Shown here piece after piece: positions 1-64,000 of a DNA stretch of 64,000 bases. The notes below the pieces were generated by a model. That model worked only from the letters and a program-made list of their open reading frames with translations, searched no databases and was not told where the DNA came from. The stretch is from Hyphomicrobiales bacterium 4NK60-0047b (GTDB taxonomy: Bacteria; Pseudomonadota; Alphaproteobacteria; Rhizobiales; HXMU1428-3): assembly GCA_040367435.1 (NCBI GenBank), contig BAABWY010000002.1:186001-250000 (forward strand), in the 5' to 3' direction. Numbering within the stretch: the first letter of the stretch is position 1; every line of letters starts with the position of its first letter. Both the position numbers and the translations under genes were made by a program.

Positions 1-38
1 GCGGTTGCTAGTGGGCAACCTGAAGCGCCACAAAAGAA
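1..38 (+). repeat. Repeat A copy 1 (left part may be cut by window edge)
   Basis: Stem GGTTGC/GCAACC closes the loop TAGTGG, followed by TGAAGCGC and the tail CCAC-AAAA. It lies just beyond the 3' end of the leftward TPR gene. See the finding on family A for consensus and covariation. Confidence 0.8.
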
Positions 39-46
39 CAAAACTT

Positions 47-3000
47 CTAACCTTCTTGCTCACTTTGTCCATTAGAAACACGGCCAGCAGAAAGGCTGTC
101 TTTATAATGATCACGGTACTGCTTCATAAACACATCTAATGTGTTGATCGCAGCAATGTCTTTAGCAAGTTTTTTATAAACCTCACCTTGTCTTTTCACT
201 GGTTTGGTTACAACGATGAAGGCACTCGCATCAGAACTATTCACCATCTTATTGTAAAATTTCTTGCGAAGGCGAGATAGAGCAAAAGCATCCTCGGCCA
301 AAGAGTAAGAAATCGCAGCTCTTAAAACATCTTTACGCTCATAGGGTTGTAAAACATCACTGCGATTCCAACTGGTCCCAAGTAATTTTTCTAACTGCTC
401 ACCAGATTTACCCCATTGCCGGGCATTCCAATAAGCATCTGCCTTCATGCGCTCAATTTCCGCACCATCCATCCGGTTCAGAATATCAATTGCACCATCA
501 ACTCGACCCATCTCACTTAAAGAGCGTGCTTCCAAAACATCACGCGCTCGTTTCACCCGGTCTGGCAAATTAGGTTGCCGTGTGCGGCCGATTGTTTGTA
601 AAGCAAGCACCGGTTTTCTGTTCATCAGGTGAACCATAGCAAGTTTAGCCGCCACTTGACTACGAGCAGCCCCATGAACACGTTTGGTCACCTGGTGATC
701 AAGCAATTCAGCTGCATGGTCCAATAAATCCACATCAATCAAGCGGTCCGCAAGCATGCGGATCATTTCATCACCAGATCGGCCAACGGGTGTCAATTCT
801 TTAAAGTCATAAAACAAGCTCAAAGCTTCAATTGGCCGTAATCTGGTTTTTCTATTTTGTAAAAACAACGATTTGAAAACCTTCGCCATATCATCTTGAA
901 TTTTTAAAGCATTATCATCAGTTGGAAACGCTTTCACCGCCTGTTTCATGTTTCCAAATGCCAAACGATAATCCCCTTTATTCGCATAAAGGTTAGAGAG
1001 CATAGAAAGCATCTGTACCTCAGTGCTATCACCGCGCCACATCAATTGCATGCCTTCAAGCTCAGAAATCGCTTGCTTCATATTAATTTTTTTATTCTCT
1101 AAATTGAGTTTTACAATATCAACTTTAGCCTGTGCTGCGATTGGTTCAACATCAGACTGCGCTACAAGGTTTAACAAATTCAAGGCATCTTCAGTTTCAC
1201 CCATATTGGCTAGATACTGGCCATTTAAAAGCATAGCTTCTACATCGATAGAATCTTGACCGCTCTCACGTGGCACGGATTTCAAATATTCCTTCATCAA
1301 AGCAAAATTTTGCAAATTCTTTGCAGCTTTCGCCGCAGCTAAACTAAACCGAGCCCGTTGTAAATCCGGATAATGCCGCATTACATCCTGGCCATTACGA
1401 AATTGCCGCATAGCTTCAGACCATTGCTCAAGCATCAACTTCGCCATACCCCGCCATAAAGACGCATGTTCATTACTATGCAAACCACTAATCGCTAAAG
1501 AAGATATAGCATCTTGTGGCCGGCGCATCATCACATTAGCTGCCCCCTGCAATACACGTAATTCAGGCTCGTTTTGTCTTTCCGGAGACTCAAACGTAAG
1601 ACGCTGCAACATACCCAAAGCTTCAGGCGCCAATTCATTTGAAATCAAAAATCTCGCATAATCACGTCTCGCCTTATAACGTTCTTCAGCTTTAGAAACA
1701 GCTATACGAGATTCAAAATTTCCCATTTGATCAACAAAAGAACCATTTCCTGCAGATTGCCAATCATCAAAATTTATGAAACCAAGAGTTGGACTTCTCT
1801 TTTTAAGTGCTTTGCTAGCCCGTTTCACCTGAACGGGAACCGTATCATCAGAAAGGTGCAAACCTGAATGGCGTGTTATAACCACTTCCTGAAAACCAAC
1901 CCGAATTTCTACATCATCAGTTTTAGGAGAAATCGCTACACCCTGAGCAGTGCCAAATGCACTAAACTCAACCAGCTCTTGTGGTTTCATTAATTGCTCA
2001 ACGGGCGGGTAACTTGTGACCAGACCAATGCGGTCACCAATGGTCTCATCTCTCAGCCAATAAATATGACTAGGCTGCTGTAAAGAGATACTAACGTATC
2101 TTTTATTTTCTGCATTCACTTTCCGGCGCAATCGCAAAGATTGCGCTTTGGCTGTTACCATATCACCAATTTTTGCTGTCCAAATAAAATTGTCATACTC
2201 AAAAGCAAACAACTGGGGTTCACTTAGTTTGATCAATATTAATTGGCCATTATTCAATCTCGTTTTACGAATATCTTTAATAAAACGAGACCCATTCTTC
2301 ATCACACCAGAAAGGTCAAGCGGTTTAAAACTATCAAATAAAATCCAAACTGTTTCACCGCGAATAAAACCGGCAGCGGCCACCGCCTCTTCAAAACGAA
2401 ATGAAATTTCAGTATGCCCTGGTGTCTCTTTTACATAAACACTATCATAATTCTCAGCTGCCTTCTTTTCTGGAGAAAGAGCTGGTAAAATCTTCCCACC
2501 CTGGCGGCGCTTCAATTGAGTCTGCACTCCGGCAACAATCGCACCTGATTTGGCCTTAACAGCGGGCAATCCAGTTTTGTCAGCATCATCACCATACATA
2601 CTCAAATCAAACTTATCCGGATTAAAGTCTGAATATGTTGAACGCACCATACTAATCGTTTCTTGTTCGCCAGAAAATTCATCCATTTTCTTAGGTGCTT
2701 CAGAAGAAAGTATTTGAACATCTTCTCGCCCAACAACATTTCCTTCATTATCAACAACACGGTTCTCAAGTTGTTTTAACTGTTTAGAAAGAGCAACATC
2801 TGAAGGCGAAATATCAACCACATAATCTTCACCTTCACGGTACCCTCTCACATTAGATTGAGCTGGCAGTTTTAAGGTCACAATTGTAGAAGTCTCTGAA
2901 GCAACAGAAGTGATATTCAATAAGTTCTTAGGCAAATCATGCTTTACCCGCCCAACATCTAGTTTTACAGGCTCTCCGAAAGTGAGTTGAACGGAATCTC

Positions 3001-3694
3001 CCTGTCTTTCCATATTTGAAGTAACAAATTTATTCCAATCAAACACAAGACGAGTAAAAGTCGGTAAAGCGCCAACACGGATGCGTGCAGTAAAAACTTC
3101 TTTAGCTTTCTTTTTTTGCAACAACCGTTCTTGGTTTGCCGCCTCAATTTCAGCAGCCCGCTTGGCAATCGAGCGCAAAACATCCTGTGGCAAATTAGGG
3201 GGCATACCCTTCCACTTGCGCCCAAGAATATCAATAAAAACTTGGCTCCCCGCTTCCATGATATTCACTTTAAAACTATCGGAAAAAGCCAATCGAAACG
3301 CATACCCATCAGGATCAACTCGTGCAACACTAATATAATTCGGCATTTTTCGAATAAGCTCGTCTAAATTAAGATCGACAGCTTCTTTGAATTTAAAAAC
3401 CAAGATCGTATCATCAACAGCACTTTCGTAAGCTGGCAAGCGATCAAAGTTCAAAATTAGCCGAGCAAACCCTCGTTTTTCTGAAGCCTCCATCTGAACC
3501 TTAAGGCCAGCTGCAAACACACTTGCAGGAGAAAAAGTAAGAAAAACGGAGAAAATAAGAGAATAAAGAAAGAAAGAAAAACAAACGAGCGAAAGGGCTG
3601 ACCCACTAAAAGTTGGCCTGAAAGGTAACCTAGAAACTTTTCGGTCAATACTCGAAAAGAACAATCTGGTTAAAAATGTCTTACTCTCACCCAT
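47..3694 (-). CDS. Large exported TPR protein of the flagellar locus
   Basis: About 1215 residues. An N-terminal signal sequence or anchor (hydrophobic stretch near residues 33-63, ending around VFAAG) is followed by a beta-rich region with several AMIN-like segments and, in the C-terminal half, tetratricopeptide-like helical repeats (residues ~680-1150). I choose the ATG at 3694, which has AAGGAG five bases upstream, over a GTG two codons earlier. It is the last gene of the fliL-fliM-DUF6468-motE block, 197 bp after motE. Large TPR proteins occupy this place in several Hyphomicrobiales flagellar clusters; a role in motor or basal-body assembly in the periplasm is inferred from context only. 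No catalytic motif is visible. Confidence 0.8.
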   Translation of the reverse strand: MGESKTFLTRLFFSSIDRKVSRLPFRPTFSGSALSLVCFSFFLYSLIFSVFLTFSPASVFAAGLKVQMEASEKRGFARLILNFDRLPAYESAVDDTILVFKFKEAVDLNLDELIRKMPNYISVARVDPDGYAFRLAFSDSFKVNIMEAGSQVFIDILGRKWKGMPPNLPQDVLRSIAKRAAEIEAANQERLLQKKKAKEVFTARIRVGALPTFTRLVFDWNKFVTSNMERQGDSVQLTFGEPVKLDVGRVKHDLPKNLLNITSVASETSTIVTLKLPAQSNVRGYREGEDYVVDISPSDVALSKQLKQLENRVVDNEGNVVGREDVQILSSEAPKKMDEFSGEQETISMVRSTYSDFNPDKFDLSMYGDDADKTGLPAVKAKSGAIVAGVQTQLKRRQGGKILPALSPEKKAAENYDSVYVKETPGHTEISFRFEEAVAAAGFIRGETVWILFDSFKPLDLSGVMKNGSRFIKDIRKTRLNNGQLILIKLSEPQLFAFEYDNFIWTAKIGDMVTAKAQSLRLRRKVNAENKRYVSISLQQPSHIYWLRDETIGDRIGLVTSYPPVEQLMKPQELVEFSAFGTAQGVAISPKTDDVEIRVGFQEVVITRHSGLHLSDDTVPVQVKRASKALKKRSPTLGFINFDDWQSAGNGSFVDQMGNFESRIAVSKAEERYKARRDYARFLISNELAPEALGMLQRLTFESPERQNEPELRVLQGAANVMMRRPQDAISSLAISGLHSNEHASLWRGMAKLMLEQWSEAMRQFRNGQDVMRHYPDLQRARFSLAAAKAAKNLQNFALMKEYLKSVPRESGQDSIDVEAMLLNGQYLANMGETEDALNLLNLVAQSDVEPIAAQAKVDIVKLNLENKKINMKQAISELEGMQLMWRGDSTEVQMLSMLSNLYANKGDYRLAFGNMKQAVKAFPTDDNALKIQDDMAKVFKSLFLQNRKTRLRPIEALSLFYDFKELTPVGRSGDEMIRMLADRLIDVDLLDHAAELLDHQVTKRVHGAARSQVAAKLAMVHLMNRKPVLALQTIGRTRQPNLPDRVKRARDVLEARSLSEMGRVDGAIDILNRMDGAEIERMKADAYWNARQWGKSGEQLEKLLGTSWNRSDVLQPYERKDVLRAAISYSLAEDAFALSRLRKKFYNKMVNSSDASAFIVVTKPVKRQGEVYKKLAKDIAAINTLDVFMKQYRDHYKDSLSAGRVSNGQSEQEG

Positions 3695-3897
3695 ACGCAC
3701 TCCTTGCAGATAAAGCTTTTATAACCTTATCGGGCATCACCCAGCCTTCTTCGAACTGAGCTCTAGCCAACAGTGTGACAGTGTTTCCTTAAAAACCTCT
3801 TTAATAATTAGGTAAAATACCAACCAATGCGCCCAAACAATCAATTCAAGAGCAAATTTTGTTGTTTTTCTGAGTATTTATAGTGATTAAACCTAAT

Positions 3898-4704
3898 CTA
3901 TTGATTTTTTTCGGCTGGTTTATCATCCTGAACGGAAGGCAATTCATCAGTTTTTACAGTCTCATTAGCCGCAACCATTTGATCTTTTTTAACAAGCATC
4001 AAAGTAAGCTCTCTCGCCTTTTCAGCATTCATCTTCGCTAAAATTTGTGAGCTAGCAGCAGGCTTCATAGACCGCATCAAATCAACCAAAATCGGCATCT
4101 TCAACCCATTAAAAATCTTAGCAGCATCTTTAGCTTTCATTGATGTGTAAATTTTAACCAATCGAAGATATTGCTGATCATTCAGCACATCTTGTTTTTT
4201 TAATTTTCTTTGGATTTTTGCTTCAAGCTTTTTTAATTGCTGAATTCGCTCATCAATCTGCCGTTCAGCTGCCTTTAATAGATTTTCCTTCAAACCCAAT
4301 TCAGCCTCACGCTTATTTAATTGTTTTCGCCTTTGTGCCAAGCTTTCAAGCAAATCAAGTTCCGAAGAAGAAGATTTAACTTTCGTCTCTTCTACATTTT
4401 CAGGTTTTAATTGTTTTGGACCTTGGTCTTGAGCGGTCTTTTGGGCTGTTTTTTTCTCTTTATTTCCAGCATCTTTTTCGGCTGATTTTGCATCCTTACC
4501 CTTATCAGCACCTGTCGCGCTTGCTTTTACTTTTGACTTGTCCTCTGTGGCACCAGCCTCTTTCTTAGTTGCCTCTTGCGCGTTTAAAGCAACAGAACCA
4601 GTAATCACAGATCCAGTATCAGCAAAAATAAAAGCAGCACTTTTTAAGAGCAGCAAACAAGTACAAGCAAACACCACCAATTGTAACAATCTAAAATTAT
4701 TCAT
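3898..4704 (-). CDS. motE: MotE-like flagellar protein (MgtE N-domain-like)
   Basis: 268 residues. There is a hydrophobic N-terminal segment (residues ~7-30), a long Lys/Glu/Ala-rich low-complexity linker, a coiled coil (~110-175) and a C-terminal MgtE intracellular-N/FliG-like helical domain (~180-245, with AAKIFNGLK and ILAKMNAEKARELT). This architecture matches the alphaproteobacterial MotE family, whose rhizobial member is a periplasmic chaperone for MotC. The start codon overlaps the upstream DUF6468 gene by 8 bp, so translation is probably coupled. I infer a periplasmic motor-assembly role. The linker is unusually rich in Lys and could be poorly conserved in other species. Confidence 0.75.
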   Translation of the reverse strand: MNNFRLLQLVVFACTCLLLLKSAAFIFADTGSVITGSVALNAQEATKKEAGATEDKSKVKASATGADKGKDAKSAEKDAGNKEKKTAQKTAQDQGPKQLKPENVEETKVKSSSSELDLLESLAQRRKQLNKREAELGLKENLLKAAERQIDERIQQLKKLEAKIQRKLKKQDVLNDQQYLRLVKIYTSMKAKDAAKIFNGLKMPILVDLMRSMKPAASSQILAKMNAEKARELTLMLVKKDQMVAANETVKTDELPSVQDDKPAEKNQ

Positions 4705-5317
4705 GACCTAGTGACTTTCTATTCTGATCTACAAAGCGATGTTCATTTTGAGTTACCATTTGCTGTTGCCCCACTTCCTGCTGAGTGTGTTGCACCACTT
4801 GAGCCATCGCTTGCTCGCTCCGGTCTTCAGTTCTCGTATGTTGTGATTGTGGTTCTGCTAAAGTTGAAGGAGCAAAACTTTCATGACCAAACCCTAATTT
4901 CTGACGCTTTAATTGTTTTGAAATTTCCATTTGATCAGAAGTCACTGGCGCAGGATGTAAATGGTTTTCCATTGACTTCAATGCATGAATATCAACTTCA
5001 GAAAACTTTTTGGCGATATCGCGCAACTCTTTACTTTTCTCAAGATTAATGCGCAAATCTTCGCTTGTATGACGCGCAGCTTCCATCTGTCCGGCAATCT
5101 GTCCTTCAACATGTAAAGCCGTTCTACGCATTTCACCAATTGCTTTTTCAGCCCGCTCGGATGAACGGTTCAACTCACCAATGACTTGCCTTATACCGCT
5201 TTGATCTGTGCGCAATGCCGTTAGTTTAGAGTTCACAATAAAACAATAGCTAATCGTCACAACAAGTAACATAACCATCATCAAATCTATAATCACACTT
5301 AATGTAGATCCAATCAT
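4697..5317 (-). CDS. DUF6468-type flagellar membrane protein
   Basis: 206 residues. One N-terminal transmembrane helix (residues ~5-28, LSVIIDLMMVMLLVV) is followed by a long coiled coil (~30-120) and a Gln-rich C-terminal tail. Genes of this build, annotated DUF6468, sit between fliM and motE in many Hyphomicrobiales, which is the order here: 4 bp after fliM, overlapping motE by 8 bp. An AGGA-type Shine-Dalgarno sequence precedes the ATG inside the end of fliM. The molecular role is unknown; co-transcription with fliM argues for a flagellar function at the inner membrane. Confidence 0.75.
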   Translation of the reverse strand: MIGSTLSVIIDLMMVMLLVVTISYCFIVNSKLTALRTDQSGIRQVIGELNRSSERAEKAIGEMRRTALHVEGQIAGQMEAARHTSEDLRINLEKSKELRDIAKKFSEVDIHALKSMENHLHPAPVTSDQMEISKQLKRQKLGFGHESFAPSTLAEPQSQHTRTEDRSEQAMAQVVQHTQQEVGQQQMVTQNEHRFVDQNRKSLGHE

Positions 5318-5321
5318 GGCC

Positions 5322-6485
5322 TTATCCTTGCTCCGTGAGGAGAGGTTCTGGAGTTACAATAGGTTGTTCCAATCCTCCCTTTAATTTCAAAGCCATTTTT
5401 CCGTTAGATTGCCCAACAAACCCTTTTGAAAGATTGATGCCACTACTACGTAATTGCACAAGATCTTCCGCACCACACGTCATTGGCAAGGTTTGACCAA
5501 CTTCTAAGTTCATAATCTTGTGCAAAGGCACTTCAAATTCGTCGAGAACAACATCAAGTGGTACTTCCGTATTCCATATTTCATTTGCCAAATGGCCCTC
5601 CCAAATTGGGTCACGGCCAAATTTCTCCCCCATAAAGCCTTGCAATAACAAATGGCGAATGGGCTCAAGTGTTGAGTAAGGTAGTAAAATCTCAACACGG
5701 CCACCCCGGTCTTCCATATCAATACGCAAACGCACCACAATCGCTGCGTTTGCAGGGCGCGCAATAGTTGCAAAACGAGGGTTCGTCTCTAATCTTTCCA
5801 ATTCAAATTTTACAGGGTAAAGCGGTTGGAAAGCCGTCTCTGAATCTTTGAGAATAACTTCAACCATACGAGAAACAAGCGTCGTCTCAATCGTGGTATA
5901 AGGGCGACCCTCAACCCGAACAGCAGGTGAACTTCTTCCACCCAATAGGATGTCAACAATCCCATAAATCAATCCAGAATCAATAGTGATTAACGCTAAG
6001 TTATCCCATTGCACGGCGCGGTATACCGCAAGCATCGCAGGCAAAGGAATTGAGTTCAGATAATCTCCAAACCTCATTGAGCTAATCGTATCAAGACTAA
6101 CTTCCACATTATCAGACGTAAAGTTACGAAGAGATGTTGTTAGCAACCGTACAAGTCGGTCATAAACAACCTCAAGCATAGGCAGTCTCTCATAAGAGAC
6201 CATAGCCGAATTAATAATCGCACGAAGGCCGCTCGTGTCATTCAAAGAGCGTTCGTCAAGATCAAAACCTAAAAGGTTATCAATTTCATCTTGATTAAGA
6301 ATTCGCTCACTGCCACCCTGATCACCTTCTCCCTCATCTTCCGGGTCACCAACCATGGCCGCCCATTGGGCCGCCATATCACTATCTAGGCCATCAAGAG
6401 CTTCCTCATCAACCTCATCAGTATCATCAAGCGCAGCACCCCACGCTGCGGCCATAGCATCCTGATCTAGATCTTCATCTGACAT
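5322..6485 (-). CDS. fliM: Flagellar motor switch protein FliM
   Basis: 387 residues, longer than enterobacterial FliM (about 330) because of an acidic N-terminal extension (residues 1-60, many Asp/Glu). The signature LNQDEIDNLLG at ~63-73 is followed by the CheC-like middle domain (~80-270) and a C-terminal SpoA-like domain (~290-360). FliM forms the C-ring, binds CheY-phosphate and sets rotation direction. It is second in the leftward operon, 12 bp after fliL. The acidic extension may replace the usual N-terminal CheY-binding peptide; that is inference. Confidence 0.95.
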   Translation of the reverse strand: MSDEDLDQDAMAAAWGAALDDTDEVDEEALDGLDSDMAAQWAAMVGDPEDEGEGDQGGSERILNQDEIDNLLGFDLDERSLNDTSGLRAIINSAMVSYERLPMLEVVYDRLVRLLTTSLRNFTSDNVEVSLDTISSMRFGDYLNSIPLPAMLAVYRAVQWDNLALITIDSGLIYGIVDILLGGRSSPAVRVEGRPYTTIETTLVSRMVEVILKDSETAFQPLYPVKFELERLETNPRFATIARPANAAIVVRLRIDMEDRGGRVEILLPYSTLEPIRHLLLQGFMGEKFGRDPIWEGHLANEIWNTEVPLDVVLDEFEVPLHKIMNLEVGQTLPMTCGAEDLVQLRSSGINLSKGFVGQSNGKMALKLKGGLEQPIVTPEPLLTEQG

Positions 6486-6497
6486 AAGAGTTAAGTC

Positions 6498-7013
6498 CTA
6501 CTGAACAATAATTTCTTTAAATAAAATACGATTTACCCGGCTCGGATGAACCGCCAGATTAATACGCTTAAGTAATTCTTCTTTTAATCGGTAAATCCCT
6601 TGCGAACCTTCAAGGTCTTGAGCCCGAAGTTCACGCAAATAAACCTGAAACAAATCAAGCACACGAGGTAGGTTAGGTTGCATCGCTTCTGCCACTGAAA
6701 CATCTGCAACTTCCAAAGCAATCTTCATCTTTAAATAGTGAGCCCGTTGTTCCTTACTACTCAAATTCACAACCATTTCAGGTAACTCATGATAGTAAGC
6801 TGGTTTCGCAGGTGGTGGTGTGTTCTCAGCCATCTCTGCTTCTTCCTCAGAGCCTCCAAGTAAACCCATCATCGAAGCCCCAAAATATCCGCCACCCCCC
6901 AACAGCAATAAAGCAACAGGCGCTATTATAAAAAGTAATTTACTCTTTTTCTTAGGTTCTTCACCTTCTACACCAGCATCTGCTTCTGAATTTTCATCAT
7001 CCGTTTCGGCCAT
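6498..7013 (-). CDS. fliL: Flagellar basal body-associated protein FliL
   Basis: 171 residues: an acidic cytoplasmic N-terminus, a single transmembrane helix (~27-50, glycine-rich centre), then a periplasmic FliL domain ending in the typical VNRILFKEIIVQ. FliL surrounds the stator units and stabilises them under load. It is the first gene of the leftward flagellar operon, and its promoter must lie in the 300-bp gap to flgF. Length and hydropathy are ordinary for the family. Confidence 0.93.
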   Translation of the reverse strand: MAETDDENSEADAGVEGEEPKKKSKLLFIIAPVALLLLGGGGYFGASMMGLLGGSEEEAEMAENTPPPAKPAYYHELPEMVVNLSSKEQRAHYLKMKIALEVADVSVAEAMQPNLPRVLDLFQVYLRELRAQDLEGSQGIYRLKEELLKRINLAVHPSRVNRILFKEIIVQ

Positions 7014-7313
7014 TTTTCCGCAACCAACCCCTTAAAACATATAGAAGAATCACCGCAACACGCAGCTTCAAGCATAGTTCTATCCCCATTAGTGTTAATG
7101 AAAGGTTGCTAAATCTTAAAAAGAGGAAATATCTGCCCAGTCATTTTTGCCGCCTAACAAAAATTACATAACAGGAAAAAGAACTAACCAATTGTTTTTA
7201 TTGTATATTTTTTCTGGCATGTTCTATGCATTAACCTTAACAACACACAACCCGGCAAAATTTGCTGAGTTAACAATTCAGATAATTGTTAAAAAGTTTT
7301 AAGGAATGCTCAC
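7014..7313. other. Divergent flagellar promoter region
   Basis: This 300-bp gap separates divergent fliL and flgF and must hold promoters for both operons. I see a sigma-54-like site facing flgF (listed separately) and AT-rich sequence, but no convincing consensus promoter facing fliL and no gene. Confidence 0.6.
7215..7230 (+). promoter_or_regulatory. Candidate sigma-54 promoter of flgF
   Basis: TGGCATG-TTCT-ATGCA matches the consensus TGGCACG-N4-TTGCA at all but two positions and keeps the invariant GG and GC at correct spacing, 84 bp before the flgF start. RpoN drives rod and hook genes in Caulobacter but not generally in rhizobia, so an experimental start-site map is needed. Confidence 0.45.
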
Positions 7314-8054
7314 ATGGACAACGCTATTCGGATCGGTTTATCCAGACAAATGGCACTTCAAACTAGAATGAATGTCATCGCGAATAATCTGGCTAATATA
7401 AATACAGCTGGTTTCAAACGCGACACAGTTCATTTTGAAGAATTCCGTATGCCGGTTGCCCAAATGACTGAGCTTTCCGGCCGCGATAAGGCCCTTTCCT
7501 ATGTCCACGACCGTGCCGTTCTAAATAATATGAGCACAGGTTCCATGAAACAGAGTGGTAATGAACTAGATGTTGCCATCAATGGAAAAGGCTGGTTCAG
7601 CGTCACAACACCGGACGGCGAGCGTTACACTCGAAATGGCGAATTCAAACTCAACAATGAAGGAACATTAGTCACTAATGCAGGCTACCCTGTTCTAGGT
7701 TCCGGTGGTCAAATCACATTCGGTCCAAATGAAACTCAAATTACCATCGCTAGAGATGGAACAATTTCCTCAAGCGAAGGTGTCAAAGGGCAACTCCGCG
7801 TCGTCAGTTTTAATGATGAGCAAAACCTGAACAAAGAAGGTTTTAATCTTTTCAAAACAGACGAACAACCAACACCTATTGTTCAACCAAATGTTATGCA
7901 AGGCATGGTCGAAGGTTCAAACGTACAACCTGTTTTAGAATTAACCAGTATGATTGAAACAACCAGAGCCTACACCAGCCAGGCAAAACTAATGCAAAAA
8001 ACCGAAGAGTTAAAATCAGAAGCTCTGAACAAATTAGCTCAAGTACCAAATTAA
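7314..8054 (+). CDS. flgF: Flagellar basal-body rod protein FlgF
   Basis: 246 residues. The N-terminal rod signature (ANNLANINTAGFKRD) lies at ~23-40, the central FlgE/F/G D1 domain (IRIARDG-like) follows, and the C-terminal helix ends at the SMIETTRAYTSQAKL motif. FlgF is a proximal rod subunit exported by the flagellar type III apparatus. It is first in the rightward flagellar set. Unusually, 331 bp of repeats separate it from flgG, which normally follows closely. Confidence 0.95.
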   Translation: MDNAIRIGLSRQMALQTRMNVIANNLANINTAGFKRDTVHFEEFRMPVAQMTELSGRDKALSYVHDRAVLNNMSTGSMKQSGNELDVAINGKGWFSVTTPDGERYTRNGEFKLNNEGTLVTNAGYPVLGSGGQITFGPNETQITIARDGTISSSEGVKGQLRVVSFNDEQNLNKEGFNLFKTDEQPTPIVQPNVMQGMVEGSNVQPVLELTSMIETTRAYTSQAKLMQKTEELKSEALNKLAQVPN

Positions 8055-8056
8055 TC

Positions 8057-8094
8057 GCGCGGTTGCTGGTGGGCAACCTGAAGCGCCACTAAAA
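8057..8094 (+). repeat. Repeat A copy 2, tandem unit 1
   Basis: Outer stem GCGC/GCGC, inner stem GGTTGC/GCAACC, loop TGGTGG, bulge TGAA, tail CCACTAAAA. First of three head-to-tail units (spacing about 38 bp) directly after the flgF stop. Confidence 0.9.
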
Positions 8095-8095
8095 T

Positions 8096-8132
8096 ACGGT
8101 TGCTGGTGGGCAACCTGAAGCGCCACTAAAAA
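8096..8132 (+). repeat. Repeat A copy 3, tandem unit 2
   Basis: Inner stem GGTTGC/GCAACC, loop TGGTGG, tail CCACTAAAA. The 5' outer-stem half is TAC, so the outer stem is lost here. Confidence 0.88.
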
Positions 8133-8133
8133 A

Positions 8134-8169
8134 CACGGTTGCTTGTGGGCAACTCAAGCGCCACTAAAA
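8134..8169 (+). repeat. Repeat A copy 4, tandem unit 3
   Basis: GGTTGC, loop TTGTGG, GCAAC, then TCAAGCGCCACTAAAA. A one-base loss shortens the bulge. Third tandem unit between flgF and flgG. Confidence 0.85.
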
Positions 8170-8215
8170 TACAGATTAACAGATACCAGTTGGAATCTGA
8201 AACGTAAAAATAACT

Positions 8216-8330
8216 ATACGAAGAAGGAGCCCAGTCCATTTCGGACTGGGGGACATGGCGCCAAAGGCGTCCGGCGCAAGTGCCGCCTTTCGAAGGCCTG
8301 CAGCTTCAGCTGCAGAATAGCCGTGAGAAA
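8216..8330 (+). repeat. Repeat B copy 1, upstream of flgG
   Basis: Full copy: ACGAAGAAGGAG, hairpin CCCAGTCC/GGACTGGG, GGACATG, hairpin GGCGCC/GGCGTC, hairpin CCGGCGCAAGTGCCG, CGAAGGC, hairpin CTGCAGC/GCTGCAG, AATAGCCGTGAGA. The basal GGC pairs with the GCC of AATAGCC. It is followed at once by an A copy and then the flgG ribosome-binding site. Confidence 0.88.
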
Positions 8331-8336
8331 AAAATA

Positions 8337-8375
8337 GCGCGGTTGCTAGTGGGCAACTGAAGCGCAACTGAAAAG
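8337..8375 (+). repeat. Repeat A copy 5, carrying the flgG ribosome-binding region
   Basis: GCGC/GCGC outer and GTTGC/GCAAC inner stems, loop TAGTGG, tail ending AAAAGAGG, 8 bp before the flgG ATG. The A-element tail runs directly into the AGAGG Shine-Dalgarno sequence. Confidence 0.88.
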
Positions 8376-8385
8376 AGGATTTGAA

Positions 8386-9174
8386 ATGAAAGCTTTAAGA
8401 ATAGCAGCTACAGGAATGCAAGCCCAAGAGCTAAACGTCGAAGTTATTTCAAATAACATCGCCAACATGCGCACAACAGGCTTCAAACAAGTTCGCGCAG
8501 AATTTCAGGATCTTCTCTATCAAGATATCCGCCGCGTTGGTGCAAACTCCTCTGCAAGCGGTAACATCATTCCAACCGGTGTTCAAGTTGGTTACGGTGT
8601 AAAAACAGGTGCGACAGCCCGTGTCATGACACAAGGTAACTTACAACAAACTGGCAAAGAACTTGATGTCGCAATCAGAGGTGAAGGCTTCTTTTCCGTA
8701 CAAACACCAGATGGCCAAACCGCCTATACAAGAGACGGTTCATTTGAATTAGATGCAAACGGTAACCTCGTCACTCTAGATGGCTTTCAAGTTCAACCTA
8801 ACATCACGGTTCCAAATAACGCCCGCTCAATCACCATCAACCGAGAAGGCGAAGTTCAAGCGCTACTCGGCACAGCAACAGCGCCAACAAATCTCGGCCA
8901 AATCCAGCTCTCACGTTTTGTAAACAAAGCGGGCCTTCAATCAATTGGTGACAACCTTTATCTTGAAACACCCGCCAGCGGCGCAGCAATTGACGGCACT
9001 GCAGATGCAGCTGGCTTTGGCTCCATCTCACAAAATTTCCTAGAAAACTCTAACGTAAACGCAGTGTCTGAATTATCAGACCTAATCTCAGCGCAAAGAG
9101 CATATGAAATGAACGCCAAAGTGATCAGTGCATCTGATGAAATGATGCAAGCTAGTGCCAGCATTGTTCGCTAA
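8386..9174 (+). CDS. flgG: Flagellar distal rod protein FlgG
   Basis: 262 residues, the normal FlgG length. The N-terminal signature is SNNIANMRTTGFKQVRAEF (~23-41), the middle DVAIRGEGFFSV segment is typical, and the C-terminus reads NVNAVSELSDLISAQRAYEMN, which is diagnostic. FlgG builds the distal rod. The ATG is preceded by AGAGG inside repeat A copy 5. A leader made of B and A repeats separates it from flgF, so flgG may be regulated apart from flgF. Confidence 0.97.
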   Translation: MKALRIAATGMQAQELNVEVISNNIANMRTTGFKQVRAEFQDLLYQDIRRVGANSSASGNIIPTGVQVGYGVKTGATARVMTQGNLQQTGKELDVAIRGEGFFSVQTPDGQTAYTRDGSFELDANGNLVTLDGFQVQPNITVPNNARSITINREGEVQALLGTATAPTNLGQIQLSRFVNKAGLQSIGDNLYLETPASGAAIDGTADAAGFGSISQNFLENSNVNAVSELSDLISAQRAYEMNAKVISASDEMMQASASIVR

Positions 9175-9239
9175 AAACAAATAACTTAAGTCACAAACTT
9201 ACTCACTAAGTCAAAGAAACTAGAAAGAAAGGATAAAAA

Positions 9240-10307
9240 ATGATAGCCGTGATCTCAAACTGCTTTAGAAATTGCAATTCAATTAAGGTATCAAAATCAA
9301 CAGCTTTGGCCTTAACAACAGTGCTGTCTTATTTTGTTTTTTCATTTCCAGCAACTGCGTTTAGTGCCGAAATCTTAAAATTAAAAACAAACATTGAAGT
9401 TCAAAAAGACATTGTCACCCTTGGTGATATTTTTGAAAATATGAGCAGATATCGCTCTGAAGCAATTTTCAAAAGCCCAGCCCTCGGCCGTCAAGGAACT
9501 GTTCGTATCGAGCGTTTAATTGAAGCAGCTGAACGGTATGACTTCACGTTTGACACCCCTCTTAATTTGAAAAAAATTAAAATCTCACGTCCTGCTCGTG
9601 AAATAAAATCAAAGCAAATAAAAGCTATGATTTTAGAAAAAATTCAAAAAGAAAATGAATATGCAAAATCAACAAACCTAAATCATTTTAAAGAAACAAA
9701 AACCAAACTTACTTTCAATACACCCTTAAAATCCATTATGGTTCCACTTAATTTTTCGGGCGAACTTAAATTCAAAAAATTCACATACAATAAATTTCGC
9801 GGTACGTTTCAAGCAATCATTCAACCAAAAGAAGCCACTCAAAAAAGTTTCTTGGAAAAGCTAACTGGTAAAACACAAACTGTAGTTGTTCACGCAGTGA
9901 TAAAACGCGGCATTAAAAAAGGTGAAACCATTGACGCATCAGATGTTGAACTCGCCGAATTTTCGCCGCGCCGCGTGCCAAGAAATGCCCTACAAACAAA
10001 AGAACAATTAGTCGGTATGATTGCGAGTAAAAGACTAAGAGCTGGCAGTATCATTCGCTCATCAGATATCGAAATAAGAAAAGTCATTAAAAAAGATCAA
10101 CTCGTAACACTCGTTTTACAGAAACCTGGATTGAGCCTAAAAACGCAAGGAAAAGCCGTAACAAGCGCCAGTTTGAATGAAACTATAACTGTAATGAACA
10201 TCCAATCAAAACGTGTCATCCATGGCATCGTAAAAGGTCCAGGCCTCGTCATGGTTCAAACCAATAATTATCAAATTAAACCGCTGAAAACTGCCCATTT
10301 AAATTAA
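9240..10307 (+). CDS. flgA: Flagellar P-ring assembly protein FlgA
   Basis: 355 residues, with a signal peptide (hydrophobic ~20-42) and a long N-terminal region before the SAF/ChapFlgA domain (~205-345, VKGPG and LVTLVL strands). FlgA is the periplasmic chaperone for P-ring subunit FlgI. The ATG has AAAGGA 7 bp upstream. It lies 65 bp after flgG and 51 bp before flgH. flgI, often found between flgA and flgH in related species, is absent here and must lie elsewhere. Confidence 0.92.
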   Translation: MIAVISNCFRNCNSIKVSKSTALALTTVLSYFVFSFPATAFSAEILKLKTNIEVQKDIVTLGDIFENMSRYRSEAIFKSPALGRQGTVRIERLIEAAERYDFTFDTPLNLKKIKISRPAREIKSKQIKAMILEKIQKENEYAKSTNLNHFKETKTKLTFNTPLKSIMVPLNFSGELKFKKFTYNKFRGTFQAIIQPKEATQKSFLEKLTGKTQTVVVHAVIKRGIKKGETIDASDVELAEFSPRRVPRNALQTKEQLVGMIASKRLRAGSIIRSSDIEIRKVIKKDQLVTLVLQKPGLSLKTQGKAVTSASLNETITVMNIQSKRVIHGIVKGPGLVMVQTNNYQIKPLKTAHLN

Positions 10308-10358
10308 CCAAAACTAACATTCTATCACCAGTAATTTACGAACAAATGAGAGAAGCAC

Positions 10359-11156
10359 ATGTACCGCGCCCTGTATAAAGTCATGTATAATGTAAAGCGT
10401 AAAATAAAGTTACAAAATTGCGTTAAGGCTCTGTTGCTTGTCATAATGGCGATGACATCCGCTGGCTGTTCCCACTTGGATAAAATTTCCGACATCGGTG
10501 AAACCCCAAAACTATCTGCTATTGAAAGCCCCAAATCAAAACCGGGCTACAAACCTGTCAGCATGCCGATGCCAGAACCAGAGGCTGTGAGTTACAATCC
10601 AAACTCACTATGGCGAAACGGATCTAGATCTTTCTTTAAAGATCAGCGTGCAAGAAAAGTTGGAGATATCATCACAGTGATGATTGAAATAACCGACAAA
10701 GCTGAAATAGATAATGAAAGCACACGAGATCGATCAGGAACAACTTCAGCAGGCATTGATGCATTAGCTGGCTATAAGGCCGTATTGCAAAGCATTCTCC
10801 CTAACTCCGCAGATCCAACAAACTTGGTAAATGTAAACTCATCTCATTCTGACAAAGGTTCAGGAACGGTTGACCGTGAAGAAACATTAACCACTAAAAT
10901 GGCTGCTGTTGTCATGCAAGAACTACCAAATGGCAACCTCGTCATAGAAGGACGCCAAGAAGTCAGGGTCAATCATGAAATAAGAGAAATCATTGTCGCC
11001 GGTGTCATCAGACCTGAAGATGTCAGCTCAATTAATACAATTGATATTTCAAAAATTGCTGAAGCCAGAGTCTCCTATGGTGGCAGAGGACATATAACAA
11101 ATGTTCAGGCTCCCCGTTACGGCAGCCAGGTACTAGATATACTACTTCCGTTCTAG
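10359..11156 (+). CDS. flgH: Flagellar L-ring lipoprotein FlgH
   Basis: 265 residues. A lipoprotein signal with lipobox TSAGC places the acylated cysteine at ~37. The mature protein carries SLWRNGSRSFFKDQRARKVGDIITV (paraphrased by its WRNGS and DQRARKVGD parts) and ends RYGSQVLDILLPF-like, both hallmarks of FlgH. It forms the outer-membrane L ring. It is last in the rightward flagellar set and is followed by an intrinsic terminator. Confidence 0.96.
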   Translation: MYRALYKVMYNVKRKIKLQNCVKALLLVIMAMTSAGCSHLDKISDIGETPKLSAIESPKSKPGYKPVSMPMPEPEAVSYNPNSLWRNGSRSFFKDQRARKVGDIITVMIEITDKAEIDNESTRDRSGTTSAGIDALAGYKAVLQSILPNSADPTNLVNVNSSHSDKGSGTVDREETLTTKMAAVVMQELPNGNLVIEGRQEVRVNHEIREIIVAGVIRPEDVSSINTIDISKIAEARVSYGGRGHITNVQAPRYGSQVLDILLPF

Positions 11157-11179
11157 ATTAAAAAATTCTAAAAAAACTT

Positions 11180-11217
11180 ACGGCCTGGCTTTACATTTAA
11201 AGTTCAGGCCGTTTCTA
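11180..11217 (+). terminator. Terminator after flgH
   Basis: Perfect stem ACGGCCTG/CAGGCCGT followed by TTTCT, 24 bp after the flgH stop. Confidence 0.75.
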
Positions 11218-11268
11218 CGTCAGCTAACTAAAGTACCGCCAACCAAAATAATATCAGTAATAATCGGT

Positions 11269-11288
11269 ATTTGACTAATCAGTCAAAT
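11269..11288. promoter_or_regulatory. Candidate operator of the TetR-RND operon
   Basis: ATTTGACT-AATC-AGTCAAAT is an 8+8 perfect inverted repeat 33 bp upstream of the TetR start. Its position and TetR-like size suggest autoregulation of tetR and the pump genes. Confidence 0.6.
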
Positions 11289-11321
11289 ATATGTAGGTTG
11301 CAAAATTAAAGGGACTAAGAT

Positions 11322-11957
11322 ATGGGTCGTGCACCAACAAATACCAAACTCAGATTATTAGAAACAGCTCACGAACTTATCTGGCGCAATTCATATGGTG
11401 CGGTCAGCGTTGATGGCATCTGTGAAAAAGCAAATGTTAAAAAGGGTAGTTTTTATCATTATTTTCCAAGCAAGGCTGATCTAGCCATTGCTTCGATTGA
11501 TTGGTGGATGACAAATACAATTCCATTTCTTGATGATATCTTTTCGCCCTCTCGGCATCCCATAGATAGGTTCACACTTTTAATAGATTTTATCTATGAA
11601 AAACAAGAAGATATGAGAATTGAGTTTGGCCAGGTTTGTGGCTGTCCATTTATAACACTTGGCTCTGAACTCGCCGCACAAGATGAAATTATTGGCGCTA
11701 AAATCAGCGCCATCACACAACAAAAAATGTCGTACTACGAAAACGCCCTAAGAGACATGATCGCCTTGGGCCTAATTGATGAAAATGCAGACGTAAAGTT
11801 AAAAGCTGAAGAAATTTATGCCTTTATCACCGGAAATATGATGTTGGCCCGTATCAAGAATGACCTGAAGTTTATGAAAACCAGTCTAAAACCGTCTTTG
11901 ATGAACTTGATAGGCGTTGAATTATCAGCCGAAGACTTAAAAAAATTGACCATTTAG
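11322..11957 (+). CDS. TetR-family regulator of the adjacent RND pump
   Basis: 211 residues. The N-terminal TetR helix-turn-helix is clear (residues ~25-55, VDGICEKANVKKGSFYHYF), followed by a helical ligand-binding domain. It is the first gene of a TetR/membrane-fusion/RND operon, 38 bp before the fusion protein, with a palindromic operator upstream. I infer a repressor released by a pump substrate. The ligand cannot be read from the sequence. Confidence 0.9.
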   Translation: MGRAPTNTKLRLLETAHELIWRNSYGAVSVDGICEKANVKKGSFYHYFPSKADLAIASIDWWMTNTIPFLDDIFSPSRHPIDRFTLLIDFIYEKQEDMRIEFGQVCGCPFITLGSELAAQDEIIGAKISAITQQKMSYYENALRDMIALGLIDENADVKLKAEEIYAFITGNMMLARIKNDLKFMKTSLKPSLMNLIGVELSAEDLKKLTI

Positions 11958-11995
11958 TAAACTAATTTTACAAATTCAAATAGAGGGATCAAGAC

Positions 11996-13225
11996 GTGAG
12001 TATTTTGAAGAAAACAGCTGGACAATTGCTACCCATAGCATGTGTAAGCCTGGCGCTTGTCTCCTTCTACACCAACACATCAAATGGTGCACAAGAAGAA
12101 CAGCCCTCAGATAAAAAATCCAAAGCTGTAACAGAAACTAAGAAACCTTCCAAAAAAGCTCCCATCCGCAAAGCTGCGCCAAAAGGCATGCCAGTAGATG
12201 TTACCATAGTAAAATCTGAAACCATTCAGGTATGGAGCCAATATTCAGGTCGTGTGGTTGCTGTCGATCGTGCTCAATTACGTCCACAAGTCAGCGGGCG
12301 CATCACTGAAATTCGCTTTAAAGATGGGCAAAATGTAAACAAAGGCGATATACTCATTGTCATTGACCCTCGTCCTTATGAAGCCAATCTAAAGCAAGCT
12401 CAAGCCACGTTAACAACAGCCAAAACTCAGGTTACTTTAGCTGAGAAAGAATTTAAGCGCGCCAAATCTCTCGTCGCCAAAAAAGCCGTATCGGAAAGCA
12501 TTTTAGATACACGAAGAAATAACTTCATTGTTGCCAAAGCTAATTTGTTACGAGCTGAAGCAGGTGTGGATACAGCAAAAATCAACATTGATTACGCCTT
12601 TGTGAAAGCTCCCATTTCTGGCAAAGTCAGCCGTGCCGAAATTACAGAAGGTAACTTGGTTCAAGCTGGAGTTAACGCACCACTTCTAACATCCATCATT
12701 TCAAACAAAAAAGTTTATGTTGATTTTGAGGTTGATGAACAAACTTACATCAAAACAGCAAGAGCAACACCTGAAGGAGCTCTAAATAAAATTCCGGTGC
12801 GAGTAAAACTCTCTGAAGGAAAAAATCAGCAAGCTGGAAACCTCCATAGCTTTGACAATCAAATAGATCAATCAACTGGAACCATCAGAGGCCGCGCGTT
12901 ATTTGAAAACAAACAAAAACTATTGCTACCCGGCATGTCAGTCACTGTTCAAATGGGTGTTTCCAATTCGCAAAACATCAAACAAATCGCCATAACAGAG
13001 CGTGCCATTGGCACAGATCAAGATAGAAAATTTGTCTATGTCGTCAGTAAGAAGAACACCGCAGAATATAGAGAAGTGACGATTGGAGCGAATATAGGTG
13101 GGCGCCGCCTCATAACCTCAGGTTTAAAAGAAAATGATGTGGTTATTGTCGAAGGTTTGGCCCGCATTCGCCCCAATATGCCAGTTGCCCCCAAAATAAA
13201 ACCATTAAAAACAGCTCAAAAATAG
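11996..13225 (+). CDS. RND efflux periplasmic adaptor (HlyD/MexE-like)
   Basis: 409 residues from a GTG start with AGAGGG upstream. It has an N-terminal hydrophobic export signal, a Lys/Pro-rich linker, a lipoyl/barrel-sandwich half (LRPQVSGRITEI, ~95-107), a coiled-coil hairpin (~125-185), the second lipoyl half (VKAPISGKVSR) and beta-barrel/membrane-proximal domains. It links the inner-membrane RND transporter to an outer-membrane channel. No TolC-type channel gene lies nearby, so a shared channel encoded elsewhere is likely. No lipobox is evident. Confidence 0.93.
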   Translation: MSILKKTAGQLLPIACVSLALVSFYTNTSNGAQEEQPSDKKSKAVTETKKPSKKAPIRKAAPKGMPVDVTIVKSETIQVWSQYSGRVVAVDRAQLRPQVSGRITEIRFKDGQNVNKGDILIVIDPRPYEANLKQAQATLTTAKTQVTLAEKEFKRAKSLVAKKAVSESILDTRRNNFIVAKANLLRAEAGVDTAKINIDYAFVKAPISGKVSRAEITEGNLVQAGVNAPLLTSIISNKKVYVDFEVDEQTYIKTARATPEGALNKIPVRVKLSEGKNQQAGNLHSFDNQIDQSTGTIRGRALFENKQKLLLPGMSVTVQMGVSNSQNIKQIAITERAIGTDQDRKFVYVVSKKNTAEYREVTIGANIGGRRLITSGLKENDVVIVEGLARIRPNMPVAPKIKPLKTAQK

Positions 13226-13331
13226 AAATAGGCATCTGAAACTCAAGTTAAATCAAATGCTCTAAATATGTTCGCTCAACTTGATTTTTATCATTAGTTC
13301 AGCATGAATAAAATGCTTAGAAAGTAAACGT

Positions 13332-16300
13332 ATGAATTTCTCCAGTCACTTTATCGACCGGCCTATTTTTGCCGGTGTTATATCGTTTATTATCTTTTTT
13401 CTTGGCCTGATAGCCATGTTCCAACTCCCTATTTCTGAATATCCAGAAGTAGCCCCTCCCTCTGTCCAGATCACAGCTCAATTTCCTGGTGCCAACCCAA
13501 CAGTGATTGCGAAAACAGTCGCAACCCCTCTTGAGGAACAAATCAATGGCGTGGAAAATCTGCTTTATATGAACTCATTAGCAACCACAGATGGCCGCCT
13601 TTCCATCACTGTAACATTCGCCATCGGCACAGATGTTGACCTTGCCCAACAGCTCGTACAAAACCGTGTTTCACAAGCTCTCCCCCGCTTGCCAGAAGTA
13701 ACACGGCAACTAGGCGTAACTGTTGTCAAAAGTTCTCCAGACCTAACAATGGTCGTTCATCTCACGTCACCAAAAGCCAGATATGACATGCTCTATCTGC
13801 GAAACTACGCAACTCTGAATATAAAAGATCAATTAGGAAAAATCGCTGGCGTCGGATCCGTACGCCTTTTTGGATCAGGCGACTATGCCATGCGCGTATG
13901 GCTCAATCCAAACCGCATCGCAGAACGCGGCATGACAGCAAATGAGGTTGTCACAGCCATACGCAATCAAAATGTTCAGGTCGCTGCTGGTATCATCGGC
14001 GGCCCACCTTATAGTCAAAACACACAAATTCAGTTACCAGTAAATGCTCAAGGCCGTTTAAAAAATCCAAAAGAATTTGAAAAAATCATCATCAAACGAG
14101 ATGAAAATGGAGTCATTACCAGACTTAGCGATGTTGCCTGGGTCGAACTTGATGCCCAGACCTATGCCCTACGCTCATTGTTAAACAATAAAGAAGCTGT
14201 CGCCATCCCGATTTTTGCACAAGCCGGAGCGAACGCGCTGAACATCTCTGATAATGTACGTAAAACCATGGCAGAACTCAAAAAGAGATTCCCCGAAGAT
14301 GTCGATTATACAATTGTCTATGACCCAACCGTTTTTGTGAGAAACTCAATCACCAGCGTGATTAAAACTTTACTAGAAGCCATCGCTCTCGTCGTCATTG
14401 TTGTCATTGTCTTTCTCCAAACATGGCGCGCTTCAATCATTCCATTATTAGCAGTACCCGTTTCAATCGTCGGCACTTTTGCAATCATGCTGCCCTTAGG
14501 CTTTTCAATAAATGTGCTCTCTCTCTTTGGCCTGATTTTAGCTGTCGGCATTGTGGTTGATGACGCCATCGTTGTAGTTGAAAATGTTGAGCGAAACATA
14601 GAAGACGGCAAAAACCCAAGAGACGCCACAATCCAAGCCATGAAAGAGGTAACCGGCCCCATCATAGCAACGTCTCTCGTAGTCGCAGGTGTCTTCATTC
14701 CCCTTGCTTTCATTAGCGGCCTAACCGGTATGTTCTACAAGCAATTCGCTCTCACCATTGTGATAGCCACATTTATCTCAACCTTAAATTCACTCACACT
14801 AAGCCCAGCTATGTCAGCCCTTTTACTAAAAAGCCATGATGCTAAAAAAGATTGGCTAACAAGGTCTATGGATAAGGCTTTTGGCTGGTTTTTTAGAATT
14901 TTTAATTGGTCATTTAACAAAGGGCAAAACGGATATGCAAAAAGCATAAGAGCCTTCGGCATGCGCAAAGGCATCATGATGACTCTTTTCGCCATTTTAG
15001 TCGGCGCTACTTATTTCAGTTTCAGTCTGGTCCCACCAGGCTTTGTTCCAGCACAAGATAAAAAATATCTCATTTCATTCGCACAGCTCCCAGCTGGGGC
15101 CACACTAGACCGCACTCAAAACGTCATGAAAAAGATGGCTGAAATCGCCATGAAAGAAAAAGGCGTCGCAAATGCAGTTCAATTCCCTGGTCTTTCCGTG
15201 AACGGTTTTGTTAATTCCTCAAGCGCTGGTATCATGTTCATCCCACTTGATGACTTTGAAGATAGAAGAGACAAAAGCTTAAGTGCCGGTGCCATCGCAC
15301 AAAGGCTACAAGGGCAGTTCAACAATATCGACAAAGCGTTTATTGCTATTTTCCCGCCCCCTCCAGTGAGAGGGCTTGGCACAACAGGTGGTTTTAAACT
15401 TCAAATTCAGGATAGAGGCAATCTTGGCTATCAAGCACTAGATAATGCCGTGAAAGAAGTCATGGGCAAGGCCTGGCAAAACCCAGCCCTATCGCGCGTT
15501 TACTCAAACTACAACGTCAACGTTCCGCAATTATTTGCTGATTTAGATCGCACCAAAGCCCAGCAGCTTGGCATCCCAATCAATGAAATTTTCAGAACGA
15601 TGCAAATCTATCTCGGCTCGATCTATGTTAATGATTTTAATCAGTTTGGCCGCACCTATCAGGTCATCGCGCAAGCTGATAAACCCTATAGGGCAACAGC
15701 AAAAGATATTTTGAGTTTAAAAACAAAAAACGCTGAAGGCAAAATGATCCCATTAGGTTCAGTGATGAAAGTCAGTGAAACTTTTGGCCCTGATACAGCC
15801 TCAAGATATAATGCGTTTCGAGCCGCAGACTTAAACGGCAACCCAGGTCCTGGCTATTCATCCGGTCAGGCTCAAGCGGCAATCACCAAAATCTTAAATG
15901 AAACATTACCTCAAGGAATTAGCTTTGAATGGACAGAGCTCACCTATCAGCAAATCTTGGCGGGCAACACTGCTATCTTTATTTTCCCATTATGTATCTT
16001 TTTGGTGTTCCTAATCTTGGCCGCTCAATATGAGAGTTTAACACAGCCTCTAGCTGTGATCCTTATTGTTCCTATGAGCATTCTCTCAGCCATATTAGGA
16101 GTTTATATCAGTGGCGGGGATAACAATATCTTCACACAAATTAGTCTTTTTGTACTGGCCGCTCTTGCGTGCAAAAATGCAATTCTCATCGTTGAATTTG
16201 CAAATGAATTAGAGAATGAGGGGCTAACTCCCCTAAAAGCTGCAGTGGAAGCAAGCCGCTTGCGGTTACGTCCCATTCTCATGACTTCTTTTGCATTCAT

Positions 16301-16514
16301 CATGGGAGTGCTCCCTCTTGTACTAAGTGAGGGCGCCGGTTCAGAAATGCGCCAAGCAATCGGAGTGGCCGTATTCTCCGGTATGCTTGGCGTAACCTTC
16401 TTCGGTCTAATCTTCACACCTGTTTTTTATGTTTTATTACGGGAATTTGAAATAAAATTAGTTGGTAAAAAAGAAGATCAGTCTAATCAATCAATTTCCG
16501 AAGCAGCCGAATAA
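13332..16514 (+). CDS. RND multidrug efflux permease (AcrB/MexF type)
   Basis: 1060 residues, the usual HAE-1 length. Twelve transmembrane helices and two large periplasmic loops are evident. TM4 carries the proton-relay motif GIVVDDAIVVVENVERN (~400-416). The N-terminus FSSHFIDRPIFAGVIS is typical of the family. It works with the adaptor gene 106 bp upstream as a proton-driven drug exporter. Closest by general pattern to the MexF/OqxB group; the substrate is unknown. Confidence 0.95.
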   Translation: MNFSSHFIDRPIFAGVISFIIFFLGLIAMFQLPISEYPEVAPPSVQITAQFPGANPTVIAKTVATPLEEQINGVENLLYMNSLATTDGRLSITVTFAIGTDVDLAQQLVQNRVSQALPRLPEVTRQLGVTVVKSSPDLTMVVHLTSPKARYDMLYLRNYATLNIKDQLGKIAGVGSVRLFGSGDYAMRVWLNPNRIAERGMTANEVVTAIRNQNVQVAAGIIGGPPYSQNTQIQLPVNAQGRLKNPKEFEKIIIKRDENGVITRLSDVAWVELDAQTYALRSLLNNKEAVAIPIFAQAGANALNISDNVRKTMAELKKRFPEDVDYTIVYDPTVFVRNSITSVIKTLLEAIALVVIVVIVFLQTWRASIIPLLAVPVSIVGTFAIMLPLGFSINVLSLFGLILAVGIVVDDAIVVVENVERNIEDGKNPRDATIQAMKEVTGPIIATSLVVAGVFIPLAFISGLTGMFYKQFALTIVIATFISTLNSLTLSPAMSALLLKSHDAKKDWLTRSMDKAFGWFFRIFNWSFNKGQNGYAKSIRAFGMRKGIMMTLFAILVGATYFSFSLVPPGFVPAQDKKYLISFAQLPAGATLDRTQNVMKKMAEIAMKEKGVANAVQFPGLSVNGFVNSSSAGIMFIPLDDFEDRRDKSLSAGAIAQRLQGQFNNIDKAFIAIFPPPPVRGLGTTGGFKLQIQDRGNLGYQALDNAVKEVMGKAWQNPALSRVYSNYNVNVPQLFADLDRTKAQQLGIPINEIFRTMQIYLGSIYVNDFNQFGRTYQVIAQADKPYRATAKDILSLKTKNAEGKMIPLGSVMKVSETFGPDTASRYNAFRAADLNGNPGPGYSSGQAQAAITKILNETLPQGISFEWTELTYQQILAGNTAIFIFPLCIFLVFLILAAQYESLTQPLAVILIVPMSILSAILGVYISGGDNNIFTQISLFVLAALACKNAILIVEFANELENEGLTPLKAAVEASRLRLRPILMTSFAFIMGVLPLVLSEGAGSEMRQAIGVAVFSGMLGVTFFGLIFTPVFYVLLREFEIKLVGKKEDQSNQSISEAAE

Positions 16515-16527
16515 TTGAAATCAAACC

Positions 16528-16562
16528 TCAAACATCATAGGTTTTTACCTATGGTGTTTGAA
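16528..16562. terminator. Bidirectional terminator between RND and TetR genes
   Basis: CAAACA-CATAGGT pairs with ACCTATG-TGTTTG around a T-rich loop, between convergent genes. The stop codon of the leftward TetR gene lies inside the stem. Confidence 0.7.
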
Positions 16563-17172
16563 AACCTATTTGTTTCAAAAATGATGTACACATAGCGAAC
16601 AAAGTTTCTTCATTAGCCCCGCCTTTAGAAAAAAGAGAAAAACCACTTAAAAACGCCATAACCAAATTCGCAGTGATCTCAGCATTGGTATCCTTGGGCA
16701 ATTCTTTTTGCCGTACAGCTTGCTCAATAAGACGAATAATTATGGCTCGTTTTTGTTCCATTAGATTGGCCAGCTCTAGTCCAACTGCTGTCTCATCACC
16801 TGCCAACTCAGAAAAACAATTCACTGTAAAGCATCCACGTTTTTTCTCCTCACTCGCCCGCAGTTTCGCAGCATGAGCAAAAACTTGATAAAAAACCGGC
16901 CCAACTGGATCCCCGTCTTTAACCTTGGTGAACATAACATCAGGTGTTGAGCTAGAATAGTTACCAAGCGCTTCAAAAAACAAAGCCTCTTTGCTTTTAA
17001 AGCTATTATAAAGACTTGCACGCGTCAGGCCTGTCGCAGTTGCAATTTCATTAAAAGATAAATCGCGATATCCCCGATCCCAAAATAAATGCATGACCTT
17101 CTCAATAAGTTGCTCACGATCAAAACTCCTCGGCCGACCAGCACCACGTTTATCATCCTTTAAAGATACCAT
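16549..17172 (-). CDS. TetR-family regulator (AcrR/NemR-like)
   Basis: 207 residues. HTH at ~28-60 (DLSFNEIATATGLTRASLYNSF) and a C-terminal domain of the TetR_C type seen in regulators of reductase operons; a conserved KKRGCFTVN segment holds a cysteine (~117). It is divergent from the peroxiredoxin-DUF1330-Old Yellow Enzyme operon, and two TACA/TGTA palindromes lie between them. By analogy with NemR-nemA I infer repression relieved by electrophiles acting on a cysteine. Confidence 0.88.
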   Translation of the reverse strand: MVSLKDDKRGAGRPRSFDREQLIEKVMHLFWDRGYRDLSFNEIATATGLTRASLYNSFKSKEALFFEALGNYSSSTPDVMFTKVKDGDPVGPVFYQVFAHAAKLRASEEKKRGCFTVNCFSELAGDETAVGLELANLMEQKRAIIIRLIEQAVRQKELPKDTNAEITANLVMAFLSGFSLFSKGGANEETLFAMCTSFLKQIGFQTP

Positions 17173-17228
17173 TTATAAATCCTCAATAGTCCATTTCAGA
17201 ACGACAATCTTATCACAACATAAATTTT

Positions 17229-17281
17229 ATACAAACCTGTACAATATAATTGACAATAACAATTTTATACAGCACTGTATA
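17229..17281. promoter_or_regulatory. Candidate TetR operators in divergent promoter
   Basis: TATACAG-CA-CTGTATA (17266-17281) is a near-perfect palindrome; a weaker related site TACA-AACC-TGTA lies at 17230-17241. Both are between the divergent TetR gene and the peroxiredoxin gene, where an autoregulatory repressor would bind. Confidence 0.6.
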
Positions 17282-17329
17282 TTTAATTTTATACAGATAT
17301 GAATAAATTAAATCACAGGACAATAAGCC

Positions 17330-18007
17330 ATGTCACTGAATCAAAAAATTCAAAGCACAATTAATAATTTTAGAGAAAACTTTCCTCCAGAACTTTCAGC
17401 TCTTATCGAGCAAGGGGCTGGGGAAATCAGTGCATTAGAAATTCTAGAAGTCGCTCTTAAAAAAGACGACAAAGCCCCCAACTTCACATTGGACGATAGA
17501 AAAGGTCAATCTCACACTCTCTCCTCTTACCTCTCGAATGGTCCCCTAGTCATCACCTTTTACCGCGGTGCCTGGTGCCCCTATTGCAACCTACAACTCG
17601 CAGCCTACAACGCTCACTTAAATGAAATCAATGAAGCTGGTGGCACCTTGGTTGCAGTCACCCCAGAAACTCCCGACGGTATCCCAACCTTCAGGGACTC
17701 AGGTGTACCAGACGAATTGAAAGACGCAATTGTAGAGGACACTGACTTTGATATCTTACATGACCCAGACAACAAACTCGGCAAACAATTCGGCCTGGAA
17801 TTTAAATTACCTGAAGCCCACATCAAACTTTTTGAATTGATGAATTTTGACATTGAAAAAGCAAACGGTAACACCAACTACACCTTCTCAGATCCAGCCA
17901 CTTACATCATCGGCACTGATGGCCTGATTAAATGGGCTTTTGTGCCAAACAATTATCGTAAACGCGCAAATCCCGAAGAAATCATCAATCAACTCAAAGC
18001 TCTCTAA
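17330..18007 (+). CDS. Peroxiredoxin-like AhpC/TSA-family protein
   Basis: 225 residues with a thioredoxin fold. The active-site segment is YRGAWCPYCN (~78-87), giving a CxxC pair where AhpC has a single peroxidatic cysteine followed by T/V-C. An N-terminal helical extension (~1-50) precedes the domain. AGGA lies before the ATG. First of a three-gene operon with DUF1330 and an Old Yellow Enzyme. I infer thiol-dependent detoxification of peroxides or reactive electrophiles. Confidence 0.88.
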   Translation: MSLNQKIQSTINNFRENFPPELSALIEQGAGEISALEILEVALKKDDKAPNFTLDDRKGQSHTLSSYLSNGPLVITFYRGAWCPYCNLQLAAYNAHLNEINEAGGTLVAVTPETPDGIPTFRDSGVPDELKDAIVEDTDFDILHDPDNKLGKQFGLEFKLPEAHIKLFELMNFDIEKANGNTNYTFSDPATYIIGTDGLIKWAFVPNNYRKRANPEEIINQLKAL

Positions 18008-18038
18008 AACCATCATTTAAACAACTAAGGACAAAACT

Positions 18039-18332
18039 ATGTCAGCTTTTATCATCGCTCAGGTAACCGTAAAAAACGGTGAAAAATTTCAGCAATATGC
18101 AGAACAATCAGGCCCTACCTTTGCTCCTTTTGGTGGAGAAGTATTCATCAAAGGAAAATTTGTCGGTACATTTACCGGCAATCAAAACCACAATGCTGCA
18201 GCCGTCATAAAGTTTCCAAACATCGAAAAACTAGATGAGTGGTATAACTCAACAGCCTACCAAAATATCATACCGCTTCGAAATGAAGCGGCAGATATTA
18301 TCTTTACAAAATACGAAGTCCCAGAAGCATAA
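18039..18332 (+). CDS. DUF1330 family protein
   Basis: 97 residues, the usual DUF1330 size, with a dimeric alpha-beta barrel fold expected (starts SAFIIAQVTVKNGEKFQQYA, conserved AAVIKFPNIEKLDEWYNS). AAGGA precedes the ATG. It sits 31 bp after the peroxiredoxin gene and 9 bp before the Old Yellow Enzyme gene, so co-transcription is nearly certain. The biochemical role is unknown. Confidence 0.88.
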   Translation: MSAFIIAQVTVKNGEKFQQYAEQSGPTFAPFGGEVFIKGKFVGTFTGNQNHNAAAVIKFPNIEKLDEWYNSTAYQNIIPLRNEAADIIFTKYEVPEA

Positions 18333-18341
18333 AGGTATCCC

Positions 18342-19445
18342 ATGACAGATCTATTTTCCCCCATTCAATTAGGTGATTATCAATTGCCAAATAGAATTTT
18401 TATGGCGCCCTTAACAAGAGCACGATCATTAGCTGGCGCAGTACCTAAAGCTGGCTTAAAAGCTGAATATTATCGCGAACGCGCTAGTGCTGGTTTAATC
18501 ATTGCTGAAGCAACTGCCGTTTCCCAAATGGGGTTAGGTTGGTTGAATACACCAGGCATCTGGAATGAAGCCCAGCAAGAAGCCTGGTCACCTGTAACAA
18601 AAGCTGTCCATGAAAAAAACGGCCGCATTTTCATACAATTATGGCACATGGGGGCAGTCGTCACCCCAGACTTTATTGAAGGAAGGCAACCTCTTTCTGC
18701 CTCCAATGTACAGCTTGAAGGTGAGTTAAGAACTCCAAAAGAGCGTAAACAAACTTTGGTTGAACCCAAAGCCATGACCACCACTGAAATAAATCAAGTA
18801 CAAAATGAATTCGTTGATGCAGCCAAGCACTCAATTGCCGCTGGGTTTGATGGCGTTGAACTTCATGCTGCAAACGGTTTTTTGATAGATCAATTCATTC
18901 GTGACAAAACCAACAAACGAAAAGACCAATATGGTGGATCAATCGAAAACAGAATTCGCTTTTGTCTGGAAATTGTTGAAAAAATCAGTAAAGAAATTGG
19001 TTCTGGTAAAGTTGGCATACGTATCTCACCAACCAATAAAGTCTGGGGTATAAAAGACAGTGATTATCTCAAAACATTTAGCCACTTAGTTGAGCGCCTC
19101 AATGAATATGACCTAGCTTACCTACACATCCTAGAACCAAAACCAAACAGTGATCATTTCATTGAAACAGTTGACTACATCACTCCAAAATTAAGAGAAC
19201 TTTATCAAGGAACCATCATCGCCAATGGTGGCTTTACAAAGGAAACCGCAACACACTCTATTCAATCAAATGAAGCAGATGCCATCGCATTCGGAGGCCC
19301 TTTTATTGCCAATCCAGATCTCGTCGAGCGCTTTATGAAAAACGCCGAGCTAAATGTACCAGTTGATGATAGCCTATTCTACACTAATGAGGCACAAGGC
19401 TATACAAAATATCCCACATTGGAAAAATTACGCAAAACGGCTTAA
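18342..19445 (+). CDS. Old Yellow Enzyme, NemA-type alkene reductase
   Basis: 367 residues, an FMN-dependent TIM barrel. Visible landmarks are FMAPLTRARS (~23-32), QLWHMGAVV (~98-106) with the family histidine, the substrate-binding HAANGFLIDQFI (~175-186), RISPTNK (~226) and C-terminal IANGGFTKE for FMN phosphate. It reduces activated C=C bonds, for example N-ethylmaleimide, using NAD(P)H. Third gene of the TetR-controlled operon; a terminator follows. Confidence 0.95.
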   Translation: MTDLFSPIQLGDYQLPNRIFMAPLTRARSLAGAVPKAGLKAEYYRERASAGLIIAEATAVSQMGLGWLNTPGIWNEAQQEAWSPVTKAVHEKNGRIFIQLWHMGAVVTPDFIEGRQPLSASNVQLEGELRTPKERKQTLVEPKAMTTTEINQVQNEFVDAAKHSIAAGFDGVELHAANGFLIDQFIRDKTNKRKDQYGGSIENRIRFCLEIVEKISKEIGSGKVGIRISPTNKVWGIKDSDYLKTFSHLVERLNEYDLAYLHILEPKPNSDHFIETVDYITPKLRELYQGTIIANGGFTKETATHSIQSNEADAIAFGGPFIANPDLVERFMKNAELNVPVDDSLFYTNEAQGYTKYPTLEKLRKTA

Positions 19446-19471
19446 TTAATAAATCTGCATAATTTCACATC

Positions 19472-19523
19472 AAACCCTGCTTCGTTCAGAAAAATTCTGG
19501 GTAGAAGTAGGGTTTTTATTTTC
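19472..19523 (+). terminator. Terminator after Old Yellow Enzyme gene
   Basis: AAACCCTGCTTC pairs with GAAGTAGGGTTT, followed by T-rich sequence. Confidence 0.75.
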
Positions 19524-19597
19524 TTTTTTTCGTCTATTATTTCCATTGAAAACAAAAAAGAAGGCAACCCTTCAGCAATAAAAAATAGAGACGTGTT

Positions 19598-20473
19598 TTG
19601 CAGACAAAAAGAAACTATGGCCTATTATATGCCATCACTTGCATTCTTCTTTGGAGTTTTATCCCCGTTGTTTCTCGGTTTGGTCAAACCAATTTAGATA
19701 ACTTTCAGTTTCTCTTTTGGTCAAACAGCTTATCATTCTTAGTCGTCTGTTTTTTCTGGTTCATTCAAAAAAACTCCAACCCTCAACAATCATTCACGTT
19801 AAAACAAATTTTATATATTCTATTTTTAGGGTTCTTAGGTTGCACTTTTTATTATCTATGCCTGTATTTCGGATATGCCAATGGAATTGGCCTTGAAGTT
19901 CTGGTCATTCAATATTGTTGGCCACTGATTATGATAGTTCTATCAGCCATTCTATTAAGAGAGCGCCTGCCATTACTTTCTTATGGCGCTGTCATAGCTG
20001 GTTTCTTCGGCATACTTCTCGTTCTCACGAAAGGAAATATCTCTGAGCTTAAATTCTCTAACCTAAATGTTGTACTTATCGTTCTTCTTGGAGCTTTTTC
20101 TTTCGCTCTTTTTTCAGTCCTTAGTAAAAAGTTTAAAGGCGAGCCTTACACAACAACAACCCTGTTGTTCGTCGGTGGACTAATGACCTCAACAATTTCG
20201 CTTTTCATTTTTTCAAAATTCAAATGGCCCAGCCAAAATGAATTAATCCCAGTAATTATCAATGGCGCATTCATTAATGGCATCTCATATATTTTTTGGC
20301 TGAAAGCTCTTGAAAAAATTAAAGCCACGACTGCCGCCACTCTGGTTTTTCTCGCACCCGTTCTGTCATCTATTTGGATTGTTTTGTTTTTCAAAGAACC
20401 CTTTTATATCTCGTACGCAATCGGCCTATCACTTGTAATCATTGCCGGCTTAGTAAGTGTAAAAACCCAATAG
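19598..20473 (+). CDS. EamA/DMT-family transporter
   Basis: 291 residues with ten predicted transmembrane helices in two EamA repeats. The N-terminus is KRNYGLLYAITCILLWS, typical of the family. The start appears to be TTG at 19598; no ATG or GTG in frame fits the N-terminal helix better. It stands alone between terminators. Probably an inner-membrane exporter of metabolites or amino acids; the substrate cannot be inferred. Confidence 0.88.
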   Translation: MQTKRNYGLLYAITCILLWSFIPVVSRFGQTNLDNFQFLFWSNSLSFLVVCFFWFIQKNSNPQQSFTLKQILYILFLGFLGCTFYYLCLYFGYANGIGLEVLVIQYCWPLIMIVLSAILLRERLPLLSYGAVIAGFFGILLVLTKGNISELKFSNLNVVLIVLLGAFSFALFSVLSKKFKGEPYTTTTLLFVGGLMTSTISLFIFSKFKWPSQNELIPVIINGAFINGISYIFWLKALEKIKATTAATLVFLAPVLSSIWIVLFFKEPFYISYAIGLSLVIIAGLVSVKTQ

Positions 20474-20506
20474 ATAAAAACACTCCTTGACTAAGCTCTC
20501 CCCAAT

Positions 20507-20562
20507 AAAAAACGCCAGACCAATTTCTGCATTAAAGCGTAAATCTGATCTGACGTTTTTAT
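20507..20562 (+). terminator. Terminator after EamA gene
   Basis: AAAAACG-CCAGA pairs with TCTG-ACGTTTTT around a ~32-nt loop, flanked by A and T runs, so it may act in both directions. Confidence 0.6.
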
Positions 20563-20565
20563 AAG

Positions 20566-20644
20566 TTAAACATAGACCCAGCTAAAATTCGTCTGGGGGG
20601 AGGGAGGGGGGGGGGGGTAAAATCTCAGCCCGATCTATGTTTAA
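20566..20644. repeat. Inverted repeat enclosing a 12-G tract
   Basis: TTAAACATAGA (20566-20576) and TCTATGTTTAA (20634-20644) are perfect inverted repeats. Between them lie runs of 6, 3 and 12 guanines (20595-20617). The feature lies 24 bp beyond the stop of the small secreted protein gene. Confidence 0.8.
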
Positions 20645-20667
20645 AACTCTTTATTAAAACTCTATGC

Positions 20668-20853
20668 TTATGGAAGCTCAGGATAGCTAATGCCGTGAGC
20701 GTTATCAAAAGTCTCAGGATACTGAATACCAAAAGTATTTTGAGGAGTTTCAGGGTTATTGATCCCAAAAGGAGAACCGTGACCAGCAAAAGCTGAAACA
20801 GAACCACCAACAAGAGCGAATAGAACAACTGATAAAGCAATAATATTTTTCAT
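20668..20853 (-). CDS. Small secreted peptide with triple PE repeat
   Basis: 61 residues. A clear Sec signal (MKNIIALSVVLFALVGG, cleavage near SAFA-GHG) is followed by about 35 residues that are three imperfect repeats: FGINNPETPQN, FGIQYPETFDN and HGISYPELP. GGAG stands 8-9 bp before the ATG. I do not recognise the family and assign no function. The mature peptide would be short, acidic, Cys-free and rich in Pro, Asn and aromatic residues. Two open frames overlap it on this strand, but only this one has a signal peptide and a ribosome-binding site. Confidence 0.75.
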   Translation of the reverse strand: MKNIIALSVVLFALVGGSVSAFAGHGSPFGINNPETPQNTFGIQYPETFDNAHGISYPELP

Positions 20854-21172
20854 AGAATTAATCTCCGTATTTGATTGTTAAACCACATTGTGTATCTGAC
20901 GTTGTGTGGCTGCGTTGAAAAGAACATGGACCATCGCGCCGGAGAAAAAAAGAGCACCTCACAGCCCCGTGAAATCGTTTGATAATTGGGGTTGAAAGAG
21001 AGGTGTTTCGTGATCAGTTCTCACGCCCGCGTGAAGCTCACTCGCGCAAACGAGAGCGAAGACCTAACTCACCCTCGCATTCCCGTGAACAACCGAACCA
21101 AGCCATCTTTAAAAAATAGCAAATCACTATGAGAAAGAAAAAAATAAGAAAAACCAGGCCAGATAGTGAATT
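20854..21172. other. Intergenic region, no gene seen
   Basis: Upstream region of the small secreted protein gene, which should hold its promoter. A hairpin-forming stretch at about 20955-21008 has CACCTC pairing with GAGGTG and GCCCC with GGGGT. Nothing else was identified. Confidence 0.4.
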
Positions 21173-21173
21173 C

Positions 21174-21374
21174 TGAAGAAGGAGTGACACCACTTCAGCA
21201 TCAGGACATGGCGCAGCGCCAAGCCTAGCCCGGCGCAAGCGCCGCACAGCGTGGGTTGCTACGCCGGATGCATAGTGGGCATCTGAAGGCGCCCTTAAAA
21301 GAGTGGGCAACCTGAAGCACCTTTAAAATGCAGACCCATGAGCTTCAGCTCATAGAATAGCCGTGAGAGAGAGA
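21174..21374 (+). repeat. Repeat B copy 2, split by nested A elements
   Basis: GAAGAAGGAG, hairpin 1, GGACATGGCG, hairpin 3 CCGGCGCAAGCGCCG, then a block of A elements (21252-21330), then hairpin 4 (ATGAGC-TTCA-GCTCAT) and GAATAGCCGTGAGAGA. Removing the A block restores a normal B copy. Confidence 0.8.
21252..21330 (+). repeat. Repeat A copy 6, with a second A inside its loop
   Basis: Outer A: GGTTGCTA (up to 21261) continues at 21303 as GTGGGCAACCTGAAGC. The interruption, 21262-21302, is itself an A: outer stem CGCC/GGCG, inner stem GGATGC/GCATC, loop ATAGTGG, tail CCCTTAAAA. Excising it recreates an intact outer element. Confidence 0.82.
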
Positions 21375-21387
21375 GAGAAAGATCCTG

Positions 21388-21431
21388 GGCGCCCGCGACG
21401 CCCGCAGCGTAACGAGGATGCGCAAACAAAA
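21388..21431 (+). repeat. Element C copy 1
   Basis: GCGACGCCCGCAGCGTAACG-AGGATGCGC followed by AAACAAAAAA. It shares its core (CCCGCAGCGTA-CGAGGA) with 21513-21553 and, more loosely, with the insertion at 56219-56272. Confidence 0.55.
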
Positions 21432-21499
21432 AACTACCGCCATCGCACTTGGCTAAATGGGCAGTGAATAACAAATCATAATGTACGGAATAATTATAC

Positions 21500-21518
21500 T
21501 GGCTGGGGTGGCCACGCG
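21500..21518 (-). pseudogene. tRNA-Gln remnant
   Basis: TGGCTGGGG joined to TGGCCACGC corresponds to both ends of the neighbouring tRNA-Gln with about 53 internal bases missing. It fits decay of a tandem tRNA duplicate. Confidence 0.5.
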
Positions 21519-21553
21519 ACGCCCGCAGCGTAGCGAGGACGCGCAAACAAGAA
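21513..21553 (+). repeat. Element C copy 2
   Basis: GCGACGCCCGCAGCGTAGCG-AGGACGCGC followed by AAACAAGAAA. Second copy in the tandem duplication. Confidence 0.55.
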
Positions 21554-21623
21554 ATCTACCGCCCATAACACTTGGTCAAATGCGTCAATTAAAAACAAAT
21601 CATATTATACGGAAAAAGAAAAT

Positions 21624-21698
21624 TGGCTGGGGCGGTAGGATTCGAACCTACGCTCTTCGGCATCAAAAGCCGCTGCCTTACCGCTTGGCCACGCCCCA
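21624..21698 (-). tRNA. tRNA-Gln (anticodon TTG)
   Basis: 75 nt including an encoded CCA. Acceptor TGGGGCG pairs with CGCCCCA, D-arm region GGCCAAGCGGTAAGGC, anticodon loop TTTTGAT giving UUG, T-arm GTAGGTTCGAATCCTAC. The sequence closely matches bacterial tRNA-Gln(UUG). It would read CAA and, by wobble, CAG codons. Confidence 0.95.
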
Positions 21699-22046
21699 AT
21701 AAAGGTCATTTAATGAAGATCTATTTAAGAGATTTCAAAAATGCATCACTATTCTTTATGAGAGAAAATATAAATCTAAACCCACAAAATGAATAGAGAA
21801 AAAAGTGATAGCGGTTTTTAAAAATTTTGCAAGGCCAATCGGTCAAATTTTTACTATTTTTTTCTGTAAAATGCTCAGTAAAATCCAAAGAGATGAACTT
21901 CACTCAAAGAAATAAGAGCTGAACCCATCAATATTGACCTTTTTAACAACCGAAACATTGAAAAAATCAACAAGCTGGGAATATTTCTCTCATCTAAGAA
22001 GATCAAACATTGCGAAACAACTAAGACAGGCTTAAAACTAACCCTC
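21699..22046. other. Intergenic region, tRNA promoter only
   Basis: 348 bp of AT-rich sequence between the leftward tRNA-Gln and the rightward TIGR02301 gene. Apart from the tRNA promoter I see no gene or repeat. Confidence 0.5.
21710..21738 (-). promoter_or_regulatory. Candidate promoter of tRNA-Gln
   Basis: On the minus strand TTGAAA (21738-21733), a 17-bp spacer and CATTAA (21715-21710), putting the start a few bases before the tRNA. Confidence 0.5.
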
Positions 22047-22454
22047 ATGAGAAAAAAGACCCAGCGCAAACAAAACATAGTCCTTTTGCTACTGTCCCTC
22101 TTGTCAGTGGCATTTCTAAGTTTTGCCCCTGTTAAGCTCCAGGCGGCCCCAGAAAACCGCCCGTACGACGCTGGATTATTACGATTATCCGAAATTTTAG
22201 GAGCCGTACATTATTTGCGAGCTCTATGCGGCATAAATGATGAATTAATCTGGCGTGATAAAATGCAGGATCTCATCAAAGCTGAAGGTGTAACAAGCAA
22301 ACGCAAAGCAAAACTCACCAAAAGTTTCAACAAAGGCTATAAAAGCTTTCAAAGAACCTACAGACGCTGCACTCCGTCCGCCAAGACAGCGATTAATCTC
22401 TTTTTAGACGAAGGCATAGAATTGTCAGAAAAATTGGTCACAACAAACCAATAA
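22047..22454 (+). CDS. TIGR02301 family exported protein
   Basis: 135 residues. The signal peptide (hydrophobic ~11-30, ending KLQAA) is followed by the family core: RPYDAGLLRLSEILGAVHYLRALCG, a conserved WRDKM, and FNKGYKSFQRTYRRCTPSA with the second cysteine. TIGR02301 is an uncharacterised periplasmic family found mainly in Hyphomicrobiales. The two cysteines may form a disulphide. No function is assigned. It supports the taxonomic placement. Confidence 0.85.
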   Translation: MRKKTQRKQNIVLLLLSLLSVAFLSFAPVKLQAAPENRPYDAGLLRLSEILGAVHYLRALCGINDELIWRDKMQDLIKAEGVTSKRKAKLTKSFNKGYKSFQRTYRRCTPSAKTAINLFLDEGIELSEKLVTTNQ

Positions 22455-22463
22455 AATATTATT

Positions 22464-22648
22464 TAGGGTCTAAACCCAAATAAAATATTTAGCTCCACCG
22501 GAGCCTGAGATTATTTTTCATCTATAGATAATGTCGCAGATAATATAGCCTATAGGTAGTTTTACATAGAATTCACACTCTTTCATCTAAAAGACAGCTA
22601 AATTGATTATCTATTTAGCCTATTTCATTAATTGGGTTTAGACCCTAG
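22464..22648. mobile_element. MITE-like element with TA flanks
   Basis: Terminal inverted repeats TAGGGTCTAAACCCAA (22464-22479) and TTGGGTTTAGACCCTA (22631-22646) match over 16 bp and are about 150 bp apart. Both ends show the dinucleotide TA expected of an IS630/mariner-type target duplication. No coding capacity. AT-rich interior with subsidiary repeats of a TAGCCTAT type. Confidence 0.45.
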
Positions 22649-22793
22649 TAACCATATTTCTTAGTCAATTTACCTTTAAAGAAACAACAGCTTTCCAAAC
22701 AAGATCCACCTAGATAAAAATAATCTGCTGACGAAATAACAAGCAAAAACAAATATCAGACGATTTCGAACATAATGAAGTGGATTTACGGGA

Positions 22794-23039
22794 ATGACAT
22801 TTAGGTTAAACAATGAAGATAATGACCTGAATGCGGAAGCCTTGAGTTACATCATAGAAGCTTGGGAAGATGCTATCTGTAACGGACTAGAGCCCGAAAG
22901 CCTTGCAGGTGCCTCTCTATTCGCCGCATTAACTGACCTCGTCTCTACATATGGTGAAGACGCAGTCTCAAAAATGACGAGAGACCTGTCAGATCGAATA
23001 GACCAGGGTGAATTCTCATTGGACCGTGTAACTCAATAA
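22794..23039 (+). CDS. Conserved small hypothetical protein
   Basis: 81 residues, acidic, all-helical by pattern (LNAEALSYIIEAWEDAICNGLEPESLAGASLFAALTDLV, written here as parts of one amphipathic run). No signal peptide, cysteine or metal motif. ACGGGA precedes the ATG. It converges with the LysE gene, 4 bp away. I recall similar uncharacterised proteins of about 80 residues in Hyphomicrobiales, but name no family. Confidence 0.7.
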   Translation: MTFRLNNEDNDLNAEALSYIIEAWEDAICNGLEPESLAGASLFAALTDLVSTYGEDAVSKMTRDLSDRIDQGEFSLDRVTQ

Positions 23040-23043
23040 GGTT

Positions 23044-23688
23044 TTAGAAAAATATAGATTTAGCCGCTAAACCAATCCCAGCCACAAAGAGAACAGCTCC
23101 AGCTATTTGATTGATGGTTTTTAAGCGTTTTTCAGTCATTTTACCTCGAAACGCTGTGATTAAACGAGCCAAACCCAACCACCACAAAGTCGCACCACTT
23201 AAAAGTCCCGCTAAAATCATCAAACTATCAAGATAGCTCGTAAAACCTCCAACAGCAGAACTCACACTACCAAAAATAGCAAAGATCCCCAGCAAAGCAC
23301 CGGGGTTAGTAATTGTAAGCAAAAAACTCTGAGGTATAGCCTGTAAATGACCTCGAATTTGCGATGATTGTTTCATTTCAGGTAGAAATTTAGGCTGAGC
23401 TAAAAAGATCTTTATTCCAAACCCAAGTAAAATTAACCCGCCAATAAACTGAATTTCGGTTTCATAACTATTAATTAAGCCTGAAAGGGCCGTTATTCCC
23501 ATTGCCGCTGCAACGGAAATTAAAAAATCAGCCCCAATAGCGCCTAGACCAACGGCAAATCCAGCCCAAAACCCTCTGGCCAAGGTGCGCTGAATACACA
23601 AAATATTGACAGGACCAACAGGAGCAGAAATAAGTAGACCCAATCCAAAGCCAGTTAAAATAAGATGTAAATTAATCATCAACGCCAT
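23044..23688 (-). CDS. LysE-family amino-acid exporter
   Basis: 214 residues with six predicted transmembrane helices. The LysE/RhtB signature GLLISAPVGPVNILCIQRTLARGFWAGFAVGLG is split across ~17-50, and ITNPGALLGIF (~125) is also typical. It is a proton-motive-force exporter of amino acids or similar solutes; the substrate is not predictable. It converges on the small hypothetical gene, with its own promoter in the 130-bp gap to the exported protein gene. Confidence 0.9.
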   Translation of the reverse strand: MALMINLHLILTGFGLGLLISAPVGPVNILCIQRTLARGFWAGFAVGLGAIGADFLISVAAAMGITALSGLINSYETEIQFIGGLILLGFGIKIFLAQPKFLPEMKQSSQIRGHLQAIPQSFLLTITNPGALLGIFAIFGSVSSAVGGFTSYLDSLMILAGLLSGATLWWLGLARLITAFRGKMTEKRLKTINQIAGAVLFVAGIGLAAKSIFF

Positions 23689-23819
23689 AAATCTAGAAAA
23701 AGCTTTAAAATTACCTGTTTAAGAACTTTCATAAAACGGGCCTGTTCATCGAATAGTACATATGCCATCCAATATTACATATGTATGACCAAAAGATTTT
23801 TTTTGAAGGGAGCTTAGCC

Positions 23820-24410
23820 ATGAATAAATATAAAGTGACGATAAAACGAATGTCTGTCATGACACTCATATCTTTTGTGACAATCGCAACATTTTTAAAG
23901 TATGAAAATTTTGCACATGCAAAAGACAAAAAATCAAATGTCACGCCTGTACAACAAATAACAAATGAAAACCTCCCGAACCTTACTTTGCAAATGAAAG
24001 AAGATCTCATTGAAGCCGCCAGCTCTGGGGACCTTGAAGAAGTACGAGACTTATTTGAGTCAAACGAACTGGCCCCAGTTTTAACCAATGAACATATCAG
24101 TGACCCTGTAGACTATTGGAAAAAAGTATCTATAGATGGATCAACAAGAGATATCATGGCCGCCATTGCAGAGGTCTTTAGTCTTCCCCCAGTGAAAAAT
24201 AAAAACGGAGATTTCATATGGCCTTATCTTGCAAAAGTGCCGTTAAAAAAACTAACCAAACAACAGCAAATTGATCTATTCCGTCTGGTAGGCCCAAAAC
24301 AAGCAACCCAAATGCTAGAAACCGGCGTTTACACCTATTATGAAGCAAAAATCGGAAAAGACGGTACCTGGCATTATTTTAAAAAGCTAGAAACAGCAGA
24401 GAAGAAATAG
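23820..24410 (+). CDS. Exported protein of unknown function
   Basis: 196 residues from the ATG at 23820, preceded by GAAGGGAG; an ATG 39 bp upstream lacks such a site. N-terminal signal (MSVMTLISFVTIATFL, cleavage near AHAK). The mature region holds an ankyrin-like helical pair (LIEAASSGDLEEVRDLFE, ~60-77) and a conserved-looking C-terminal block (QIDLFRLVGPKQATQMLETG). Proteins like this are widespread but uncharacterised in Hyphomicrobiales; I assign no function. Confidence 0.72.
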   Translation: MNKYKVTIKRMSVMTLISFVTIATFLKYENFAHAKDKKSNVTPVQQITNENLPNLTLQMKEDLIEAASSGDLEEVRDLFESNELAPVLTNEHISDPVDYWKKVSIDGSTRDIMAAIAEVFSLPPVKNKNGDFIWPYLAKVPLKKLTKQQQIDLFRLVGPKQATQMLETGVYTYYEAKIGKDGTWHYFKKLETAEKK

Positions 24411-24415
24411 AAATA

Positions 24416-24443
24416 TTGACAATACATGCATTTAATATACATT
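24416..24443 (+). promoter_or_regulatory. Promoter with NsrR-like box before the haemoglobin gene
   Basis: TTGACA (24416-24421), a 16-bp spacer and TACATT. ATGCATTTAATATACAT (24426-24442) overlaps the promoter and resembles the NsrR operator, two ATGYATTT half-sites in inverted order. This would give nitric-oxide-relieved repression. Confidence 0.5.
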
Positions 24444-24481
24444 ATTAATAATCTGACTAGTTTTAAAAGGCATTTTAAACA

Positions 24482-24934
24482 ATGGACGAACACCCAAGAG
24501 GTCCTAGAGATCCGTTACATGAAGAAATAACTCAACCCCTCATAAATGAGTTAGTTCACAAATTTTATGAAAAAATACAAAAACATGAAACCTTGGGCCC
24601 TATATTCAATGATGCAATAAAGGATAACTGGCCAGAACATTTAGAGCGCATGTGCACATTCTGGGGCTCTGTGGCTTTGAAAACAGGCGCTTATAAAGGA
24701 AAACCAGTGCCAAAACACGTTGCTCTTCAAGGTGTAAAACCAGATCATTTTAAAATCTGGCTCGCCCTATTTAGAGAAACTGCCATTGAGGTTTGCGGTG
24801 TCGACATCGGCCTTCATTTTATAGACCGTGCTGAGAGAATTGCAGAAAGCCTACAACTTGCCATGTTTTTCCAAGGAACAATCGCCCCTAGAGACGCTTT
24901 CAAAAATGGCGTTTTAGTCGGGCAGCTTAGCTAA
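24482..24934 (+). CDS. Group III truncated haemoglobin
   Basis: 150 residues, the family length. Typical segments are LVHKFYEKIQKHETLGPIF (~24-42), W-PEHLERMCTFWGSVAL (~55-72) and a C-terminal DHFKIWLALFRET (~95-107) around the proximal histidine region. Group III truncated haemoglobins bind O2 and NO and are linked to nitrosative or microaerobic stress. The NsrR-like box in its promoter supports a nitric-oxide role. Single-gene unit. Confidence 0.92.
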   Translation: MDEHPRGPRDPLHEEITQPLINELVHKFYEKIQKHETLGPIFNDAIKDNWPEHLERMCTFWGSVALKTGAYKGKPVPKHVALQGVKPDHFKIWLALFRETAIEVCGVDIGLHFIDRAERIAESLQLAMFFQGTIAPRDAFKNGVLVGQLS

Positions 24935-24974
24935 TAGCCACTTCCATTTCTCAGTCCTCCCACATTCTTTTCTA

Positions 24975-25002
24975 TTGACATATAAAGTTTTCTTTATATC
25001 TT
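24975..25002 (+). promoter_or_regulatory. Promoter and palindromic operator of the SahR-like gene
   Basis: TTGACA (24975-24980) and TATCTT (24997-25002) flank and overlap the perfect 8+8 palindrome ATATAAAG-TTTT-CTTTATAT (24980-24999). An operator lying over the promoter fits ArsR-type autorepression. Confidence 0.65.
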
Positions 25003-25051
25003 GTCATGAAACAAACTGAGATCCCTCTTCACATATCGGAGACACAAGGTT

Positions 25052-26047
25052 GTGACAGGCTTAACAACAACAATTAGCAAAGCTGAGCTATTAAGCGCGC
25101 TCAAAGCTGCAGGCGATGACACCCGCTTGCGCTTGCTTGTGTTGTTGAACATCTCAGAACACAACGTAAAAGATCTCACACACATATTAAATCAAAGCCA
25201 ACCGCGCCTCAGTCGTCACTTAAAATTGCTCACTGAAGCCAAATTAATAGAGCGTTTTCAGGAAGGGTCTTGGGTTTATTATCGTCTCGTCAGAGGCAAT
25301 ATTTACGGCGAACTCGTTCAGGACATTTTAAAGACGGCTGACTTAAGTGATGAGCAATTCAAAGCGGATCAAGCCCAAGCTGAAAAAGTCAAAGCCCAGC
25401 GCGCAAAAGAAGCTCAATCATATTTTAAAACTCACGCCAAAGATTGGGACCGCATTCGCAGTCTGTATATCAAAGAAGAAATCGTTGAAGCAGAAATGAA
25501 AAATCTAATTGGTCCAAATCCAATTGAGTTATTGCTTGATCTTGGCACCGGAACGGGGCGCATTTTAGAGCTTTTTTCATCACAATTTAAAAAAGGCATT
25601 GGTGTTGACATCAATCATGAAATGCTGCGTCACGCTCGCGCCAGATTAGATCGTTTGAACTTGCAGTCATGCGAACTACGTCATGGTGATATCAATAAGC
25701 TAGATTTTAAAGAGTCTCTGGCAGACACAATCATCATTCACCAAATCATGCATTTTTTGGAAGACCCAAAACAACTATGCAAAGAAGCGGCCCGCCTCCT
25801 AGCTCCTGGTGGGCGGTTACTCATTGTTGATTTTGCACCGCATACACAAGAACAATTAAGAACTGACTTTGCCCATCAAAGATTAGGGTTTGAAGAAAAT
25901 CAACTATGGGGATGGCTGAAAAATGCTGGCCTAAAAACCCTCAATTTTAAATTACTCACCAACACAAGCACAAAAAATAAAACCTGCGATAAAAAAATCA
26001 ATAATACTGACACATTAAGTGTGTCCTTATGGCTCGCAGGTAAATAA
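25052..26047 (+). CDS. ArsR-type regulator fused to SAM methyltransferase (SahR-like)
   Basis: 331 residues from a GTG start with GGAG upstream. An N-terminal ArsR winged helix (~10-95, HILNQSQPRLSRHLKLL as recognition region) without the metal-binding cysteine box is joined to a class I methyltransferase domain (~140-330, DLGTGTGRILEL as SAM motif at ~163). Such fusions lie next to metF and metH in Alphaproteobacteria and belong with the SahR-type regulators that sense S-adenosylhomocysteine. It leads the metF-arsH-methyltransferase operon and has a palindromic operator over its promoter. The methyltransferase half may be sensor, enzyme or both. Confidence 0.85.
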   Translation: MTGLTTTISKAELLSALKAAGDDTRLRLLVLLNISEHNVKDLTHILNQSQPRLSRHLKLLTEAKLIERFQEGSWVYYRLVRGNIYGELVQDILKTADLSDEQFKADQAQAEKVKAQRAKEAQSYFKTHAKDWDRIRSLYIKEEIVEAEMKNLIGPNPIELLLDLGTGTGRILELFSSQFKKGIGVDINHEMLRHARARLDRLNLQSCELRHGDINKLDFKESLADTIIIHQIMHFLEDPKQLCKEAARLLAPGGRLLIVDFAPHTQEQLRTDFAHQRLGFEENQLWGWLKNAGLKTLNFKLLTNTSTKNKTCDKKINNTDTLSVSLWLAGK

Positions 26048-26058
26048 AGGAAAAATTT

Positions 26059-26961
26059 ATGAGTTTCGGAAATCGAAAAAGCTTAAAGGTTGCCCCAGAG
26101 ACCCTGAATATCTCTTATGAATTTTTTCCTCCAAAAACGGAAAAAATGGAGCAAACTTTATGGGAGTCAATTAAACGCTTGGCCCCATTAAATCCAAGCT
26201 TTGTCTCTGTAACTTATGGCGCTGGTGGTTCAACTAGAGAACGCACCCACGCAACAGTTGCGAGAATTGTTAGTGAAACAAACCTAAAACCAGCCGCGCA
26301 CCTAACATGCGTCTCCGCAACCAAAGAAGAAGTAAACGAAGTCATCCGCTCATATAAAGATGCTGGCGTCAATCACATCGTAGCACTTCGCGGTGATCCA
26401 GCTGAAGGTGTTGGTGAAATATACAAACCAACAGCTGGTGGCTATGAAGGTAGCGTTGAACTCATCAAAGGCATCAAACAAATCTCAGATGAATTTGAAA
26501 TCACCGTTTCAGCTTATCCAGAAAAACACCCTGAAAGCGCTAGTATCGACGCTGATATAGAGCTACTCAAACAAAAAATTGACGCAGGCGCGACAAGAGC
26601 CATCACTCAGTTTTTCTTTGATAATGATCATTATTATCGCTTTTTAGATAAAACAGCCGCAGCAGGGATTAATATACCAATCCTACCCGGCATCATTCCG
26701 ATTTTAAATTTCAAAACAATGACCAAATTTGCAGCCAGTTCTGGCGCAACCATTCCAAGCTGGATCGCAAAACGATTTGAAGGGTTAGATGGTGACCCGA
26801 AAACTGCAAGGCTTGTCTCTGCCGCAATTGCTGTTGAACAAGTCCTGGATCTTTTAGATAACGAAGTTTCAGATCTTCATTTCTATACCTTAAACAGAGC
26901 TGATCTTGTCTATGCAATCTGCCACATGCTTGGCTTTAGACCAGAAGCTCACTCATCTTAA
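26059..26961 (+). CDS. metF: Methylenetetrahydrofolate reductase MetF
   Basis: 300 residues, a FAD-dependent TIM barrel. Landmarks are SYEFFPPKT (~14-22), [15 protein letters not shown] (~46-60), HLTCV (~83), ALRGDP (~112-117) and ITQFFFDND (~177-185). It reduces 5,10-methylene-THF to 5-methyl-THF, the methyl donor for methionine synthase encoded downstream. 11 bp after the SahR-like gene with AAAGGA before the ATG. Confidence 0.97.
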
Positions 26962-26992
26962 AATTAAACAAATTAAGATACGGACCAAAAAC

Positions 26993-27745
26993 GTGCTAAC
27001 AGAAAAGCAAAAAGATCACTTATATTCTGGTAACGCCATCTATTCAGATCCAACGTTACCAAATTTAAAAGAAGATTATTTCAACCTCCCTAATCATGAA
27101 AAATTAGGTGTGCCTGAAGATGCACTTAAAGTTAAACCTCGATTTTTAATCATTTATGGCTCTTTAAGAGAAGTCTCATACAGTCGCCTGGTAGCAGAAG
27201 AAGCCGCAAGAATTTTGATTAAACTCGGCGCAGAAGTAAAATTCTTTGATCCAAGAGATCTCCCCATGCCACAAGAGGGATATAAAATCGGTGGCGAAGC
27301 AGACCCTCACCCAAAAATCAAAGAGCTCATAGACCTCGCCCTCTGGGCAGATGGTCATGTCTGGTCTTCACCAGAGCGTCATGGCTCAATGTCAGCTGTT
27401 TTTAAAACACAGATAGACCACATCCCTCTTTCATTTGGCTCCGTTCGTCCAACTCAGGGACGCACGCTAGCTATACTGCAAGTAGCAGGTGGCTCTCAAT
27501 CATTTAACACCGTTAATAATATGCGGATCTTAGGGCGCTGGATGCGCATGCTCGTCATCCCAAACCAATCCTCTGTTCCAAGAGCCTATACAGAATTTGA
27601 CGATGAAACCGGCCGCATGAAGTCATCCGCACTTTACAATCGCGTCGTCGATGTGATGGAAGAATTAATGAAGTTCACTCTATTAACCAGAGACAAAAAA
27701 GACTATCTGGTAGATAGATATAGTGAACGCTGCGATAACGAATAG
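26993..27745 (+). CDS. arsH: ArsH-type NADPH-dependent FMN reductase
   Basis: 250 residues from the GTG at 26993, 31 bp after metF; a longer frame overlapping metF would add an unrelated 29-residue leader. The flavodoxin-like fold has [20 protein letters not shown] (~50-69) for FMN phosphate and [21 protein letters not shown] (~121-142). ArsH oxidises trivalent organoarsenicals or acts as a quinone reductase. Here it sits inside a methionine operon with no ars genes in the window. Confidence 0.88.
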
Positions 27746-27758
27746 TCAGGAACTCAAA

Positions 27759-28817
27759 ATGTCAGTAAAGAAAACAGAGCAATTTAAAAAAGCAGCAAGT
27801 GAGCGCATTCTTATAATCGACGGCGCCATGGGCACTATGATCCAACGCTATAAGCTAGATGAAGCCGCTTACCGCGGCACTCAATATGAAAAATGGAACC
27901 AGGATGTAAAGGGCAATAATGATCTCTTGAGTATCACACAGCCCCACATCATTAAGGAAATCCATAGCCAATATTTAGAATCCGGTGCTGATATAATTGG
28001 CACGAACACATTTAATGCAACAACCATCTCCATGGCTGACTACAGCATGGAATCAGAGGCCTATAAAATCAATGTAGCCGCAGCCAAAATTGCTAAAGAA
28101 ACGGCAGAAGAATGGTCAGCCAAAACACCAGATAAACCTCGCTTCGTTGCTGGTGCCGTTGGCCCAACAAATAGAACAGCCTCTATCTCACCAGACGTAA
28201 ATAATCCAGGCTACCGTAACGTCACCTTTGATGAATTAGTCGACGCGTATAAAAGCCAAACAAAAGGCCTGGTAGAAGGTGGTGCAGATATCATCATCAT
28301 TGAAACCATCTTTGATACCTTAAATGCGAAAGCCGCTGGCTTTGCAGTCTTAAGCGCGTTTAAAGAGATCGGCATTGAGCTTCCAGTCATGATTTCAGGC
28401 ACCATCACAGATCTATCTGGAAGAAATCTCTCCGGCCAAACACCTGAAGCCTTCTACAATTCAATGAGCCACTTAAACCCATTTTCCATTGGCTTGAATT
28501 GTTCATTCGGCGCTGACCACCTGCGCCCAGCAATCCAGGAAATTTCATCTGTCGCCAATGTTTATGTCTCGGCTTACCCAAATGCAGGCCTTCCAAATGA
28601 AATGGGTGAGTATGATGAAACACCAGAAGAAATGGCCGGCAAAATCGAAGGCTGGGCTAAAGACGGCCTAATTAATATGGTCGGCGGCTGCTGCGGCTCA
28701 ACCCCAGAACACATCAACGCCATTGCCAAAGCTGTGGCACCCTATTCACCAAGAAAAATTCCAGAAGTGCCTGTAAAAATGCGCCTCTCAGGCCTAGAGC
28801 CTTTTGTCCATGGGTAA
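27759..28817 (+). CDS. Homocysteine S-methyltransferase, MetH N-terminal half
   Basis: 352 residues from the ATG at 27759 (AGGA upstream); an upstream ATG overlapping arsH is less likely. It matches the first module of methionine synthase: [15 protein letters not shown] (~16-30), [13 protein letters not shown] (~82-94), GLNCSFGA (~246) with the first zinc cysteine, and [11 protein letters not shown] (~310) with the other two. It would move a methyl group from methylcobalamin to homocysteine. The rest of MetH is the next gene, 248 bp on, as in the split MetH of Caulobacter and Rhodobacterales. Confidence 0.92.
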
Positions 28818-28866
28818 AGCAACCTTATCTAAAAATAAGTGAAATCACAAATTTACTAACTTAATT

Positions 28867-29018
28867 TACGAAGAAAAACAGGCGGCAAGCCGCCCGCACA
28901 TTTGCAAGCCAGTATGGTTGGAATTAGGCAACCTAAAACACCACTAGAGTTAAGCAAAAGTATTGTGCGCATATCGGAAGGTCGAGATGCGTTAGCATCG
29001 AGATACCCCGGGAGATAG
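28867..29018 (+). repeat. Repeat B copy 3, degenerate, with an A remnant inside
   Basis: ACGAAGAA at the 5' end, hairpin 3 variant GGCGGCAAGCCGCC, then an A-like insert (28914-28946: GGTTG...GGCAACC, tail CCACTA), then CGGAAGG, hairpin GATGC-GTTA-GCATC, GATACCCCGGGAGA. Hairpins 1 and 2 are lost. It lies between the two methionine synthase genes. Confidence 0.6.
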
Positions 29019-29021
29019 AAA

Positions 29022-29055
29022 GTGCGGTTGCTGGTGGGCAACTGAAGCACAGAAA
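29022..29055 (+). repeat. Repeat A copy 8, carrying the metH ribosome-binding region
   Basis: Outer stem GTGC/GCAC, a compensated variant of GCGC/GCGC; inner stem GTTGC/GCAAC; loop TGGTGG; tail AGAAAAGAG. The tail ends 11 bp before the metH ATG and supplies AGAG. Confidence 0.87.
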
Positions 29056-29065
29056 AGAGAATAAA

Positions 29066-31735
29066 ATGACGAACCAAGCAAGCACCAGCTTTATTAATAT
29101 CGGCGAGCGAACCAACGTCACCGGTTCCGCCAAATTCCGCAAACTCATCGAACAAGATGATTATGATACAGCCTTAACGGTTGCCCGGCAACAGGTGGAA
29201 AATGGCGCGCAGATCATCGATGTGAATATGGATGAAGGCCTCCTTGATAGTGAAAAAGCAATGCAAACCTTCTTAAATTTGCTTGCTGCCGAGCCAGATA
29301 TTTCTCGCGTCCCTGTTATGATCGACAGTTCAAAATGGACCGTCATTGAAACCGGGCTTAAATGCGTACAAGGAAAATCAATTGTTAATTCGATCTCCCT
29401 TAAAGAAGGCGAAGAGCAGTTTCTAGAACAAGCTGAAAAAGTTCAACTCTATGGTGCTGCTGCGGTGGTTATGGCATTTGACGAAGTCGGGCAAGCTGAT
29501 GTTGCCGACAGAAAGTTCGAAATTTGCGAACGCGCTTATAAGTTACTCACTGAAAAATTAAACTTTCCACCACAAGACATCATCTTCGATCCAAACGTTT
29601 TTGCCGTTGCAACCGGTATTGAAGAACATAATAATTACGCGGTTGAATTCATTGAAGCAACGAAGCGCATCAGAGATAACTTGCCCCATGCTCACGTCTC
29701 AGGCGGCATCTCAAACCTCTCATTCTCATTCCGCGGTAATAATTATGTCCGTGAAGCCATGCACTCAGTGTTCCTCTTCCACGCCATTAAAGCAGGTCTA
29801 GACATGGGCATCGTCAATGCAGGCCAACTGATGGTTTATGATGACATCCCAGCTGGATTAAAAGAGCAAGTTGAAGACGTCATTCTTAATCGCCGCAATG
29901 ATGCAACTGATCGCCTGCTTGACGCAGCTGAAGCCTTTAAAGGCGAAGGCGGCAAAAAACAAAAGCAAGACCTAAGCTGGCGCGAAGGCACAGTTGAAGA
30001 ACGCATCACTCATGGTCTTGTACACGGCATCAATAAATTCATCACAGAAGACACAGAAGAAGCCCGCCAAAAAGCTGAGCGCCCTCTGCATGTTATCGAA
30101 GGCCCACTGATGGACGGCATGAACGTCGTTGGTGACTTGTTTGGCTCAGGCAAAATGTTCTTGCCCCAAGTGGTGAAATCCGCCCGTGTGATGAAACAAG
30201 CCGTGAGCCACCTGATGCCCTTCATGGAAGAAGAAAAACGATTAAATGGTACAGCAGACGCTGAAGCCAATGGTAAAATTCTCATGGCGACAGTTAAAGG
30301 CGACGTTCACGATATCGGTAAAAATATCGTCGGCGTTGTTCTTCAATGTAATAATTACGAAGTCATCGACATGGGTGTTATGGTCCCAGCGCAAACCATT
30401 TTAGAAAAAGCACGCGAAGAAAATGTAGACGTCATCGGGCTTTCTGGTCTTATCACCCCAAGCCTTGACGAAATGGTCAATGTTGCCAGTGAAATGGAAC
30501 GTTTAGAATTTGACATCCCGCTTCTCATTGGCGGTGCAACAACCAGCCGCATTCACACAGCCGTTAAAATCAACCCAAGCTACAAAAGAGATCAAGCTCT
30601 TTATGTAACAGATGCGAGCCGTGCCGTAGGTGTAGTCTCGAAACTCCTTGGTGAAGAAGGTCAGTCTTACAAAGATGAAGTCCAAGAAAGTTACAAAATC
30701 ATTGCTGAAAAACACTTGGCAGCCCAGCAAAACAAACGCCGGCTCTCAATAGAAAAAGCCAGAAAAAACGCCCACAAAGTTGAATGGGAAGAGACCAAAC
30801 CAACAAAGCCAGCATTCATCGGCACCAAAACCTTTACAGACTTTGACCTTGCTGAAATAGCCGAATTTATTGACTGGACACCGTTTTTCGCAACCTGGGA
30901 AATGAACGGCCAATATCCACGCATCTTGAGCGATGATAAATTAGGAGAAGCTGCCACGAATCTTTTTGACGACGCTCAGGAAATGTTGAAAAAAATGATC
31001 GACGAAAAATGGGTCAAAGCAAATGGCGTCATCGGTTTTTGGCCAGCCAATAGCGAAGGCGATGACATCGTCCTCTATGAAGATGAAAACAGAGACACAC
31101 AAAAAGCAAAACTTCACACCCTGCGCCAGCAAATCGCCAGAGAAAACACCAGTGGCAAATTAAGAGCAAACGCAGCCCTATCAGACTTCATCGCACCAAA
31201 AGATACAGGCATTGAAGATTACATCGGCGGCTTTGCCGTCACCGCAGGTATTGGTGAAGATATAAAGGCCAAAGAGTTTAATGATGCAGGAGATGATTAT
31301 TCAAAAATCATGGTCAGTGCTTTGTCTGATCGTTTGGCCGAAGCTTTTGCAGAATATATGCATATGCGCGTTAGAAGAGAATACTGGCCATATGCATCGG
31401 ATGAGACATTAAGCAATCAAGACATCATTGCTGAAAAATATCAAGGCATACGCCCAGCACCAGGCTACCCAGCACAACCAGATCACACAGAAAAAGAAAC
31501 ACTCTTTAATTTGTTAAATGCAACTGAAGAAGCTGGCATAGACCTCACAGAAAGCTACGCCATGTGGCCCGGTGCTGCTGTTTCTGGTCTCTATTTCTCA
31601 CACCCATCGAGCTATTATTTCGGCGTTGGCAAAATTGAAAAAGACCAAGTTGAAGATTATGCTAAGCGAAAGGGCTGGGGGTTAGCAAAAGTTGAGAAAT
31701 GGCTAAGCCCAATTTTAAATTATATCCCTGAGTAA
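29066..31735 (+). CDS. metH: Cobalamin-dependent methionine synthase, MetH C-terminal part
   Basis: 889 residues covering the later MetH modules: pterin-binding domain ([15 protein letters not shown], ~8-22), cobalamin cap and B12-binding domain ([15 protein letters not shown] at ~412-426, containing the DxHxxG that ligates cobalt), and SAM-binding activation domain ([13 protein letters not shown] ~610, [15 protein letters not shown] ~765, [12 protein letters not shown] ~800). It takes methyl from 5-methyl-THF. It needs the separate homocysteine module encoded just upstream. Its leader is made of repeats B and A. A terminator follows. Confidence 0.96.
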
Positions 31736-31746
31736 AGTTCCTAAAT

Positions 31747-31788
31747 AAAAACACCGCTTGAGCTTAATAGATCAGGCGGTGTTTTTTA
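31747..31788. terminator. Bidirectional terminator between metH and gfa
   Basis: AAAACACCGC pairs with GCGGTGTTTTTT; A run upstream and T run downstream, between convergent genes. Confidence 0.85.
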
Positions 31789-31813
31789 TCGTTTATTCTC
31801 TTTTATAGAGTTT

Positions 31814-32404
31814 TTACGCTGGCAAAGCACCAGACTTCTTGGCAGCATGAGTTGCAATCACGTCCATTATCCCAGGTGCCAATACATCATAAGGCTCAAG
31901 CCCTAATTTCTTTAAGCGATCTCTCACACCATCCATATCTTCCGGGTTAAACCCGCTTTCAATGATAGAAGAAACAAAGGCAGCAAATTTCGGCTCTTCA
32001 AAACCTGGTGTTGTAGAAAGTTCAGTATGGATAAAATCAAACCCATGTAACGGATGATCCGTATTTTCAATGCGTCCATACATATGCGTACCACAACCCC
32101 GGCAAGCATAACGTTGAATAGGAGCACTCTCATCAATGATTTGTAATTTATTACCATTCTCGCCAACCGATAAATTATCCCGGCCAACCACAGCAACTTG
32201 ACTGAAGAGCGCACCCTCAGGCTTCCAACATTTAGAACACCCACAAACGTGGTTAAAAGCACAATTGCCTTTAATATTTATAGTTACTTTATTCTCCGGA
32301 CACTTACAGCTAAGCGTTGCACCAGAAAAATTAGCACTACCCTTGTGAACACCTCCATCAACTTCTGGATGAATCTTCACCTTCGATTTCCCAAACCCAA
32401 ACAT
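31814..32404 (-). CDS. gfa: GFA-family S-(hydroxymethyl)glutathione synthase
   Basis: 196 residues from the ATG at 32404, which has AGGGAGA upstream; an in-frame ATG 48 bp earlier has none. Zinc-binding cysteines of the family are visible: CKCPENK (~33-39), CGCSKCW (~54-60) and CRGCGTH (~101-107). The family speeds addition of formaldehyde to glutathione; some members only bind glutathione. No glutathione-dependent formaldehyde dehydrogenase gene is nearby. The one-carbon setting next to metF/metH is suggestive only. Confidence 0.9.
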
Positions 32405-32579
32405 CAAAACGTCTCCCTTACTCTTTACCCAGAGCTTTATATTTAATTTCAATGATAATCTTAGGTCTAAGAGCTATACGAAGTCTCATCTTAATGTGAA
32501 AAGAACTAATAGCACTACGCAAAGGTATAATGTTACATTTTGTACTTGATCCTTTTTTTCAAAGAAAAACCTTAAAAAC

Positions 32580-32728
32580 TTGACAATCCCCCCTTTTTCA
32601 CGCATTTTGCCCCAAATTCATTCAGGCCTATATAAAAGAGCCACCATTTATACATGGAACAGCAAAACTGTATCCGGGAGATAAAAGGTCAACATCCGTC
32701 AGCGAAATTCGCCCACGGATGCTTTTTT
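32580..32728 (+). ncRNA. Candidate small RNA upstream of ffh
   Basis: No rightward coding region lies upstream, yet a strong intrinsic terminator ends here: CATCCGT pairs with ACGGATG, inner GCGAA with TTCGC, then CTTTTTT (32693-32728). TTGACA at 32580-32585 with a weak CATTTT 17 bp on could start an RNA of about 110 nt. The GGAAGGAAGCAGCC-type core of SRP RNA is absent, so I do not call it ffs. It could also be an attenuated ffh leader. Confidence 0.4.
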
Positions 32729-32790
32729 GCTTTGTCTGATGAAATTACGGAATTTGATGTGTTCTTGAGAAAATAAACTCAGTACACAAC

Positions 32791-32906
32791 ATACGAAGAA
32801 GGAGCTTATCCCTTAGCAAAGGGATAAGGGACATGGCGAAGCCCGGCGCGTTGCGCCGCCCAACGGAGGGCTTTTCGCTTTTTCAGCGAAAAAATAGCCC
32901 GTGAGA
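32791..32906 (+). repeat. Repeat B copy 4, leader of ffh
   Basis: ACGAAGAAGGAG; hairpin 1 CTTATCCCTT/AAGGGATAAG; GGACATG; hairpin 2 GGC/GCC; hairpin 3 CCGGCGCGTTGCGCCG; ACGGAGGGC; hairpin 4 TTTTCGCT/AGCGAAAA; AATAGCCCGTGAGA. The last bases lie 9 bp before the ffh ATG, and GTGAGA is the only Shine-Dalgarno-like sequence there. Confidence 0.9.
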
Positions 32907-32914
32907 TATAAAAA

Positions 32915-34438
32915 ATGTTTCAGTCATTAAGCGACAGATTAGCCTCTACATTTGATAAAATTACCGGCAGAGGTGCGCTTTCTGAAAGTGACGTGAAAAC
33001 CGCGATGCGCGAAGTGCGCCGCGCGCTTCTAGAAGCTGACGTTGCCTTAGAAGTCGCCAAAGAATTCATTGATAAAGTCACTGAAAAAGCCATCGGCGCT
33101 GATGTACTAAAATCTGTTAAACCTGGCCAGCAAGTCATCAAAATCGTTCATGATGAACTTGTCGCCATGCTCGGCTCAGAAGCTGACCCAATTAACCTCC
33201 AAGCCGTAGCTCCTGTTCCGATTATGATGGTGGGTCTGCAAGGCTCGGGTAAAACCACCACCACTGGTAAAATCGCCAAGAGACTAAAAGAACAAGATAA
33301 TAAAAAAATTCTCATGGCGTCTCTCGACACCCGCCGCCCAGCAGCGCAAGAACAGCTTCGCGTGCTAGGTGAGCAAATCGATGTCGACACCCTAGAAATT
33401 ATCACAAACCAAACACCAACTGAAATAGCCAAGCGGGCCATCGATAGCGCAAAACGCGGCGGTTATGATGTGGTGATGCTCGATACAGCGGGCCGCTTAC
33501 ATATTGATGATGAGCTGATGCTCGAGACCGAGCAAATCAGAGATATCGCAGCCCCCCATGAAACATTGCTGGTGGCTGATAGCCTAACAGGCCAAGATGC
33601 CGTTAATGTTGCTAAAAACTTTAACGAACGCATTGGCATCACAGGCATTGTCCTGACCCGTGTAGATGGTGACGGACGCGGTGGTGCAGCCCTCTCTATG
33701 CGCGGTGTAACCGGCAAACCAATTAAGCTCATCGGTATGGGTGAAAAGCTAGATGAGCTAGAAGATTTCCACCCAGATAGAATTGCCAACCGCATTCTGG
33801 ATATGGGTGACGTGGTTAGCCTGGTTGAAAAAGCCGCTGCTACGATCGATGCTGACAAAGCGGCCAAAATGGCCAAGAAAATGCAGAAAGGCAAATTCGA
33901 TCTTGAAGATTTGTCCGAGCAGCTTAATCAGATGAAAAAACTTGGTGGCATGAGCTCAATCATGGGCATGTTACCTGGCGTTGGCAAAATGAAGAAACAA
34001 CTCGATCAAGCCAATTTGGATGACAGCATCTTCACTCGCCAACAAGCAATTATTTCATCTATGACCCCAAAAGAGCGCCGCTTTCCCAAAGTGCTGAATG
34101 CAAACCGCAAAAAACGAATTGCAGCGGGTTCTGGAACCAGCGTTCAAGAAATTAACAAGCTTCTTAAAATGCATCGCCAAATGGCAGACATGATGAAGAA
34201 GATGAATAAAGGCGGTATGGGCGGCATGTTTGGCGGCGGAATGCCAGACGTTTCAGAAGAAGAAATGGCAGCCTTTGAAGCCACTGGCCAAATGCCCGAA
34301 ATACCCAAAGATATTGAAAAACTCATGCCCAAAACCAAACCGGGCCTACCCGGCCTTGGAGGATTAGGCGGTTTAGGTGGCGGCCCCAAAGGCGGCGGCA
34401 TCCCCGGATTACCTGGTCTGCCCGGTAAAAAGAAATAA
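32915..34438 (+). CDS. ffh: Signal recognition particle protein Ffh
   Basis: 507 residues. N domain (~1-85), GTPase domain with G1 GLQGSGKTTTTGKIA (~107-121), DTRRPAAQEQL (~136), DTAGR (~190) and TRVDGDGRGG (~248), then the methionine-rich M domain (~300-430: MKKLGGMSSIMGMLPG, MTPKERRFP, RKKRIAAGSG). The C-terminal tail is Gly/Pro-rich. Ffh with SRP RNA targets nascent membrane proteins to FtsY. Translation starts 9 bp beyond a B repeat. Followed by rpsP and rimM, the usual order. Confidence 0.98.
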   Translation: MFQSLSDRLASTFDKITGRGALSESDVKTAMREVRRALLEADVALEVAKEFIDKVTEKAIGADVLKSVKPGQQVIKIVHDELVAMLGSEADPINLQAVAPVPIMMVGLQGSGKTTTTGKIAKRLKEQDNKKILMASLDTRRPAAQEQLRVLGEQIDVDTLEIITNQTPTEIAKRAIDSAKRGGYDVVMLDTAGRLHIDDELMLETEQIRDIAAPHETLLVADSLTGQDAVNVAKNFNERIGITGIVLTRVDGDGRGGAALSMRGVTGKPIKLIGMGEKLDELEDFHPDRIANRILDMGDVVSLVEKAAATIDADKAAKMAKKMQKGKFDLEDLSEQLNQMKKLGGMSSIMGMLPGVGKMKKQLDQANLDDSIFTRQQAIISSMTPKERRFPKVLNANRKKRIAAGSGTSVQEINKLLKMHRQMADMMKKMNKGGMGGMFGGGMPDVSEEEMAAFEATGQMPEIPKDIEKLMPKTKPGLPGLGGLGGLGGGPKGGGIPGLPGLPGKKK

Positions 34439-34454
34439 GCATTCTAACTAAACA

Positions 34455-34497
34455 TACGATTGCTAATAGGCAAGTAGAGCCTAGAAAAACGAATACT
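34455..34497 (+). repeat. Repeat A-like remnant between ffh and rpsP
   Basis: GATTGC-TAATAG-GCAAG followed by GAGCCTAGAAAA. Loop bases TAGG can pair with CCTA in the tail, as in the canonical element with other bases. Degenerate. Confidence 0.4.
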
Positions 34498-34551
34498 AAA
34501 AACAACAGAAATTTAAACGAATTCAAGTGATTAAAACCAAAGGAAAATACA

Positions 34552-34962
34552 ATGGCATTAAAAATTAGATTATCTCGTGGCGGTTCAAAGAAACGTCCAT
34601 TTTACCGTGTAGTCGTAGCAGACAGCCGCATGCCTCGCGATGGTCGTTACATCGAAAAGGTTGGCACATATGACCCTCTTCTTCCAAAAGATGGTGGTGA
34701 GCGTCTAAACCTAGTTGAAGATCGCATCAAACATTGGATTTCAAAAGGCGCAAAGCCAACAGATCGCGTACTTCGCTTTTTAGCTGAAGCTGGCATCATG
34801 GAACGCCGCCCACGCAACAATCCAAACAAAGCGAAACCAGGCACAAAAGCTCTGGAGCGCATTGAAGAGAAGAAGCAAAAAGAAGAAGATGCAAAAGCTG
34901 CAGCTGAAGAAGCTAAAAACGCACCAGCTGAAGCACCTGCTGAAGAAGCAGCAGCAGAATAA
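34552..34962 (+). CDS. rpsP: 30S ribosomal protein S16
   Basis: 136 residues. The S16 core is [31 protein letters not shown] (given in parts, ~2-32), [10 protein letters not shown] and [10 protein letters not shown]-like segments up to ~85. A C-terminal extension of about 50 residues is rich in Lys, Glu and Ala, as is common in Alphaproteobacteria. AAAGGAAA lies before the ATG. Confidence 0.98.
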
Positions 34963-35010
34963 ACTGCTAACAACCTTTTTTGTAAGAAAAACCTTTCTAG
35001 CGAGTAAACC

Positions 35011-35595
35011 ATGGGCGATCAAACTGGCGACAACAGCTCAGAGCACAATATGTCAAAACGCATAGTGCTAGGTGTTATCACCAACGCCCATGGTATCAAA
35101 GGGGATGTCACAATCAAACCCTTTGGCCAAGATCTAAATACTCTGACAGATTATGGCCCGCTGACCGATAAAACGGGAAAGCAAAGCTTCACGATCCTCT
35201 CGTTACGCCATAGCAAAAAAGATCTCTATGTCGCACGTATCAAAGAACTAACAGATCGCAACATGGCAGAAAGCGCCAAAGCAACAGATCTATATATCGA
35301 ACTTTCCAAATTACCAGAACCAGATGATGATGAGTTCTATTATCATGATCTAATAGATTTACGCGTCCAACTCCCTTCCGGAGACCTCTACGGCACAGTA
35401 AAAGCCGTTGAAAATTTCGGCGCTAGTGACATCATTGAAATTTTGCCACAAAACAGCCAAAAGACCGTGTACTTCTCTTTTACAAAAGAAATCATCCCTG
35501 TCGTAAATGTGAAAGAAGGCTTCATTACACTCGAACCACCTTTAGAAGATGACGTAACTGAAGAAGCAGCCCAAGCCGCTTTAAAAGATGAGTAA
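35011..35595 (+). CDS. rimM: Ribosome maturation factor RimM
   Basis: 194 residues from the first ATG; the conserved part starts at KRIVLGVITNAHGIKGDVTIKPFG, so the ATG at 35050 (181 residues) is an equally good start. N-terminal RimM barrel (~17-95) and C-terminal PRC-like barrel (YHDLIDLRVQLPSGDLYG, ~110-128). RimM helps 30S head assembly and binds S19. It follows rpsP by 48 bp. trmD and rplS, which usually follow, are absent; a B repeat and an unrelated exported protein gene come next. Confidence 0.94.
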   Translation: MGDQTGDNSSEHNMSKRIVLGVITNAHGIKGDVTIKPFGQDLNTLTDYGPLTDKTGKQSFTILSLRHSKKDLYVARIKELTDRNMAESAKATDLYIELSKLPEPDDDEFYYHDLIDLRVQLPSGDLYGTVKAVENFGASDIIEILPQNSQKTVYFSFTKEIIPVVNVKEGFITLEPPLEDDVTEEAAQAALKDE

Positions 35596-35679
35596 CTAAG
35601 TTACATTATTTACTAAATGAAAAAACTGAGCTCTTGTTAGCTTACAAGAAGATATAACACAGCAAGAAAACATGTTGCC

Positions 35680-35795
35680 ATACGAAGAAGGAGTTTAGCC
35701 CTTTTCGGGCTGAAGGACATGGCAGCTAGAGCTGCCCGGCGCAAGCGCCGCACCTCGTAGGCCTGTTGCAGCAGCAACAGAATAGCCGCGAAAGA
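35680..35795 (+). repeat. Repeat B copy 5, after rimM
   Basis: ACGAAGAAGGAG; hairpin 1 AGCCC/GGGCT; GGACATG; hairpin 2 GGCAGC/GCTGCC; hairpin 3 CCGGCGCAAGCGCCG; CTCGTAGGC; hairpin 4 CTGTTGC/GCAACAG; AATAGCCGCGAAAGA. It ends 24 bp before the GTG of the exported protein gene. Confidence 0.9.
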
Positions 35796-35818
35796 GAAAG
35801 AAAAAAGGACCAACCACA

Positions 35819-36469
35819 GTGATAAAACTTATTTTAGGCTTTTTTCTTTTATTTTTCTCACTGTCTATCTTTTTCAGTCAAAACGCTCACGCATTGCCAG
35901 AGCATCACAAAATCACAATCACAGCTGTTGAGAAATGCTTAGGCCTCGCTAAAAAAGCCATTGAGTTTGGCCACAAAAAACACCCGCTGGTCTCATGCAA
36001 CATTCCCTTCTCATTTAATGAAGCAGAGTTAGATGCAGCCCTTAGGCAAAGCACTTCCAAATCCAAAGACACAACTACAGAAAAAACCAAATCTCACAAA
36101 GCAGTTAAAACCATCATCAATGTGAAAAGCGCAAAATGCATGGCCAAAATCAGAGTAAAAAGCGAACTGTTGCAAAAAGCCATAGATATGAAAGAGGGAA
36201 AATTAATCTTACCGAGACAACCAGTAACCTGCGCTTTAAAAACAAACTCCGGCATAGCCAAACAAGCCAAGTTTTCGTTTCAACCTAAAGGCATATTTGA
36301 AAACAGTTGCTTAAAAGAATTCTCACCGCAAATGGGAAATTTCAAATTAGACTGCACCTTCTGCCGCCTGAACATAGTCGCCACAACCATGACCTACTGG
36401 GTCAACCACATTGGCAGTAGAATGGCCCCCGGCATCAACAAAGCCCTTGGCAAAAAATGTAGTAGTTAA
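35819..36469 (+). CDS. Exported cysteine-containing protein, unknown
   Basis: 216 residues from a GTG start with AAGGA upstream, just beyond a B repeat. Signal peptide (hydrophobic ~4-24, ending AHALP). The mature region is basic (many Lys) and carries about seven cysteines (~C40, 60, 105, 138, 163, 178, 181, 215), suggesting disulphides in the periplasm. A similar build (two repeats of a 'VKSAKCMAKI... / ...VTCAL' type) may exist. I do not recognise the family. It occupies the place where trmD is expected. Confidence 0.72.
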   Translation: MIKLILGFFLLFFSLSIFFSQNAHALPEHHKITITAVEKCLGLAKKAIEFGHKKHPLVSCNIPFSFNEAELDAALRQSTSKSKDTTTEKTKSHKAVKTIINVKSAKCMAKIRVKSELLQKAIDMKEGKLILPRQPVTCALKTNSGIAKQAKFSFQPKGIFENSCLKEFSPQMGNFKLDCTFCRLNIVATTMTYWVNHIGSRMAPGINKALGKKCSS

Positions 36470-36473
36470 AAAT

Positions 36474-37274
36474 TTACTGCAGAGAACGAACCATAGACAA
36501 ACTTTTCCCCGGTGCTGCACCAAAAGTTTTTTTAAAATGGTGGTTAAAGTGAGCTTGATCAAAAAAACCTACCTTGTGAGCTGCAATAGTAAAGTTTTCT
36601 CCTTCGATCACTTCTTGAATAGCGGCTCTCAACCGATGCCATCCACGATATCGGCAAAAAGACACACCTATTTCTTTCTTAAAAATATTCTGAAACCGTG
36701 AACATGACAAACCAACATCTCTTAAAGCATCAGGTAACGAGAGCAACTGTGCCGGGTTATCATTCAGTTTTTTAACAACATGTAAAATACGAGGATCTAT
36801 ATCCGAGCGTGCTTTTTTGTGAGAAAATTTCACGAGATCGTTCAAAGCCAAATCAACCCATTCAGAGCTATCAGATTTTTCATAAAGCTCTCTGAGAATA
36901 GTGTTATCACACTTGAAACTCGTTAAAACTTTTCCGATCTCATCATAAGCACCAAGCAAAGGTAACAATGCCTGTACACCCGCTTTGCTTGGCTCCAAAT
37001 AAAAAACAGACAAAGGGTTCCCTCGTATATCCAACTCATAGGAAACACCAGCAGGCACAACCACTGCGTCACAAACCATCCAGTCAAACCCTTGCTGCCT
37101 AAATAGAAAAGGCTCATATAAACCGGTAATAAAAATCGAAGTGGAATGAGAATGAAGGGCATTATAGGTTAGCGGACCGGCAAAAAAACTAGTGGCATTA
37201 CCAATATGCCAAAGAGGTTTAGTCTCATTATCTTGAAGAACAAGAGATTCGTACAAGCCTTGTTTCACCTTCAT
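36474..37274 (-). CDS. AraC-family transcriptional regulator
   Basis: 266 residues from the ATG at 37274 with GGGAG upstream; a TTG further up is less likely. N-terminal cupin-like sensor (HSHSTSIFITGLYEPF region) and a C-terminal AraC double HTH (~170-262, GLSCSRFQNIFKKEIG and HKVGFFDQAHFNHHFKKTFGAAPG). It is divergent from the exported metallo-hydrolase, 100 bp apart, and probably controls it. The inducer is unknown. Confidence 0.9.
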   Translation of the reverse strand: MKVKQGLYESLVLQDNETKPLWHIGNATSFFAGPLTYNALHSHSTSIFITGLYEPFLFRQQGFDWMVCDAVVVPAGVSYELDIRGNPLSVFYLEPSKAGVQALLPLLGAYDEIGKVLTSFKCDNTILRELYEKSDSSEWVDLALNDLVKFSHKKARSDIDPRILHVVKKLNDNPAQLLSLPDALRDVGLSCSRFQNIFKKEIGVSFCRYRGWHRLRAAIQEVIEGENFTIAAHKVGFFDQAHFNHHFKKTFGAAPGKSLSMVRSLQ

Positions 37275-37375
37275 GGATAAACTCCCATTTGAAAAACTCA
37301 AATATATTAGGCCGCAAAATCATAATAACACAAAGTCAGAACAAAAATAGGGACTTAAAAAAGGGAAGTTAATCC

Positions 37376-38371
37376 ATGTCATCACTCATAAAAAGTATGA
37401 ACCGTCGTCAGTTCATTATTCAAGCAACAACATTAGCATCCCTCCCATTAATAACATCAAAGCTCATAACTTCTGCTGAAGCAAAAGCTCCAATGTTAGG
37501 CATAAAGCAACCCAAACACATCCGTTTTAAACTCGGAGACTTTGAATTCACTAACATTGTAGATTGTGAAGAGTTTATCAGTGGGCCTTATCCAATCATC
37601 GGCAAAAACGCAACCAAAGAAGAAGTCATTGACTTAATGAAGAAAAACCTTCTTCCTCTTCAAAAATATCAACCAGGGTTTACACCCACTGTTTTAAACA
37701 CCGGAAAAGAACTCATTCTATTTGATACCGGCAATGGAGACGATGGTTTCATTCCAAAACCAAAAGGTGGTTGGTTAGCCGAGCAAATGGTTAGCGCAGG
37801 CTACAAACCTGAACAAATTGATATTGTCATCATCACTCATGGTCACCCAGATCATGTGGCAGGTATCATTGAAAATGGAAAAGAAATCTACCCAAATGCT
37901 CGATATGTAATCGGCCAAAAAGAATATGACTACTGGGCCCCACTAGGTAAACACAGTGGCGAGCTCGAAAAACTAGCAAAAGTTTTCAGAGACAATACAA
38001 AAACTATAGCAGCAAAATTCACCTTTATTAAACCAGGCGATGAAGTCGTCCCTGGTATTCAGGCCTTTGATGGTTTTGGACACACACCAGGTCAACTTTG
38101 CTTTCATGTTGAAAGCAGAGGCCAACGCATCTTTTTCTGGGCCGATTGTGCACACCACCATGTGGCCTCACTAGCTCGTCCAGATTGGCATTGTGTTTTT
38201 GACATTGATAAAGAACAAGGTGCCAAAACCCGCAAACGCATTTATGATATGCTAGCCCATGACCAAACCCTCGTTATGGGCTATCACATGCCATTTCCAG
38301 GATTAGGTTATGTAGAAAATATAGGTAAAGACAGTTACCGTTGGTTGCAGCATTCATTTCAATTAAAATAA
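37376..38371 (+). CDS. Tat-exported MBL-fold metallo-hydrolase
   Basis: 331 residues. A twin-arginine signal (NRRQFIIQATTLASLPL, ~9-25) is followed by a metallo-beta-lactamase fold: THGHPDHVAG (~161-170) is the HxHxDH zinc motif, with further ligands near DGFGHTPGQLCF (~226) and a late MGYHMPFPG (~302). AGGGAAG precedes the ATG. It could be a lactonase, beta-lactamase-like or other periplasmic hydrolase; the sequence does not settle this. The divergent AraC gene suggests inducible expression. Confidence 0.9.
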   Translation: MSSLIKSMNRRQFIIQATTLASLPLITSKLITSAEAKAPMLGIKQPKHIRFKLGDFEFTNIVDCEEFISGPYPIIGKNATKEEVIDLMKKNLLPLQKYQPGFTPTVLNTGKELILFDTGNGDDGFIPKPKGGWLAEQMVSAGYKPEQIDIVIITHGHPDHVAGIIENGKEIYPNARYVIGQKEYDYWAPLGKHSGELEKLAKVFRDNTKTIAAKFTFIKPGDEVVPGIQAFDGFGHTPGQLCFHVESRGQRIFFWADCAHHHVASLARPDWHCVFDIDKEQGAKTRKRIYDMLAHDQTLVMGYHMPFPGLGYVENIGKDSYRWLQHSFQLK

Positions 38372-38403
38372 CGATGGCTCTTAAACAACGAGGGGCTAGC
38401 CCC

Positions 38404-39273
38404 TCACTCAACCAGTTCAGCAATATAACGCGGCAAAGCAAACGCGCCGAAATGCACCTCAGGTGAGTAATAACGCATTTCAATATCAAGCACTTCAAAC
38501 TTTTCTCGAAGCTGCTCAATTGAAACAGCTTTTAACCCAGCCCGTTTAGAGGCCCAGCCTTGAGACATCGGCCCGCCAAAATACCCCGGCGTTGTAGCAA
38601 CAAAAGCCGAGCTCTCTGCAAACCCAAGCTCCCGGAAAAACCGAACAGATTGTGACAGCTCATCAGGCTGCATAAAAGGCAAACCATTTTGCGTAAGCAT
38701 CACGCCGCCCTCTTTAAGCGCTGTCTTGCAATCCCCGTAAAACTCTTTGGTAAAAAGCACAGCCCCTGGCCCAATTGGATCGGTTGAATCAACCATAATT
38801 ACATCAAAGGTATCTTTTTGCTCACGCACATACTTCGTGCCATCAGCAATCACGATCTCAACGCGGGGGTCATCAAAAGCCCCATTTGAAACGCCAGGGA
38901 AATATTCCCTACACATGTCAATAACGCTAGCGTCAATTTCACAAAGCACCGCCCGTTCAACTGAAGGGTGACGCAACACCTCACGCAAAACACCACCATC
39001 ACCACCGCCAATAATGAGAACCGATTTTTTCGTCTCCGGCTCTAAAGCTTCAAGCGCAGTAAGCGGCACATGAGCCATCATCTCATGATAGATAAATTCA
39101 TCCCCTGTAGTGAGCTGCACAATATGGTCAAGCATCATCACACGTCCAAAAACTTTATTATCAAAAATGACCAAATGCTGGTGCTCCGTTTCCTTTTCAA
39201 AAAGAATTTTATCGGCTTTTAAACGGGTTCTCCATTCAGAGTGGAGCGTCTCTTCAATCCAACGTTCTTCCAT
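38404..39273 (-). CDS. speE: Spermidine synthase SpeE
   Basis: 289 residues. Landmarks are QHLVIFDNKVFGRVMMLDHIVQLT (in parts, ~32-55), YHEMMAHVPL (~62), the SAM-site IIGGGDGGVLREVLRH (~87-102), VIMVDSTDPIGP (~157-168) and LTQNGLPF. It transfers aminopropyl from decarboxylated SAM to putrescine. The start codon directly abuts the speD stop, giving a tightly coupled speD-speE operon. Confidence 0.97.
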   Translation of the reverse strand: MEERWIEETLHSEWRTRLKADKILFEKETEHQHLVIFDNKVFGRVMMLDHIVQLTTGDEFIYHEMMAHVPLTALEALEPETKKSVLIIGGGDGGVLREVLRHPSVERAVLCEIDASVIDMCREYFPGVSNGAFDDPRVEIVIADGTKYVREQKDTFDVIMVDSTDPIGPGAVLFTKEFYGDCKTALKEGGVMLTQNGLPFMQPDELSQSVRFFRELGFAESSAFVATTPGYFGGPMSQGWASKRAGLKAVSIEQLREKFEVLDIEMRYYSPEVHFGAFALPRYIAELVE

Positions 39274-39753
39274 TTAAAGAACATCCTTCCCGCGCAATAT
39301 TTCATTACAGCGGAGATCTTGCGGCTCAAAGGCTGCTTTAATAATATCTATTGTTTTATGAGGGTCAGCATCGCCGCACATAAACACATCCAAAGCGGCA
39401 TAACCATTTTCCGGCCAGGTATGAATAGAAATGTGGCTCTCCGCCAATACAGCTACACCTGAAATGCCACCGTTTGGAGTAAAGTGATGCAGATGGATAT
39501 GCAACAAAGTCGCACCAGACGCGTCAATCGCATCTCGTAAACAAAGCTCTATCTTTTCTAAAGAAGAAAGGTTTTTCGCACCAATACAATCAATTATTAA
39601 ATGAACACCGGCAAACTTAACGCCATCACGCTCTTTAAAATAATCTTTCGGGCTCTCAGTCAGCACAGTCACGGCATCTTCCTCAGATAGGGCATCTGTT
39701 TGGGATATAGGATTTTTTATGAAATGGTTTTCACTCACCATCCAAGTCTCCAT
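39274..39753 (-). CDS. speD: S-adenosylmethionine decarboxylase proenzyme SpeD
   Basis: 159 residues, the small prokaryotic class with an N-terminal extension of about 45 residues. The self-cleavage motif AESHISIHTWPE places the pyruvoyl-forming serine at ~106 (Glu105-Ser106). C-terminal LDVFMCGDADP is also typical. It makes decarboxylated SAM for SpeE. First gene of the leftward speD-speE pair. Confidence 0.96.
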   Translation of the reverse strand: METWMVSENHFIKNPISQTDALSEEDAVTVLTESPKDYFKERDGVKFAGVHLIIDCIGAKNLSSLEKIELCLRDAIDASGATLLHIHLHHFTPNGGISGVAVLAESHISIHTWPENGYAALDVFMCGDADPHKTIDIIKAAFEPQDLRCNEILRGKDVL

Positions 39754-39815
39754 TCATACAAACAATTCTAAAAAGTTGATTTGCCTTAAAATTTACAATG
39801 GTGCAAGTAAAAAAA

Positions 39816-42662
39816 TCACATCAATTCTTTCGGCAAATCCTGCTCAATGACATCCAATGAGTGAGCTAATAGTGGCCAGCCATAGGGCCCCTGCCTTTCA
39901 GCCTCAACAATATCTTTCACCGCTTCAGAAAGAACCTTGGAACGACGTAACTTCACACTCGCAGGATTCACCTTTAAAAGTGCTGTATTTAGCTTTTTTT
40001 GCAGTCTTTTTACCCGTTTTTCCATATCTTCTCCCACTTCTAACCAGTGTAAGAGTGGCAAAGAGTTCTCAAGTTCAGAAAGAGCATTCTTCAAAGTTCT
40101 ATGAAATAACTCATCATTTGGATGTGCTTTTTGAGCAAAACCTTTAATTAATTTATCAAAGGATGATTTAGAAGAGCGTTGCTGTTTTTTCAATGGGTCT
40201 GCAAAACTGGCTGGAAAATCCGAAAGTTTCGGCCATGTTTCTGGAGAAAGTGATTGTATAATCTCCAGATCATTTTGAGTTACATCGAATGCATCAAAAA
40301 GTGAGCCAACACCAACAGCCAAATCTCGCTGATATTTCAAAGCAAGATCAAGTTTTGTAGCAATCTCTTCAAGAAGCACATTCGTCTCAAGGCCGTCAAT
40401 AAATTCTAGGCCTTGATCAAGAAGATCATCTGATAGCTCTTGTTCTTTAATCAACCGTTCAATCAAATGACCAATAGAATTTCTTAACTCCTCAGCATTC
40501 TTAGCAGTAGAAAAACTTGCGTCACCATCAAACAAAGGTAGGTCAAGTACCAATGGCTCCACAAGAGGTTGGAAAATCTTCGAGGCCTGCTCACACCATA
40601 AAGACCATTGGTCAGATGCCCGCTCAACAGCCGCCAAACAGACACTCAGTTCACCCAAACTAAGCGCTTTGCCATCAGCACCAAATTGAAGAGCATGCGC
40701 AAAGTCTGCTAAATCCTTAGCTTTCGCTTCATCCCCCATCGCTCGAAAAATCGGGATAACTTTTTTCTCAATCAAATCGACATTAATCTGGTGACTATCA
40801 TTTAAAGCCGTCTCAACATGGCTAAGCACCTGGTCATCAAACGGATTGAGAGCAATGTCAGGTTCTAATTTCAAGTCATAGAGTTGCTCAACCATGTCCG
40901 GACGCTTCAAAACCAAATGCCACAAAATAGCCTGGCTCTCACCTTTTAATCGCATCGCCCAATCAATAACCGGATCAGAATAAAGCTTGCTCATCAAATA
41001 TTCTAAAACCGGCATTTGGAAACTATGTGGGTCAATAGGTTTGGTTTGAAATTTCTGCCTAAAACTTTGATTGAAAACCAAAGCATGAGCTAGTTGTGGT
41101 GCTTTATTGAACATCTCAAACCGCAGCATATCAACTAGCTTACCCCGCCTCATTCCTTTAGGTGCAGAAGATAAATCAACCATCCAATGCGCCATATCAG
41201 CTGAATGAGCCACGCGCAAAATATGGTCACGGTAAACCATTAACTCAGGACCAAAGGGACCTTCACTAGCCAAGTTATGTAAAGCATCAGAATCAATAAT
41301 ATCCTGAAGTGAACTGTCACGCTCCAACAAACCTTTGGCAGAACGGTATCTTTCTTTTTTTAAACTACGCGATGATTGAACAGTCTTAAGCCCCTGATCA
41401 ATATGCCCATCTAAGCGCGCTGAGACCCCAAGATTATCCGGCATTTTTAAAATATCATCTGTTAAAAGCACAAATCCATCGGCACCCATAAATATAAACA
41501 AAAGTGCCTGTTCAGATTGAAGCTGATATTTAAGCTCTCCTTCAATATGCAAATCAATATCAAGAGAGGCCTCTTCAGATGAAAACACAACACCGATAAC
41601 ATCACCAATAATCGCATCTTCAACTTCAAAACGAAAAAAATGTTGGCCTCCATGTTGAAACAAATGTGAACGTTCTGAAAAAGGCTGCATGACAAATGGT
41701 TGATCATTTAGATCTGGTCCTTTTAGAAAATCAATCTCGCGAAAACCGTCCTTTTCAGACATATCACCACTCGACCAATTTTCTAATTGTCGCCGCCAAT
41801 GAATTTGAAAACTATTTGTTAAAAGAAATTCGACCTGTTCTCTAGACGGTCCAGCATTTAAAATCAGTTCAGGTACATCTCGTGTTTCAAAGCCACCATG
41901 CCTGCTTAAAATCGCAGCCCCTTCCATAGGGTTAGTTAAGTCTTCAGCCTCACTATAAATAGTTCCTACATCAACTCGTTCAGCCTCGTGTTCAATTTCA
42001 AGGGAATGACACTGAATAGATAAACCAAAATGAAAATGATGCATGGGACGCAAATGCAATGAAGGACCAACAAACACTTCACCATCTATGATTTTTGACG
42101 GCGTAGCAGTTACAAAAAAAGAAGTGAAATTTTCATCATCCAAGCCGCGCATGTCTTGCAAAAAATTTGAGAGTAAATCACCATATTCAACCCCGCCCTG
42201 AATTGAATAATCAATTGTGTTAAACCCAATTTCAGTAAGGTTTTCCCCTTGCCATTCCCGAGAGCGTTCACCAAACCCGAGTAAACTCAAGTCAACAACA
42301 TCAGAAACTTGAGCCCCAGAAGCTTGAGACAATGAAAGATCACCCGTTGAAGCAGATTGTTTCTGTGTGAAATCTTGAGTTTCAAACTCATGATCTAAAG
42401 TCCACATCGCAAGTTCAATCGGCTCTGTCGAAGGGCCAAATCCAATCACACTAACGTTATAAGTTTCATCTCGTCCAATTGAAAAACCTATCGGAGCTCC
42501 CTCTAAATACCCATCATAAGGTATGAATTGATCCGTTCCGTCAGCTCCTTTTAGAATTATAGCCGCGGTCACATAATCGCCTGGCGCTTCCCCAGATACA
42601 TAAATAACTGCCAAATTCTGTTCAGACAGCCAAATTAGATCTAAATGGTCAAAACCGCTCAT
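39816..42662 (-). CDS. Large protein of unknown function (948 aa)
   Basis: I do not recognise this family. No signal peptide or membrane helix, so probably cytoplasmic. The N-terminal ~430 residues are beta-rich with long acidic segments (FIPYDGYLEGAPIGFSIG near 46-63; FETRDVPELILNAGPSREQ near 260-278); the C-terminal ~500 are helical, with coiled-coil character near 840-910. No nuclease, protease or NTPase motif is visible. It is divergent from a GTPase-like gene (213-bp gap). Two-gene units of a large unknown protein and a TRAFAC-type GTPase are known among the 'GTPase-associated' conflict systems; membership here is only a hypothesis. Confidence 0.7.
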   Translation of the reverse strand: MSGFDHLDLIWLSEQNLAVIYVSGEAPGDYVTAAIILKGADGTDQFIPYDGYLEGAPIGFSIGRDETYNVSVIGFGPSTEPIELAMWTLDHEFETQDFTQKQSASTGDLSLSQASGAQVSDVVDLSLLGFGERSREWQGENLTEIGFNTIDYSIQGGVEYGDLLSNFLQDMRGLDDENFTSFFVTATPSKIIDGEVFVGPSLHLRPMHHFHFGLSIQCHSLEIEHEAERVDVGTIYSEAEDLTNPMEGAAILSRHGGFETRDVPELILNAGPSREQVEFLLTNSFQIHWRRQLENWSSGDMSEKDGFREIDFLKGPDLNDQPFVMQPFSERSHLFQHGGQHFFRFEVEDAIIGDVIGVVFSSEEASLDIDLHIEGELKYQLQSEQALLFIFMGADGFVLLTDDILKMPDNLGVSARLDGHIDQGLKTVQSSRSLKKERYRSAKGLLERDSSLQDIIDSDALHNLASEGPFGPELMVYRDHILRVAHSADMAHWMVDLSSAPKGMRRGKLVDMLRFEMFNKAPQLAHALVFNQSFRQKFQTKPIDPHSFQMPVLEYLMSKLYSDPVIDWAMRLKGESQAILWHLVLKRPDMVEQLYDLKLEPDIALNPFDDQVLSHVETALNDSHQINVDLIEKKVIPIFRAMGDEAKAKDLADFAHALQFGADGKALSLGELSVCLAAVERASDQWSLWCEQASKIFQPLVEPLVLDLPLFDGDASFSTAKNAEELRNSIGHLIERLIKEQELSDDLLDQGLEFIDGLETNVLLEEIATKLDLALKYQRDLAVGVGSLFDAFDVTQNDLEIIQSLSPETWPKLSDFPASFADPLKKQQRSSKSSFDKLIKGFAQKAHPNDELFHRTLKNALSELENSLPLLHWLEVGEDMEKRVKRLQKKLNTALLKVNPASVKLRRSKVLSEAVKDIVEAERQGPYGWPLLAHSLDVIEQDLPKELM

Positions 42663-42875
42663 CAGATGAAAAAAGCCCTTAAGTCAATGAAAAAACTAGC
42701 TAAAGTTAAAAACGAAACAAAACTATCTGCACCCATTATGTTTGCCCCCTATCTTTGTCAAGGAAATGTGTCACAAGCAAGCTTGTTAAGAACTTCTCCA
42801 AAAGAACAATCACATCTTTAGAGACGGTATGAAAAATGATAGATTGAGCATTCAATTTGAGGCAAATACATCTAC

Positions 42876-44012
42876 ATGAAACGTACATCTTTGAATGAAG
42901 GCGGTCAAAGCAACAACTGTGTTGCAATAATCGGTGGGCGAAAGAGCGGCAAAACAACTCTGTGTGCTAGCGTACACCAAAGCCTAATCGTAAGAGCCCA
43001 TGGCTATTCACCAAATATGATCGCTCGTTTTCCAGATGCCGAAGGGTTAAACCAGCTTGAAAAGCTTTTCGCCGAAAAGTTCAATGCACCCAAACATACA
43101 TTCCAGGCAGACAACTCTGGTCCCATAAGACAAATAAGAATAGGCATCGACTTCGGAACAAGTAAATGGTCACTGTTTAAAAAGCCCGAACATGAGTTGC
43201 AAGGCTTTTACCAAATCGCCATAGATGATTTAAGAGACGATTTTGATTTAATGGGAGAATTCGCCTCTCAAAAGCAAATCAAAGAATTATCAGACAGTAA
43301 CCCACTCGTGCAATTTGAACAAAGCTTATCAAACGCAAGCTCCCTAATAATCTGCCAACCTGCACACCAAAAATTAGCTCCTTCAGAGAGCACAGGTTTC
43401 ATCCGTCTTATGTCTGATATCGCAACCGGCAGGTTTGGCACTTTTCAAAACATAATTATAGCATTTACAAAATACGAACGCATTTTTACTAAACATGGTG
43501 CAAATGCATTTAAAAATGCAGTGAAACCAGCTAGCATTTTAGAGACAATCGCTACAACTATCCATCAAGATAATAGTTTTGAAACGGGCCTCAGAGCGTT
43601 AATGTCAAATGAAGACAACGCACCAAACCTATACGCTGTTCCTGTCTCTGCATTTGGGTTTTTAAGGCAAAATGGCGCTCCAAATCTAAATAAAATGACA
43701 GAGACGCCAATCTCTACCCTCGCGCCCCTCGTTGAAGAAACACGAGCAGAGAACCCATTAAGTGACGCAGTTAAAAAAATGCAAATCGCTGGGTTCACAA
43801 TCCCCGTAACAGATCAACAAGCTAAAAATATTAGTCCAGTCCCGCATCCAAGCACTCATTGGCTTCCCTTCTTAACAGCAGACCCCGTCCTCGCTGCAGT
43901 AAGCGGTCAGCCAAGCCAATTCATGATCCCTGTTTCTCATTTCATCTCTGCACTGGATCACGGACTAAAAATAGAAACGATCGGAAAGAAACAATTCCAA
44001 CAAAGCGCATAA
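42876..44012 (+). CDS. P-loop GTPase-like protein
   Basis: 378 residues. Walker A is IIGGRKSGKTTLC (~19-31). A segment IAIDDLRDDFD (~110-120) may be the Walker B or switch region, SLIICQPA (~152) a strand, and IIIAFTKYERIF (~190-201) resembles the [N/T]KxD guanine-specificity motif with Glu in place of Asp. VPVSAFGFL (~254) resembles the G5 region. It fits TRAFAC-class GTPases of the 'double-GTPase' type found in predicted conflict systems, by pattern only. Divergent from the 948-residue protein. Confidence 0.7.
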   Translation: MKRTSLNEGGQSNNCVAIIGGRKSGKTTLCASVHQSLIVRAHGYSPNMIARFPDAEGLNQLEKLFAEKFNAPKHTFQADNSGPIRQIRIGIDFGTSKWSLFKKPEHELQGFYQIAIDDLRDDFDLMGEFASQKQIKELSDSNPLVQFEQSLSNASSLIICQPAHQKLAPSESTGFIRLMSDIATGRFGTFQNIIIAFTKYERIFTKHGANAFKNAVKPASILETIATTIHQDNSFETGLRALMSNEDNAPNLYAVPVSAFGFLRQNGAPNLNKMTETPISTLAPLVEETRAENPLSDAVKKMQIAGFTIPVTDQQAKNISPVPHPSTHWLPFLTADPVLAAVSGQPSQFMIPVSHFISALDHGLKIETIGKKQFQQSA

Positions 44013-44176
44013 AGCAATCTGGTATGTTACTAAAATCTTATTATTCAGATTTCAAATTGTAAAAATCAGCTATTTTTCATTATTAGAAAATCAGCTAAGG
44101 TCCTTTGGTTATAATTTTAACTTGAGGTGCATACAACTGCCTCCTCAAGAAACCAAAAGATAAATTCCAAAGATCT

Positions 44177-45409
44177 ATGCTCAAACAATTTTCAGACATT
44201 CAATCACCCTTCGCAGCACTACGTGCCCAATTAAATGACATCACTCCAGATCAAACATATAGAGATACACCCATTGATCTGACAATTGGAGCCCCCCGTC
44301 ATCCAGCCCCAAACTGGGTTCAGGAAAAATTAGACGAAGCCATTGATACAGTTGGAAATTATCCACCCATTCAAGGGTCCGTGGATTTGCAAGAAGCATT
44401 GCAAAACTGGGCTAAGAAAAGATACCCCACTTTAAAAAACAACCTATCAGCCGAAAATATCCTGCCTCTCAATGGCAGCCGAGAAGGTTTGTTTTATGCT
44501 ATTTTTATGGCCAAGTCGAAACGGCCAGACATAAAAAACCCTGTGGTTTTAATCCCAAATCCATATTATCAAGTTTATGGGGCAGCAGCCATTGCAGCTG
44601 GCGCTAGACCTTATTTTCTTGATGCGCTACCTGAAAATAACTTTTTGCCAAACATAGACGACGTTCCGGAAGAAATATTATCCCAAACGATCGCATTTTA
44701 TCATTGCTCACCTTCAAATCCTGAAGGCGCCATTGCAACGGCTAAAACCTTAGAAAAAGCAATCCTCACAGCCAGAACATATAATTTCATGTTCTTTTCA
44801 GATGAATGCTATTCAGAAATCTATTGCGATGAAAAACCTCTTTCCGCACTAGAGACAGGTATGGAAGTTAGCAGCTCATTAGCCAATAAAACATCAAACT
44901 CAGATGACCCATTTGCCAATATTGCTGTTTTTAATTCACTATCAAAACGCTCAAATGTCCCTGGCATCCGTTCTGGCCTCATTATGGGCGAGAAAAACTT
45001 CATGCAGTCATTTGCTAGTTTTAGAAATGTCGCTGGCCCACAAATTCCAGGCCCCATTCAGCATCTCTCAACACATCTCTGGCAAGATGAAGCCCATGTA
45101 GCTGTCAACAGAAAACTATACGCCCAAAAGCTTGAAAGTGCTGAAAAAATCCTTAAAACGCGATTTTTCACAAAAAAACCACAAGCTGGCTTTTTTCTAT
45201 GGCTAAATTTGGCTGAATTTGGTGGTGGAATCGAAGCCGCATCAACACTTTGGAAAGATGTTGGGCTTAAACTACTACCTGGTGCGTACTTAGCTCAAAC
45301 CAACGAAAACGGGTTTAATCCAGGGGCTAATTATGCGCGAATGGCCCTCGTCAGCTCCCTAGAAGAAACTGAAGAGGCCTTTGAGAGACTGTTACGCGTA
45401 TTTGGATGA
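44177..45409 (+). CDS. Class I/II aminotransferase, probably succinyl-DAP type
   Basis: 410 residues, a PLP-dependent fold type I enzyme. Key parts are NGSREGLFYAIF (~97-108), IPNPYYQVYGAAAIAAGA (~125-142), SPSNPEG (~177-183), FSDECYSEIY (~204) and the PLP-lysine segment NSLSKRSNVPGIRSG (~253-267). N-succinyldiaminopimelate aminotransferases (DapC-type) lie next to ftsK in several Alphaproteobacteria, so a role in lysine and peptidoglycan precursor synthesis is likely. 8 bp before ftsK. Confidence 0.88.
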   Translation: MLKQFSDIQSPFAALRAQLNDITPDQTYRDTPIDLTIGAPRHPAPNWVQEKLDEAIDTVGNYPPIQGSVDLQEALQNWAKKRYPTLKNNLSAENILPLNGSREGLFYAIFMAKSKRPDIKNPVVLIPNPYYQVYGAAAIAAGARPYFLDALPENNFLPNIDDVPEEILSQTIAFYHCSPSNPEGAIATAKTLEKAILTARTYNFMFFSDECYSEIYCDEKPLSALETGMEVSSSLANKTSNSDDPFANIAVFNSLSKRSNVPGIRSGLIMGEKNFMQSFASFRNVAGPQIPGPIQHLSTHLWQDEAHVAVNRKLYAQKLESAEKILKTRFFTKKPQAGFFLWLNLAEFGGGIEAASTLWKDVGLKLLPGAYLAQTNENGFNPGANYARMALVSSLEETEEAFERLLRVFG

Positions 45410-45417
45410 GGTAGATT

Positions 45418-47967
45418 ATGGCTGTTGCGGCCACAAGGGGTTCACGAAAAAAACATTTGTTGCCAAACTCTTTAGAGCATGGCCTCAAACTTGGTGCTCT
45501 AAAAACTTTGGGAGCCACGCTAGTTTTAGCGGCTCTTTTGTCATGGGCAAGCCTATTAAGTTGGTCTGTTGATGACCCAAGCTTAAATCACGCAACAAAT
45601 GGCTCAACGACCAATTTCCTCGGTAAGGGCGGCGCTGTTTTCTCAGATATTTTAATTCAAGGCTTTGGCATTGCAGCAATATTTCTAATTCTCCCCTTAG
45701 CAATTGAAGGAATGCGTCTGTTACTCTCTAAACCAAGTTACAAAATAAGACTTCGTGCCTTAAGCACACCCTTCAGCGCAGCACTATTTTCAACCACACT
45801 CAGCCTGCTACCCAAAATCACCTCTTGGCCTCTTAGCCAAGGCTATGGCGGCATTATTGGAGATACGATTTCAGGCTCAACAAACATTCATGCGATAGCA
45901 CAAAGCTCGAACCTGTCTCTCACACTAACGTTTTGCATTCTATTCATTCTAACACTGATCGCCTTCTCCTTCACAACAAATCTAACTTGGAAAGAAGCGC
46001 GCGTCCTCTTTCATATTGAAGATAAAGAAGCTTTTAAAGCCAGCCTTAGAGCTCCGTTTAATCGCCTTGGTTACTGGTTCAGATTTCGCCAGGCCAGTCA
46101 GGTTGAACCAAGTTATAATCAACGCCAATGGTGGCGCAATGCAAATCTTGATGAAACAGAAGGTGCCCCACTTTCATTGCATCCAGAACATCAAGGCCAA
46201 CCAAGAATCTACCCGCAAAATACAGCACAACAACTTAAGGGGCAGCAACAAGGTGATAATCACACCCCCCTCTCAATGCGTCCTCATACACCTGCTGATT
46301 TTAGAAATGAAGGCATAAGCTCTAATAAAGGTATCAGTTCTCCTGAATTACCTCCTGTAGACCTACCACCTATGTCCGCGAAAGCCGAACCATACAGAGC
46401 TCAACACCTTGAAACGAAAACGGCTAAAAAATCTAGTCAACGAACGAACAAACACGGAATGGGCAAACAAAGTGAAGACTTTGTCCTTCCCCCCGTTACT
46501 TTGCTAAATGAAGCAAGCGCTCAACCAGCAGCTCAACTCTCCCATGAAGAATTGCGCGAAATGGCTGTCACACTTGAGGGTGTCTTACTGGATTTTGGTA
46601 TCAAAGGATCAATCCTAAATGTCCGTCCTGGCCCTGTCGTCACACTTTTTGAATTTGAACCAGCAAGAGGAATTAAAACATCGCGCATTGTTGGATTAGC
46701 AGATGACATTGCCCGCTCAATGAGCGCCCTATCAGCTCGTATCGCTGTCATCCCCGGCAGAAGTGCACTTGGCATTGAGCTCCCAAATGCAACTTCAGAA
46801 ACAGTCTTCCTAAGAGATTTGGTTGAACAACCCGAATTTTATCACACCGAATTGCCATTGCCTCTCATTTTAGGCAAGTCAATTGGCGGTGAACCAGTGA
46901 TTACAGATCTTTCAACAATGCCACACTTGCTCATCGCAGGAACAACTGGTTCCGGCAAATCTGTTGGCATTAACACCATGCTGCTCTCTCTTCTATATCG
47001 CTTGACACCTGAAGAATGCCGCATGATCATGATTGATCCGAAAATGCTTGAACTGAGCATTTACGATGGCATCCCTCACCTCTTAACACCTGTAGTTACA
47101 GACCCCTCCAAAGCTGTCTCAGCCTTAAAGTGGGCGGTTAGAGAAATGGAAGATCGTTACCGTCAAATGTCCAAATTAGGTGTGAGAAACATCGAGGGTT
47201 TCAATGAGCGTGTCAAAGAAGCAATTAATAAAAACGAACCGATCATCAGAAAAGTTCAAACCGGCTTTGACCAACAGACCGGACGTGCAATTTTTGAAGA
47301 AGAACAATTGGACTTCAAACCCATTCCAATGATTGTTGTCGTCATTGATGAAATGGCTGACCTTATGATGGTCGCTGGCAAGGAAATTGAAGCAACCGTA
47401 CAACGCCTTGCTCAAATGGCAAGAGCTGCTGGTATCCACGTTGTGATGGCAACACAACGCCCATCAGTTGATGTGATTACCGGTACAATCAAAGCTAACT
47501 TCCCATCAAGAATTAGTTTTCAAGTCACATCTAAAATCGATAGTCGGACTATTCTAGGTAAAGAAGGCGCAGAACAACTCCTTGGCCGTGGCGACATGCT
47601 TTACATGCCAAATGGCAGCCGTATGGTTCGTGTTCATGGTGCATTTGTAAATGATGATGAAGTTGAAAATGTTGTAGCGCATCTCCGGTCCCAAGGCACT
47701 CCAGAATATTTGGACAACATCACAGTTGATGAAGAACAATTAGCCGGCGATGAAACTCAGCAAGGGGCAGGAAAAAAGAAAGATATTTTTCATGAAGCTG
47801 TTGAAATCGTCATAAGAGATCAAAAAGCGTCTATCAGTTACCTGCAACGCCGTTTATCAATCGGCTACAACCGCGCAGCAACTCTTGTTGAGCGTATGGA
47901 AGAAGAAGGCATCATTAGCCCTCCAGGAGCTGGCGGTAAACGAGAAATCTTGATTGATGAATATTAG
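45418..47967 (+). CDS. ftsK: DNA translocase FtsK
   Basis: 849 residues. The N-terminal ~190 hold four predicted transmembrane helices, followed by a Gln/Pro-rich linker (~215-350), the alpha-beta motor with Walker [13 protein letters not shown] (~508-519) and Walker [12 protein letters not shown] (~642-652), and the C-terminal gamma winged helix ([24 protein letters not shown], in parts ~805-830) that reads KOPS sites. It anchors at the septum and pumps chromosome ends for dif resolution. GAGG precedes the ATG inside the end of the aminotransferase gene. Confidence 0.98.
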
Positions 47968-48115
47968 AAGTCACAAAGAGTAATTAACTGCATCTAAAGC
48001 ATGAAAAACAAAAGTGAAATATTATCGCCTCATAGTTGTCGTAATTCTTATTCAATAGTAAAGTCTGTTTGATTCTTTAAATCGCGCCCCTAACAAAGGA
48101 GCCGATCTTTAAGGC

Positions 48116-48165
48116 TTTGTATTTTTAGATGCGATATAAGCTCCGCAGCTAAACTGCAAATACAA
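48116..48165. repeat. Hairpin in the ftsK-lolA gap
   Basis: TTGTATTT pairs with AAATACAA, and inside them GCAG pairs with CTGC. It lies just before the A array upstream of lolA. Role unknown; possibly a terminator for ftsK, but it has no T run. Confidence 0.4.
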
Positions 48166-48169
48166 CCCT

Positions 48170-48225
48170 GTTGCTTGTAAAAATACCGCGACGGTAGCTT
48201 GTAGGCAACTGAAGGAGCACTAAAA
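48170..48225 (+). repeat. Repeat A copy 9, probably interrupted
   Basis: GTTGC (48170-48174) and GCAAC (48205-48209) bracket TTGTA, a small hairpin TACCG-CGA-CGGTA, and GCTTGTAG, followed by TGAAGGAGCACTAAAA. It reads as an A element with about 24 bp added in its loop, or a degenerate stem GGTAGC/GCAAC. Confidence 0.6.
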
Positions 48226-48227
48226 TG

Positions 48228-48267
48228 ACGGGTTTCTAGTGGGAAACCTGAAGGCCCACTAAAAGAG
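48228..48267 (+). repeat. Repeat A copy 10, GGTTTC variant
   Basis: Inner stem GGTTTC/GAAACC instead of GGTTGC/GCAACC (a compensated change), loop TAGTGG, bulge TGAA, tail GGCCCACTAAAAG. A third truncated unit (AACTTGAAGGTGCAACAAAAG) follows to 48291, just before lolA. Confidence 0.87.
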
Positions 48268-48304
48268 CCAACTTGAAGGTGCAACAAAAGAGAGACATGT
48301 AAAA

Positions 48305-49030
48305 ATGATCAATAAAAGCCTGACAATCGCAACGATAGTAATGGGCTCTATCTATTTCTCACCATCAATTATTGCAGCTGAAACAGATACAAAAAACCTT
48401 AACCCAAAAACAAAAGCTGAGGCCGATAGTTCAGGCTGGTCGGCTTCAATAGCTGATGGCCTAACGTCAGCTACCATGACAGAACAGCAAAAAACTGTCG
48501 TTATACAAATCAATGACTATCTAAACAGACTTACGAACCTCAACGGTCGGTTTTTACAAGTCAATCCAGATGACGGTAAACAAAAAGGTAAATTTTACAT
48601 CAAACGGCCGGGGCGGATCCGTTTTGACTATTCGCCGCCAAGTCTTCAAGTTATTATTTCAGACGGCGACTATCTATCGATCGAAGATAGAGACATAAAC
48701 ACTGTTGACCGTTACCCATTAGAAAACACACCATTTCGCATATTATTGGCAAAAGATGTCAATATTCTACGAGACGCAATCATCAAAACAGTCACAGAAA
48801 CGGACGAAGAAACCTCAATAACTATGATCGATCGCAAAGGAAAAGCCATCGGACAAATTGAGTTAAAGTTCGATAAAGTGCCTGAATTTGAGCTCAGAGA
48901 GTGGAAAGTAACAGACCAATCGGGTCAAATAACGCGAGTTATACTCTCTCATCTCGATTATGAAAAAAAAATCGATGGAAAACTTTTCAAGCTTGATGTT
49001 GGCCAAAGTAACATTTTCAACCCATTTTAA
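48305..49030 (+). CDS. lolA: Outer-membrane lipoprotein carrier LolA
   Basis: 241 residues. Signal peptide (~1-24, IIAAE). The core starts at QINDYLNRLTNLNGRFLQVNPDDGKQKGKFYIKRPGRIRFDY (in parts ~70-112), typical of LolA, and ends with LSHLDYEKKIDGKLFKLD. LolA ferries lipoproteins across the periplasm. The ftsK-lolA-xthA order is common in Alphaproteobacteria. The leader consists of two to three A elements whose A-rich tails precede the AGAGA ribosome-binding region. Confidence 0.93.
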   Translation: MINKSLTIATIVMGSIYFSPSIIAAETDTKNLNPKTKAEADSSGWSASIADGLTSATMTEQQKTVVIQINDYLNRLTNLNGRFLQVNPDDGKQKGKFYIKRPGRIRFDYSPPSLQVIISDGDYLSIEDRDINTVDRYPLENTPFRILLAKDVNILRDAIIKTVTETDEETSITMIDRKGKAIGQIELKFDKVPEFELREWKVTDQSGQITRVILSHLDYEKKIDGKLFKLDVGQSNIFNPF

Positions 49031-49140
49031 TAATGATTTTTCAGGCAGTTAATCAACTTTATGCCTATAAATTAAGCTGTATACACACGCAAAAACACAA
49101 CCTTTGCGCGTAAAATCACTTATGTGATGCAAAAAAACCA

Positions 49141-49415
49141 TTGAAATGAAAAAAATTTAGATTATTCTATTATTATATAGGGTGTGTCATTCCTATCGGT
49201 AATGCCCCCCGTCTAACCGAGACATCACCCTAAAGCGTCGAATTCCCTCTCGGCGCGAGCGACTTGAAAAACGCTCTACAAGCTAAGGCCCACTAAAAAC
49301 CAGGGCACTCATATGAGATGGTTTAAACCAACCATATGTCAAACTTGTAAAGCCTAGTTAAGTAAAGCGCGGTTTAATGCGCCCAGCCGTCCACATCCCG
49401 GTTGGGCGTTTTTTT
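49141..49415 (+). ncRNA. Candidate structured RNA gene between lolA and xthA
   Basis: Promoter-like TTGAAA (49141-49146) and TATTCT (49163-49168) would start an RNA near 49177. The sequence then folds locally: GGTGTGTC/GACATCACC enclosing TCGGT/ACCGA; AGCGT/ACGCT enclosing CTCG-GCG-CGAG; CATATG-TGGTT/AACCA-CATATG. It ends in a strong terminator, CGCCCAGCC/GGTTGGGCG plus seven T (49380-49415). About 235 nt, no convincing coding frame. I could not match it to 6S, tmRNA, SRP or RNase P RNA. Confidence 0.5.
49380..49415 (+). terminator. Terminator of the candidate RNA
   Basis: CGCCCAGCC pairs with GGTTGGGCG (one G-T), followed by TTTTTTT. Confidence 0.85.
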
Positions 49416-49486
49416 GTGCTTTTTCAAATAACCTATTATTTAGTTGAACGTTTCGCTTTTAGATGAATTCAATAAAACTCTTTGCT

Positions 49487-49647
49487 ATACGAAGAAGGAG
49501 TTCAGCCCTTTTCGGGTTGAAGGACATGGCATAGCGCCAGCGAAGCCCGGTGCGTTACGCCGCCCCTCGGAAGGCTGCCGCTTCAGTAGCGCGGTTGTTA
49601 GTGGGCAACCTGAAGCGCCACCAAAAAAGCAATAGCCGTGAGAGAGA
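49487..49647 (+). repeat. Repeat B copy 6 with an A element inserted in hairpin 4
   Basis: ACGAAGAAGGAG; hairpin 1 TCAGCCC/GGGTTGA; GGACATG; hairpin 3 CCGGTGCGTTACGCCG; CTCGGAAGGCTGC; then an A element (49588-49628) where hairpin 4 should close; AATAGCCGTGAGAGA. The basal pair AGGCT/AGCC still spans the insertion. It ends 16 bp before the xthA ATG. Confidence 0.88.
49588..49628 (+). repeat. Repeat A copy 11, inside B copy 6
   Basis: GCGC/GCGC outer stem, GGTTGT/GCAACC inner stem (one G-T pair), loop TAGTGG, tail CCACCAAAAAA. It interrupts hairpin 4 of the B element. Confidence 0.88.
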
Positions 49648-49662
49648 GAAAGAGAAAACAAT

Positions 49663-50481
49663 ATGAAATTAAAACTCGCCACCTGGAACATTAATTCCGT
49701 TCGTCTAAGAATAGATAGCTTAGCTAAATTCGCAGCTGATCAATCCCCTGATGTTATTGCATTGCAAGAAATCAAATGTTCAAACGAACATTTTCCCCTA
49801 AAAGCCATAAATGATATCGGATATGAACACGTCACCTACCATGGTCAGAAATCATATCATGGTGTCGCTATTCTTTCTAAAATTCCTTTAGAAACTGTAG
49901 GGCAACATGACTTTAATTCATCAAACGACACACGCCATCTTGCAGTAAAATTAAAAACAGGCAGTCGCAGCAAACACCCACTGATTTTACATAACTTCTA
50001 TATCCCCGCTGGTGGAGATATTCCTGATAGAGAGAAAAATATCAAATTTGGCCAAAAGCTGGATTACCTCACGAACCTAACAAATTGGTTTGAAGATGGT
50101 TCAAACAATCATTCAGACAACATGATTATGGTCGGTGATTTTAACATAGCTCCGTTAGAAACTGACGTTTGGTCCCATAAACAATTGCTGAAAGTCGTCT
50201 CACATACACCCATTGAAGTTGAACATCTGAACAAATTACAAGCCACAAAAAACTGGCATGACATAATGCGAACAATGATACCAGAGCCAGAACCATTATA
50301 CACATGGTGGAGCTACAGAGCCAAAGATTGGAAAGCCTCCAACAGAGGACGTAGACTAGACCACATCTGGACCACACCCAAACTTGCCAAAAAAGCAAAA
50401 TCGATGGAAGTCATCACAGAAATGCGCTCATGGGAAAAAGCCTCAGACCACGCCCCCGTCATCGCCAACTTTGAGCTTTAA
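49663..50481 (+). CDS. xthA: Exodeoxyribonuclease III
   Basis: 272 residues, an endonuclease/exonuclease/phosphatase fold. Visible catalytic parts are LATWNINSVRLR (~5-16), VIALQEIKCSNEHFP (~31-45) with the metal Glu, MVGDFNIAPLETDVW (~161-175) and RLDHIWTT plus SDHAPVIANF at the C-terminus (catalytic Asp-His). It acts in base-excision repair as AP endonuclease and 3' exonuclease. The leader is a B repeat containing an A. Confidence 0.95.
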   Translation: MKLKLATWNINSVRLRIDSLAKFAADQSPDVIALQEIKCSNEHFPLKAINDIGYEHVTYHGQKSYHGVAILSKIPLETVGQHDFNSSNDTRHLAVKLKTGSRSKHPLILHNFYIPAGGDIPDREKNIKFGQKLDYLTNLTNWFEDGSNNHSDNMIMVGDFNIAPLETDVWSHKQLLKVVSHTPIEVEHLNKLQATKNWHDIMRTMIPEPEPLYTWWSYRAKDWKASNRGRRLDHIWTTPKLAKKAKSMEVITEMRSWEKASDHAPVIANFEL

Positions 50482-50523
50482 AGCGCGTTGCTTTTTATTG
50501 GATTCACTAAACGGTTTCTTTTG

Positions 50524-50637
50524 TCTCACGGGCTATTCCGCCGCGAAAAGCGGCGGGCCCTCCGACGGGGCGGCGCTTTCGCCGGGCAGCTCTTGCTGCC
50601 ATGTTCGCGCTCTGAAGTAGAGTACTCCCTTCTTCGG
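50524..50637 (-). repeat. Repeat B copy 7, minus strand
   Basis: Read on the minus strand: CGAAGAAGGGAG; hairpin 1 CTCT-ACTTC-AGAG; ACATG; hairpin 2 GGCAGC/GCTGCC; hairpin 3 CCGGCGAAAGCGCCG; GTCGGAGGGC; hairpin 4 CCGCCGC/GCGGCGG; AATAGCCCGTGAGA. It lies downstream of xthA and points back at it, so it is no leader of any gene here. Confidence 0.88.
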
Positions 50638-50801
50638 GAAGACAGTTCTGAAGTGGTTTTTATGAATTCATTAAAACGCAACGTGCTCCTGTTGTTTTCT
50701 TTCTCAATAGAGGGCCCTTCATTTCAAAAAATTTAAGTAGATACAATCTGAGGCAAACAACACCCCAAAACCCTAAGCGATCAAATAAAAAACCTAACGA
50801 C

Positions 50802-50914
50802 ACGAAGAAGGGAGTGCTCTACTTCAGAGCACGCACATGACGCCATAGGCGTCCGGCGCGAGCGCCGCACCTCGTAGGGCCTGTCGCACTAGCGACAGAA
50901 TAGCCCGTGAGAGA
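50802..50914 (+). repeat. Repeat B copy 8
   Basis: CGAAGAAGGGAG; hairpin 1 GTGCTCT/AGAGCAC; ACATG; hairpin 2 GACGCC/GGCGTC; hairpin 3 CCGGCGCGAGCGCCG; CTCGTAGGGC; hairpin 4 CTGTCGC/GCGACAG; AATAGCCCGTGAGA. Head-to-head with copy 7 and close to it in the hairpin 1 region. It runs into a terminator, not into a gene. Confidence 0.9.
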
Positions 50915-50932
50915 AAACAGAGAAAACAAAAA

Positions 50933-50970
50933 AACACCTTCAATTTTTTCAATTGAAGGTGTTTTCTTTT
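50933..50970. terminator. Terminator after B copy 8
   Basis: AACACCTTCAATT pairs with AATTGAAGGTGTT around TTTTC, followed by TTCTTTT. It may serve the leftward cyclic-nucleotide protein gene as well. Confidence 0.85.
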
Positions 50971-51019
50971 GGTACCGCTCTTATGAACTTTATTTTCTAA
51001 AAATAAAATTCCAAAATAT

Positions 51020-51514
51020 TTAGTGAGTTGCCATCATATATGTTTCAAATGAAGCATTTTCAGCAACTTCTAACGTTTCATCAATCTGTTTAATCCGCTC
51101 AACCATGACAGATAAACGAGACTTGATAGTCTGAATAAAATTATCAGCAATTGCAGGATCATCACCCATAATTGCATAAAGCATCTCGCGAGAGATTTTA
51201 AGAGCTTTAACCTCAGATTTCGCACGAACTGTTGATGCATGCACATGATCAACAAGCATCGCCATTTCACCAACTAAAATCCCATGACCAAAATGCTCAC
51301 GAGACCGGCCTATTTCAGGCTGAGCCAAACGTTCAACCAACCCAACAACTATAAAATAAGCTGCATCACCAGATTGACCATCTTCAATCATTACTTGACC
51401 AGGGCGGAAAACAACACGATCAGCTCCATTTATAATCATCATAAGCTGTTCATCAGACAGTGTAGAGAACACATCCAACTGTTTCAACGGCCCTACCAAT
51501 TCGGCAAGCTTCAT
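51020..51514 (-). CDS. Cyclic nucleotide-binding domain protein without HTH
   Basis: 164 residues: one Crp/cNMP-binding beta-roll (~12-125; FRPGQVMIEDGQSGDAAYFIVVG and GHGILVGEMAMLV, with the FGE-type phosphate-binding cassette altered to VGE) and a C-terminal helix. It stops before any DNA-binding domain, so it is not a Crp-type activator by itself. Proteins of this kind lie near xthA and a response regulator in many Hyphomicrobiales. Probably a cytoplasmic sensor or adaptor; partner unknown. Confidence 0.85.
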   Translation of the reverse strand: MKLAELVGPLKQLDVFSTLSDEQLMMIINGADRVVFRPGQVMIEDGQSGDAAYFIVVGLVERLAQPEIGRSREHFGHGILVGEMAMLVDHVHASTVRAKSEVKALKISREMLYAIMGDDPAIADNFIQTIKSRLSVMVERIKQIDETLEVAENASFETYMMATH

Positions 51515-51880
51515 AAAATTGACCTCTTATTTAAATCATCCATTAGCAAACGCTTGTGCACAATGCTGCCTACAATGAAAAATTCAAAAGCAAACAACAC
51601 CGAACTCAAATCAAAAGTACTCAACTAAAAAACACCTATGATCTGGTTGCTCATTAAACAACAAACCAAAAAGGTACTTTTTTACGCATTTTACTAAATG
51701 GATACCCCAAAATATGAGAAAGAATACACTCTCATACCGAAGTGAAACATCACCTCTTGTTTTGGTTGAACAACAAATTTGCCCTCATGTTGTTCACCAA
51801 GACAAGACCGACTGTAAGAGGTTAAAATAAAAAAATCCAGAGACCAAAATCAGAAGACTGTGGAAGACCAGGGGAGAAAC
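51515..51880. other. Intergenic region with a long hairpin
   Basis: 366 bp between two leftward genes. Besides the promoter for the cyclic-nucleotide gene it holds the long hairpin listed separately; no open frame I would call a gene. Confidence 0.5.
51755..51807. repeat. Long perfect hairpin (about 20 bp stem)
   Basis: TCTTGTTTTGGTTGAACAACA at the left pairs with TGTTGTTCACCAAGACAAGA at the right apart from one bulged T and one G-T pair, around the 12-nt loop AATTTGCCCTCA. No T run follows on either strand at once. It may be an sRNA hairpin, an RNase III site or a repeat. Confidence 0.7.
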
Positions 51881-52567
51881 TTATGGGACGAGCTTATATC
51901 CCCCTGCCTCAGTCAATAAAAGTTCAGACTGTGACGGATCTATCTCAATTTTTTGGCGAAGACGATAAATATGCGTTTCCAGAGTATGAGTGGTAACTTT
52001 TGCATTATACCCCCACACTTCATGTAATAAGACATCTCGTGTAACGACTTTTTCACCGGCACGATAAAGAAACTTTAAAATGGAAGTTTCTTTTTCAGTC
52101 AGACGAATTTTCTTTTCTTCACTATCTATGAGCAATTTTGACGCAGGCTTAAAACTATATGGCCCAATAGAGAAAATTGCATCCTCGCTTTGTTCATGTT
52201 GCCGCAATTGAGAACGTACACGGGCTAAGAGCACTCCAAACCGAAATGGTTTAGTGACATAGTCATTTGCCCCAGCGTCTAACCCAAGTATAGTATCTGC
52301 ATCAGAATCTTGCCCTGTAAGCATAATGATAGGGCTTTTAAAACCTGCACGACGCAACTTCTTGCACATCTCTCGGCCATCAAGCTCAGGCATATCAACA
52401 TCAAGCAAAAGCAGGTCGATTTGCTCTTCTTCAGCTATTTTAAGGCCTATTGAAGGTCGGTCCGCGGATAGAACTTCAAATTCATCATGTAACATTAATT
52501 GATCCACAAGGCTTTCCCGTAAATCATCATCATCATCAACAATTAAAATCTTTCTTGTAGAGCTCAT
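51881..52567 (-). CDS. OmpR-family response regulator
   Basis: 228 residues from the ATG at 52567. Receiver domain (~1-115: KILIVDDDDDLRES, phospho-acceptor in LLLDVDMPELDG near 53, LTGQ, and KPFRFG with the conserved Lys), then an OmpR winged helix (~135-228, KETSILKFLYRAGEKVVTRDVLLHEVWGY in parts, and THTLETHIYRLRQKIE). No histidine kinase is adjacent. Such orphan regulators sit in this ftsK-xthA neighbourhood in Hyphomicrobiales; the target genes are unknown. Confidence 0.93.
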   Translation of the reverse strand: MSSTRKILIVDDDDDLRESLVDQLMLHDEFEVLSADRPSIGLKIAEEEQIDLLLLDVDMPELDGREMCKKLRRAGFKSPIIMLTGQDSDADTILGLDAGANDYVTKPFRFGVLLARVRSQLRQHEQSEDAIFSIGPYSFKPASKLLIDSEEKKIRLTEKETSILKFLYRAGEKVVTRDVLLHEVWGYNAKVTTHTLETHIYRLRQKIEIDPSQSELLLTEAGGYKLVP

Positions 52568-52657
52568 TATTATATCCCGTTGAAAATATTCGTAATCTTT
52601 TAGCACAACTGCTATAAATACTCATAAATCAATACTTAGCTAATTTGGGTTGAATTT

Positions 52658-53194
52658 ATGTCAATTTTTGGTGATCAGGTGCATTTTTCACTTTACAGCC
52701 TAAATCGCAATCACGCAAAAGCAAGACTTAAACTCAACGGATCAGCGCTTTCTTTTCCATGCGCTATAGGCAAAAATGGGCAAACCATATTGAAAAGAGA
52801 GGGTGATAAAAAAACCCCAATTGGTACCTGGAAGCCAATAAAACTCTATTATAGAGCTGACCGCATTAAAAGACCTCTAACATCTTTACCAATTGCAGTT
52901 ATCAAATCAGATGATGGGTGGTGTGATGAGCCTTTTGATCCTAATTACAACAGACATGTCAAACTACCCCATAAGGCTTCTTCTGAAACCCTGTGGCGGA
53001 ATGACCATATATATGATCTAATTATTGTTTTAAACCACAATCAAACCCCCAGAAAACAAGGGTTAGGCAGTGCTATTTTTATGCATATGGCAAGACCAGG
53101 CTACACACCCACAGAAGGCTGCATAGCTCTTTCACAAAAACACTTAGAATGCGTTTTAAAATCTATGTCAGTAGCTACAAAAATAACAATTTAA
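52658..53194 (+). CDS. L,D-transpeptidase catalytic-domain protein
   Basis: 178 residues of YkuD type. The active-site motif is MHMARPGYTPTEGCIALS (~146-163), with the catalytic Cys in TEGCIAL and the conserved His. KTPIGTW near 55 is also typical. No N-terminal signal peptide is visible, which is odd for an enzyme expected to act on periplasmic peptidoglycan; similar short forms occur in Hyphomicrobiales. Divergent from the response regulator, 91 bp apart. Confidence 0.88.
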   Translation: MSIFGDQVHFSLYSLNRNHAKARLKLNGSALSFPCAIGKNGQTILKREGDKKTPIGTWKPIKLYYRADRIKRPLTSLPIAVIKSDDGWCDEPFDPNYNRHVKLPHKASSETLWRNDHIYDLIIVLNHNQTPRKQGLGSAIFMHMARPGYTPTEGCIALSQKHLECVLKSMSVATKITI

Positions 53195-53198
53195 ATTG

Positions 53199-53777
53199 TT
53201 ATTTTTCGAGAATACTAAGCTCTGTTTGAAACGCTGTCGCACTTCCCACACCACCAAGGTTAGGTGAAATTTTCACAACATGCTCATATACAGATTGCAA
53301 GTCTTCAGGACTTGCATTCCCAGCTACTGAGACAACAAACTTAATATCTTTAAAGTGAGAACTCTCAACCCCAGAAATATCAAACAACCCGCGCATATCC
53401 GTAGTACCACTCATATGAATTTTGATCGAATTCAATGAGATAGAGCGAAGAGCACAAACAGCAGAAAAATTCGCAATAAAACAACCAGAAAGAGCCGCGA
53501 GTAAATGTTCTTGTGGACTAGCAAATGAATTGCCACCACAAAGTTCGTGAGGTTGATCCATTTCAATAGAAAAACTTCTCGAAATATCATCCCCTCCAAT
53601 TTGAGAGTTTGAAATTTCAGAAACGCTTCCCGTTTGACCAGTCCATTCGCTATCAACCCGCCAATGGCCTTCAGCCAATTCAGGAGCCAATTTAACTTCA
53701 TCACGGATCATATTCGCAAATTGCAAACAAATGCCGTTTACAACTTGTTCATCATTCAAAGAAGGTGAAATATCCAT
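53199..53777 (-). CDS. OsmC-family protein
   Basis: 192 residues. OsmC/Ohr fold with GGNSFASPQEHLLAALSGCFIANFSAVC (in parts, ~80-107); the cysteine in LSGC and the one in AVC approximate the family's redox pair. Some members are peroxidases, others of unknown role. It is convergent with the L,D-transpeptidase gene, 4 bp away. No OhrR-type regulator is adjacent. Confidence 0.87.
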   Translation of the reverse strand: MDISPSLNDEQVVNGICLQFANMIRDEVKLAPELAEGHWRVDSEWTGQTGSVSEISNSQIGGDDISRSFSIEMDQPHELCGGNSFASPQEHLLAALSGCFIANFSAVCALRSISLNSIKIHMSGTTDMRGLFDISGVESSHFKDIKFVVSVAGNASPEDLQSVYEHVVKISPNLGGVGSATAFQTELSILEK

Positions 53778-53904
53778 CTAAAATGCCTTATGATTTATGC
53801 CTAAAAACATATTTGTAAATTATGTGATAAAGAATAGCAGACGGATAATTAACAAATCATCAATTATTACGTGTAGAAGGAATACCCTACACTTAAGTAC
53901 AAAA

Positions 53905-53932
53905 GAAAAAAGAGCCCAGTTAACAACTGAGC
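53905..53932 (-). terminator. Terminator of the 268-residue protein gene
   Basis: On the minus strand GGGCTCAGTT pairs with AACTGGGCTC (8 of 10), followed by TTTTTTCTTTT. Confidence 0.7.
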
Positions 53933-53964
53933 CCTTAAAAAACGAATAAAAACAATAAGATAAA

Positions 53965-54771
53965 CTATCTAACCCGGCGTGGATTCATATATAAATCACT
54001 CTCAAGAGATTCAAGTTTAACGTCTTTCAATTTCCCAGAAGCCATATCTTTCACCAAATCCTGGACATGATGTTGCGCTTCATCATTAAATCGAAGCATT
54101 GTACAGAACAACTGCAAAACATACTTCATCTCAGCATCACAATGCTCAGCCTTGACCCAACATTTCCATTTCCCACCGAGATTAAGAATGCGACCATTTA
54201 ACTTGCCAACTTTTTCCCCACGTCCATCATAGAGTACATAATCATCGCCAATATTAATCCAGCAACGACGCAAGTAATAAAACTTCGGCACACCCTCACG
54301 AAGGATAAAAAAAGAATAACGCTCAGGCTGAAAAAACCATTTATAAGAAGACCGCTCCATCTGCACAAGCTGCTCATGCTTGGAAATATTCATGCTATAA
54401 GCCGTAACAGGAAAGCCCTTTGCACCGTGGGTTAATTGCATCGAGCGCCCTAATAACAAATCCATAGTGCCGCGCCAATTCACCTCATCAGTGAAAAGCT
54501 TAATCACCATACGGCGCTTCATACCTGTTTCTTTTTTCCAAGCCCCTTTTCGGTAAGCAACCAAACCAACACGCTTACCATCTTCTTTCACCTCACCAAG
54601 AATATCCATGTCCTTGGTAAATTGACGTGATTTTGCCCGGTAACGGTCCTGCTGATAAATACCAATTTCCGTCATATTCAAATCCGTCAGCCACAAACTA
54701 ACATCAAATTTAACACGTTTTTCTACTGGTGCGGTGTTTGCGTCAGATGCAACTTTGGTCTTGCTGCTCAT
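53965..54771 (-). CDS. Conserved hypothetical protein (268 aa)
   Basis: 268 residues, soluble, basic, rich in Trp, Tyr and Lys. Segments such as SLWLTDLNMTEIGIYQQDRYRAKSR (in parts ~26-50), SYKWFFQPERYSFF (~142) and MNPRRVR at the C-terminus suggest a beta-rich fold. No signal peptide, catalytic motif or membrane helix. I do not recognise the family. A single-gene unit with its own terminator, upstream of yggS in the same direction relative to the map but separated by 212 bp. Confidence 0.7.
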   Translation of the reverse strand: MSSKTKVASDANTAPVEKRVKFDVSLWLTDLNMTEIGIYQQDRYRAKSRQFTKDMDILGEVKEDGKRVGLVAYRKGAWKKETGMKRRMVIKLFTDEVNWRGTMDLLLGRSMQLTHGAKGFPVTAYSMNISKHEQLVQMERSSYKWFFQPERYSFFILREGVPKFYYLRRCWINIGDDYVLYDGRGEKVGKLNGRILNLGGKWKCWVKAEHCDAEMKYVLQLFCTMLRFNDEAQHHVQDLVKDMASGKLKDVKLESLESDLYMNPRRVR

Positions 54772-54983
54772 TACCTGTTCTCCAAATAAGCTTTAAAAGA
54801 CTTTTTAAGAAAATAAGTCACAAAGCAGCTCCCTACTTTGCACGAATCAATTCAAAGACCAACATTATCATGTTCGCGGCATCATTAGAGCTAGGCCCTA
54901 ATACTTATCCAAGTTTAAATTGAAGCACGTTTATAGAGAAAAATTCAAAAAGAAGAAGAAAAAGGTGTATGCAAGCCAAGCGA

Positions 54984-55649
54984 TCATTTCGCTCTCTGAC
55001 CAAAGATCGCTGTTCCCACCCGAACAAAATCAGCGCCAAACTGTATAGCAGTTTCAAAATCAGAACTCATACCCATAGAAACTTCAGACAGACCATTGTC
55101 ATGCGCTAAATGTTTTAACAATACAAAATATGGAGACGGCTCTTCTTCTACTGGCGGAATACACATTAATCCAGAAATGGTTAGATCAAACTCTTCCCGG
55201 CATTGTTTTAAAAAAGCTTCCAAATCTGCTGGTGCAACGCCTGCCTTTTGCGGCTCTTCCCCCACATTAACCTGTACAAAAAGTTTCAGCTCTTTGGCCT
55301 GAGCTTTCATTTCTTTGGCAATAGCTGCTGCAATTTTCGGCCTGTCAATTGTTTCAATTACATCAAACAAGGCAACAGCCTCAGCAGCTTTATTCGATTG
55401 AAGTGGTCCAATTAAATGCAAAGCGATATCAGGAAACTGAGTTCTAAGATCTGGCCACTTCGAGGCCGCTTCCTGCACACGGTTTTCACCAAAAAAACGG
55501 TGTCCTGCTTCTAAAGCTAGCGAAATTTCTTCCACTGAACGTGTTTTGCTAACCGCAATTAGTTTACCCTGCCCTGCACAATTACCAGCTATCTTTAAAG
55601 TAGCTTTTATTTTGTTTTTTATTTCACTTAAATTTTCTTGGATCGCCAT
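54984..55649 (-). CDS. yggS: YggS-family PLP homeostasis protein
   Basis: 221 residues, an alanine-racemase-like PLP barrel. Landmarks are LIAVSKTRSVEEI (~30-42) with the PLP lysine, FGENRVQEA (~53-61), LHLIGPLQSNKA (~76-87), FVQVNVGEEPQKAGV (~124-138), and SMGMSSDFETAIQFGADFVRVGTAIFG (in parts at the C-terminus). It buffers pyridoxal phosphate. Usual length. Confidence 0.95.
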   Translation of the reverse strand: MAIQENLSEIKNKIKATLKIAGNCAGQGKLIAVSKTRSVEEISLALEAGHRFFGENRVQEAASKWPDLRTQFPDIALHLIGPLQSNKAAEAVALFDVIETIDRPKIAAAIAKEMKAQAKELKLFVQVNVGEEPQKAGVAPADLEAFLKQCREEFDLTISGLMCIPPVEEEPSPYFVLLKHLAHDNGLSEVSMGMSSDFETAIQFGADFVRVGTAIFGQRAK

Positions 55650-55790
55650 AAGCTATCAAAAGCCTTTTTCTAATTCAGTGCCAGATAAATTCAAATTCAC
55701 ATAGAGTATGAGAATCACTTGACACAATTACCATTTCACTCTTTTGTTGGCACGAATAATTTATTTTATAAATGCTACTCCGGTTTCTTA

Positions 55791-55833
55791 GGGCCGGTTT
55801 CTGGTGGGAAACCTGAAGGCACAACAAAAAAAG
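55791..55833 (+). repeat. Repeat A copy 12, GGTTTC variant, before yciI
   Basis: Outer stem GCC/GGC, inner stem GGTTTC/GAAACC, loop TGGTGG, bulge TGAA, tail CACAACAAAAAAAGGA. The tail supplies AAAGGA before the yciI ATG. A partial copy (CCGGTTTCTTAG) stands just upstream. Confidence 0.86.
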
Positions 55834-55845
55834 GATTTACCTCAC

Positions 55846-56118
55846 ATGCAATATGTCGCCATTTGTATCGACAAAGAGAATTCAGAAAACCTTCGCCTTG
55901 AAAATCGCGGCGATCATATCGCCCACTTAAAAAAGGTGAAAGACAACATGCTCCTTGCTGGCCCTTTCCTAACGGACGCTGGCAGAATGTGCGGCTCACT
56001 TCTTGTCTTTAATGGCATGAAGCTAGAAGAAATTGAAACCTGGCTAGAAGAAGACCCCTACGCAAAAGCAGGCCTCTTCGCATCTGTAGAAGTCAAACCC
56101 TTCAAACAAGTTATATAA
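55846..56118 (+). CDS. YciI-family protein
   Basis: 90 residues from the ATG at 55846; a longer frame starting inside repeat A is unlikely. Dimeric alpha-beta fold with DHIAHLKKVKDNMLLAGPF (~22-40), GSLLVF (~49) and EEDPYAKAGLFASVEVKPFKQV (in parts to the end), the typical YciI ending. The function is poorly known; a conserved His-Asp pair suggests catalysis in some members. Its leader is an A element. Confidence 0.9.
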   Translation: MQYVAICIDKENSENLRLENRGDHIAHLKKVKDNMLLAGPFLTDAGRMCGSLLVFNGMKLEEIETWLEEDPYAKAGLFASVEVKPFKQVI

Positions 56119-56159
56119 AATTTACGCCAATACTATTGGCAAAAAATCAAAACCTCTTC

Positions 56160-56323
56160 ACGATGAAGGAGTGACACCACTTCAGCATCAGGACATGACG
56201 CCTTTGGCGTCCGGTGCACAAGATCAGCCCGAACGGAGCGTAGCGAGTACGGATAAGCTGATCGCAAAAAAAAGCACCGCCCAACGGAGGGCCAGCAGCG
56301 AAGCTGCGGAATAGCCCGTGAGT
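56160..56323 (+). repeat. Repeat B copy 9, with an insertion in hairpin 3
   Basis: GATGAAGGAG; hairpin 1 region AGTG-ACAC-CACT; GGACATG; hairpin 2 GACGCC/GGCGTC; hairpin 3 CCGGTGC ... GCACCG with ~54 bp inserted in its loop; ACGGAGGGC; hairpin 4 GCAGC/GCTGC; AATAGCCCGTGAG. Between convergent yciI and plsC, so not a gene leader. Confidence 0.87.
56219..56272 (+). repeat. Insertion in B copy 9, element C-like
   Basis: GATCAGC and GCTGATC bracket a core containing GGAGCGTAGCGAGTACGG, followed by GCAAAAAAAA. The core and A-rich 3' end resemble element C at 21.4-21.5 kb. Confidence 0.5.
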
Positions 56324-56327
56324 ATAA

Positions 56328-57122
56328 TTAAGACACCCGTTTGGTTTCAAACGGCCGCAAAGATAAAAGTTCCGCCATATCTGCGCGGATCTTTTTTTCA
56401 CTAAAAGCCGCTAAAGATTTACGATCACCAATTTCAGCCAATGTCACAGGTTCACCAATGCGTACATGAACATCAAGAGGCCCAGCTTTTAAAAGGGTCC
56501 AAACATGCCCCCCCATTTCCATATCGCCGTACCAGGCAACCAAAGGACGAGTACGTCGCCCCAAAGGAACACCCCCCAAAAATGTATAGGCAAGCGCGAT
56601 TGTTTGCACATTGGTTTCTTGGTCTGCCAAACTCGCGGCTGCAAAAAGAGAACTTTTAAAATTCAACACCCTGTTTCCATCACTGCTCGTACCTTCAGGA
56701 AAAAGAACAATATGATCACCCTCAGCTATGCGAGAAGCAATCTCTTTAGCTGAATTTAAGCTCTCAGTTTTCTTCTCACGATCCACAAAAATCGTCCGTT
56801 GTAAATTCGCTAAAACTTTCACACCTGGCCAGGTTCCAACTTCTCGTTTCGCAACAAAAGAAAGCGGCGTCAGAGCTGTAAAAACAACAATGTCCATCCA
56901 GGAAATGTGGTTCGCAACTAACAATACAGGTTTGTCGTCAACGATATCACCGTCCACATGAATACGCAGTCCCATAATGCGAGAAATAAGTTTGTGATAA
57001 TAATGAGGAAGTAAACGCGCCAATGGCATTTTTAATTTAACAAACAACCATTGAAAGGGAATAAGAATTAAAGTGATAAGAAAAAACCAAAAGAGAACCC
57101 AAACAGCACGCAAAGAAGACAT
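56328..57122 (-). CDS. plsC: 1-acyl-sn-glycerol-3-phosphate acyltransferase
   Basis: 264 residues from the ATG at 57122; a TTG 33 bp upstream is less likely. An N-terminal hydrophobic anchor (~4-30), the acyltransferase motif NHISWMD (~71-77), FVDREKKTES (~110) and LFPEGTSSDG (~148) are all in place. It acylates lysophosphatidate in phospholipid synthesis, or a lyso-ornithine lipid as in OlsA relatives. Located between the Fur/Mur gene and yciI. Confidence 0.92.
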   Translation of the reverse strand: MSSLRAVWVLFWFFLITLILIPFQWLFVKLKMPLARLLPHYYHKLISRIMGLRIHVDGDIVDDKPVLLVANHISWMDIVVFTALTPLSFVAKREVGTWPGVKVLANLQRTIFVDREKKTESLNSAKEIASRIAEGDHIVLFPEGTSSDGNRVLNFKSSLFAAASLADQETNVQTIALAYTFLGGVPLGRRTRPLVAWYGDMEMGGHVWTLLKAGPLDVHVRIGEPVTLAEIGDRKSLAAFSEKKIRADMAELLSLRPFETKRVS

Positions 57123-57205
57123 TAACACACACCCAAAACTAAAGTTATTTGTCAAAATTTTTATATATTACTAATCTGGCTTAGCCAGTCTGACTTCGTC
57201 AGCAG

Positions 57206-57673
57206 TCAGTCTTTTTCGTCTAGAGGGACACCATACAGCTCTAAGCGATGATCGACCAGCTTAAATCCAAGCTCACGCGCCACACGCTCTTGTAGCTTTT
57301 CAATTTCTTCATTGCTAAACTCAATCACACGGCCCGTTTTCAAATCAATCAAATGATCATGATGCTCTTCAGCAACCGTTTCTAATCTGGCTTTCCCGTC
57401 ACCAAAATCATGGCTCTCAACAATTCCAGCATCAACAAAAAGCCTAACAGTACGATAAACAGTAGAAAGAGAGATCCTATCATCAACTTCATGAGCCCGA
57501 GAATAAACATCTTCAACACTAGGGTGATCTGTCGCCTCAGATAAAATACGAGCAATAATCCGCCGTTGATCTGTCATGCGCATATTCTTTTCAGCACATA
57601 ACAATTCAAGTGATGAAAGCTCTTGCCCGCTTTCACCAACATTTTTTGCTTCAGCCTCTTTCTTCTCGGTCAT
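57206..57673 (-). CDS. Fur-family metal regulator (probably Mur)
   Basis: 155 residues. Winged helix (~25-90: RRIIARILSEATDHPSVEDVYSRAHE and SLSTVYRTVRLF) and dimerisation/metal domain with HHDHLIDLKTGRVIEF (~105-120). No C-terminal Cys-x-x-Cys zinc site. In Hyphomicrobiales the Fur homologue placed between rimI and plsC is Mur, which represses manganese uptake; that is the basis for 'probably Mur'. The target metal cannot be read from the sequence alone. Confidence 0.92.
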   Translation of the reverse strand: MTEKKEAEAKNVGESGQELSSLELLCAEKNMRMTDQRRIIARILSEATDHPSVEDVYSRAHEVDDRISLSTVYRTVRLFVDAGIVESHDFGDGKARLETVAEEHHDHLIDLKTGRVIEFSNEEIEKLQERVARELGFKLVDHRLELYGVPLDEKD

Positions 57674-57831
57674 CAGCTACCTCAAATCCCCCAATACCCC
57701 TAAATAGAAGCTATAACGGCAATAGCTGCCACCTGTAAAGCTAGCAAGTCCAAAAACAACAATATTCTTATGATTTAAAATGTTCCAGTTGATAGATGGA
57801 CGTTCACTGATAGGCGGCTAAATAAAAAATC

Positions 57832-58314
57832 CTACTCTTCATCAAGTAACAAGCGCATCATCAAAGCACTCGAAGCTTTTTCGCCTTTTTTACCCTGATA
57901 ATAAGCACGGCGTTCACCTACCACTTCAAACCCCGCCTGATTATAAAGCTGAACAGCGCCTTTGTTCGTTTCATCTACTTCCAAATGCAGTTCTTTTATG
58001 CCTTTATCATAGAGTGTATCAATGGCCACATCGAGCATGCCTTCAGCCACTCCCTTGCGCCGATGGCGACGCCCAACAGCAATGGAAATAACCTCAGCCT
58101 CATCCGCTACACAGCGAACAAGCAGAAAAGCATTTGGGTTTTTATCACCGTTAGAAAAAGCCCCAAGAACTTTCATATTATTGTCTTGTAAAAATAAAGC
58201 GAAATCATGCGCCCCCCACCCACGGGTGAAGGATGTTTTATGCAAGTTGGCTAGGCAATTGATACTATCAATCCCTAAGTCTTTAACAGTATAACCATTT
58301 TCCAGAACTCTCAT
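57832..58314 (-). CDS. rimI: GNAT acetyltransferase RimI
   Basis: 160 residues, a GNAT fold. The acetyl-CoA loop is VGRRHRRKGVAEGMLD (~74-89, RxxGxA type), followed by LHLEVDETNKGAVQLYNQAGFEVVGERRAYYQ (in parts ~108-140), the RimI pattern. It acetylates ribosomal protein S18 in E. coli. Its ATG overlaps the tsaB stop by one base (TGATG), so translation is coupled. Confidence 0.93.
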   Translation of the reverse strand: MRVLENGYTVKDLGIDSINCLANLHKTSFTRGWGAHDFALFLQDNNMKVLGAFSNGDKNPNAFLLVRCVADEAEVISIAVGRRHRRKGVAEGMLDVAIDTLYDKGIKELHLEVDETNKGAVQLYNQAGFEVVGERRAYYQGKKGEKASSALMMRLLLDEE

Positions 58315-59120
58315 CAGAGCCTCCGTACCAATGTTTTTCCCAACTGAGGTTTCGCATCCGGTGCACGCAAATATAAAGGCCGCACTTCATCATTAATTTT
58401 AAAACAATCTTCATCAAGCTTGAACAAATCTTCAGCGCGAATATCTAACGCGGCAGAATGAACATCAAACCGTGGAGAGGGGTCTCCACTATTACTTGCC
58501 CGATTTAACTCACAAAATTTATCAGCACCAGGCCCAAAACTAACATGTACTTCATTTTTTTGAACAAAATCAGCCACATCAGAATATGAAAGCAAAACTG
58601 GTCCTGTAACTTCGCTTAAAGATGTAACTTCATTCAGAACATTTACACCGCTAGCCTCGTCTCCAAGTCCTTTAAAAACGTGAACATAAAACTCATCTCG
58701 TCCGGCTTCAAGAACATGACAAATATGAAAGGACTTCGACAAATCCAAATTGAAGTCTAAGTCTGGTCTATCAAACTCAAGTTCATCGTTGAGCTTAATA
58801 AATTTTTGCCCTGCAACAACAGAGCAAACAGCACCATATAAAGGAACATCACAAGCAAGAGCCAAACCCTTGGCAAAAGCAATTCCAACCCTGACACCTG
58901 TAAAAGATCCTGGCCCCATTGTGCAACTGATTCTGTTAAGAGAATGATAACTAATACCCGCCTCAACCATTAAGTCATCAATTTGCGCGATAATATGCTC
59001 AGCATGGCCACGGCGAATATTATCGAAACGAGCAAACGTTTTTTGCTGATCAGGCATGCCTACAGTCAGCGCTGCTGAACACCCAGCCCCCGCTGTATCA
59101 ATCGCTAATTCACAAATCAT
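58314..59120 (-). CDS. tsaB: tRNA t6A modification protein TsaB
   Basis: 268 residues, an ASKHA fold. N-terminal LAIDTAGAGCSAAL (~5-18) and SCTMGPGSFTGVRVGIAFAKGLALA (in parts ~63-87) are diagnostic. TsaB is the non-catalytic partner of TsaD in threonylcarbamoyl-A37 synthesis. It is longer than E. coli TsaB (231) through a C-terminal extension. Followed at one-base overlap by rimI. Confidence 0.94.
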   Translation of the reverse strand: MICELAIDTAGAGCSAALTVGMPDQQKTFARFDNIRRGHAEHIIAQIDDLMVEAGISYHSLNRISCTMGPGSFTGVRVGIAFAKGLALACDVPLYGAVCSVVAGQKFIKLNDELEFDRPDLDFNLDLSKSFHICHVLEAGRDEFYVHVFKGLGDEASGVNVLNEVTSLSEVTGPVLLSYSDVADFVQKNEVHVSFGPGADKFCELNRASNSGDPSPRFDVHSAALDIRAEDLFKLDEDCFKINDEVRPLYLRAPDAKPQLGKTLVRRL

Positions 59121-59155
59121 AAGGTTGAAATTCTAATGAGAGTTAATGGATAAAC

Positions 59156-59728
59156 TTAATAGGCATCTTCAGCTGGCCGTACAGCTTGAACTTCAGGCAA
59201 AAAGTGGCGCATCAAATTCTCAATGCCATGCTGCAAAGTCACAGTCGAGCTTGGGCAACCAGCACAAGCACCGCGCATTGTGAGATAAACAATCCCATCA
59301 CGGAACCCTTTAAAGACAATATCACCACCATCTTGAGCCACTGCTGGGCGGACGCGAGTTTCTAAAAGTTCTTTAATTGTGTTAACTGTTTCTTGATCGG
59401 CAGGATCAAAAAATTCTTCTTCTGCTTGTGAATTGTCAGTGTCACCCTCTGAAATAACAGGATCACCAGACATATAGTGCTCCATAATCGCACCCAAAAC
59501 AGCCGGTTTGAGACTTTGCCATTCCATAGAGCCCTTAGTCACTGAAATAAAGTCAGTTCCAAGAAATACTGCCTCAACTCCGTCAATACCAAACAAACGA
59601 AGTGCCAAAGGAGAGTTTTTAGCAACATCAGATGAGAGAAATTCCATATTCCCTTGATCAATCACAGCTTTACCTGGAATGAATTTTAATGTTTGCGGGT
59701 TTGGTGTTGCTTCCGTTTGAATAAACAT
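59156..59728 (-). CDS. NifU/NfuA-type iron-sulphur carrier
   Basis: 190 residues from the ATG at 59728. N-terminal Nfu_N domain (MFIQTEATPNPQTLKFIPG, ~1-19) and C-terminal NifU domain (~100-185) with the cluster cysteines in GACAGCPSSTVTL (~145-157). This two-domain form is the alphaproteobacterial and mitochondrial NFU1 type. It hands Fe-S clusters to late targets. 36 bp upstream of tsaB on the same strand. Confidence 0.94.
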   Translation of the reverse strand: MFIQTEATPNPQTLKFIPGKAVIDQGNMEFLSSDVAKNSPLALRLFGIDGVEAVFLGTDFISVTKGSMEWQSLKPAVLGAIMEHYMSGDPVISEGDTDNSQAEEEFFDPADQETVNTIKELLETRVRPAVAQDGGDIVFKGFRDGIVYLTMRGACAGCPSSTVTLQHGIENLMRHFLPEVQAVRPAEDAY

Positions 59729-59917
59729 AACCACTCTCTCTGTCGTAAGGCCTTTAAGCTAATTTCAAAACTTTAAAGGGCAAAATAATGATATTTGCTA
59801 GAGTATAGCATAATTACAATTAAGAATCTTTCTAAACTAGCTCGTTATAGCTCAAAACCCATCAATTGACCAGTGAATAAAACTCATGTGCGATAATTTA
59901 TATTTATCAAATCTATC

Positions 59918-60427
59918 TTAAGCTAATGAAGTGATGTCATCCCAAGTCAAGTGCCCAGGAATAATGGAGATAGGTATAGGAAAAGTACCTGCTTTATTGC
60001 CAGTAAACAGGTTCGTAATCAGCGGACCAGGTCCAGATTGCTCCACAGAAGCCCCAAGTACAATAATGGCAATGTCTTCGTCAATTTCAATTAATTTAGA
60101 AATTTCCTCGGCCTTTTTACCTTCACGAACGATTTCTTCAACCTCAAGGTCTTCAAAACCAGCACCCTTTAATTTACGGCGAAACAGCCGAAAAACAGCT
60201 TTAGCTTTTTGCAAAGCTTCTTCACGTTGTATTTCCTTCACACCAAGCCAATGCTGATAGTCTCCAGGTTCTATCACATAAAGCATAGAGATCATGCCCC
60301 CCGTACGTCTCACACGGTTGGCGGCAAAGGCAAGGGCAGCTTCAACTTCCGGGGCATCTTCTTCGACAACCACGAGAAATTTCCGAACGTGCCCAGATTC
60401 AAAAACATTTCTGCAAGCATCTGACAT
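59918..60427 (-). CDS. Universal stress protein family
   Basis: 169 residues. Usp fold: FLVVVEEDAPEVEAALAFAA (~17-36), ISMLYVIEPGDYQHW (~46-60) and the C-terminal GASVEQSGPGPLITNLFTG (in parts ~124-143), where the ATP-binding G-x2-G-x9-G(S/T) motif is only partly kept. Usp-Nfu-tsaB neighbours are usual in Hyphomicrobiales. Role in stress survival unknown. Confidence 0.88.
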   Translation of the reverse strand: MSDACRNVFESGHVRKFLVVVEEDAPEVEAALAFAANRVRRTGGMISMLYVIEPGDYQHWLGVKEIQREEALQKAKAVFRLFRRKLKGAGFEDLEVEEIVREGKKAEEISKLIEIDEDIAIIVLGASVEQSGPGPLITNLFTGNKAGTFPIPISIIPGHLTWDDITSLA

Positions 60428-60525
60428 GGAGCCTATCGTGCCAAATCATTTACAAATCACCAAGACTTTTTTTTTATTTCCAACCTAAATTGATACAAAT
60501 TCGAAATTTACCAGTAGAACCATAA

Positions 60526-60566
60526 AAAAACCCACCCCAATCCACAAAACGCGAATTGGAGTGGGC
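60526..60566 (-). terminator. Terminator of the NAD-GDH gene
   Basis: On the minus strand GCCCACTCCAATTC pairs with GATTGGGGTGGG, followed by TTTTTTT, about 70 bp after the gdh stop. Confidence 0.8.
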
Positions 60567-60631
60567 CAGTCTTCCCTCGAAAAAGTTTTAATCACTTTTT
60601 TCTTTTTAGACTTATTTAAAAACGCGTAGCT

Positions 60632-63600
60632 CTAGTGCGAAAGCTCATCAATTTGGCCAACAGCAACAATGAGTTTCGACAACCCGATCTCACCGCCATT
60701 TATAATTTCATCAATGGCAGCTTTAACTCGTGTCACAGCTAAACCTTTATGATCCATCCAGGCATCAAACCCATTTGTTTCATGTCCAATCGCAACCATA
60801 AGACTACGGCGTGCTCCTTGAATACGGCTCACCACAGCGTTCAACGCCCAGCGGTCATAAACATCTGAAACAGGCACATGGTCAGTCGCGCGAATTAACG
60901 CTCCAAGTCTCAACTGATCATCAATGATATTATGAATTTGCGTGAGCCCAGATACATCAAGGTCAGAATTACGCGCCGCTTTCACAACATCCAAACCCTC
61001 ATTTTTCCTCATTAAGTTGACAATTGAAAGCGCAACCTTCTCAGGTAAACCACCATCAACAAGCTCTTTCATATCAGATGATATTTGAGCCTTTTGTTCA
61101 TCTGTCTGACTAAGCTGAACTTTCTTCATATAAGAATTCAGACCGCTCTGATAGGCCTTGATCTCTTTCGACAAGCCCTTAGAGAAATCGCCATTAGTAA
61201 TGAACCAAGCCGTTTTCCTACGTGAGATAAATTGCAAACGAGAATAAATCTTAAGCTGCAATGCCCCATCAAGTTTATTATCAAGAGCATCAAGAGATGA
61301 GTAAATATCATCCAAGCCAAGCACTGCAGTGGCGACAGTAAAGGCAGCAGCAAGTTCACCGCGGCTGTGGCCAGTTTCTTCTTCTAACCTTACAGCCATA
61401 GTCGATCCACCACGATTGATGATGTTATTCGTCAATTGAGTAGCAACAATCTCCCGGCGCAAAGGATGGTTTCTTATCTCAGAAGCAAAATCTTTTTGCA
61501 TGCCATCTGGGAAATAATCTTTTAAAGACGCTGCAAAGTAAGGATCATCAACAACATCGCTTTCAATCAAATCATTAAAGAGGTCAATTTTTGCAAATCC
61601 TAAAAGGGTTGAAAGTTCTGGTCGAGTTAACGCTTCACCAGCTTCCTTTCGCTCAGCAAGAACAGCATCTTCAGGCAAGTTCTCAATCTCTCTGTTCATC
61701 AAGCCTTTATTTTCCAGAACCCGCATCAGCCGTTGTTGAAAACCGATTTCAGTAATACCGCGCCGTTCTGCTAAACTTAAGGTCAATGTTTGTTGATAGT
61801 TATTCACCAAACAACGTTTAGCAACTTGCTCAGTCATGGACGATAAAATCTTGTTACGCTTATCAGTAGAAATTCGGTTCGACGAAACAGCCGCCCCCAG
61901 CGCAATCTTAATATTCACTTCAAGGTCAGAAGAGTTGACACCAGCTGAATTATCAATCGCATCCGTATTGACCCGGCCACCTAAAGCAGCAAACTCCATA
62001 CGTCCTTCTTGCGTAATTCCAAGATTAGCCCCTTCACCAATCACTTTCACATTCAACTCCTGAGCTGAGACACGAAGCACATCATTGCCCCGATCACCAA
62101 CTGCACTGTCAGATTGTGAAGAACCACGAACATAAGTCCCAATACCACCAAACCAAAGCAGATCAGCATTTGATTTCAAAATCGTTTTCATCAATTTCGT
62201 AGGTGTCATCTCATTATCAGATACACCAAGCATTTCTTTAATTTCAGAACTAAGCTTGATCGATTTAGCAGAGCGAGAAAAAATGCCGCCGCCCTTCGAG
62301 ATTAATTTCTTATTATAGTCCTGCCAGCTAGACCGCCCCGCATCAAACAAACGCTTCCGCTCTTTCCAGGAGCTCTTGGGGTCAGGATTTGGATCAATGA
62401 AAATGTCGCGGTGATCAAAAGCTGCAAGGAGCTTCGTTGCTTTTGATAATAACATACCATTACCAAAAACATCACCAGACATGTCGCCAACACCAATCGC
62501 CGTAAAAGGCTGGCGCTGAATATTGATATTCATTTCTCTGAAATGGCGCTTAACAGCTTCCCAACCACCACGAGCAGTAATGCCCATAACTTTGTGATCA
62601 TAACCTTGAGAGCCACCTGAGGCAAAAGCATCTCCTAGCCAAAAACCGCGAGAGCAAGAAATCTCATTCGCAATATCAGAAAACGTCGCCGTTCCCTTAT
62701 CAGCTGCCACAACCAAATAAGGATCGTCATCATCATGTCGAACTGTATTCTCTGGGGCAACAATCTTCTTACCAACCATATTATCAGTAATAGAAAGCAT
62801 GCCATTGATAAACCGCTTATAGGCAGCAATACCATGAGCCATAAACTCTTCCCGGCTTGGATTAGTCGGCATGTCTTTAGGAACAAAACCACCTTTAGAC
62901 CCTGTCGGCACAATCACAGTGTTTTTCACCAACTGCGCTTTCACCAAGCCAAGTACTTCTGTGCGGAAATCCTGATGTCTGTCTGACCAACGAAGACCAC
63001 CGCGGGCAATTTTACCAAACCGCAAATGCACGCCTTCAACCTTTGGAGAATATACAAAAATCTCACGATAAGGTTTTGGTTCAGGCACACCATCAATAGT
63101 CTGACTATCAAATTTAAAAACCAGTTCTTCAGGTGCCAAACCATTTTCATCGCGCTGAAAATAGTTGGTACGTAGCGCCACCATAATTAAATTTCTGAAA
63201 TGGCGTAAAATCTGGTCTTCATCAAGACTAGGAATGTCACTTAAAACCTGATCTATTTTTTTATTTATTCGTTTAATTTTAGCAGAAGCGCCCTTTTGTT
63301 TTGATGGATCAAACCTAAGGTTAAACAACTCCACCATATCTTTTGTAACGGATTTATAATGAACCAAAGTTTGAACAAGATAATCCTGATCATAAGGCAC
63401 ATTAATCTGCCGCAAGTAACTTCCAAGCCCGCGCAATAATGCTGCTTCGCGCCAATGAATACCAAGCAGAGAGATCATTTGGTTATAACCATCGTTCGCC
63501 GCATCACCGCGCCAAACTGACATAAACCCTTTCACAAGTTTTTCTTCAAGCTTGGAAAGGTCAATAGCTTCACCATTGCGCACTTTGAGTTTCATCATAT

Positions 63601-64000
63601 GCTGACAAACGGATGGTTGCCCCGCACCTTTCTCAGGCGTGATCACATAACTGCGCTCATCAATCACTGAAAAGCCCAAATTCTCAAAAATAGGCACACG
63701 TTTTGAAAGAGGAATCGATGAAGATAAATTATAAAGAGTTACTTCCACACAATCTTTTTCAGTACCTTCAGAGCGATAAAACGAAACAGCCGTTGGACGG
63801 TTCTCATCCATCTCTTCTATGATATGAATGTCACTCATCAAACGATCTGTTTTGTAAACTTCCTGATATCCAACAGGAAAAGCTTGTCCATATTGCTCTA
63901 AAAGCAATTCAGTTTCGGCAGTCTCATGTACCTTGGAAATTTCATCATGCATTCGGTCTTCCCAGCGCCGTGAGATTTCCTGAATATCTTTTTCTAATGC
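60632..64000 (-). CDS. NAD-specific glutamate dehydrogenase, large type (partial)
   Basis: At least 1122 residues; the frame stays open to the right edge, so the N-terminus of this ~1600-residue enzyme lies outside. The catalytic part holds KIARGGLRWSDRHQDFRTEVLGLVKAQ (in parts), TGSKGGFV, and SGGSQGYDHKVMGITARGGWEAVKRHFRE (in parts), plus FDHRDIFIDPNPDP and IGEGANLGITQEGR. It oxidises glutamate to 2-oxoglutarate and ammonia and belongs to the large GDH180 class of Proteobacteria. Mainly catabolic and allosterically controlled in studied members. Confidence 0.96.
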   Translation of the reverse strand, partial: ALEKDIQEISRRWEDRMHDEISKVHETAETELLLEQYGQAFPVGYQEVYKTDRLMSDIHIIEEMDENRPTAVSFYRSEGTEKDCVEVTLYNLSSSIPLSKRVPIFENLGFSVIDERSYVITPEKGAGQPSVCQHMMKLKVRNGEAIDLSKLEEKLVKGFMSVWRGDAANDGYNQMISLLGIHWREAALLRGLGSYLRQINVPYDQDYLVQTLVHYKSVTKDMVELFNLRFDPSKQKGASAKIKRINKKIDQVLSDIPSLDEDQILRHFRNLIMVALRTNYFQRDENGLAPEELVFKFDSQTIDGVPEPKPYREIFVYSPKVEGVHLRFGKIARGGLRWSDRHQDFRTEVLGLVKAQLVKNTVIVPTGSKGGFVPKDMPTNPSREEFMAHGIAAYKRFINGMLSITDNMVGKKIVAPENTVRHDDDDPYLVVAADKGTATFSDIANEISCSRGFWLGDAFASGGSQGYDHKVMGITARGGWEAVKRHFREMNINIQRQPFTAIGVGDMSGDVFGNGMLLSKATKLLAAFDHRDIFIDPNPDPKSSWKERKRLFDAGRSSWQDYNKKLISKGGGIFSRSAKSIKLSSEIKEMLGVSDNEMTPTKLMKTILKSNADLLWFGGIGTYVRGSSQSDSAVGDRGNDVLRVSAQELNVKVIGEGANLGITQEGRMEFAALGGRVNTDAIDNSAGVNSSDLEVNIKIALGAAVSSNRISTDKRNKILSSMTEQVAKRCLVNNYQQTLTLSLAERRGITEIGFQQRLMRVLENKGLMNREIENLPEDAVLAERKEAGEALTRPELSTLLGFAKIDLFNDLIESDVVDDPYFAASLKDYFPDGMQKDFASEIRNHPLRREIVATQLTNNIINRGGSTMAVRLEEETGHSRGELAAAFTVATAVLGLDDIYSSLDALDNKLDGALQLKIYSRLQFISRRKTAWFITNGDFSKGLSKEIKAYQSGLNSYMKKVQLSQTDEQKAQISSDMKELVDGGLPEKVALSIVNLMRKNEGLDVVKAARNSDLDVSGLTQIHNIIDDQLRLGALIRATDHVPVSDVYDRWALNAVVSRIQGARRSLMVAIGHETNGFDAWMDHKGLAVTRVKAAIDEIINGGEIGLSKLIVAVGQIDELSH

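Follow-up and report, generated by a model that had tools for sequence, protein, structure and literature searches.

The window, the whole 64,000-nt stretch that was analysed (positions 186001-250000 of contig C2 of this genome, G000, whose contigs are written C1, C2, C3 and so on), carries beside a tRNA-Gln gene a multi-hairpin repeat, B, which hosts a smaller hairpin element, A, and this copy of A is itself interrupted by a second A (Table 1). The earlier note on this DNA had placed a complete 41-bp A of a different stem inside the loop of another A, and its positions were exact to the base: GGTTGCTA (21254-21261) is followed by a 41-bp insert, CGCCGGATGCATAGTGGGCATCTGAAGGCGCCCTTAAAAGA, a complete hairpin with a stem type other than that of the outer A, and then by GTGGGCAACCTGAAG (21303-21317). 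With the insert removed, the sequence reads GGTTGCTAGTGGGCAACCTGAAG, a form of A that is among the two commonest. The note had also held that excision rebuilds a perfect outer element; this is correct for the core, but the outer stem is imperfect (CGTG vs GCAC), as it is in the relative G002. The host B did not appear in that note. When folded as single-stranded DNA, the nest was not unusually stable (z of -1.03 on the plus strand and -0.28 on the minus strand). An Rfam search of the whole window at the gathering score matched only tRNA and ffh, and at a relaxed E the interval 21150-21400 gave two matches, both far below the gathering score. A plasmid search with 21160-21370 gave no match. A further hairpin repeat (CGCGACGCCCGCAGCGTAACGAGGATGCGCAAACAAAAAA) is present twice, in direct orientation, at 21394-21433 and 21515-21554, adjoining the tRNA-Gln; by eye its core resembles that of element C, described below, and more copies stand at that place in the genome G001.

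Table 1. Repeat features of the window, in window positions
Feature	Position	Strand	Basis
Short array of A, copies matched at 8062, 8099 and 8138	8057..8160	+	pattern and structural scan
Multi-hairpin repeat B (GAAGAAGGAGTG to GAATAGCCGTGAGA), in which the outer A lies	21175..21368	+	
Hairpin 3 of this B (GGCGCAAGCGCC), empty here, filled with C in the G002 orthologue	21232..21243	+	
Outer A, left arm and first loop bases (GGTTGC TA)	21254..21261	+	sequence
Inner A, 41 bp: CGCC GGATGC ATAGTGG GCATC TGAA GGCG CCCTTAAAAGA	21262..21302	+	sequence, folding
Inner A, order of parts: outer stem, core stem, loop, 3' arm of core stem, bulge, outer stem, A-rich tail	21262..21302	+	
Outer A, remainder: GTGG, GCAACC arm, TGAA bulge, GCAC, tail CTTTAAAA	21303..21328	+	sequence
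Second B, A in last hairpin	49494..49646	+	
C element (AAGATCAGCCCGAACGGAGCG..GCTGATCGCAAAAAAA) in the hairpin-3 loop of another B-like repeat	56220..56272	+	

A is a discrete unit in which a core stem is stacked on a variable outer stem of about 4 bp. Among 154 copies found by a strict rule, the core was GGTTGC/GCAAC in 86, GGATGC/GCATC in 61 and GGTTTC/GAAAC in 7. The loop mostly ends in GTGG (TGGTGG in 33 and TAGTGG in 30 of the 154), a TGAA bulge lies on the 3' side, and 49 solitary copies gave the tail consensus cActAAAAaa. The outer stem paired at all four positions in 63 of 112 unique copies (G-T allowed), while re-dealing the 3' sides 1000 times gave a mean of 23.4 and a maximum of 34, which indicates that the structure of A is kept while its sequence changes. 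A pseudoknot pairing the GTGG loop with the CACTA tail was considered and rejected (mean helix 2.97, against 2.96 with re-dealt tails, and no extra covariation), and so was a terminator function, since by eye no T run stands 3' of the hairpin in the copies read. With at most one mismatch, GGTTGCNRGTGGGCAACC occurs at 217 places in G000, and a reversed-pattern control at none. The exact pattern, which misses other stem types, was searched in 101 genomes (G000, 7 others of the genus and 93 of the order) and was present in 7, all in the genus (7 of 8, the one without it being G006), and in 0 of the 93 other members of the order. Within the genus, the elements are plentiful in G000, G001, G002, G004 and G005 and scarce in G003, G006 and G007. 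A search of open papers returned no description of such repeats in the genus.

The part of G000 that was read comes to 576 kb, which is 17% of the genome and was partly picked for containing matches. A tolerant parser, in which arms may differ by one base, found 15 sites of A within A, with inner and outer copies on the same strand; its sole opposite-strand row was a same-strand site read via the palindrome, and there was no genuine opposite-strand nest. Three shuffles gave 0, 0 and 0 same-strand nests and 0, 1 and 0 opposite-strand rows, so that the arrangement exceeds chance. Simple copies numbered 385 with the same parser, over a shuffled background of 110-149. An earlier nest rule arrived at the same number, 15, once duplicates and a spurious row had been dropped, with one site different; a strict nest rule gave 7 nests in G000, 2 in G002 and none on opposite strands. 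Further nests that these rules did not return were noticed by eye, among them C8:122.3 kb and C3:135.9 kb.

The junctions of the nests are not uniform, and bases were lost at some landing sites. In about 8 of the 15, the named locus included, the inner copy ends in TTAAAAGA or similar and GTGG follows; in 4, an inner GGATGC..GAAGC(A/T)(A/C)AGAAAA is followed by the outer right arm. At C7:53540 the junction reads TTTGT/CCCGGTTGC..GCAAAAAA/GGCATC, the nest at C2:367718 has an inner copy of the GGTTTC type, as does another found by the strict nest rule at C1:1032548, and C1:110751 fits none of these classes clearly. The unit boundary between TA and GTGG that had been proposed from the named locus is therefore only one junction class, and with other junctions elsewhere in the loop it is not a fixed boundary. 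No target-site duplication was established by eye. The inner copy is of a single type in about 8 of the 15 nests, which may go back to a single event, and nesting may be no commoner than would follow from random intergenic landing. Two joined-flank tests of junction position (50 matches against 36-49 with re-dealt flanks; 11 against a control mean of 14.95) were uninformative, one reason being that any joined flank can receive its arms from an array.

We then compared the named locus between genomes. G002 is the closest relative found, with a DNA identity of 94% beside the locus and about 85-95% in longer regional matches. The orthologous site in G002 adjoins the same tRNA-Gln and contains the full set of B, outer A and inner A; in addition, C occupies the hairpin-3 loop of this B, a loop that is empty in the window. 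At this locus G004 has B without A, and G001 a B remnant with C and without A. The orthologue of the locus with the outer A but without the inner A, which the earlier note had proposed to look for, was not found at this place. C11:26.2 kb carries a B-A-A compound that is related to this one (88% over 84 bp). The presence of the nest in G002 and this similar compound indicate that the nest is not recent, and judged from these sequences it probably spread partly as a compound. In the simplest order of events, B would have come first and A second, the inner A would have followed while G000 and G002 were still one lineage, and C would have arrived last, in G002; the presence of C in G001 and G002 and its absence from G000 and G004 would need two landings or losses. 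We also observed that a G002 contig (G002:C11, L069) starts at position 1 just upstream of the B element of this locus; such repeats may limit the assembly of such genomes.

The nest had been put forward as direct evidence that A propagates by insertion. The named locus gives no clean proof of this, given the shared nest in G002 and the C11:26.2 kb compound, and insertion into loops is supported by other loci, where simple or empty sites do exist. The note had reserved local duplication or chance for the case that related strains all share the full unit and no other nests exist; of the two, the first is partly the case, as G002, the sole relative in which the nest was found, shares it, and the second is not, as other nests are present. 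At C7:53540 the array in G000 contains a nested unit next to un-nested ones whose tails are similar. In G002 the orthologous array consists entirely of simple units, and the inner unit type is seen neither elsewhere in the array of G000 nor in that of G002. At C7:33308 A is nested in G000, simple in G001 and absent from G002 and G004, for which separate landings at one spot and losses fit equally well. In the arrays at C3:82026, C3:97041 and C3:135925, a unit or two of each carries a nest, next to un-nested units whose tails are identical or almost so. The nests at C3:82026 and C3:97041 are also in G002, and for the C3:135925 array G002 has a deletion derivative (at C3:135981). At C3:286024 the neighbours are likewise un-nested, but their tail is different. 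Loops of B gave similar pairs: at C2:261.9 kb the hairpin-2 loop reads GACGCC/A/ATGGCGTC in G002 and GACGCCACAAGCGTC in G000, and at C2:302.45 kb A lies in the hairpin-5 loop, which is GTTTT in G002. Orthologue or neighbour comparison thus shows insertion of A into loops at several loci. In the region of C3:102529, G002:C1 has a compound of A and other palindromes inside a short palindrome, CTTACCAAGGTAAG; it resembles the mosaic repeats of Rhizobiales.

A also turns over between the sister genomes. Over three syntenic regions (294 kb of G002), 65 blocks were compared, of which 22 were equal, 30 had more A in G000 and 13 had more in G002; a few blocks were double-counted, and 11 copies lay outside the anchors. 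Array length, too, differs between G000 and G002.

Hairpins of B also serve as hosts. A simple rule gave 45 B in the 576 kb, with an A-like match inside 16, C inside 3 and both inside 1. C is a third hairpin element, GATCAGCCCGAACGGAGCG..GCTGATC, with an A-rich end, and the copy at window position 56220 is absent from the orthologous place in G002. Of all strict A copies, 15 of 154 lie within a B, 14 of them on its strand, the exception being the copy at C3:234424, which runs opposite to the B around it. Several B copies have A in place of the 3' arm of hairpin 5, not in the loop (TTCAG/TAGCGC..). At C2:303.1 kb, G000 has a segment of 101 bp that G002 lacks; it includes a C-like hairpin, and its ends may carry a 3-bp TAG repeat.

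Both elements have a strong strand polarity: 151 of the 154 strict A copies and all 45 B in the 576 kb lie on the majority strand of their contig. Three A copies, at C1:321.7 kb and at C3:234.4 kb, run against it. The nest at C8:122.3 kb also runs opposite to its contig majority, and together with the opposite-strand copy at C3:234424 it shows that polarity is not absolute. In all 15 stretches the majority strand had more A than T, and this held outside long reading frames too; genes in these stretches lie on both strands. On C1, 37 of the 41 listed A copies are on the plus strand, 16S and rpoB are on the minus strand, and the plus-strand GC skew is negative (mean -0.135 over 13 loci). GC skew is clear on C1 and most of C2 and is near zero or of mixed sign elsewhere, and for this reason AT skew and gene markers were used for polarity. 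Highly expressed genes normally run with the replication fork. Since A runs opposite to 16S and rpoB on C1, its A-tailed sense strand is probably the lagging strand, as judged by gene markers and skew.

In order to find a possible mover, we searched for known enzymes by profile. The Y1 transposase profile PF01797 (Y1_Tnp) had no match in G000 and, in the genus, matches in one of eight genomes only (G002, 2 matches). The reverse transcriptase profile PF00078 (RVT_1) had none in G000 and none in G002, and matches in 2 of the 8 genomes. These are results of profile searches and not proof against such enzymes; with neither found in G000, both candidates for the mover were set aside there. Long segments unique to one sister genome, screened for a mobility gene, held reading frames that looked ordinary by eye.

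The reading we favour, which to our judgement stands about level between right and wrong, is that A, a hairpin element, is non-autonomous and that at replication forks it is copied in by an enzyme other than the recognised kinds. The element would be a mobile hairpin of about 40 nt, with a variable outer stem, the core GGNTGC/GCAN'C, a loop ending in GTGG and a TGAA bulge, followed by the outer-stem partner and a tail like CACTAAAA. It would be copied into new sites at the single-stranded side of the fork, nearly always with one polarity, and the loops of existing hairpins, those of other A copies and of B, would be among its landing sites. Local arrays would then change in length via tandem duplication and deletion. 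The mover would be a trans-acting enzyme that is not a recognisable reverse transcriptase or Y1 transposase, and the polarity would come from insertion and not from selection. In favour of this explanation are the same-strand nests, the polarity of A and B with its A-over-T and gene markers, the pairs of filled and empty or simple sites and the pairing of the outer stem. Against it count the profile searches that gave no enzyme in G000, the uneven junctions with bases lost at some landing sites, the missing target-site duplication, the exceptions to polarity, the shared inner type of about half the nests, the drop to 7 nests with the strict nest rule, and the replacement of the hairpin-5 arm in B by A, which clean transposition would not do.

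Fork-coupled activity on hairpins, with its even prospects, is preferred to an enzyme-free template switch, which is possible and the less probable of the two. Here lagging-strand synthesis would stall at a hairpin, copy another exposed hairpin and return; the result would be a copy on the same strand, in the loop or close to it, with minor losses. Such switching would account for the strand polarity, for the loss or change of loop bases at certain junctions and the replaced hairpin-5 arms, for the failure of the profile searches in G000 and for arrays that vary in length between sister genomes. However, random ends would be expected from it and the inserts are one discrete unit with its own tail, and the copies are dispersed over many contigs.

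The remaining models have low probability. Selection could hold the orientation of A if it were a functional site like chromosome-orienting motifs, in line with a polarity that follows replication markers and a structure kept with compensating changes; but the differences in copies between G000 and G002 (30, 13 and 22 equal of 65 blocks) and copies lying within one another make this quite improbable. It is very improbable that no insertion took place and that the nests are what two deletions left of tandem arrays, or a single old compound that was duplicated: the deletion derivative at C3:135981, the common inner type of about 8 of 15 nests and the likeness of the C11:26.2 kb compound to the named nest agree with this, but it is already weakened by C7:53540, where the inner type is foreign to both arrays, and it faces several junctions and inner types as well as A and C inside B hairpins. 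Reverse transcription of a hairpin RNA with an A-rich 3' end into the fork, a route for which RNA intermediates have reportedly been proposed in the small dispersed repeats (SDR) of Nostoc, would suit the A-rich 3' tail of A and the likewise A-rich end on that side in the C and B copies looked at by eye, but with RVT_1 in only 2 of the 8 genomes and in neither sister, and a tail that is the sequence cActAAAA and not plain A, it is highly improbable.

Beyond the genus, two viral contigs of 70% GC (IMG/VR UViG_3300002461_000487 and UViG_3300035000_000010) carry the plan of A. A structural scan found 6 A-like copies in piece L171, 6 in L173 and 9 in L174, in both orientations, with none in 20 shuffles each; the same scan found none in L172 and L175, and L176 and L177 also had none. 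L178, another piece of one viral contig, had 5 copies, one of them GGCTGC, counted without shuffles. In L171, L173 and L174 the stems are GGTTGC, GGATGC and GGGTGC, the last of them new, and in several places the A-like hairpins of the viral pieces form divergent pairs. All four forms of the middle pair of the core stem occur when G000 and the viral contigs are taken together. Terminase, portal and head protease are encoded by L171, and tail proteins by L174; the A-like stretch of L174 had no match in plasmids or phages. Descent, transfer and convergence all fit this likeness. A class of mutually nesting hairpins that is fork-coupled and loop-targeting, uses neither a Y1 transposase nor a reverse transcriptase and shares its plan (GGNTGC stem, GTGG loop, GAA bulge) with high-GC phages would be a wider, and doubtful, reading.

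How very small bacterial palindromic repeats move is still largely an open question. This genus offers nests that order insertions, filled and empty sister sites, strong polarity and no recognisable standard enzyme in G000, so that a single-strand transposase, template switching and RNA copying can be told apart.

Small mobile palindromes are already known. IS1397 inserts into the loops of palindromic units, so that the palindrome is a target as with A; unlike A, it is an insertion sequence that carries genes. The closest behaviour is that of the SDR of Nostoc punctiforme, which Elhai et al. are said to have described in 2008 as tiny structured repeats of 21-27 nt with compensatory changes; their copies are reportedly nested within copies and confined to a group of relatives. 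Compared by features, A shares the nesting (15 sites with the tolerant and 7 with the strict nest rule) and the tiny structured form, but it has about 40 nt and not 21-27, an A-rich tail and a strong strand polarity. These SDR are also named in excerpts of PMC3116915. Mobile hairpins of tens of nt whose units merge, as with A, are described in excerpts on yeast mitochondrial GC clusters (PMC4478555) and sponge mitochondrial hairpin elements (PMC2800124); these are organellar and, in those excerpts, change mainly in their loops, whereas A mostly keeps its GTGG loop and varies its stems. REP and REPIN sequences with TnpA-REP (RAYT) resemble A, as far as excerpts of PMC6006769 and PMC3116915 describe them, in being short imperfect palindromes, extragenic and of high copy number, with a single-stranded DNA logic. 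Membership of A in this system fails on three points: the Y1 transposase was not found in 7 of the 8 genomes of the genus, G000 included; the REP foot GT[AG]G stands 5' of the outer stem in 0 of 154 strict copies on the sense strand, GTGG lying in the loop; and in place of inverted pairs, A has one orientation per contig (151 of 154). The IS200/IS605 elements (IS608, ISDra2), according to excerpts of PMC6006769, insert into the lagging-strand template and are recognised by their hairpins. A would share the lagging-strand and hairpin logic, and its orientation is tied to replication by the 16S, rpoB and skew markers. It differs in that no Y1 gene was found in G000, and it may differ in its target: no fixed tetranucleotide was seen, GTGG following one class of nests only and the 49 solitary tails being followed by no consensus beyond A/G. 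Compared with known small palindromes, what is new in A is the fork polarity, the mutual nesting and the missing enzyme taken together.
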